From a virus, in IMG/VR virus record IMGVR_UViG_3300036985_000740, positions 1 to 27,957 of that record: a stretch of DNA of 27,957 nucleotides; one strand, written 5' to 3'. The notes beneath the pieces were generated by a model, which did not search any database, was not told where the DNA came from, and was given only the letters and a program-made list of their open reading frames with translations. Position 1 is the stretch's first letter. Each line of letters opens with the position of its first letter. Both the position numbers and the translations under genes were made by a program. Positions 1 through 27,957 of this stretch are shown piece after piece.

Positions 1-144
1 TATCTTCCTAAAGATGCCATTAAATCGCTGACGCCGGCTGAATATGCTGCTACAAGCAAAGCCAAGCGCGAAGGTAAGAAGGCTGGAAAGCAGTTTGTTG
101 CCCAGCCTAAGTCCATCGCTAAGAAAACGGCGAGGTTCAGATGA
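1..144 (+). CDS. C-terminal end of an unidentified phage protein (partial)
   Basis: The window opens inside a reading frame that gives 47 residues before a TGA stop. The tail is strongly basic: it contains AKREGKKAGK and ends in KKTARFR. I do not recognise the family. Its place directly before a head-tail adaptor gene suggests a head-region gene (portal, capsid or small head protein), but that is inference from position only. Its stop overlaps the ATG of the homing endonuclease gene as ATGA. The GAGG at 132-135 lies inside this gene and serves as the ribosome binding site for the next start. Confidence 0.7.
   Translation, partial: YLPKDAIKSLTPAEYAATSKAKREGKKAGKQFVAQPKSIAKKTARFR
132..135 (+). 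promoter_or_regulatory. Shine-Dalgarno GAGG for the homing endonuclease (ancestrally probably for adaptor 1)
   Basis: GAGG lies five bases before the ATG at 141. If the inserted endonuclease gene were removed, this site would sit at the same distance before the adaptor protein's ATG. The adaptor now has only a weak GGTGG-like site before its start at 794. The insertion seems to have taken over the original ribosome binding site, leaving the adaptor dependent on coupling through the ATGA overlap. Confidence 0.55.
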
Positions 145-797
145 CGACTAGCGGCAACTTCTGTGTTTACAAGATTACCAATCGGGTAAACGGGAAGTTT
201 TATATCGGCATTACAAGGAATGCGCCCGAATTCCGTTTCAGGCAGCATGTTAACAATGCTCGCTATAAGGCCAAGTATAGCCGAATTGCAGCTGCAATTA
301 TCAAATACGGAAAAGAAAATTTTTTCGTAGAGGTTTTAGAAACCCACAGCAGCGACGAGCAAGTGAAGTTGGCGGAAATACGCCTTATTAAAGAAGCCTG
401 TCCGCACTATAATGTGACATTGGGCGGAGATGGAACAACAGGACATACCCTTAGCGAGGAGCAGCGCCAGAAGGCGAGAGAGCGGATGCTGGGATCCAAA
501 ATTAATCTTGGCAATAAGTGGTCAATTGAAAGCAGGGCCGCTCTCAGTGCAAAGCTGAAGGGCAAAAAGCCGCCAAAAGAAACGCAACTTATGCGGGAAA
601 CTAGAGTCTCTAACTTTAGAAAAACTGCGGCAGCCGCAAGAAAGAAAGTTGTGTGCATCACAACTGGAGATGTTTATGAGAGTGTCTCAAGCGCAGCTCA
701 GGCGCATGGTTTGTGCAAGACCACTGTGTCTGCTATATGCTGCAAGAAGAGGAAGGCCGCTTATGGCATTCAATTTAAATTTGCGGTGGCAGCATGA
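141..797 (+). CDS. GIY-YIG homing endonuclease with NUMOD3 and NUMOD1-like DNA-binding modules
   Basis: A free-standing homing endonuclease of 218 residues. The N-terminal GIY-YIG nuclease domain shows the VY pair (residues 9-10), YIG (21-23), conserved Arg/His in RFRQH (32-36), the likely metal-binding Glu79 in LAEIRLIK, and Asn91 in the HYN motif. Residues about 97-145 (GGDGTTGHTLSEEQRQKARE and onward) match the NUMOD3 repeat type. Residues about 167-212 (a VVCITTG strand, YESVSSAAQAHG and TTVSAIC helices) look like a NUMOD1/IENR1 helix-turn-helix module, giving the usual cleavage-then-binding order. The gene starts in an ATGA overlap with the upstream gene and ends in an ATGA overlap with adaptor 1. 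It is probably selfish and cuts phage copies that lack it at this site. All visible catalytic residues are intact, so it is likely active. Confidence 0.92.
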   Translation: MTTSGNFCVYKITNRVNGKFYIGITRNAPEFRFRQHVNNARYKAKYSRIAAAIIKYGKENFFVEVLETHSSDEQVKLAEIRLIKEACPHYNVTLGGDGTTGHTLSEEQRQKARERMLGSKINLGNKWSIESRAALSAKLKGKKPPKETQLMRETRVSNFRKTAAAARKKVVCITTGDVYESVSSAAQAHGLCKTTVSAICCKKRKAAYGIQFKFAVAA

Positions 798-1477
798 CAA
801 CATCTAATTCATATACGTTTGGTGACACCGAACAAATTGATATTATCACTGAGGCGTATGAGCGCGTCGGTCGTCTTCCGTCTACGCTTGCGTCCAATGA
901 CATCGATAGTGCGCGCCGTTCTATCAATTACATGTTTTCGGACTGGGCAAACAATGGGCCTAACCTTTGGGCTGTGGATCTTCAGAGCATTACCCTGACT
1001 CCGGGAACGCTGTATTACGATCTACAACCGCGCACTGTATCAATTCTTCAGGTGTACACCCGCACCACATCTGGGGGTATTAACACCGACCTTATGATGT
1101 CCCCGATCAGCCGAGCCGAGTACGATGCTTTACCTAACAAGGCGCAGGCAGGAGATCGTCCGTTCCAGTATTATTTTGAGCGCACAATAACGCCGCGACT
1201 GTATATCTGGCAGGTTCCGCAGGCTGCTGGCGTTACGCTGTTCTATCACCGCATGAAGATCCAAGAGGACGCAGGCGACTTTACTAATAGCATGGATGCG
1301 CCAAACCGTTGGATGGAGGCTATTGCCGCCGGCCTCGCCGCTAAACTCGCGGTAAAGTTTGCGCCCGACCGGCTTAGTTTCCTTCAGGGTTTAGCGGATG
1401 GTTCATACGAACGTGCCGCAGCAGAAGATCGCGAAAAGGTTCCGCTTCGCATCACCATTAATCCCGGAGGCTACTAA
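794..1477 (+). CDS. Head-tail adaptor (tail accessory, P22 gp4-like) protein 1
   Basis: A 227-residue virion protein of the podovirus connector type. The helical N-terminus (DIITEAYERVGR, then SARRSINYMFSDWANNGPNLW, residues about 15-60) is typical of gp4-like adaptors that dock under the portal. A beta-rich middle (LTPGTLYYDLQ and RLYIWQVPQ) and a C-terminal helix pair (AIAAGLAAKLAVKFAPD) follow. It would form the ring joining portal to nozzle. The start overlaps the homing endonuclease stop as ATGA, and the stop overlaps the next ATG as TAATG. A second adaptor-like gene lies at 5543. Family identity is by eye; which of the two sits directly on the portal is unknown. Confidence 0.75.
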   Translation: MTTSNSYTFGDTEQIDIITEAYERVGRLPSTLASNDIDSARRSINYMFSDWANNGPNLWAVDLQSITLTPGTLYYDLQPRTVSILQVYTRTTSGGINTDLMMSPISRAEYDALPNKAQAGDRPFQYYFERTITPRLYIWQVPQAAGVTLFYHRMKIQEDAGDFTNSMDAPNRWMEAIAAGLAAKLAVKFAPDRLSFLQGLADGSYERAAAEDREKVPLRITINPGGY

Positions 1478-1827
1478 TGCAGTACGGGTTTGGTCGTGGC
1501 AAAAAGCATCGGACGCAACCGACTTTTAACGCCAAGTCTCCGCAAGGGCTTGCAATCTGCGATGGTTGCGGTTTTATGGTTCAACACTCCGAGCTACGCC
1601 AGAAGCAAGACTATCGCGGCGGCTCTGTACCAGTTGGCCTGAGCTTGCGCGTTTGCGCCTCTTGCGATGATGTACCGCAGCCATATTTTAGCCGCTTACT
1701 TCTACGAGCCGATCCTATACCACTGCAAAATCCTCGTCCAGATTCACAGGACGCACAAACGAATGCGCAAGAAGTGGCTGCCAACGCAGTATCTTTATAC
1801 CTCAACCAGCTTTATGGATTAGCATAA
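1477..1827 (+). CDS. Small four-cysteine zinc-binding phage protein
   Basis: A 116-residue protein with two CxxC knuckles, CDGC (residues 28-31) and CASC (60-63), separated by 28 residues. This is a good zinc-ribbon/rubredoxin-like pattern. Between them is a DYRGG segment, and after them a PIPLQNPRPDS segment. I recognise this as a recurrent small protein beside adaptor and fibre genes in podophages, but its function is not established as far as I know; it may be a minor virion or assembly protein. GGAGG at 1466-1470 is a strong ribosome binding site six bases before the ATG. Both ends use TAATG coupling. Confidence 0.75.
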   Translation: MQYGFGRGKKHRTQPTFNAKSPQGLAICDGCGFMVQHSELRQKQDYRGGSVPVGLSLRVCASCDDVPQPYFSRLLLRADPIPLQNPRPDSQDAQTNAQEVAANAVSLYLNQLYGLA

Positions 1828-2537
1828 TGGCAAATAAAAAAATCACGGATCTTTCAGCAGCCACAACACCACTTAGCGGAAATGAGCTGCTTGAAGTAGT
1901 GCAATCCGGCAGTAGTGCAAAGGCAACCGCTACATCGATTGCAAATACGTTTAGTGGTACGCTGGGCGTCGCCAATGGTGGCACTGGCGCGGTCACGCTC
2001 ACCGGCTACGTGAAGGGCAGCGGAACGTCGGCCATGACGGCAGCGGCCACCATTCCTTACGCGGATCTGGCGGGGCGCGCTTACATTTCTGCGTATGATA
2101 GCACAGATCAAACTGGCAGCGTTTCGGCTGCCACTGCGATAAAACTTGCATCAACATCTTTTAGCTCAGGCATAACCATTGCGAATAACGGCAGTGGCGA
2201 CCCAACGCGGATTACATTCGCTGTTGCTGGGACTTACATGCTTGCGCCAAGCATTCAGTTTAAGAACACCGACACGAACGACCACGACGCTACAATTTGG
2301 TTCCGCAAAAACGGGACAGACATTGCAAACTCTGCCACGATTACAAACATACCCAAGGCCGCAGATGGTGGCGCGCAGTTCTTTCAGATCGTAATCTACG
2401 AGCAAGTGACTGCGGGCCAGTACATTGAGATCATGTGGCTGCCTGAGAATGTAAATGTTACCGTAGATTTTACGGCAGCTGGTGCAATTGCTCCGGCTAT
2501 CCCATCGGTAATACTGGCATCTGAGCGAATCGCATAA
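1827..2537 (+). CDS. Fibre/decoration protein with a C-terminal C1q/TNF-like jelly-roll domain
   Basis: A 236-residue protein. The start (KKITDLSAATTPLSGNELLE, residues 4-23) is the common N-terminal segment of phage fibre proteins, followed by a GTLGVANGGTG linker (about 45-55) of the type also seen in the large tail fibre at 6198. Residues about 87-236 alternate strands and loops in a C1q-like pattern: AYISAYDST, a TRITFAVAGTYML strand, ATIWFRKNGT, and YIEIMWLPENVNV. Such domains trimerise and bind receptors or glycans. It is probably a short virion fibre or capsid decoration protein. Coupled to both neighbours by TAATG. Confidence 0.7.
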   Translation: MANKKITDLSAATTPLSGNELLEVVQSGSSAKATATSIANTFSGTLGVANGGTGAVTLTGYVKGSGTSAMTAAATIPYADLAGRAYISAYDSTDQTGSVSAATAIKLASTSFSSGITIANNGSGDPTRITFAVAGTYMLAPSIQFKNTDTNDHDATIWFRKNGTDIANSATITNIPKAADGGAQFFQIVIYEQVTAGQYIEIMWLPENVNVTVDFTAAGAIAPAIPSVILASERIA

Positions 2538-2899
2538 TGATCGAGCAGCTCATCTCTCGCGTATTCTACGCACGCAATCTGGCTCACTTTGCCCACTGGC
2601 GCGCCAAGGGAGACGGCAGCTTTGCCAAGCATATGGCTCTGGGCGAGTTCTATGATGGCGTGATCGATACAATTGACCCGCTAGTTGAGGCTTATCAGGG
2701 TGCGTATGAGCTGATTGGGGCCATACCTGTTCCCGGTGAAATGGAAAAAGATCCGCTGAAATGCCTCGAATCCGATGCGGCTTGGATCGAAGATAATCAT
2801 GAGAAGATTTCTAAGGGCAACCGCGCAGTTGGAAATCTGATTGACACGCTCACTGGCGTTTATCTTTCCGCAATCTATAAGCTACGGAACCTACGATAA
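2537..2899 (+). CDS. Dps/ferritin-like small four-helix protein
   Basis: A 120-residue all-helical protein. Helix 1 and the next turn carry AHWRAKGDGSFAKH, closely resembling the Dps signature HWNVKGPNF...H. His20, His32, Asp47 and Glu51 have the same spacing (12, 15, 4) as the ferroxidase ligands His51, His63, Asp78 and Glu82 of E. coli Dps; the Asp67 equivalent is Gly36, with Glu37 next to it. I also recall a widespread phage family of this type annotated only as a domain of unknown function. Residues about 75-115 form the remaining helices. It is shorter than bacterial Dps (about 165 residues) and lacks the basic N-terminal tail. Role unknown: iron or peroxide handling, or a purely structural bundle. 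Confidence 0.7.
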   Translation: MIEQLISRVFYARNLAHFAHWRAKGDGSFAKHMALGEFYDGVIDTIDPLVEAYQGAYELIGAIPVPGEMEKDPLKCLESDAAWIEDNHEKISKGNRAVGNLIDTLTGVYLSAIYKLRNLR

Positions 2900-3111
2900 T
2901 GAGCATCGACATCAACACTATAATTACCGTTATAGGCTTCATCGGCGGTCTTATAACCATATGGGTAAATCTCAATAGCAGACTAACGCTTCTTGAGGCA
3001 CGTCTCGGTTTTGGCGATGAGAAGTTCAACGCTATCGACAAGAAGTTTGATGAGGTGATGATGCACCTTCGCCGGATTGAGGACAAATTGGATAACAAGG
3101 CAGATAGGTGA
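2899..3111 (+). CDS. Small single-span membrane protein with C-terminal coiled coil
   Basis: A 70-residue protein with one hydrophobic segment (about residues 7-25: ITVIGFIGGLITIWVNL) followed by a heptad-like charged helix from residue 28 on (RLTLLEARL, FNAIDKKFDEV, HLRRIEDKL). The architecture is that of small lysis-associated membrane proteins such as XhlA-type accessories, but I cannot assign a function. A similar design (span then coil) recurs in the 56-residue protein at 4040. Translation starts at TAATG with the upstream gene. Confidence 0.7.
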   Translation: MSIDINTIITVIGFIGGLITIWVNLNSRLTLLEARLGFGDEKFNAIDKKFDEVMMHLRRIEDKLDNKADR

Positions 3112-3296
3112 TGAAGTGGTTTCTGTTACCCCTTGCGGCTTTGGCCCTCATGGGTTGCAAAGACCGCTTTCGGTATGATTGCCAAGACCCCGACAACTGG
3201 AAGGTCGAAGAGTGCCAGAAACCCAAGTGCGTGGCGTCTGGGTACTGCACCGAATATCTTATAAACACAGGTGAGAACAAGCATGAAGCCAGCTAG
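3111..3296 (+). CDS. Small cysteine-rich lipoprotein
   Basis: A 61-residue protein with a short signal peptide (MKWFLLPLAALALMGC) and a lipobox LMGC giving Cys16 as the lipidated residue. The +2 residue is Lys, not Asp, so outer membrane sorting is expected. The mature part has four further cysteines and a RYDCQDPDNW motif that I have seen in small conserved lipoproteins of aquatic phages; function unknown. A GTG at 3108 would add one residue, but ATG 3111 overlaps the upstream TGA as TGATG and is the simpler start. It lies in the membrane-protein block before the endolysin. Confidence 0.75.
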   Translation: MKWFLLPLAALALMGCKDRFRYDCQDPDNWKVEECQKPKCVASGYCTEYLINTGENKHEAS

Positions 3297-3567
3297 GGAA
3301 TGGACTCCTGAAGAACTTCTTCGCTTCATTGTCGGAATTGTGCTATCGGTGACGCTCACATTCATTGTGGCGACTGTTCTATATTCATTGGTTTTTGTGT
3401 CTCAGCCTATGGACGGACAAGCGCCAAACGACGCAGAGTTTTTTAAGCTGATTAACCCAATAGCGACGTTTATAGTGGGGGCGTTGGCAGGATTGATGGC
3501 AGGTCAGGGCGGTGGCAGGATGGCGCCCAAGGATGAGGAGATTAAAGAGGATGAGCTTCCTAAATAG
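3283..3567 (+). CDS. Two-span membrane protein A (holin candidate)
   Basis: A 94-residue protein with two hydrophobic helices: about residues 12-37 (LLRFIVGIVLSVTLTFIVATVLYSL) and 57-76 (INPIATFIVGALAGLMAG), and a charged C-terminal tail ending EEIKEDELPK. Length and topology fit a class II holin, but there is no sequence proof. The start chosen is ATG 3283 inside the end of the lipoprotein gene (14-base overlap); a GTG at 3271 is possible but less likely. The second helix resembles the second helix of the next gene (shared INP...I.GAL.GL..G), so the two are probably tandem paralogues. Confidence 0.7.
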   Translation: MKPAREWTPEELLRFIVGIVLSVTLTFIVATVLYSLVFVSQPMDGQAPNDAEFFKLINPIATFIVGALAGLMAGQGGGRMAPKDEEIKEDELPK

Positions 3568-4039
3568 TTTTGAAAGCAAACAAGACGGCGTTAACGACAC
3601 CGTTGAGTTTGTCATTCGAGTGGCCATCGTCACACTGTCAGCCGTCATATTGGTGGTTGTCTTAGCACTTGTCGTCGGCCTGTTTTTACCCAACGACATT
3701 GTGGACAGCTCGGCTATCCTTGAGATGATTAATCCTGCGTTCCAAACCATCATTGGCGCTCTTGTCGGGCTTCTAGGCGGTTTGAGCCTCAATGCCAATG
3801 CGCGGGACAAAGAGCCTGATCCTGAAGAGCCCCTCGAACTAACACCGGAAATGCAGCCAAAAGCACCCAAGCCATACAGCGACCCTCAAGGCACCGTCTT
3901 CATCGACGAGCCTGAAGAGGAAGAAGACGACGACATGGAGCCTTGGGAGAAGTACCGCAACGATCTGCGTTATGATGCCAATGGCGACGGCGTGGTCGAT
4001 GAGGCTGACTTTCCTGACTGGCGCAATCCGGCGGCGTAA
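3551..4039 (+). CDS. Two-span membrane protein B with acidic linker and terminal EF-hand/dockerin-type loop
   Basis: A 162-residue protein. Two hydrophobic segments (about residues 18-46 and 58-77) are followed by a proline- and acid-rich linker with a run of Glu/Asp (residues about 119-128). The C-terminus carries DANGDGVVDEAD (residues 142-153). This is a full 12-residue EF-hand loop with Asp1, Asn3, Asp5, Gly6, Val8 and Asp12, followed by Phe as in dockerin or EF-hand proteins. Only one loop is visible. The INP...IIGALVGLLGG helix matches membrane protein A. ATG 3551 is preferred over in-frame ATG 3512, which would give an odd arginine-rich leader. It overlaps the upstream stop by 17 bases. 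Calcium binding is inferred from the motif only. Confidence 0.7.
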   Translation: MSFLNSFESKQDGVNDTVEFVIRVAIVTLSAVILVVVLALVVGLFLPNDIVDSSAILEMINPAFQTIIGALVGLLGGLSLNANARDKEPDPEEPLELTPEMQPKAPKPYSDPQGTVFIDEPEEEEDDDMEPWEKYRNDLRYDANGDGVVDEADFPDWRNPAA

Positions 4040-4210
4040 ATGGTAGGCGATCTCTCTACTGTCGAATTGATTGGGCAGCTTTGGCCGCTCGTCCTTGCGT
4101 TTATTACTCTGGTTATCATTCTTGCCAAGATGGACGTGCGCCTTGCCGTAGTTGAGGAAAAGATCAAGACGCTCTTTGAGCTATGGAATAATCGGAAGGA
4201 CGATAAATGA
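4040..4210 (+). CDS. Small single-span membrane protein with coiled coil (56 aa)
   Basis: A 56-residue reading frame immediately follows the upstream TAA (TAAATG) and its TGA overlaps the endolysin ATG as ATGA. It fills what would otherwise be a 170-base gap. It has one hydrophobic helix (residues about 13-30: LWPLVLAFITLVIILAK) and then an amphipathic helix (VRLAVVEEKIKTLFELW). It resembles the small XhlA-like or holin-accessory proteins next to endolysins, and the 70-residue protein at 2899 in design. It is probably a lysis protein, but this is inferred from place and topology. Confidence 0.7.
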   Translation: MVGDLSTVELIGQLWPLVLAFITLVIILAKMDVRLAVVEEKIKTLFELWNNRKDDK

Positions 4211-4818
4211 GCCTTGTAAACCTTCAACAGAAAATCGGCGTAACGGCTGACGGTGCATTCGGCCCCGGTACACTGAAGGCTGCGGCTGCCTATTACAAGC
4301 TGAACAAGAACCGCGCCGCGCATTTCTTTGCTCAGTGCGCGCACGAGAGCGGCAACTGGAGAGCCACTAGCGAAAACCTCAACTATGGCGCAAAGGGCCT
4401 GCGCGGCATCTTCGGGAAGTACTTTCCGACTGATGCACTCGCCAAGGCTTACGAGCGTCAGCCAGCAAAGATTGCCAACCGTGTTTATGCCAACCGCATG
4501 GGTAATGGCCCCGAAAGCAGCGGCATGGGTTTCAAATTTCGCGGACGAGGCTTCCTCCAGCTCACCGGGCATGACAATTTCAAGGCGTTTGCAGATTATA
4601 TCAACCGCCCTGATGTTATGGATAACCCTGATTTGGTCGCTGGTGAACTGGCTATTGAGAGCGCGCTGTGGTTCTTCGACCGCAACAAGCTCTGGGGCAT
4701 CTGCGATCAGGGCATCAATGACGCTGCAATCCTGCAGCTCACCAAGCGGATCAACGGGGGCACACACGGCCTCGATGACCGCAAACTAAAGACGAAGAAG
4801 TACGCAACATGGCTTTAA
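4207..4818 (+). CDS. Endolysin, glycoside hydrolase family 19 (chitinase-like muramidase)
   Basis: A 203-residue lysozyme that would cleave the glycan strands of host peptidoglycan. The N-terminus (residues 6-31, LQQKIGVTADGAFGPGTLKA) is a compact peptidoglycan-binding-like segment. The GH19 domain follows, with catalytic Glu47 in AHESG, a second conserved Glu56 in SENLNY, the GFKFRGRGFLQLTG substrate-cleft motif (108-121) and the INGG segment near the C-terminus. No signal peptide is seen, so it needs a holin for export, and candidates lie directly upstream. It starts in an ATGA overlap and its end overlaps the i-spanin gene by 10 bases. Length is normal for phage GH19 endolysins. Confidence 0.92.
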   Translation: MSLVNLQQKIGVTADGAFGPGTLKAAAAYYKLNKNRAAHFFAQCAHESGNWRATSENLNYGAKGLRGIFGKYFPTDALAKAYERQPAKIANRVYANRMGNGPESSGMGFKFRGRGFLQLTGHDNFKAFADYINRPDVMDNPDLVAGELAIESALWFFDRNKLWGICDQGINDAAILQLTKRINGGTHGLDDRKLKTKKYATWL

Positions 4819-5213
4819 TCAATCCAGTTATGATATATGGATTGGCAGGCGCTCTCATCATAGGCGCGGCATCTGGGTATAAAGTTCGTGACTGGCAGTG
4901 CGATGCAGCATATGCAAAGGCTCTGGAAAAAGCTGAAAAACTACGGGCTCAAAAACAAGAGGTAGTAGACAATGTTTCGCAAACCTATGAATCTGAACGA
5001 GATCAAGCCAATGTGGTGGCAACCGAACGTACCAACACCATACGTGAAATATATAAAACGGCTCCTGCCGTTCCTGTTGATTGCGCTGGTTCTGATGCTT
5101 TGCGCCGGGTGCTCGAAAGCGGTGTCAGTGACGCCAATGCCGCTGCCTCCGGCAAACCTAGCGGCGCAGTGCCCAACTCTTCAGAACCCGCCAGTCGTAC
5201 TGATCGACCCTGA
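4809..5213 (+). CDS. Inner-membrane spanin subunit (Rz-like)
   Basis: A 134-residue protein with an N-terminal signal anchor (about residues 6-24) followed by a long helical, coiled-coil periplasmic part rich in Ala, Glu, Lys and Gln (residues about 30-80), then a short variable tail. This is the i-spanin pattern, and the position directly after the endolysin with an overlapping o-spanin gene supports it. Spanins fuse inner and outer membranes in the last step of lysis of Gram-negative cells. The sequence itself is poorly conserved, as is usual for Rz proteins, so the assignment rests on topology and context. Confidence 0.8.
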   Translation: MALINPVMIYGLAGALIIGAASGYKVRDWQCDAAYAKALEKAEKLRAQKQEVVDNVSQTYESERDQANVVATERTNTIREIYKTAPAVPVDCAGSDALRRVLESGVSDANAAASGKPSGAVPNSSEPASRTDRP

Positions 5214-5316
5214 GCGGGCGCTTTGGGAAGCAGATATACTTGCAAAATACGCAGACTGTAGCGTAAAGCATCGATTGACAGTTAAGGCATGGGTAGATGC
5301 AGTAAATATAAAATAA
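4972..5316 (+). CDS. Outer-membrane spanin lipoprotein (Rz1-like), overlapping the i-spanin gene
   Basis: A 114-residue frame that begins inside the i-spanin gene and runs past its end, overlapping it by 242 bases in another frame. A hydrophobic signal (about residues 30-44) ends at an imperfect lipobox LCAGC with Cys47 as the likely lipidated residue. A proline-rich stretch (TPMPLPPANL) follows, as in Rz1. The C-terminal part (LWEADILAKYADCSVKHRLT) matches the usual end of phage o-spanins. ATG 4972 has AGAGG nine bases upstream; later starts at 4987 or 5011 are possible and would give a more normal signal peptide length. Partly nested spanin pairs of this kind are well known in phages. Confidence 0.82.
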   Translation: MFRKPMNLNEIKPMWWQPNVPTPYVKYIKRLLPFLLIALVLMLCAGCSKAVSVTPMPLPPANLAAQCPTLQNPPVVLIDPERALWEADILAKYADCSVKHRLTVKAWVDAVNIK

Positions 5317-5324
5317 ATTAATTG

Positions 5325-5329
5325 GGAGG
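5325..5329 (+). promoter_or_regulatory. Strong Shine-Dalgarno GGAGG in the widest gap of the plus operon
   Basis: GGAGG sits nine bases before ATG 5339. The 22-base gap between the o-spanin stop and this start is AT-rich and is the largest non-coding gap in the plus-strand block. Independent translation rather than coupling is therefore likely here, which fits a boundary between the lysis block and the following tail genes. Confidence 0.6.
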
Positions 5330-5338
5330 ATTGAGGCC

Positions 5339-5533
5339 ATGATTAATCTAAAGAAACTCATCCGTAAGGAAGCCGAGAAAGCAATCGTCAACAAAGCCGT
5401 AGGCAAAATCTTACCAATGGAAGACGCGCCGAAGCTGACGCTGATGGCCAAGCTGATGAACGTCAAGGGAAGATTAGTAGTGGCAGTCGCTGCTGTTACA
5501 GCTTTGATTGCAGCCGTCTCTGAATTAATGTAA
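5339..5533 (+). CDS. Small basic protein with C-terminal membrane helix
   Basis: A 64-residue protein. The first 30 residues are charged and basic (INLKKLIRKEAEKAI), and the end is a hydrophobic helix (residues about 44-63: RLVVAVAAVTALIAAVSELM). I do not recognise it. The tail-anchored form and the place between spanins and adaptor 2 allow a lysis role (small holin or anti-holin) or a minor virion role. Strong ribosome binding site upstream; it ends nine bases before the next start. Confidence 0.6.
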   Translation: MINLKKLIRKEAEKAIVNKAVGKILPMEDAPKLTLMAKLMNVKGRLVVAVAAVTALIAAVSELM

Positions 5534-5542
5534 GGCCATCTC

Positions 5543-6196
5543 ATGCCAATTGCGATGACGTATAACAGCTTGCTTAACGACCTCAGGGCTTACCTTGAGC
5601 GTGGAGCCACGTTGGCTACTGACCCCACTGTTTACGAAATGCTCCCTATGCTTATTGGCATGGCCGAGCGCCGGCTTGCTCGTGAGCTTAAAATCCAAGG
5701 GACAGTTAACGTCGTTACCTCCCTCCTTGTTATAGGTCAGTCGGTATATGATAAGCCTGATCGTTGGCGCGAAACCGTCAGCATGTTCGTCGGGATAGGA
5801 ACCGGTAATAACACTCGCAGCGAAATATATCCTCGCGCCTATGAATATATCCGTAGCTATTGGCCGAATCCGACGACAACGGGGACGCCGCGTTTTTACG
5901 CTGACTATGACTATTCCCATTGGCTGATCGCTCCCACTCCGGTTGCTGCATTGCCGATGGAGATCCTGTATTACGAGCTTCCGCCACTGCTCGATGATAC
6001 AAATCAAACCAACTGGTTTACTGAATACGCGCCTAATGCGCTACTCTACGCAACGCTTCTTGAGTCTGCACCGTTCCTTAAAAACGATGAACGTATTGCA
6101 ACTTGGGAAGGATTCTATAATCGCTCTGTTGCGGCTCTTAACGGCGAAGACATTCGTCAAATTTCTGATCGTGGCATAATTCGCAGGGAAGACTAA
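5543..6196 (+). CDS. Phage adaptor protein 2 (SU10 adaptor-like)
   Basis: A 217-residue protein of the short-tailed phage adaptor type. The N-terminal helices (YNSLLNDLRAYLERGA, then the helix MLPMLIGMAERRLARELKI, residues about 7-50) are characteristic. A beta-rich middle (SVYDKPDRWRETVSMF, PRAYEYIRSYWPN, PRFYADYDYSHWLIAPTP) and an end with YAPNALLYATLLESAPFLKND complete the pattern. It probably forms a ring between portal and nozzle or carries fibres. Having both this and a gp4-like adaptor at 794 fits podoviruses with a two-ring connector. It is separated from the tail fibre ATG by a single base after its TAA. Confidence 0.78.
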   Translation: MPIAMTYNSLLNDLRAYLERGATLATDPTVYEMLPMLIGMAERRLARELKIQGTVNVVTSLLVIGQSVYDKPDRWRETVSMFVGIGTGNNTRSEIYPRAYEYIRSYWPNPTTTGTPRFYADYDYSHWLIAPTPVAALPMEILYYELPPLLDDTNQTNWFTEYAPNALLYATLLESAPFLKNDERIATWEGFYNRSVAALNGEDIRQISDRGIIRRED

Positions 6197-6197
6197 T

Positions 6198-9100
6198 ATG
6201 GCGTTCACAGAAACCTTTGGCGGCACGACAATCTATCCGTCCGATGTCAGCTATCGGGCCATCAGTCTGTCGGCGAATCAAACACTTGCTTGGCCGCTTG
6301 AAGTTGCGACCAGCGGTAACGTCGTTGCCCAGATCATGGATGTCACACCCAGTGCTGGTAGTTTTACAATCACTATGCCCCCGGCCAATGAGGCAAGCCC
6401 CGGCGAGACAGCCCTGTTTTTCAACGCTGGTTCGTTTAACTTCACGGTGGCGGATAACGCTGGCAATACCATTGTTGCCATAACGCCGGGCCTAGCCTAT
6501 CAGGTTTATCTGACAACGAACACGACTGTAGCTGGAACATGGCGCACTACGCAGTTCGGCGCGGGTACGTCATCTGCTACCGCTGGATCGCTTGTCGGTG
6601 CTGGTATCAAGGCCATTAACACTACTCTTAATCAGTCAATGGCGGTAACGTCGCTTTCTGTTAATTATACGGCTGGTGCTGCCGACCGTTCTGCTGCATT
6701 TCTGTGGACTGGTGGCGCGGGAACTATCACTCTGCCTGCAGCATCTACCGTCGGGAACGATTGGTTTTTTCACATCCGTAACGGCGGCACTGGCGCAATT
6801 TCGCTTGCGACGACTGGTGGCGAACTAATCAACGGTACTGCAACTGTCGATTTTAATCCCGGCGACAGCGCGATCATCGTCTGCGATGGCACTGGCTATT
6901 TCACAATCGGTTTTGGACAGGCTCCAGAGTTTCTGTTCGATTACGTTTCGATTGACCTTACCAGCCAGTCATCGCCTTATACGCTTTCGGGTTCTAACCT
7001 GAACCGGATCGCCTATCAGTTTAGCGGTACACTCACGACCAATATGCAAATTATCGTGCCAGCCACTATTCAGCAATACTGGGTTGGTAACTTTACGACC
7101 GGTGGATCTTATACTGTTACGGTTAAGACATCCGCCGGAACGGGTACTGTTGTTCCTCGCGACGCAAGATCCATTCTGTATTGCAATGGCACTGATGTGG
7201 TTAACGCAGATACCGGAGGTATCTCTATCCCAATCCTCGTGTCGCAGGGCGGAACTGGCGCGACAAACGCATCTCAAGCCCGCACAAACCTCGGCGCAAC
7301 ATCAATCGGTAACGCGCTCTTCATCGCAGTTGATGAGGCAACTGCGCGTAACGCGATCATTGCAGCCAAGAGCGGAGCCAACTCCGACATTACATCGCTC
7401 ACGGGCCTCACTACGCCTCTGAGCGTTCCTCAGGGCGGCACAGGGGTAGCTACGTTCACGGCCAATGGCATAGTCTATGGTTCCGGCGCTTCGGCTCTGG
7501 CTGTCACTGTAGCGGGCACAACGGGGCAAGTTCTTGTCGGAAACACGGGCACTGCTCCGTCATGGTCCACTCTGTCTGGAATTGGTGTAACATCATTCAG
7601 CGCAGGCTCAACGGGCCTTACACCTTCTACCGCAACTACGGGTATCGTAACGCTTGCTGGAACATTGATAGCGGCCAATGGCGGTACGGGCTTTGCCAGC
7701 TATGCTGTGGGCGATTTACTGTTCGCTTCGACCACGACGGTGTTGAGCAAGCTGGCTGATGTTGCAACAGGTAATGCGTTGATCTCAGGCGGTATTGGTG
7801 TTGCACCATCTTACGGCAAGATTGGCCTCACAACGCATATTAGTGGCACGCTTGGCGTAGGTAACGGCGGCACAGGCGTCACATCATCGACTGGCACTGT
7901 CGCTGTCGTGCTGTCGAACAGCCCGACCCTTGTTACGCCTGTACTTGGCGCGGCTTCGGCCACTAGTATCGCCAACGCCCTTGGTGCGGTTGGTACGCCA
8001 TCATATACCTTTACCGGCGACCTCAACACGGGGATGTGGTCTCCCGCAGCCGATACGATTGCGTTCAGCGAAGGTGGCGTTGAGGCCATGCGCATCGACA
8101 GCAGCGGCAACGTCGGGATTGGTACGACTTCGCCATCATCGCTTGGTGCCAACATCGCTACTCTCGATGTTTCTGGCGCGGCGGGGGGAGCAGTACGGTT
8201 CCAGCGCACTTCCTCAACCGCTACTAGCGGCTACATCTCGGCGCTTTCAGGCGAGTTTCGTGTCTCGGTGGTGGACGCACTGCCACTGACGTTTTTTACT
8301 ACCAATACAGAACGCATGCGCATCGACAGCAGCGGCAACGTCGGGATTGGTACGACTTCGCCGGGTTCACTTCTTCAACTTAATAAAGCATCTGGCGCAG
8401 CGGACTTGCGGTTCTCGGTCGCGGGAACGCTCTACGCCAACATGTACGCATCCTCCAGCGACGTAAACATCCTTTCGATTACCGCACTCCCGCTTATCTT
8501 AGGCACCAACAACACAGAACGCATGCGCATCACCAGCGCGGGCGATGTCGGGATTGGTACGAGTTCGCCTAGCCAAAAGCTACATGTTGTCGGCGCGCAG
8601 CTTACTATCCCTGCCGCTGGTTGGTCTGCTGGGCAAGTTGCTTATAATTATCTTGGTGATACATTGGGCGGCGTAAAAAATACTAACGGCGGAAACATCA
8701 ACGTATTTGGCTATAATGGTTTTGATGTAACGGTTAACGGCGTATCCCCCGTTACTGCGATGACTGTTACGGCTGGGGCAAACGTCGGGATTGGTACAGC
8801 CTCCCCCGGCTACCGGCTTGATGTTGAGGCTGGGGACACGACGGCTAATACCGGCTACGCCATGCGTTTGCGGTCAAACGCGACAGCAACTGCGGCGGCT
8901 ATGCAGTTTACCAACAACGCCGCATCTGTTGAAAATGGTCTAATTTCTTGCACTGATGCTGGAGCATTAACTATACAATCCGGCGGTGGTTCGTCTAATA
9001 TAAAGTTCCGCACAAACGGAGCAGAACGCGCCAGTATCAGCAGCGACGGCCACTTTGGGATGGGCACGAGTACGCGGCTGGGTACTAACGAAACCCTTTC

Positions 9101-9584
9101 CGTCAGCGCCATTTCGACATTTGACGGGATGTGGGTTAAAAACCTTTCAGCGGCAGCGGTTACTGCGGTTATATGGAACGCGGCGACATCAGGCGATAAT
9201 TCGTTTATCTCCTTTGCTACTGAAGCAGCGGCCACTGGTCGTGGGTCAATAACATACAACCGCGCTGGTGGTTTAGTTGCTTACAATGTTACCTCAGATT
9301 ACCGCGCCAAGGACATCATCGGCCCAGTTATAGACGCGGGCACAACGATTGACGCGCTCAAGGTCTATGCTGGCAAGATGAAGGGCGCAACAGTTGTCCG
9401 GCCAATGCTTATCGCTCACGAAGCGCAAGAGGTTGTGCCCTATGCAGTCACGGGCGAGAAGGATGCTGTTAACGAAGACGGCACTGATAAGCATCAGCAG
9501 ATGGACCACCAATCGCTTATCCCGCTTTTAATTGCAGAAATTCAATCACTCCGCGCCCGCGTGGCACAACTAGAAGGAAACTAA
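6198..9584 (+). CDS. Tail fibre/spike with C-terminal S74 intramolecular chaperone
   Basis: An 1128-residue receptor-binding fibre. The N-terminal third is beta-rich, with GGTGA-type segments typical of collar-fibre repeats (SQGGTGATNASQARTNLGA, PQGGTGVATFTANGIVYGSG, ANGGTGFASY, GNGGTGVTSS). From about residue 631 a repeat of the form MRIDSSGNVGIGTTSP recurs (631, 707, 776, 855, and a degenerate copy near 945), as in trimeric beta-helix fibres. The last 100 residues are an S74 peptidase/chaperone: SDYRAK holds the expected Ser1033 and Lys1038 dyad (spacing five), then IDALKVYAGKMKG, LIAHEAQEVVPYAV and MDHQSLIPLLIAEIQSLRAR. The chaperone folds the trimer and cuts itself off before Ser1033. A 48-base exact repeat lies inside the gene. 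Confidence 0.93.
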   Translation: MAFTETFGGTTIYPSDVSYRAISLSANQTLAWPLEVATSGNVVAQIMDVTPSAGSFTITMPPANEASPGETALFFNAGSFNFTVADNAGNTIVAITPGLAYQVYLTTNTTVAGTWRTTQFGAGTSSATAGSLVGAGIKAINTTLNQSMAVTSLSVNYTAGAADRSAAFLWTGGAGTITLPAASTVGNDWFFHIRNGGTGAISLATTGGELINGTATVDFNPGDSAIIVCDGTGYFTIGFGQAPEFLFDYVSIDLTSQSSPYTLSGSNLNRIAYQFSGTLTTNMQIIVPATIQQYWVGNFTTGGSYTVTVKTSAGTGTVVPRDARSILYCNGTDVVNADTGGISIPILVSQGGTGATNASQARTNLGATSIGNALFIAVDEATARNAIIAAKSGANSDITSLTGLTTPLSVPQGGTGVATFTANGIVYGSGASALAVTVAGTTGQVLVGNTGTAPSWSTLSGIGVTSFSAGSTGLTPSTATTGIVTLAGTLIAANGGTGFASYAVGDLLFASTTTVLSKLADVATGNALISGGIGVAPSYGKIGLTTHISGTLGVGNGGTGVTSSTGTVAVVLSNSPTLVTPVLGAASATSIANALGAVGTPSYTFTGDLNTGMWSPAADTIAFSEGGVEAMRIDSSGNVGIGTTSPSSLGANIATLDVSGAAGGAVRFQRTSSTATSGYISALSGEFRVSVVDALPLTFFTTNTERMRIDSSGNVGIGTTSPGSLLQLNKASGAADLRFSVAGTLYANMYASSSDVNILSITALPLILGTNNTERMRITSAGDVGIGTSSPSQKLHVVGAQLTIPAAGWSAGQVAYNYLGDTLGGVKNTNGGNINVFGYNGFDVTVNGVSPVTAMTVTAGANVGIGTASPGYRLDVEAGDTTANTGYAMRLRSNATATAAAMQFTNNAASVENGLISCTDAGALTIQSGGGSSNIKFRTNGAERASISSDGHFGMGTSTRLGTNETLSVSAISTFDGMWVKNLSAAAVTAVIWNAATSGDNSFISFATEAAATGRGSITYNRAGGLVAYNVTSDYRAKDIIGPVIDAGTTIDALKVYAGKMKGATVVRPMLIAHEAQEVVPYAVTGEKDAVNEDGTDKHQQMDHQSLIPLLIAEIQSLRARVAQLEGN
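8087..8134 (+). repeat. 48-base direct repeat, copy 1 (tail fibre)
   Basis: This 48-base stretch, starting CATGCGCATC and ending ACTTCGCC, is identical base for base to 8315-8362. It encodes MRIDSSGNVGIGTTS plus flanking bases. Identity at every silent position means recent duplication or gene conversion rather than only protein-level conservation. Confidence 0.95.
8315..8362 (+). repeat. 48-base direct repeat, copy 2 (tail fibre)
   Basis: Exact copy of 8087-8134, 228 bases downstream and in the same frame (76 codons). Weaker copies follow near 8520-8572, 8760-8811 and 9027-9077, with the GTCGGGATTGGTAC core kept in the first two of those. Confidence 0.95.
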
Positions 9585-9585
9585 A

Positions 9586-9915
9586 ATGGCTATCACAAAC
9601 GTATGGAGCGTCGTTCAGCTCAACTGCTACCCGGAACTCGACGGCGAAACCGATGTGGTCTTCACCTGTCATTGGGTATTATCTGCCACCAACGGCACAT
9701 ACGCAGGTAGCGTATACGGTTCGGTCGGCGTCACGCTCGATCCCGATGCACCCTTCACACCATATGCGTTGCTCACTGAAGCCCAAGTAATCGGCTGGGT
9801 GCAAGATGCACTTGGCGAAGAGCAAGTCGCAAGCTATGAAGCTAATGTGGCGCAGCAGATAGAGAACCAAATCAATCCTCCTGTTGTCACGCCACCATTA
9901 CCTTGGAGCGAATAA
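9586..9915 (+). CDS. Small conserved fibre-associated phage protein
   Basis: A 109-residue protein that starts AITNVWSVVQLNCYPELDGE and carries TCHWVLSATNG, then LTEAQVIGWVQDALG and a C-terminal EANVAQQIENQINPPVV...PLPW segment. I recognise the layout (beta-strand start, a VIGWVQ helix, and a PLPW end) as a common small phage family found just after tail fibre genes and annotated as a domain of unknown function. Probable tail-fibre assembly or attachment role, by context only. AGAAGGA upstream of the ATG is a good ribosome binding site. Confidence 0.72.
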   Translation: MAITNVWSVVQLNCYPELDGETDVVFTCHWVLSATNGTYAGSVYGSVGVTLDPDAPFTPYALLTEAQVIGWVQDALGEEQVASYEANVAQQIENQINPPVVTPPLPWSE

Positions 9916-10070
9916 TGATTACACTCACACTTACAGTCGATGAGATCAACGCCATCCTACAGACGCTTGGCAACCTGCCTACGTCTTCCGGTGCATGGCC
10001 TCTCGTCGTGAAAATCAAGGAACAGGCCGAAGCTCAGGTTACCCCAGAGCCAGAGCAGACCTCGGAATAA
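9915..10070 (+). CDS. Very small conserved phage protein (51 aa)
   Basis: A 51-residue frame coupled to the previous gene by TAATG and filling a 155-base gap. It reads ITLTLTVDEINAILQTLGNL, then WPLVVKIKEQAEAQV and an acidic end. Tiny proteins of the form 'strand, EINAILQTLGNLP, helix' are common next to tail-fibre genes in podophages; function unknown. Confidence 0.72.
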   Translation: MITLTLTVDEINAILQTLGNLPTSSGAWPLVVKIKEQAEAQVTPEPEQTSE

Positions 10071-10073
10071 GAG

Positions 10074-11681
10074 ATGCTTCAACCCGTCAACGTAAAATCT
10101 AAGGCCGGCATCAAGCGTGACGGCACGAAATTTGAAGGTGATTACTACGTTGACGGGCAGTGGGTTCGGTTTCAGCGCGGGTTTCCGCGTAAGATCGGTG
10201 GTTATCGGCAGATTAATAACTACATGACCGGGATCGTTCGGCAGCTGCACACGCAGGCGCTGAATAACTTCGTCTACACGCACGCCGGGAATCAGAACGG
10301 CATTCAGCAATTTACGATTGACACCTCTGGGAACACCAGTGCGCCTATCGACCGCAGTCCTGTCGGCTACATAGCCAGCGACAATTACAACTGGATGTTT
10401 GACGCCATGAATGATGGTGCGGGTGGCGGTAACGTCGTTATTGCGCATCCAGCTGAGACGCTTCTCGATATTTCAAGCGCAACAAATTACCCTGCTTACA
10501 TTGGAAATATCTACGGATCGGCGGCGCTAACGGAGATCCCTACTGCGGGTGTTTCTGGTGGTATTGTGGTTTTGCATCCGTATCTGTTCATGTATTCCAG
10601 TAACGGATTTATTAAATGGTCTGACGCAAACGATCCGACGAATTTTACGACAGGAGACGCGGGGGACGCCTTTATTACCTCCTCGAAGATCGTCAAGGGG
10701 CTTCCCTTGCGCGGTGGCGGCCAGAACCCCGCTGGTCTATTTTGGACGCTGGATAGCCTTGTTAGGGCTTTTTATACAGGTGGCACTGACGTGTTCTCGT
10801 TCGACACCATTACATCGGCTTCATCCGTCCTTGCGGCGAACGGCATCATTGAATACGATGGGATTTATTACTGGGTCGGACTTGACCGTTTCCTGATGTA
10901 CAACGGTGTTGTCCGCGAAGTTCCGAATGAGTTGAATATCAACTTCTTCTTTGACAACCTGAATTACACGTATGCCAATAAGGTGTTCGCCTATAAGGTT
11001 CCTCGCTTCGGTGAGATCTGGTGGTGCTTCCCTAAGGGTGACAGCACAGAGCCGAATCACGCTGTGATCTATAACGTGCGTGAGGGAACGTGGTATGACA
11101 CTGAACTGCCGAATGGCGGTCGCTCTGCAGGTATCTACGCGCAGGTATTCCAGTCACCTATTCTGGCTGGCGTTGCACCAATCCTGCCGCCGGCTGGAGA
11201 CTTGCGTATCACTGAAATAAGCGACGACCGCATCACTGAAGCAGATAACGACTTTCGTATAACCGACACAGGATTCACGCAGTATAAGATATGGCGGCAC
11301 GAATCGGGCGTAGATGAGATTGACGGGTCTTCAATCAATGCGGTTCTGAGCTATTTCGAGACAGGCGATATATCCCTGCTCACAACAGACGATCCGAAAT
11401 CGCGCTCTATACATGTCAGTATGATTGAGCCTGACTTCGTACAGACTGGTAATATGACGGTGCAGATCACTGGTCGCATCAACGCTCGATCCCCTGAGGT
11501 CAATGGCCCAATCATGACCTTCCCGGATCAGGCCACAACGCCCGAACAGCAACAGGTGTTCTTCAAGGAGCAGCGGCGTGAGTTGCGCTTTAAGTTTCAG
11601 AGCAACACGATTGGTGGGGATTTTCAAATGGGGCAGGTCATTGTGCATCTGCAGCCGTCCGATGGCAGGTATCAGTCGTGA
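10074..11681 (+). CDS. Tail nozzle / packaged-DNA stabilization protein (P22 gp10-like)
   Basis: A 535-residue beta-propeller-like protein. The start (KRDGTKFEGDYYVDGQWVRF, then GFPRKIGGYRQI) is the hallmark of gp10-like stabilization proteins of short-tailed phages. The body has repeated strand motifs: YIASDNYNWMFDAM, VVLHPYLFMYSSNGFIKWSD, FWTLDSLVRAFYTGG, GIYYWVGLDRFLMYNGVVREV and GEIWWCFPKGDS. Residues about 375-400 hold a short insertion with three RIT units. The protein would form the hexameric nozzle that seals the DNA exit. Its stop overlaps the next GTG start as GTGA. Confidence 0.87.
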   Translation: MLQPVNVKSKAGIKRDGTKFEGDYYVDGQWVRFQRGFPRKIGGYRQINNYMTGIVRQLHTQALNNFVYTHAGNQNGIQQFTIDTSGNTSAPIDRSPVGYIASDNYNWMFDAMNDGAGGGNVVIAHPAETLLDISSATNYPAYIGNIYGSAALTEIPTAGVSGGIVVLHPYLFMYSSNGFIKWSDANDPTNFTTGDAGDAFITSSKIVKGLPLRGGGQNPAGLFWTLDSLVRAFYTGGTDVFSFDTITSASSVLAANGIIEYDGIYYWVGLDRFLMYNGVVREVPNELNINFFFDNLNYTYANKVFAYKVPRFGEIWWCFPKGDSTEPNHAVIYNVREGTWYDTELPNGGRSAGIYAQVFQSPILAGVAPILPPAGDLRITEISDDRITEADNDFRITDTGFTQYKIWRHESGVDEIDGSSINAVLSYFETGDISLLTTDDPKSRSIHVSMIEPDFVQTGNMTVQITGRINARSPEVNGPIMTFPDQATTPEQQQVFFKEQRRELRFKFQSNTIGGDFQMGQVIVHLQPSDGRYQS

Positions 11682-11929
11682 TAGGCATCGATCCTCGCGG
11701 CATTGATCAGTTTATTGACTGGGCTGATTATATGTATCCTGACCTGCAGCAGTTTGGCGTAATAACGCAGATGATGCCCGGCGCAAACTGGCAGGATTGG
11801 GCTGCTGGCTTACAGGCTTTGAATAAAATAGCTGAGATCGGCGCTCCTAATCCATATCAGTTTGATGACTGGAAACTTTGGGCAATGCGGTTTATACAGT
11901 TGCTGGATAGTGGCGGGAGTGGTTCGTAA
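11678..11929 (+). CDS. Small conserved phage protein starting with GTG
   Basis: An 83-residue protein whose start is GTG 11678 in a GTGA overlap with the nozzle gene. It contains IDQFIDWADYMYPDLQQFG, then WQDWAAGLQALNKI and PYQFDDWKLWAMRFIQLL. This tryptophan-rich 'W.DWA.GL ... P..F.DW..WA.RF' layout is a recurrent small protein between nozzle and ejection genes in podophages. Function unknown; perhaps a minor virion protein. Stop overlaps the next ATG as TAATG. Confidence 0.75.
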   Translation: MIGIDPRGIDQFIDWADYMYPDLQQFGVITQMMPGANWQDWAAGLQALNKIAEIGAPNPYQFDDWKLWAMRFIQLLDSGGSGS

Positions 11930-14778
11930 TGTATGAATTTGGTATCATGGAGGGGTTCGGCGCTGACTATTTTAACAGCCCAGCTTTCCAACAGGCTATC
12001 GCTGCTGCTGTACAACAGTATTCTCCAGCCCCCGTCGAGCCGGTTTATTATGCGCCGGAAACATTTCGTGGGATTGGCCGTGGTGGTGAGTATGATTATT
12101 ACGAGCCGGCCCCGACTTATTACGAGCCCGAACCAGCCCCAGTTTATAATCCGCCCCCAGTTTACACGCCGCCGCCAGAGGAATTTCGCGGCGTTGATCG
12201 TGGCGCTAGGCAAGATTATTACCAGCCGGGCATCGGGTTTCTTCCTGAGGAAACATACGCTCCAGCCCCAGAGCCAATACGCACGCCAGCTGTAGAGCCC
12301 ATGACCGTCGAAGCTGAACCTGTAGCTGGCATTGGCTCCCCTGCCGTTGCTGCACCAGCCGCAGCTCCTTCGATTATTGAGACTGCTGCAGCTGCTCCAG
12401 CTCCGGCTGCTGGTACTGGCCTGCAGGTTGTTAATGCAAATAGTTGGTCGCCAAGCGATGCTGACCTTCAGGCCATGACCCTAACAAGGGATCAGTGGAA
12501 TGAAGCTATGGCTTCATTTTCTAAGATGGATCTGGGTAATTTGAATTTTGGCGGTTTGTCCGGGGTTAAAAATCCTGATTACACTGACAAGTACAAAATG
12601 TTCAAAGCGCCTCTTTCTAACAAGGGTAATGCGACTTCTGAAGTATCGAAAAAAGATAACACATTTAGCGTAATTGAGGGCCAGCCAGTCCGACTCGTTG
12701 ACATGAGTACTGGCAAGGTTGTCTTCCAAGGGAATGGCTACGAGGCAGCTGATAAAGCCATCGAGCTTGCTACGACGTTGACCAAAGCTGGCGGGAACAA
12801 GGCAGACTGGGAAATTCAAACCAGCCAATTTAAGAATCCCGGCTCTGGAGACTTACAATTTGGTGGTGATTTCAAAACCGTTGCAAATGAGAAGAAAAAC
12901 ACCAGCTTTATCAATAAGGCTCTTGATGTTTTGGGTGACGCAGCCCTTGGGTTTATTATCGGTGGCCCAGTCGGCGCAGGTATTGCTGCTGCTGCCAGTG
13001 TAGCTGGTGTCAACGTATCTGACATTGCTTATCCGATAATTGCAGTGGCAGTCCTTGGCCCAGTGGGCCCTCTTGCTACTGCTGGCGCAGCTGCTCTTGG
13101 CTCCGCTGTTTCAAGCACGATCCAAGGCAGATCTCTTGAGGAGACATTGATTAGAGCGGGCGTAACGGGTGTAACGGCTGGTGTTATGACGGGCACTGAA
13201 ATTGGTGGGGAAATTTCAAAAGCGGTTAGCGACACTCTTAAAAGTATTGGCGTTGAATCTCAGACTGGCGCCATCGGGAGTAAGATTGGCAATCTTATAA
13301 ATGGCACGGTTGATAATGCTGCTGGTGATATTATTGTAACTGCGGCAAAAAAAGCGGCAGAAGAGGCTCTAAAGGCGACAACCGCATCAGGAATTGGAGG
13401 AGCTGTCTCGTCAGTTGTCAACAAAGCAGTTATTGATTCTGTCCAGAAAACTATTGCCGAGGAAGCGGCAAAGGCAAATGAGATTGTCGTTACTGGAAAC
13501 TTAGCGGATACTGTTTTGGCTGGTTACAATCCGGTTGTAGAAACAGCAGCTGGCATTGCAGGCGGCCTCACGGGAGTTGGGGATCTGGTCGATTCGCCTG
13601 AACTTCGAGACAGGATTGCTGAAGAAAAGGCACGTACTGAAGAGGCTAATCAAGCGGCTGCTGAGGAAGAGATTGTTGTCACAGCCACGCCGGAACCTGA
13701 GGTTATTCCTGTTCCTGTTCCTGAGACATCTGGCATCGGAGGCATTATTCCTGTTGAGGTTCCGCCTTCGACAGTTGCTGATGAGCCAATCGTTGTTGAA
13801 GGCACTAAGGTTGTGCAGCAACCTCCGGCAGAGCCTGTTCCTGAGGTAGCTGGCATTGGCGGAGCTATAGAGCCCATCGTTGTTACAGCTCCAAAGGTTG
13901 TGCAACCACCTCCAGAAGAGCCTGCTCCTGAGACTTCGGGTATAGGCGGAGCTATAGAACCAATCGTTGTTACTGCTCCAAAGGTTGTGCAGCCGCCTCC
14001 AGAAGAGCCTGAGGTTACTGGTACACCCATTCCGGGTGTTGAGACTTTAATCAAATCACCTGAGTTCCAAGAAGATCTTGCTGATGAGAAGGCCGGTGAG
14101 GACAAAGAAAAATCCCTGTTGGAAAAAATAGGCGACGCTGCTGATATAGCGTCTGCCGTTCTTCCAATAGTCGGGGGGATTGCTGGTGGCGGCGGCGGCG
14201 GCGGCGGTACGCTTACCCCAGACACGACTGGAATAAACTTCACGAAAACCACGTTGAGGCCGACTATTCCTGCTGGCGGTATCGGCGGAGTTGGCGGTCG
14301 CTATCCTTATACGCCAGAGACATATGGCCGGCGCGGTGGTGATCAGGAGACAGAGTATCTGTTCTTCACGAAAGATCCTGTGACTGGTCAAGAAACAGTT
14401 CAGTCTGCGCCTGCAGTTTCAGTTGTTAATCCTGACACGGTTCCCGTCAAAAAAGAAGGCGGCGAAATCAACGATGATATGGTAAAGCATCTTGTTGATT
14501 ATCATAAGAACGGCGGTCATCAAGGCCCCGGACAGGTAAAAGGCATCGGCAGCGGGCAGGAAGATAAGATTCCTGCATATCTCTCCGATGGTGAATATGT
14601 CTGGAGCGCGCAGGATGTTTCTGATCTTGGTGATGGCTCAAATCGTGAGGGTGTACGCCGTCTTGATAAAATGCGCCAAATGGTGCGTAGTCAGGCCGGA
14701 CGTAAAGATGTAAAAAAGATTGCAAAACCCCAGAAGGGTATAGATAGAATGCTCAAAGCTGTTGGAGGAATGGCGTAA
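11929..14778 (+). CDS. Large low-complexity internal virion-type protein with IVVTA repeats
   Basis: A 949-residue protein. Residues about 30-150 are rich in Pro, Tyr, Glu and Ala, with a duplicated FRG..RG...DYY.P unit (near 44 and 89). Residues about 335-400 are long Ala/Gly-rich hydrophobic helices (LGDAALGFIIGGPVGAGIAA, YPIIAVAVLGPVGPLATAGA), suited to membrane insertion. From about 460 to 700 short IVVTA/IVVTG units recur with GIGG and PPPEEP spacers, including an 87-base tandem duplication. A poly-Gly run (about 751-760) precedes a C-terminal domain with GIGSGQEDKIPAYLSDGEYV (residues about 870-890), a motif I know from phage internal virion and tape-measure-like proteins. A DNA ejection role is inferred from this and from its neighbours. 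Confidence 0.72.
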   Translation: MYEFGIMEGFGADYFNSPAFQQAIAAAVQQYSPAPVEPVYYAPETFRGIGRGGEYDYYEPAPTYYEPEPAPVYNPPPVYTPPPEEFRGVDRGARQDYYQPGIGFLPEETYAPAPEPIRTPAVEPMTVEAEPVAGIGSPAVAAPAAAPSIIETAAAAPAPAAGTGLQVVNANSWSPSDADLQAMTLTRDQWNEAMASFSKMDLGNLNFGGLSGVKNPDYTDKYKMFKAPLSNKGNATSEVSKKDNTFSVIEGQPVRLVDMSTGKVVFQGNGYEAADKAIELATTLTKAGGNKADWEIQTSQFKNPGSGDLQFGGDFKTVANEKKNTSFINKALDVLGDAALGFIIGGPVGAGIAAAASVAGVNVSDIAYPIIAVAVLGPVGPLATAGAAALGSAVSSTIQGRSLEETLIRAGVTGVTAGVMTGTEIGGEISKAVSDTLKSIGVESQTGAIGSKIGNLINGTVDNAAGDIIVTAAKKAAEEALKATTASGIGGAVSSVVNKAVIDSVQKTIAEEAAKANEIVVTGNLADTVLAGYNPVVETAAGIAGGLTGVGDLVDSPELRDRIAEEKARTEEANQAAAEEEIVVTATPEPEVIPVPVPETSGIGGIIPVEVPPSTVADEPIVVEGTKVVQQPPAEPVPEVAGIGGAIEPIVVTAPKVVQPPPEEPAPETSGIGGAIEPIVVTAPKVVQPPPEEPEVTGTPIPGVETLIKSPEFQEDLADEKAGEDKEKSLLEKIGDAADIASAVLPIVGGIAGGGGGGGGTLTPDTTGINFTKTTLRPTIPAGGIGGVGGRYPYTPETYGRRGGDQETEYLFFTKDPVTGQETVQSAPAVSVVNPDTVPVKKEGGEINDDMVKHLVDYHKNGGHQGPGQVKGIGSGQEDKIPAYLSDGEYVWSAQDVSDLGDGSNREGVRRLDKMRQMVRSQAGRKDVKKIAKPQKGIDRMLKAVGGMA
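13852..14010 (+). repeat. Tandem 87-base repeat (about 1.8 copies)
   Basis: Copy 1 spans 13852-13938 and copy 2 13939-14010, each starting at the GIGG codons and running through EPIVVTAPKVVQPPPEEP. The copies differ only at silent or near-silent positions and diverge after GAAGAGCCT. A more degenerate unit lies just upstream (13735-13850). The units encode 29 residues each in a proline-rich linker. Confidence 0.9.
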
Positions 14779-15716
14779 TGGCTATCACAGAAACCGTCAC
14801 ACAAACCAAGCTACCCCAGTGGCTTGTTGATGCTTATACCAAGAGCATCGAAAGGGGCGCAACGGCTACGAGCGCTGACTATCAGCCCTATACTGGTGGC
14901 CCGCGTATTGCTGCAATTTCTCCTGAGGAGCAGCAAGCCTATCAGATGACATCCGAGAACGTCGGAAACTATCAGCCATACACGCAGGCTGCTGGTGAAT
15001 ATATCGCAGGTGGCACGCAATCATTCTCTGATCCGGGTGTCGCATCTAGCTATATGAATCCGTATACCCAGAACGTCGTTTCTGGCATTGGCGCTGCAGC
15101 TGGTCGCAACCTGTATGAGAATCTGCTACCTGCTGTGAACCGCACATTCATTGGCGGTGGCACGTTTGGTGGTAGCCGGAGCGCTGAGTTCACAGCGCGT
15201 GCGGTGCGCGATGCCAATGCAGCTGCTCTGTCGGCCCAGAACGAGGCTCTTCAGAAGGGCTATGAAAGCGGCATGGGTCAGTTTAACACTGAAGCTGGTC
15301 GCTACCTCACGGCAGCTGAGCGGGCACAATCGCTTGGTCGTGACGTTCAGAACTTGGCTGGAACTGACACAGCTGCGCTTGAAGCGGCTGGCCGCGCACA
15401 GCGTGGGTTTGAGCAGGAATCGCTTGACTTGGCTAGGTCTGATTTTGAAGCCCAGCGTGATTATGATTACACGCAAGCTCGGCGTTTTTCGGACATCGTT
15501 GGCACGCCAAGCGCAAGCGGATCAGGCACTCGTTATGAGCAGTCTCCCGGTGTAAATAAAACCGCACAGACTATCGGTGCTGTTGCAACGGGCATTGGCG
15601 CTCTTGGGAATCTGTTTGGGGCGCGTAAAGTTAAGGACGGCGGCCCAATTAACGCCGATGGCAAGCGTAACATCAAGCACCCGATGCACGGACTTGGATG
15701 GCTGAAAGGTAAATAA
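14778..15716 (+). CDS. Internal virion / DNA ejection protein (312 aa)
   Basis: A 312-residue Ala/Gln/Tyr-rich helical protein. It has the recurrent podophage pattern of a short start, then ISPEEQQAYQMTSENVG, SSYMNPYTQNVVSGI (residues about 92-106), GGGTFGGSRSAEFTARAV, and long helices with AGRYLTAAERAQSLG. A GAVATGIGALGNLFGARKV hydrophobic segment lies near the C-terminus, and the end is a DGGPINADGKR tail. Such proteins are ejected to help DNA across the envelope; this is inferred from family resemblance. TAATG coupling upstream; one base separates its stop from the next ATG. Confidence 0.75.
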   Translation: MAITETVTQTKLPQWLVDAYTKSIERGATATSADYQPYTGGPRIAAISPEEQQAYQMTSENVGNYQPYTQAAGEYIAGGTQSFSDPGVASSYMNPYTQNVVSGIGAAAGRNLYENLLPAVNRTFIGGGTFGGSRSAEFTARAVRDANAAALSAQNEALQKGYESGMGQFNTEAGRYLTAAERAQSLGRDVQNLAGTDTAALEAAGRAQRGFEQESLDLARSDFEAQRDYDYTQARRFSDIVGTPSASGSGTRYEQSPGVNKTAQTIGAVATGIGALGNLFGARKVKDGGPINADGKRNIKHPMHGLGWLKGK

Positions 15717-15717
15717 G

Positions 15718-17151
15718 ATGGCGATGACACCTCAGCAAGCACGAGCAAGAGCGCTGCAGTTGCGGTCTTTGCAGCCTGAACTGCAGAGCGTGGCCATTGA
15801 CGATCTCATCGCGCAGGTCATGGCAACTGAAGGGATGGGCGCTCCGGGCGCTGGCAGCGGTGGGCTTGCGGATTTGTTCCCACCCAAGACGCTCTCTGCA
15901 GCTTCCCCAGCGCCTATGGCGGCTGCTCGGTTTCAGGCTGCTAAGCCGACTGCTGCTATTATTCCGGCTGCAGGTGCAGGCACTGATGCCTTCCGGCGGG
16001 CGAAGGAAGTTCGTGAGCGCACAGATCAGGGGCCTACTGTTGGTGAGAGAACGGCTGCTAACGCACGGGTGGATGAACTCATTGCCGAATTGCCTAAAGC
16101 CTCCGGGCCGCGTCCGCCTGAGGTAGTACCTGTGCGTGAGGCCAGCCCCGTAGCTGCGGCTATGGCTGCTGCTGAAGCTCCGGCAAAAGCTACATACAGA
16201 TCGCGCTTTAGGCCACAGCTTGAGCAGGCGCAGGCTGAACTTGAGCAACTTAAGGGGACTATACCAGCGATTTCTGAAACTCCTCCTGAACTGGCGTCTA
16301 AGATAACAAACCTATCTGGCGTAGTTACTCGACTACAGGGCTTGGTTTCCGCTGAAGAGGGTGCTGTTGTTGATACTGATCGGGCAGCTTTATTGGAGCG
16401 TCAAACGGCACGCCTTGGTCGTGAAGAAGAGTTAGTTGAGCAGGCACGCAAACGCGCTCCGTTTGATGCGCTGATTGCGGGTGGCGTTGCACTTGGATCG
16501 GCAAGGCCCGGCGAGAGCTTCACCTCTGCATTAACTCGTGGCCTAGCAGCTGGTAACGAAAGCTACACAGGCGCTCGCGATGCTCGTGAAAAATCTCTTC
16601 GCGGCATTGAAGAGAAGCGCGATACGTATACCTTGCAGAAGATAGATGCAATTCAGGCCGCCCGTGATAAGGCGATTGCTCTGCAAGATGCAGGAGTGCA
16701 GCTGAGTAAAGATGAATATGCTTTGGCAAACTTAAGAAATGAAGATATTGTCAAATTGGCTACTCGCGAGGATGTTATTAGCGAAGCTAAATCAAAGGCT
16801 TCTAAAGCTAAGACCGAGGCCGATACTGCGTTGGAAACAATTAATACTGAGAATGATTACAAGAGAGCTCAGGCCGCATATTACAGGCTCGGCGGTCGCA
16901 GCGCTGGCGTTGGCGTTGATAAGCCTATGACGGCAAATCAAGTCCAGACAAAAATCGGCGATCTTAACAAAGAGCGTCGCGGATTAATGATTGAACTTAA
17001 CAGTCCTACGACGCAAGGCGCTGAGAAGGCAGCCGTTAAGCTGGCGATTCAATATATAGATATAGAACTGGGAGAGTTGAAAGGGTCGCGTTCGTCCTCT
17101 GGAACGGCTAAACCAGCAGGTAGAATTATTTCTTCTAAACCAATCAAATAA
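15718..17151 (+). CDS. Coiled-coil internal virion protein (477 aa)
   Basis: A 477-residue, mostly helical protein. It begins with TPQQARARALQLRSLQPEL, is proline/alanine-rich to about residue 160, then has coiled coils (YRSRFRPQLEQAQAELEQLK, and LLERQTARLGREEELVEQAR). The segment DALIAGGVALGSARPGESFT (about 246-265) and the following GLAAGNESYTGARDAREKSL are hydrophobic-to-helical elements I associate with ejection proteins of marine and freshwater podophages. A long charged helix follows. The C-terminus is a basic, Ser-rich tail. Likely part of the ejection apparatus together with its neighbours; no enzymatic motif is seen. Confidence 0.72.
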   Translation: MAMTPQQARARALQLRSLQPELQSVAIDDLIAQVMATEGMGAPGAGSGGLADLFPPKTLSAASPAPMAAARFQAAKPTAAIIPAAGAGTDAFRRAKEVRERTDQGPTVGERTAANARVDELIAELPKASGPRPPEVVPVREASPVAAAMAAAEAPAKATYRSRFRPQLEQAQAELEQLKGTIPAISETPPELASKITNLSGVVTRLQGLVSAEEGAVVDTDRAALLERQTARLGREEELVEQARKRAPFDALIAGGVALGSARPGESFTSALTRGLAAGNESYTGARDAREKSLRGIEEKRDTYTLQKIDAIQAARDKAIALQDAGVQLSKDEYALANLRNEDIVKLATREDVISEAKSKASKAKTEADTALETINTENDYKRAQAAYYRLGGRSAGVGVDKPMTANQVQTKIGDLNKERRGLMIELNSPTTQGAEKAAVKLAIQYIDIELGELKGSRSSSGTAKPAGRIISSKPIK

Positions 17152-17155
17152 TGAT

Positions 17156-17160
17156 AGGAG
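17156..17160 (+). promoter_or_regulatory. Shine-Dalgarno AGGAG for the giant polyvalent protein
   Basis: AGGAG is six bases before ATG 17167, in a 15-base gap after the previous stop. It fixes the start of the 1803-residue frame. The gap breaks the chain of coupled starts, so the giant protein has its own translation initiation. Confidence 0.75.
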
Positions 17161-17166
17161 TGCCAC

Positions 17167-20100
17167 ATGGCAAACTATCGATATACATATGAATCTGGCG
17201 GAAGACGCTATGAAATAGACGCTCCGAAGGGTTCTACGGCGGCTGACCTTCAAGCAATTGTTGACGGTTCTGGGCGGATGGCTGCGCCGCTACCGCCTGC
17301 TGCGCCTAAGCCTAAGCCTAAGAAGAAGGAAGAAGAGTCGTTTCTCAGCGGGGTTATACCGACGCTGCAGAGTGCTACTGGGAAGGTTATCTCAACATCC
17401 GGCGAGTTAATGCAGCAATTCGCGCCAATCCTTGGAAGACTGAACAATGCCGGCGCGCCGGGTATTGCGCTGGCTGGAGTTTTGGGTCGTGAGTATGGTA
17501 AGGGAATTACAGCTAGTGGTGAGGCTAAACTACCAGAGGCAAGCCTTGCTGATCGTCGCAGGCAACAGGCTGAGATAACCGGTGCAACGCCAGATATATA
17601 CTCTAAAGCGCTTTCCGTTTTTGGCCGAGCAGCTGCAGCCAATCCCACTGTTGGACGCTTGGCACAAGAATTCTTACCCCAGACTCCTGTAGAAGCGGCT
17701 CGTACAATAGCTACGGTTAAGGCTCCGTTCCAAACAGCGCGAGGCGCTTCTGAGTTTGTGGCTAGTCAGATTCCTGCTTCGCTTATCCCGCTGGGTGGCG
17801 GTAAGGCTGTGCAGCTTGCAAGGGGCGCATTCCTTCCAGTTGCAGGACGTGAGGCTGCTAAAGCCGCTCTTGCCAAGGAAATTGGCGTAGGTGTTGCTAC
17901 TACGGGTGGCGTAATAAATGCGGCTAGTGCTGGTAGCCAAGCCTATGATGATGTGCTTGCTAAGGGTGGAACCCAAGAAGAGGCTGACCGCGCATTCAAG
18001 ATAGCAGCGCTTGGTGCTGGGGCTGTGTCTGGTGCTGCGTCCAGAATGACAGGTCTTGAGCAGCTGGCGTTTGCTGAAAAGCCAGCGCGAGGTGGCATTC
18101 TTCGTTCAGCTGGTCGCGCAGTTATCGGCGAGGCTCCGCAGGAATTCGTTGAAGAAGGCGGCGCTACGCTGGCAACGAACGTCGCTAAGCTCGGTACTGC
18201 AGCAGAAGTTCCCATCGGTGAAGATGTTCTGTCTTCCGGTGCTTTAGGTGCTATCGGCGGCGGCATAATCGCTGCTCCAATTGGTGGCCTTCAGGGGCTT
18301 GCTAATAGGGGCGCGGCAGATGATGATACGCCTGCAGCCCCACGCGCACCGCGCACGCCGCCCCGCGCTCCACCACCACCTGCTGACATGGGCGCTCTCA
18401 CCCAAGCTCTTGGCCCAGTCGGCGGTAAGATCACGCTTAACGAACCATCCGGGCCACGGGACTATACATTCGAGGGCTTCGACGAAGATGGCGGTGTTGT
18501 CCTCGCGGATGCCGATGGCGTAGTATTCTCTGAAGATCCCGCTCAGGTTCAGGCCGCAATCAAGGCTGGTGTTGCTGCGCCGGCAAGCGGCTTAGGTGGC
18601 ATGGCCTTTGGTATGGATATTACTGAGGGTCTGTCTGATGTGGTCGCGCCACCACCACCTCCGCCGCCGCCACCTCCGCCAACGCCTACGGCTGAATACG
18701 TTCCGCCTGCTCCGAAGCCGAAGCTAATCATTGAAACGGCAGAAGAAGAAGCGACGCGGAAGGCTGAGCAGGCCGTAAGGGATGCGCAGAGAAGGGAAGC
18801 TGCTGCGCGGGAGCCTGCGCCTGCGCCTTCAGCGTTCTTTCCGGGAACGTATAAGCCGAAGCTAATCATTGAGGCCGAACCCACCACCATCCTACCTATC
18901 GAGGAAGATGTCGCCTCCTACATGCAGGAGTATGCGGCCACTCGCACGCCCAGCCAGATGACTCAGGTCGAGGACAGCGCCCGTCAGATTGCTACTGAAC
19001 GTGGGGCAACAAGTGTGTCAAAGCAGGACATGCTTCAGGCTGGTATGGCCTTTGATAATGCGCTCTTTAAGGCAACGCCAGATGAAGCGCCTGAGAAGGT
19101 TGCTATAGCACCATACCGTCCAGACAAGCGTGAGCCTGCTGTTGTGTGGGATAAATTTAACAAGTCTTTTGAAGGACAGGACTTCCCGAATGTGTCATGG
19201 GCACTGGGATCTGACTGGGGTATGGGTAGAGGTGTACCTACCAAGGCATCCTACCGTCGTGATGCCGAAGCCCGGATGGAGAGCCTGTATGGGCCGCGTC
19301 CAGAAGCTGTACAGGAACCTGTACAACCAGCGCCAGTGGCCGAGGCCCCGTCACCACGGAATACACAGAAACAATCTAAAGTTGGCAATGTAATCTTCGA
19401 CCAAGAAAACGGTGTTGGTCAGGTTCCGTTAAACCAGAATGTAAAATATCGCGGCTTTACAGCCATGATGCGCCCATCAAAATTCCTTGAACTAGCTGCT
19501 GATATTGACAAGCCAAAGCAATCCAGCCTTAATTTTATTCGAGATTCTATTGATGAAGGCAGGGGCGTTGGTTCGCCATTCCTGTCATTGGATTTTAAGA
19601 CAGGCAAGATAAAAGGCCATGATGGTCGCCACCGGATGATGGTCATTCAGGAAAAGAATGGGGATGAGCCTGTCCCAGTCCATATCTTTGGGGAAGGCGA
19701 AGGTCGCGCAAGATCGCTTAATGAGGGGAAAATCAACGCCTTTGCTTCGAATCTGACGAGTGAACGCGGTAATCAATCTTCAGATAATTTCTCCGAGGCA
19801 TTTCTTGAAGATGCTGTAGTACCCGTAACTCCAGCTGCGCCGCCACCAGCAGCAGCACGCGCCGTAGGTAAGTCTGGCCGCGCCACCATCCCGGCAACAC
19901 GCGAGAAGGTTGATGTGCAGTATGAGCTGCAGGATCTGGAAAACATCCGGTTTGCCGAAGGTGATCTTCAAAACCGTGACCGCAGCCGGCCACAGACGCA
20001 GCAATTCCTAAGCCGGTTCACCAGCACGTTTGATCCCGATGGGCTTGGCGAAGACCCATCAACGGATCGCGGTGCGCCGGTCATCAATAAAGATAACACC

Positions 20101-22578
20101 ATCCTTAGCGGTAACGGTCGCACTCTGGGCCTTGAGGAAATATACGAAAATTATCCTGAACAGGCCGAGGCATATCGCCAGTTCCTGCGCGAACAGGGTT
20201 ATGACATCGAGGGTGTCGAGCGTCCAGTTCTGGTGCGCCGCCTCATGTCGGATGTTGATGAGCGCAAGTTCGTCGTTGGTTCAAACGAGCCAGACATCGC
20301 CGCTCTATCCCCACCTGAGCAGGCTGCGCAGGACGCAAAAGACATTTTGACACCCGGAGTGTTCGCAAAGTTCAAGGGCGGCGATCTTAATGCTGCGAAG
20401 AACGACGCATTTGTTTCGGCCTTCCTTGCTGAAATGAGCCAGCAGCAGCGTGAAAACGCAATGGATGACAAGGGCAAGGTCAGCTCTCAAGCGCTCAAGC
20501 GGATTGAAAATGCGCTTCTGTACAAGGCTTACGGCGGTACTGGCCGAGCTTCTAAGATATTTATCAGTAAGGCGATGGAGCGCAATGACGATGACACCAA
20601 GACACTGACCAATTCTCTGGTCGATGTGTCGAAGGACTGGATTGGTTTCCAGCAGGCCATTGAGGCCGGTGAGGTTGATAAGAAATACGACATCACCGGC
20701 AAGCTGATGGAAACAATTGGCACTGCATCGGACATCAAGGCCAGCGGGAATAGCGTTGCATTCGAGCTGCGCAGCCCTGACATGGTTGAGCCAATGGATC
20801 CGTTTGTGAGGGAGATCCTTCTTGCCTTCCATAACGATGATGTTTCCCGCATCCTCAGCAGGAAAGCTATTGCTGAAAAGCTAAAGGCATATACGGAAGT
20901 TGCTGCCGTTCAGCAGGCCGAACCCGACATGCTTGGAATGTCAGAGACTCCATCGGCGCGTGACATTTGGAGGCGGATCGATAAAGGCGAGGGCGCTCCT
21001 CAGTCTGATTTGTATGCTAGTGTTGAAGAGCCAAGGGATGTATCGCAGCAAGACATAGAAGAGATACGGAAGGTTCCGTCCCTGAAGCGTGGCCTTGCGA
21101 AGCTCATCAAGTACAAAGATGACCAGCTAATCGATGACGCTGAGTTTGCAAAACAAGTCGCTGATCTAAAAGATTACGTTGACTACATGCAGGAAGCAAA
21201 GAATTACCGATTGAGTAAGAAGGGCCGTGTGCGCGGCGGTGATCGTGTGCTTTCGGAGATGCTTAAAGCCCGACGTGCAGGGAACATCGATCCCGATAGC
21301 GTTGATTTTGCAATGTGGGCGCTTAAAGGTAACCCAAGCCTTGCCGATGGCCTCGCAATTTCGATACTTACGCCTAAAGAGAAATCGCCAGCGGGTGATT
21401 ATGAGCCCGTCACACGTGTCATGACGCTTTTTAAGGGCCGAGCATCCGATACCACTGCTGTTCACGAGCTTCTGCATCATACAGAACGCATGATGCCTGC
21501 TGATATTCAGGATGCTATCCGTGCGACATGGTTGCGTGAATTTAATAAGCAGGAAAAAAAGGCTAAGAGCGGTACGTTTGAAAAGGCTTACTTTAGGGCT
21601 CTCAGGGCTTTTCACAGTGGTGAACAAATTACGGTGGGTAAAGAAAACTTCCCATCTAAAAAGGGATTAGATATTGCTTTCAACCTGATTCGGAAAGGAT
21701 ATGTTCCGTACTCCTATTATCAGTACGTCAACCCGTCAGAGTTCTGGGCGGTGAATGCCACAGAGATTATGCAAAAGCGGTTTGATGTCAGTGAATCAAT
21801 TCTTGGCCGCCTTCGTAACTGGCTATCTGAATTTGTGGAAAGGGCAAAGGGCCTCTTCAATCTCAGCGCAAAGTCACCACTGCTCAAGGCGCTCGATAGT
21901 CTCGCCAAGGCTGACGGTAAGTTTAATTCTCAGGAAATGCTTTCCGATGAGGACACTCGGTACATGGACATCACGCCCCTTGATGAGAAGCGCACTGAGA
22001 AAAAACTCAAAGAGCTAGAGTCCATCCTTGGTGATCTTGACAAGGCGATGAAGGATGAGGCGTTTGGCATTCCTCAGATGCAGCGGCAGATTGTTAGCGC
22101 CTTGGATAATGCTCTCAATAATCTGGATGACATTGCAGACAATGCGCCGGCTGAGTTTAATGATAGGATCGATGACCTTGAAATTAAAATTGCTGACCTC
22201 AAGGCTATTGCGGGTGCATCACTAAAGCCCGCCAACGAGAACAAGCTAGAGACTGAGGTTCAAAAAGCTGACCGTGAATTGGAAGTGGCCCGTCAGGCTT
22301 TGGATAAAGCCTTTGATGATGATCGCGCCTACATGGATCGTCGAACCAAAGATCGCAAGGCGTATGATAAAGAGTACGACCAGCTTGAAAAAATCTATGA
22401 CGAAGCATTCGCCAAGTGGGACAAGCTCTATCGTGAGGAATCAGCCGCTATCATGATGGCCCTTACCAACGGCACGCCCGACCAGATGCGCAATGCAGTT
22501 GCAAAAGCGCAGAAACCAGACGATAAGATCAATGGCGAAGGCGCTGACTTGCAGAAGAAAAACCGAGGGTGTGACTGA
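17167..22578 (+). CDS. Giant polyvalent protein: two ParB-like domains plus HELLH zincin-like metallopeptidase
   Basis: 1803 residues. Residues 1-38 are a small domain (YTYESGGRRYEIDAPKGSTA) common at the start of phage ejection proteins. Residues 195-380 contain Ala/Gly-rich hydrophobic helices. A poly-proline linker lies at 494-508. Residues about 749-851 are ParB/sulfiredoxin-like, with GHDGRHRM (817-824). Residues about 899-1245 match the DdrB-like ParB domain, with ILSGNGRTLG (979-988). A coiled segment follows. Then comes a metallopeptidase-like domain with His1433-Glu1434-Leu-Leu-His1437 and a downstream NPSEFWAVNATE (1522-1533) that can supply the third zinc ligand. The C-terminus (about 1605-1803) is charged coiled coil. 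This combination is typical of phage polyvalent proteins thought to be injected with DNA to counter host responses. Its stop overlaps the next start as TGATG. Confidence 0.8.
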   Translation: MANYRYTYESGGRRYEIDAPKGSTAADLQAIVDGSGRMAAPLPPAAPKPKPKKKEEESFLSGVIPTLQSATGKVISTSGELMQQFAPILGRLNNAGAPGIALAGVLGREYGKGITASGEAKLPEASLADRRRQQAEITGATPDIYSKALSVFGRAAAANPTVGRLAQEFLPQTPVEAARTIATVKAPFQTARGASEFVASQIPASLIPLGGGKAVQLARGAFLPVAGREAAKAALAKEIGVGVATTGGVINAASAGSQAYDDVLAKGGTQEEADRAFKIAALGAGAVSGAASRMTGLEQLAFAEKPARGGILRSAGRAVIGEAPQEFVEEGGATLATNVAKLGTAAEVPIGEDVLSSGALGAIGGGIIAAPIGGLQGLANRGAADDDTPAAPRAPRTPPRAPPPPADMGALTQALGPVGGKITLNEPSGPRDYTFEGFDEDGGVVLADADGVVFSEDPAQVQAAIKAGVAAPASGLGGMAFGMDITEGLSDVVAPPPPPPPPPPPTPTAEYVPPAPKPKLIIETAEEEATRKAEQAVRDAQRREAAAREPAPAPSAFFPGTYKPKLIIEAEPTTILPIEEDVASYMQEYAATRTPSQMTQVEDSARQIATERGATSVSKQDMLQAGMAFDNALFKATPDEAPEKVAIAPYRPDKREPAVVWDKFNKSFEGQDFPNVSWALGSDWGMGRGVPTKASYRRDAEARMESLYGPRPEAVQEPVQPAPVAEAPSPRNTQKQSKVGNVIFDQENGVGQVPLNQNVKYRGFTAMMRPSKFLELAADIDKPKQSSLNFIRDSIDEGRGVGSPFLSLDFKTGKIKGHDGRHRMMVIQEKNGDEPVPVHIFGEGEGRARSLNEGKINAFASNLTSERGNQSSDNFSEAFLEDAVVPVTPAAPPPAAARAVGKSGRATIPATREKVDVQYELQDLENIRFAEGDLQNRDRSRPQTQQFLSRFTSTFDPDGLGEDPSTDRGAPVINKDNTILSGNGRTLGLEEIYENYPEQAEAYRQFLREQGYDIEGVERPVLVRRLMSDVDERKFVVGSNEPDIAALSPPEQAAQDAKDILTPGVFAKFKGGDLNAAKNDAFVSAFLAEMSQQQRENAMDDKGKVSSQALKRIENALLYKAYGGTGRASKIFISKAMERNDDDTKTLTNSLVDVSKDWIGFQQAIEAGEVDKKYDITGKLMETIGTASDIKASGNSVAFELRSPDMVEPMDPFVREILLAFHNDDVSRILSRKAIAEKLKAYTEVAAVQQAEPDMLGMSETPSARDIWRRIDKGEGAPQSDLYASVEEPRDVSQQDIEEIRKVPSLKRGLAKLIKYKDDQLIDDAEFAKQVADLKDYVDYMQEAKNYRLSKKGRVRGGDRVLSEMLKARRAGNIDPDSVDFAMWALKGNPSLADGLAISILTPKEKSPAGDYEPVTRVMTLFKGRASDTTAVHELLHHTERMMPADIQDAIRATWLREFNKQEKKAKSGTFEKAYFRALRAFHSGEQITVGKENFPSKKGLDIAFNLIRKGYVPYSYYQYVNPSEFWAVNATEIMQKRFDVSESILGRLRNWLSEFVERAKGLFNLSAKSPLLKALDSLAKADGKFNSQEMLSDEDTRYMDITPLDEKRTEKKLKELESILGDLDKAMKDEAFGIPQMQRQIVSALDNALNNLDDIADNAPAEFNDRIDDLEIKIADLKAIAGASLKPANENKLETEVQKADRELEVARQALDKAFDDDRAYMDRRTKDRKAYDKEYDQLEKIYDEAFAKWDKLYREESAAIMMALTNGTPDQMRNAVAKAQKPDDKINGEGADLQKKNRGCD

Positions 22579-25500
22579 TGATAGGATCTAACTGCTCCCT
22601 TGATATAGCGGATGTCGCTATGAATAATCCGCCAGAGCCTCCGGTCTTCATGGATCCGATTAGCAACATCTCATTCTGGACATCTTGGGTTCGGCCCGCA
22701 ACCGCTGTTGCTCGGAAAAGTAGTTTCTTTGCGCGTATGCACAAGGCGACGAACGATAAAGTCAAGATGCGAAATCTTCTCATGGCTGATTATGAGGGAA
22801 TGCTGCATGAATTGAACCAGCTGCCACAGGAATCTAAGAATAAGATTAACGCGGTCGTTGAGTATCTCCGCCTTTCAAGAACTGCCGTGCGCGACACTGG
22901 CCGTAATTTTGCCATTGTTACCCGTGAGATCCGACGTGATGGCGCGGATGGTATTGAACGACGCCTTTCGCCCGCACTATCTAAACCGGGCCAGACATTA
23001 AAGCTGGACGCAAATGAAACTCGCATGATGCACGAGATGCGGGAATATCTGGATAGCCGCTACACCTTGAATGCTAAGTCGCAGCTGGCAGCTCTTGGTT
23101 ACAATGGCGAATACAGCCGTCAGGGTATCGAGGAGGGGGTTGAGGACGATACCTTCCGCGACGAGCTGCTGCGCCTGTTCGACGCTATCGAGTCGCAGCG
23201 CCTGACATCTTACATCCCGTTCATGCGTTCGGGCGATACGCGCATCATGGTCTATGGCCCTGACGGTACGATAGACAGCGGCGCTTTCTTTATGCTGGAC
23301 AGTCTTAGTTGGTTGAAGGAGCTGGTCGGGCCGAAGATTGCAAAGACAATTCCAGACCCTAACATCGACGGTAAGATTGCTGAGATTCAGAAGAAGTACC
23401 CTGCCAGCGATGGATACAAAATCGTTGTGAGCCGCAAAGCTGCCGACGCAAACGAGCGCCTATCCATTGATGACCTATCTGGTTTGGATAAACTTCTGGG
23501 CCTGATGGATGCCAACGCTGGTAAGATCATCAAGGATTACTTTGATCGGACGATGGGTGGCATGTTCTCTCAAGAGACTGTTGGTGGACTAAGCGCGGCG
23601 AATGCAGAGCAGGTTGCGCGTGGCGTGATTGCTGGTCTTCCGCAGAGCGTGCGCTCTGTTCTGATGCAGGATCTTATCTCTGGTTTTATGAAACAATCCC
23701 GTGACATTCCGGGATACGATACAAACTTCACGGATCGGTTGCTTGATTACAACCGCATCGTTGCATCTACGGTTTCGCATCGGATGTATCGCGAGGAATA
23801 CGCTGAGGCATTCGATGATCTAAAGCGCAACGTAAACGATACTGAGCGTAAATATGCCGAAAAGTGGGATGAATATGTCGATAGCCCTGAGCATGTCATG
23901 TGGCGTGGGCTTAGGACGATTGGCTTTTTTGGCTCTATGTGGGGTAGCGTTGCATCCTCAACGGTCAATGCCATGTCTGTTTGGACAGTCACGGCCCCAC
24001 AGATGACGATCATGAAGGGGTCTGCTGGCCTCGATATTTATAAGATGTCAGCTCAGGTTATAGCTGGATTCCGTGGTCAGGTCGGATATGGAATGCACGT
24101 TGATCCATACGCAATACCGGGTCTTACGGATGAAGAGAGAGAGGCCCTAATCCTTGCAAACAAGCGGGGGACTGTTCGGGCCCAGATGAATCCAGAGCTT
24201 ATGGGCGTCGAAAGCGAAGTCATGGCGTCCCGTGGCGGCGGAATTAAGCGGACAGCCCAGCGCTATTTCCAATACGGAGCCAGTGTTATCTCGGTTACTG
24301 AAGAGATGAACAAGGCTGCTGCTTTTATTGTGGCGTATCGGTATGCCAAAGATCCGAAGGCTTTAAAGAATTGGAAGGAAGCCTACAGCAAAAACGAGCG
24401 TGCCAAGATCATCATTGAGGAAGGCTCTAATCCTTATGATGTCGCTGAATTTATGGTTGAGACAGCGACATTCATGGGTGGTCAGATTGAAAAGCCGCCT
24501 GTCATGCGCGGGGCGGGTGGGGTGCTTTTGCAGTTTTCCCAGTACGCATTGCAGACAATGTTCTTGCTGTCTGAAAATCTGCGCAATCAGGGGCCTCGTG
24601 GTAAAGTCGCAGCCGTGTTTACAATCATGACGATGTGGACTGTATCCGGTTTGCTATTTGCAATTCCGTTTGGTGACGATGCAATCAATATCTTCCAATA
24701 TGCGTATAACAATATTTGGAAGAAAAAATTAGATTTTCGCACTGAGGCGCAATTAATGCTGGCCGAGATGTTCGGTGGTGGAGAAGATGCCCGTAGAGAT
24801 GCTGAGGCAATCCTACGTGGCCCATCTCGCTCATTGCTTGGATTGAATCTTAGTGAGCGGGTTGGCTTCACATCAGTCATTCCTGAATTTAATGACGGCC
24901 TTGCGATTGTCCCTGCCATCTCAACCAGCGTCCTAAAGATCTCAGAGTATCTTGATCGTCGCCAATCTGGAGTGCAGCCCATTGGTGCTTATGTGGCAGC
25001 CGTATCTCCGTTCATTGGTAAGGGGCCGTCGGATCTCCTAAAAGGCTTTGTGCAGTACCCGCAGGAGGGTGTCAGGACGCGCTACGGTAGGCTCGTTATA
25101 GAACCTGAGGAGTTACCATTTAAGGAGCAGGCTAAGCGTGGCTTAGGCTTCCAGTCAGCTGACATTGCACGCGAGATGCAGGCGAGGCAGGCCGGGAAGG
25201 AAGTTTCTGAGTCAACGCGAAACGCAGAGCGGAGAAATACGTTGCGCCTTGGCAAGCTGCTGGCAGATGCAGCCAAGGCTGACAAGGCTGGTAAAAAAGC
25301 TGAGGCAGAAAATATTCGCATGGAATTTGATAAAGAAATTCAGAAAATTTCCAAAGAGTATGGAGCTGAACTTCAAAAAGGAAATATGGAAGACGCCATC
25401 AAGCCGCCGTCAGATCAGACTCTTAAAAACGCCATGATGGCAGAGCTATATCCGGGTATGAAGCTCGACAGAGTTGGTAAGCTCAAGCGTCCGGCTTACG

Positions 25501-25601
25501 AAGAGATTTACAAGACGATCAAAGTTGAAGATGAAGAGGGCCAATACGAAGATGGCGAGTACGAAGTGGAAGGCGGCACTGAGGCCGCCCTCCCTCAGTA
25601 A
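22578..25601 (+). CDS. Second polyvalent-type protein with LPD38/PLxRFG-like region (1007 aa)
   Basis: 1007 residues. Residues 95-215 are helical, followed by SYIPFMRSGDTRIMVYG (211-227), which resembles the conserved 'YFPL.R.G' element of large polyvalent proteins. Mid and C-terminal parts hold hydrophobic stretches (446-475, 675-700) and the segment GGVLLQFSQYALQTMFLLSE (647-666), like the membrane-proximal helix of the LPD38-type domain. The C-terminal 160 residues are charged helices with an acidic end. No catalytic motif is seen. In other phages such domains lie at the C-terminus of one giant protein, so this gene may be the detached end of the 1803-residue protein. It starts at ATG 22578 with GAGGG eight bases upstream. 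Confidence 0.72.
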   Translation: MIGSNCSLDIADVAMNNPPEPPVFMDPISNISFWTSWVRPATAVARKSSFFARMHKATNDKVKMRNLLMADYEGMLHELNQLPQESKNKINAVVEYLRLSRTAVRDTGRNFAIVTREIRRDGADGIERRLSPALSKPGQTLKLDANETRMMHEMREYLDSRYTLNAKSQLAALGYNGEYSRQGIEEGVEDDTFRDELLRLFDAIESQRLTSYIPFMRSGDTRIMVYGPDGTIDSGAFFMLDSLSWLKELVGPKIAKTIPDPNIDGKIAEIQKKYPASDGYKIVVSRKAADANERLSIDDLSGLDKLLGLMDANAGKIIKDYFDRTMGGMFSQETVGGLSAANAEQVARGVIAGLPQSVRSVLMQDLISGFMKQSRDIPGYDTNFTDRLLDYNRIVASTVSHRMYREEYAEAFDDLKRNVNDTERKYAEKWDEYVDSPEHVMWRGLRTIGFFGSMWGSVASSTVNAMSVWTVTAPQMTIMKGSAGLDIYKMSAQVIAGFRGQVGYGMHVDPYAIPGLTDEEREALILANKRGTVRAQMNPELMGVESEVMASRGGGIKRTAQRYFQYGASVISVTEEMNKAAAFIVAYRYAKDPKALKNWKEAYSKNERAKIIIEEGSNPYDVAEFMVETATFMGGQIEKPPVMRGAGGVLLQFSQYALQTMFLLSENLRNQGPRGKVAAVFTIMTMWTVSGLLFAIPFGDDAINIFQYAYNNIWKKKLDFRTEAQLMLAEMFGGGEDARRDAEAILRGPSRSLLGLNLSERVGFTSVIPEFNDGLAIVPAISTSVLKISEYLDRRQSGVQPIGAYVAAVSPFIGKGPSDLLKGFVQYPQEGVRTRYGRLVIEPEELPFKEQAKRGLGFQSADIAREMQARQAGKEVSESTRNAERRNTLRLGKLLADAAKADKAGKKAEAENIRMEFDKEIQKISKEYGAELQKGNMEDAIKPPSDQTLKNAMMAELYPGMKLDRVGKLKRPAYEEIYKTIKVEDEEGQYEDGEYEVEGGTEAALPQ
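25572..25599. terminator. Possible nested hairpins at the convergent gene junction
   Basis: GGCGGC (25572-25577) pairs with GCCGCC (25584-25589) over a six-base loop. A second, mutually exclusive stem pairs ACTGAGG (25578-25584) with CCTCAGT (25593-25599). Both lie in the last codons of the 1007-residue gene, next to the minus-strand stop. No uridine run follows on either strand, so a classic intrinsic terminator is not shown; the place between converging operons is the main argument. Confidence 0.25.
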
Positions 25602-25602
25602 C

Positions 25603-25893
25603 TTAAAACGGAACGTCGTCGCCGTCTAGGTCACGAGCCTTGTAGCCACCTGACTTAGCCGCTGGGGCCTGCTGCTGGCCAGCATTATCCTTAGGCTCAT
25701 AGAGCGATACGATGATGCTCTCACGGCCTTCGTTGCCGCCAACGCCAGCTGGGTTAAACGTGCGGTCGAGCAGCAGGTAGGGGCCATTGTCCCCTTCCAT
25801 CATGACGCCGACATTCTTGAAGCGGCCTTTGGTCTGGCCTTGGCCATCTGTGTATTCGCCAACCTTGACGACGAGATCATACTTTTTACCCAT
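25603..25893 (-). CDS. SSB-like phage protein with acidic DDVPF tip
   Basis: A 96-residue protein. The body (KKYDLVVKVGEYTDGQGQTK, then RFKNVGVMMEGDNGPYLLLD) has the beta-strand alternation of a small OB-like domain, with an ESIIVSLYEP strand. A Gln/Ala/Gly-rich linker leads to the end ARDLDGDDVPF, which copies the acidic tip by which bacterial SSB recruits repair proteins. Small proteins of this design commonly accompany RecT in phages and probably bind single-stranded DNA or interact with host repair factors. It is the last gene of the exonuclease-RecT operon. The AGGAG of its ribosome binding site (25901-25905 on the complement) overlaps the RecT stop codon TAG. Confidence 0.75.
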   Translation of the reverse strand: MGKKYDLVVKVGEYTDGQGQTKGRFKNVGVMMEGDNGPYLLLDRTFNPAGVGGNEGRESIIVSLYEPKDNAGQQQAPAAKSGGYKARDLDGDDVPF

Positions 25894-25903
25894 TTACTTT
25901 CTC

Positions 25904-26932
25904 CTACTTAAAAAACTTCATCAACTTGGTAGTATTGCGTGGGGCCATCAGCTCTGCTTCTTCAAGCATAGCTTCGTGCAATTTGCGCCACGCTTCGCGC
26001 TCTTCTGGAGATAGGCTTGCAACAAGATCACATGCTGTGTTCGCCCACCCATCCCAATCAGTCATACCTTCTTCATCATCACCCGCTTCCAGTATATCGA
26101 TGTGCAGGGGTGTCTTAGCCTTGGCGACAATCTTTTCCTCAAGGGTCTGCACCTGAGCTGCCGCTACAGGAACGTCGTGGAAGTCAGTGATGTCCATCTC
26201 GTCACCGCTATAGTCATCGGCCTCGATGATGCCTTCAGCCTGATTGTCAACCATCACTGCACGCTGCGCTTCGGTGGACAGGGGCATATACTTGCTGGCC
26301 CTACGCACCACAGTCTTACGCCACATCTCAGCTTCGTCAGTCTTCCAAGGGCCGACGATAACGCCCTCCTTGGTCTTCGATGATGAGCGGTTGCGGATCG
26401 AAAGGATCTCTTCCTTGCTCATGATCTCGAACTGCGTCTCGCCGTTCTTCAGTTTCCATACGCAGTACGCACCAATCTTCTCGCCGCGATCCGACAGGCC
26501 GTGCTTGTGAATGATGCGTGGCTCGATGCCTTCCTCGACCTCGAACACATCCTTCTCGTACACCAGACGGCTTTCGATCTTCAGAACTTCGCCTGCCTGC
26601 AAGGCCAGCTTCATCAATCCCTTGTAGCGCGGGCGGAACTGGGCGACATTCTTCTTCATGCGGCCATCCCAGACCTTCAGGATGTCAGCTTCACCCATGT
26701 TCTTATTGAGCGATAGGCCCAGCTCTGCAGCGTTCAGACACGCCTTCAGTAGCGATCCACGGTCACAGTCCAGCAAGTCCATGTTATCAGCGACAGCGGC
26801 CACTACGATAGCTTGGAACTTATCGACCGTCATGGCCTGCGGCAGTAGGCTGCGAAGGTGGCCCTCGCGTGCAACTAGCTCTTGCTTAAACCGATCCATC
26901 GGCTTGGCAGGAACGATCTCGTTACTTTGCAT
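25904..26932 (-). CDS. recT: RecT-family single-strand annealing recombinase
   Basis: 342 residues. The RecT core spans about residues 12-222, with AIVVAAVADNMDLLDCDRGS and LLKACLNAAELGLSLN (61-76), VAQFRPRYKGLMKLALQAGE (96-115), KIGAYCVWKLKNGETQFEIM (152-171) and the typical end EMWRKTVVRRASKYMPLST (202-220). It anneals complementary single strands after resection by the exonuclease encoded upstream. The C-terminal 110 residues are an acidic extension (DEMDITDFHDVP, and a final SPEEREAWRKLHEAMLEEAE helix), longer than the 269-residue E. coli RecT, possibly for partner binding. Its start overlaps the end of the small gene before it by 11 bases, with GAGGA upstream. Confidence 0.95.
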   Translation of the reverse strand: MQSNEIVPAKPMDRFKQELVAREGHLRSLLPQAMTVDKFQAIVVAAVADNMDLLDCDRGSLLKACLNAAELGLSLNKNMGEADILKVWDGRMKKNVAQFRPRYKGLMKLALQAGEVLKIESRLVYEKDVFEVEEGIEPRIIHKHGLSDRGEKIGAYCVWKLKNGETQFEIMSKEEILSIRNRSSSKTKEGVIVGPWKTDEAEMWRKTVVRRASKYMPLSTEAQRAVMVDNQAEGIIEADDYSGDEMDITDFHDVPVAAAQVQTLEEKIVAKAKTPLHIDILEAGDDEEGMTDWDGWANTACDLVASLSPEEREAWRKLHEAMLEEAELMAPRNTTKLMKFFK

Positions 26933-27083
26933 TTTTCATTTCCTCTTCCAAATCTTCAATCATCAACTCTATGGCACGCTCGACAGTAGCTCGAAGCGTG
27001 GGCTTCAAAGGATGCTTACCTGCGATTTCGCGCAGCCTTGCCAGCAGATCCCTGCTGACCCTCATCATAACAACATCCTTCAT
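26922..27083 (-). CDS. Ribbon-helix-helix-like small protein (53 aa) between exonuclease and recT
   Basis: A 53-residue frame with ATG at 27083 coupled to the exonuclease stop as TAATG; it ends 11 bases inside recT. It reads MKDVVMMRVSRDLLARLREI, then a short loop with HPLKPTL and a second helix RATVERAIELMIEDLEEEMK. A strand (VVMMRVS) plus two helices is the ribbon-helix-helix (CopG/Arc) layout. It may be a small DNA-binding repressor that controls the recombination operon, or an accessory protein of the recombinases. The assignment is from layout only, but the tight overlaps at both ends strongly support a real gene. Confidence 0.7.
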   Translation of the reverse strand: MKDVVMMRVSRDLLARLREIAGKHPLKPTLRATVERAIELMIEDLEEEMKNAK

Positions 27084-27957
27084 TATGTGATCCTCACGGT
27101 TGTGTAGCCAGAACGCTTGCCAGTCATAGTGCCAACCATGTCCGGCGTGATTTCCTTGCCGGGATTACTGGGAACATTGCTGATCGACATCTTGTATTCG
27201 CCGCACTTGACGGAAGCCTTGTCCTGCGATGTGTTCATAAGCTCCAGCTTCGCACGCGCCTTCATCAATAGCGTTGCTTTGGCTTCATCGGCACGAGCTG
27301 CGGCAATCTTTTCGTCTTCCTTGGCAGTCTTATAGTCCAAGAAGAGCAGAGCGTCTGCGTCATCAAGGACAACATCGCTCTTAGGCAACGTCCCCATGAG
27401 CTTCGTAATCGCAGCAACATCCGTCGCATAGTCCGGCTCCGGCTCCTTGCCATCAGCAATCGACTGCCAGAACAGCGTGATCTCATGCTTGATAGCATCA
27501 ATGATGTTGTCGTTGCGCGGAACCTTCATGCGGCGTGGCTCGTCATCGATCAAGGCAACAAGCCATGCGTGATCCGATGTCGTGCAGGCCAGCTGGTGCT
27601 GCACCTGAAGCAGATAGTTCTCAGGTGCTTCATCGATCTCTTCACCATTGTAGTTCCAGCCATAGCCACGGGCAGACCATTTGATCTCGACAGGAGCGCC
27701 ATTGTTCGCGATGTAATCGAACGACGCACCCATTCCGGGGCAGTCATCGACCGTGTAATAGTCATTGACCTTCGCCAGATCCATAGACCAACGATGCGCA
27801 GCCCAGTTGGCAATGCCGCTCTCAAGGAACGTGCCAGCTTGCACAGCCTTATTGCCAGAGATGTCCTCCGGCGACAGCTTACCAGACTTCTCCATCCACA
27901 ATTGCCAGCGACTTGAATAGGGCGACAGCCCAAACAACGCAGCAACATCGCTCCCAC
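27083..27957 (-). CDS. YqaJ-type viral recombinase/exonuclease (5' end outside window)
   Basis: About 290 codons are visible, and the gene continues past the right edge. The first visible residues GSDVAALFGLSPYSSRWQLW are the conserved 'GGSD.A...GLSPY' motif of YqaJ/lambda-exonuclease-like enzymes, so the true start lies upstream. Internal TTG or ATG codons near the edge are not starts. Further motifs are the Glu in GTFLESGIANWA, the Asp in GMGASFDYIANN, the Glu-x-Lys in PVEIKWSA (metal site) and the Gln motif QVQHQLACT. The C-terminal part after residue about 180 is helical and acid-rich. It resects double-strand ends to make the 3' tails that RecT anneals. It ends in TAATG with the small protein that follows. 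Confidence 0.92.
   Translation of the reverse strand, partial: GSDVAALFGLSPYSSRWQLWMEKSGKLSPEDISGNKAVQAGTFLESGIANWAAHRWSMDLAKVNDYYTVDDCPGMGASFDYIANNGAPVEIKWSARGYGWNYNGEEIDEAPENYLLQVQHQLACTTSDHAWLVALIDDEPRRMKVPRNDNIIDAIKHEITLFWQSIADGKEPEPDYATDVAAITKLMGTLPKSDVVLDDADALLFLDYKTAKEDEKIAAARADEAKATLLMKARAKLELMNTSQDKASVKCGEYKMSISNVPSNPGKEITPDMVGTMTGKRSGYTTVRIT

What the first reader, a model, noticed from the sequence alone, without database searches (positions are those of the whole stretch)
17167..25601. Tandem giant polyvalent proteins at the end of the ejection-gene block
Two adjacent, coupled genes (1803 and 1007 residues) carry an N-terminal ejection-protein-like leader, hydrophobic helices, two ParB-like domains, a zincin-like domain and an LPD38-like second protein. 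Polyvalent proteins (Iyer, Burroughs and Aravind) are proposed to enter the host with the DNA and act against host defences. Here they follow three internal virion-type genes, so this could be an injected anti-defence or host-takeover complex split over two polypeptides. The exact domain combination and split may be undescribed.
Basis: partly seen in the sequence, partly recalled or inferred. Interest (0 to 1): 0.75.

Follow-up and report, generated by a model that had tools for sequence, protein, structure and literature searches.

The report
Split injected phage protein, cysteine-paired ends
A freshwater virus of bacteria makes its giant injected attack protein as two chains, and the only cysteine in each chain sits exactly at the two ends where the chains were once joined, suggesting a chemical bond that holds them together for delivery and could let go inside the cell.

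Summary
The two coupled genes are real (17167-22578, 1803 aa; 22578-25601, 1007 aa) and end the ejection-gene block of a podovirus. PV1 is a polyvalent protein: exchangeable leader, a ParB-like module, a Pfam ddrB-ParB domain (E=6.5e-28), a zincin-like HELLHH module. PV2 is not LPD38 but a divergent PLxRFG ejection module (NCBIfam E=5.6e-29). PLxRFG normally ends single 1,800-5,100-aa proteins, and relative L052 is fused in one 1994-aa chain, so this is a gene fission.

The surprise lies at the cut. Fused relatives and neighbouring ejection proteins are essentially cysteine-free. PV1 and PV2 hold one cysteine each: the penultimate residue of PV1 (NRGCD-end) and residue 6 of PV2 (MIGSNC), in all 28 split contigs (one PV1 has an extra Cys). 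Unrelated epsilon15-type gp16/gp17 pairs show the same: a sole cysteine 5-8 residues from the end of gp16 and one near the start of gp17, in 10/10 named phages and 43 of 44 assessable contigs. Best reading: effector and delivery chains rejoined by an end-to-end disulfide, probably reduced in the host cytoplasm. The bond is inferred, not shown; the papers searched describe nothing like it.

The parts
11929..14778 (+). 949-aa internal virion-type protein (g949), variable N-terminal part, Cys-free
   Evidence: syntenic with GB2A gp065; 17 homologues with 0 Cys
14778..15716 (+). 312-aa DNA ejection protein, Cys-free
   Evidence: PHROG 4287 E=5.3e-14; 19 homologues, 0 Cys
15718..17151 (+). 477-aa internal virion-type protein (g477), Cys-free
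   Evidence: synteny; 17 homologues, 0 Cys
17167..22578 (+). PV1, 1803-aa polyvalent effector chain (mosaic)
   Evidence: ORF; Pfam; mosaicism
17296..18708 (+). PV1 leader (aa 44-514), conserved also in the fused relative L052
   Evidence: 27% identity, E=2e-29 to L052 48-524
19375..19776 (+). ParB-like module 1 (aa ~737-870, GHDGRHRMMV)
   Evidence: fold hits; no Pfam hit
19900..20244 (+). ddrB-ParB domain (aa 912-1026; homology extends to ~1280)
   Evidence: PF18763 E=6.5e-28; P1 DdrB and others by tblastn
21130..21942 (+). zincin-like module (aa 1322-1592), HELLHH motif at aa 1433
   Evidence: 37% identity to Pavtok gp27 region, E=1e-33; motif
22453..22575 (+). PV1 C-terminal tag (aa 1763-1803), kept on otherwise unrelated PV1 C-termini; ends NRGCD
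   Evidence: dN/dS about 0.23 over 253 pairs
22570..22572 (+). C1802, sole cysteine of PV1, penultimate residue
   Evidence: same position in 28/28 split contigs
22576..22580 (+). TGATG stop-start overlap (translational coupling)
   Evidence: TGATG or TAATG in all split contigs with a junction
22578..25601 (+). PV2, 1007-aa PLxRFG-type delivery chain (constant, 63-87% identity in 20 relatives)
   Evidence: NF032893 E=5.6e-29; hhalign P=99.7
22593..22595 (+). C6, sole cysteine of PV2
   Evidence: same in 28/28; codons
23211..23234 (+). YIPFMRSG, degenerate counterpart of the YFPLxRFG motif, invariant in 21 PV2s
23529..25301 (+). match to NCBIfam PLxRFG model (aa 318-908)

Best explanation
PV1 and PV2 are the two halves of an ancestrally single polyvalent ejection protein. 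PV1 is the exchangeable effector chain (leader, ParB-like NTPase/DNase modules, zincin-like peptidase). PV2 is the constant PLxRFG delivery chain that works at the portal/envelope. After fission each chain gained one cysteine at its cut end, and these two cysteines join the chains end to end by an interchain disulfide, formed in the oxidising virion or host periplasm. Reduction in the host cytoplasm would then free the effector chain. Shown: fission, PLxRFG identity, mosaicism of PV1, constancy of PV2, cysteine pattern, gene overlap. Inferred: packaging, injection, the bond itself, where it forms and breaks, enzymatic activities.
For: 28/28 split contigs have the sole PV2 Cys at residue 6 and a PV1 Cys at position -2; only one PV1 (L018) has another Cys. 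Fused homologues are Cys-free: L052 (1994 aa), L057, L061, L063, L066, L068, ANC7919 (3216 aa), Pavtok (about 5000 aa), Y7, Y11 and others. Neighbouring ejection families: 0 Cys in 25,392 residues against 10-11 per 1000 in RecT/RecE. The Cys is kept through synonymous codon change (TGT/TGC) on PV1 tails whose bodies differ. Independent case: epsilon15-type gp16/gp17, sole facing terminal Cys in 10/10 named phages and 43 of 44 assessable contigs, 8/8 representatives below 50% identity; gp17 shows no detectable homology to PV2, and several large gp16-like chains are themselves polyvalent (ddrB-ParB, ART, zeta toxin). A PLxRFG giant (H66 gp60) is recorded as verified in virions by mass spectrometry; a 4515-aa DarB-like giant is in JC1 virions (PMC9144972).
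Against: No structure or biochemistry of the pair: the AF2 model of PV2 is poor (pLDDT 48.5) and complexes could not be modelled. Disulfides do not form readily in the cytoplasm where virions assemble, so timing is a guess. The cysteines could instead make homodimers or bind a metal. The region around the PV2 start is also conserved at DNA level. A few giant fused proteins do have one or two cysteines (H66, 8P).
Confidence: 0.6

Rival explanations
1. Ordinary polyvalent injected proteins made as two non-covalently associated chains; the terminal cysteines are conserved for another reason, such as homodimer disulfides or a shared metal site.
For: The polyvalent content and virion context stand without any disulfide. 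One Cys per chain could equally pair with its own copy; ejection proteins are multimeric.
Against: Does not explain why cysteines appear only in the split forms, on both chains, at exactly the facing ends, in two lineages without detectable homology.
Confidence: 0.25
2. The Cys codons are by-products of translation-initiation sequence (coupling element, ribosome-binding site or hairpin) at the gene junction.
For: Both codons lie within about 20 bases of the PV2 start; GGGTGTGAC is conserved in the main clade.
Against: Codons change synonymously while Cys stays (GGG TGT to GGC TGC); the consensus junction fold is weak (-1.0 kcal/mol, no covarying pair); in epsilon15-type phages the first-chain Cys sits 5-8 codons before the stop in varied sequence, some with 60-86 bases between the genes, and Cys is still kept.
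Confidence: 0.08
3. PV1/PV2 are mainly structural ejectosome parts (T7 gp16-like) and the ParB and zincin modules are degraded or irrelevant.
For: The same slot holds a 722-aa 'lytic tail protein' in Caulobacter phage GB2A; some PV1s lack ddrB-ParB and zincin (L021) or only the zincin (L009, L017, L049).
Against: Modules keep active-site-like motifs (GNGR, HDGRHR, HExxH) and swap as units, as expected of effectors.
Confidence: 0.15

Closest known systems
PLxRFG / 'DarB-like antirestriction' giant proteins of podoviruses (H66 gp60, Pavtok gp27, LASTA, Skulduggery, phage 8P)
   Same: PV2 aligns almost end to end with their C-terminus (P=99.7%); same last position of the virion block; Pavtok also shares the zincin-like module
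   Different: There one chain of about 1,800-5,100 aa; here two chains; PV2 motif is PFMRSG, not PLxRFG; facing cysteines absent there
Epsilon15-type gp16/gp17 (incl. Alcaligenes phage Piluca gp047/gp048)
   Same: Gene pair at the end of the ejection block; variable, sometimes ddrB-ParB-bearing first chain and constant second chain; sole cysteine at each facing end
   Different: gp17 has no detectable homology to PV2 (0.6%); gp16 tails unrelated to NRGCD
Phage P1 DdrB / DarB
   Same: DdrB-type ParB domain; P1 DdrB and DarB are virion proteins (PMC9024508) and DdrB is proposed to carry a C-terminal metallopeptidase (PMC5512222)
   Different: PV1 lacks the DarB methylase/helicase; delivery module separate; myovirus context
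LPD38-type polyvalent proteins of sister phages (L057, L061-L068)
   Same: Same genome slot and neighbours; L057 shares PV1 aa 714-1618 at 69%
   Different: Single chain ending in LPD38 (E=3.6e-27), no PLxRFG, no Cys
Disulfide-linked A-B protein toxins (analogy only, own knowledge)
   Same: Effector chain and delivery chain would be held by a redox-cleavable bond
   Different: No homology; phage cargo; bond not demonstrated

Membership tests
Polyvalent protein (Iyer et al. 2017) | several unrelated effector-type domains in one chain | tested here: met
   ddrB-ParB by Pfam plus ParB-like and zincin-like modules
Polyvalent protein (Iyer et al. 2017) | late/virion gene context | tested here: met
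   directly follows ejection protein genes
Polyvalent protein (Iyer et al. 2017) | packaged and injected | not testable with these tools
   only by homology: H66 gp60 in virions
DdrB-like ParB family (PF18763) | score above gathering cut-off | tested here: met
   97.8 bits against 27.6
LPD38 (PF18857) | profile match in PV2 | tested here: not met
PLxRFG (NF032893) | score above curated cut-off in PV2 | tested here: met
   101.1 against 100, supported by hhalign 99.7%
PLxRFG (NF032893) | literal PLxRFG motif | tested here: not met
   PFMRSG at the aligned position, invariant in 21 PV2s; I therefore call PV2 a divergent relative of the PLxRFG family, homologous by profile
PLxRFG (NF032893) | C-terminal part of a giant chain | tested here: not met
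   stand-alone in 28 contigs; fused in L052
Zincin metallopeptidase of polyvalent proteins | HExxH and third ligand region | tested here: inconclusive
   HELLHH plus NPSEFWA, shared region with Pavtok; no Pfam match
T7 gp16-type ejection protein | last, largest gene of the ejection block | tested here: met
T7 gp16-type ejection protein | sequence homology or transglycosylase domain | tested here: not met
   no SLT or gp16 match

The most novel reading that the evidence does not exclude
Short-tailed phages of at least two lineages deliver effectors as redox-cleavable two-chain proteins: a swappable polyvalent chain bonded through its only, C-terminal cysteine to the only, N-terminal cysteine of a constant ejection chain, in an otherwise cysteine-free injected proteome; reduction in the host cytoplasm releases the effector.
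Probability: 0.45. Interest if true: 0.9.

Novelty: new variant of a known kind. Interest (0 to 1): 0.8.

Why it matters
It offers a simple, testable answer to how phages hold exchangeable effector cargo on a conserved delivery protein and let it go inside the cell. It applies to well-known phages (epsilon15 and its relatives), so one non-reducing gel or existing virion mass-spectrometry data could decide it. It also gives a signature (sole facing cysteines) for finding injected effector/delivery pairs, and draws attention to the striking absence of cysteine from ejection proteins.

Tried and rejected
LPD38 assignment of PV2 (rejected). Programmed frameshift fusing PV1 and PV2: in this window the PV2 frame has a stop just upstream (TGTGACTGATG, sequence); re-initiation is simpler. 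Conserved RNA hairpin at the junction: weak, no covariation. Structure of PV2: AF2 too poor for a fold search. PDB fold search of PV1 725-1610: only a weak ParB-N hit (E=0.017); the viral library gives DdrB-like relatives. PDB sequence searches: nothing significant. The genome search 'relatives' is not available for a virus record. Zincin loss in split (4/18) versus fused (0/6) relatives: too few to argue from. A junction-pattern scan of viral contigs returned 28 hits, of which two (L099, L105) are chance. Literature searches for cysteine or disulfide in ejection proteins found nothing relevant in the held library. The PV2 N-terminus may correspond to LPD39 by alignment position but this has no Pfam support.

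Full report
What is there. The window is a 27,957-base virus record from a podovirus: SU10-type adaptors, tail fibre, a virion structural protein, a DNA ejection protein, then RecT and a YqaJ/RecE-type exonuclease on the other strand. The two genes in question are open, on the + strand, and share one base as TGATG. The same virion block, with the same gene order, is found in Caulobacter phage GB2A, where the slot of PV1+PV2 holds a single 722-aa 'lytic tail protein', and a similar order in Vibrio phage VS-ABTNL-3, where it holds a single 1790-aa PLxRFG protein.

PV1. Pfam finds ddrB-ParB (aa 912-1026, 97.8 bits), and tblastn finds P1 DdrB and DarB-like giants over aa 933-1280. An HELLHH module (aa 1322-1592) is 37% identical to a region of the Pavtok DarB-like giant. 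A further module with GHDGRHRMMV (aa ~737-870) occurs in many contigs in other settings. An AF2 model of aa 725-1610 (mean pLDDT 71) matches DdrB-like phage proteins in the viral library (best E=5e-31) and weakly a ParB-N domain in the PDB. Between relatives PV1 is a mosaic: lengths from 909 to 1896 aa in complete copies, several interchangeable N-terminal starts, ddrB-ParB absent in some, zincin-like modules of several kinds or none. Only the leader and the last 41 residues are kept throughout.

PV2. It matches NCBIfam PLxRFG (E=5.6e-29, just above cut-off) and, profile to profile, the C-termini of 13 known PLxRFG proteins over residues 8-920 (P=99.7%, E=7e-26). At the aligned place the eponymous motif reads YIPFMRSG, which is invariant in 21 PV2s. 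It is not LPD38. In known phages this module closes single chains of about 1,800-5,100 aa annotated 'DarB-like antirestriction', 'structural protein' or 'PLxRFG'. One of them, H66 gp60, is recorded as verified in the virion by mass spectrometry; in JC1, a 4515-aa DarB-like giant gave 51 unique peptides in virions (PMC9144972).

Fission and exchange. 28 contigs including the window carry PV1 and PV2 as separate, overlapping genes. The closest relative outside this group, L052 (PV2 part 50% identical), encodes leader, HEFIH module and PV2 in one 1994-aa frame. Sister phages L057 and L061-L068 have one chain ending in a genuine LPD38 module (E down to 1.6e-35 in the three scanned); L057 carries PV1 aa 714-1618 at 69% identity. 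So the effector part is joined to PLxRFG in trans (here), to PLxRFG in cis (L052) or to LPD38 in cis (L057). Since outgroup PLxRFG proteins are single chains, the split is the derived state (inference from these outgroups; no tree was built).

The cysteines. PV1 has one cysteine in 1803 residues, C1802, the penultimate residue; PV2 has one in 1007, C6. The same holds in 28 of 28 split contigs, with one extra cysteine in one PV1 (L018); six of the 28 show only part of PV1. The tag around C1802 is under protein-level constraint (dN/dS about 0.23 over the last 41 codons), the Cys codon changes between TGT and TGC, and neighbouring residues of C6 vary while C6 does not. L052, the LPD38-type relatives examined and most giant PLxRFG proteins have no cysteine at all. 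The three ejection-type neighbours have none in 25,392 residues of homologues, while RecT and RecE have 10-11 per 1000. T7 gp15 and gp16, N4 gp50-52 and P22 gp7, gp16, gp20 also have none. So cysteine is generally excluded from these ejected proteins, and the exceptions sit at the cut.

An independent case. Epsilon15 gp16 and gp17 and their relatives are adjacent, mostly overlapping genes at the same place in the ejection block. In ten named phages of eight host genera, gp16 has exactly one cysteine, 5-8 residues from its C-terminus, and gp17 exactly one, at residue 5 (10 or 12 in two). Of 46 further contigs examined, 43 show the sole pair; one (L145) has the pair plus one extra cysteine; in two (L188, L195) the script picked a short upstream frame that does not look like gp16, so they cannot be judged (L195 accounts for all four 'other' gp16 cysteines in that tally). 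All eight representatives below 50% identity comply. gp16 ranges from 424 to 1494 aa and the large ones carry ddrB-ParB, ART-PolyVal or zeta-toxin domains, that is, they are polyvalent effector chains. gp17 shows no detectable homology to PV2 or to the LPD38 module (0.5-6%). The arrangement therefore either arose twice or is older than detectable homology.

Mechanism. Established: giant ejected proteins must pass a narrow tail, probably unfolded (for N4 vRNAP see PMC12633501), and P1 Dar proteins are packaged and co-ejected (PMC12810830; PMC9024508). Inference: each effector chain is tethered through its terminal cysteine to the delivery chain, giving a head-to-tail continuation of what was one polypeptide; oxidation in the released virion or in the periplasm makes the bond, and the reducing cytoplasm breaks it. 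In single-chain polyvalent proteins release has been proposed to be by the built-in zincin peptidase (PMC5512222); a reducible bond would be another way, and four of 18 complete split PV1s indeed lack any HExxH, though the numbers are too small to argue from. What the ParB and zincin modules do after entry is not shown; NTP-dependent DNA nicking or NTP sensing is the literature's suggestion (PMC5512222).

Limits. All evidence is sequence-based. Contigs partly duplicate each other, and homologous conservation is not independent evidence; the strength lies in the contrast of fused against split and in the second, unrelated family. I found no published account in the held open-access library, which does not cover most subscription journals. 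Hosts are unknown; a near relative lies in an alphaproteobacterial pond MAG (L032).

Noticed in passing
L057:3395-10435 and L061-L068: Sister phages carry, in the same slot, single polyvalent chains of 1929-2402 aa ending in a true LPD38 domain; L057 shares PV1 aa 714-1618 at 69% identity, so the delivery module itself is exchangeable.
   Followed up: yes
window 11929-17151 and homologues: The three ejection-type families before PV1 contain no cysteine in 25,392 residues; T7 gp15/gp16, N4 gp50-52 and P22 gp7/gp16/gp20 are also cysteine-free.
   Followed up: partly
L110 (T7 gp14) and L112 (epsilon15 gp14): T7 gp14 and epsilon15 gp14 each have a single cysteine at residue 2, another sole terminal cysteine in an ejection-type protein.
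   Followed up: no
L163, L165, L174, L177, L200 upstream of gp17: Large epsilon15-type gp16 proteins (1099-1494 aa) carry ddrB-ParB, ART-PolyVal and zeta-toxin domains, so gp16 can be a polyvalent effector chain.
   Followed up: partly
window 141-797: GIY-YIG homing-type endonuclease gene next to a SU10-type adaptor gene.
   Followed up: no
window 11929-14778: g949 is itself strongly mosaic: only its last 100-250 residues are kept in distant relatives.
   Followed up: no
one PV1 relative in alignment A1: One PV1 carries a GyrB/HSP90-type ATPase domain (HATPase_c_3, E=1.4e-7), an unusual polyvalent module; which member was not determined.
   Followed up: no
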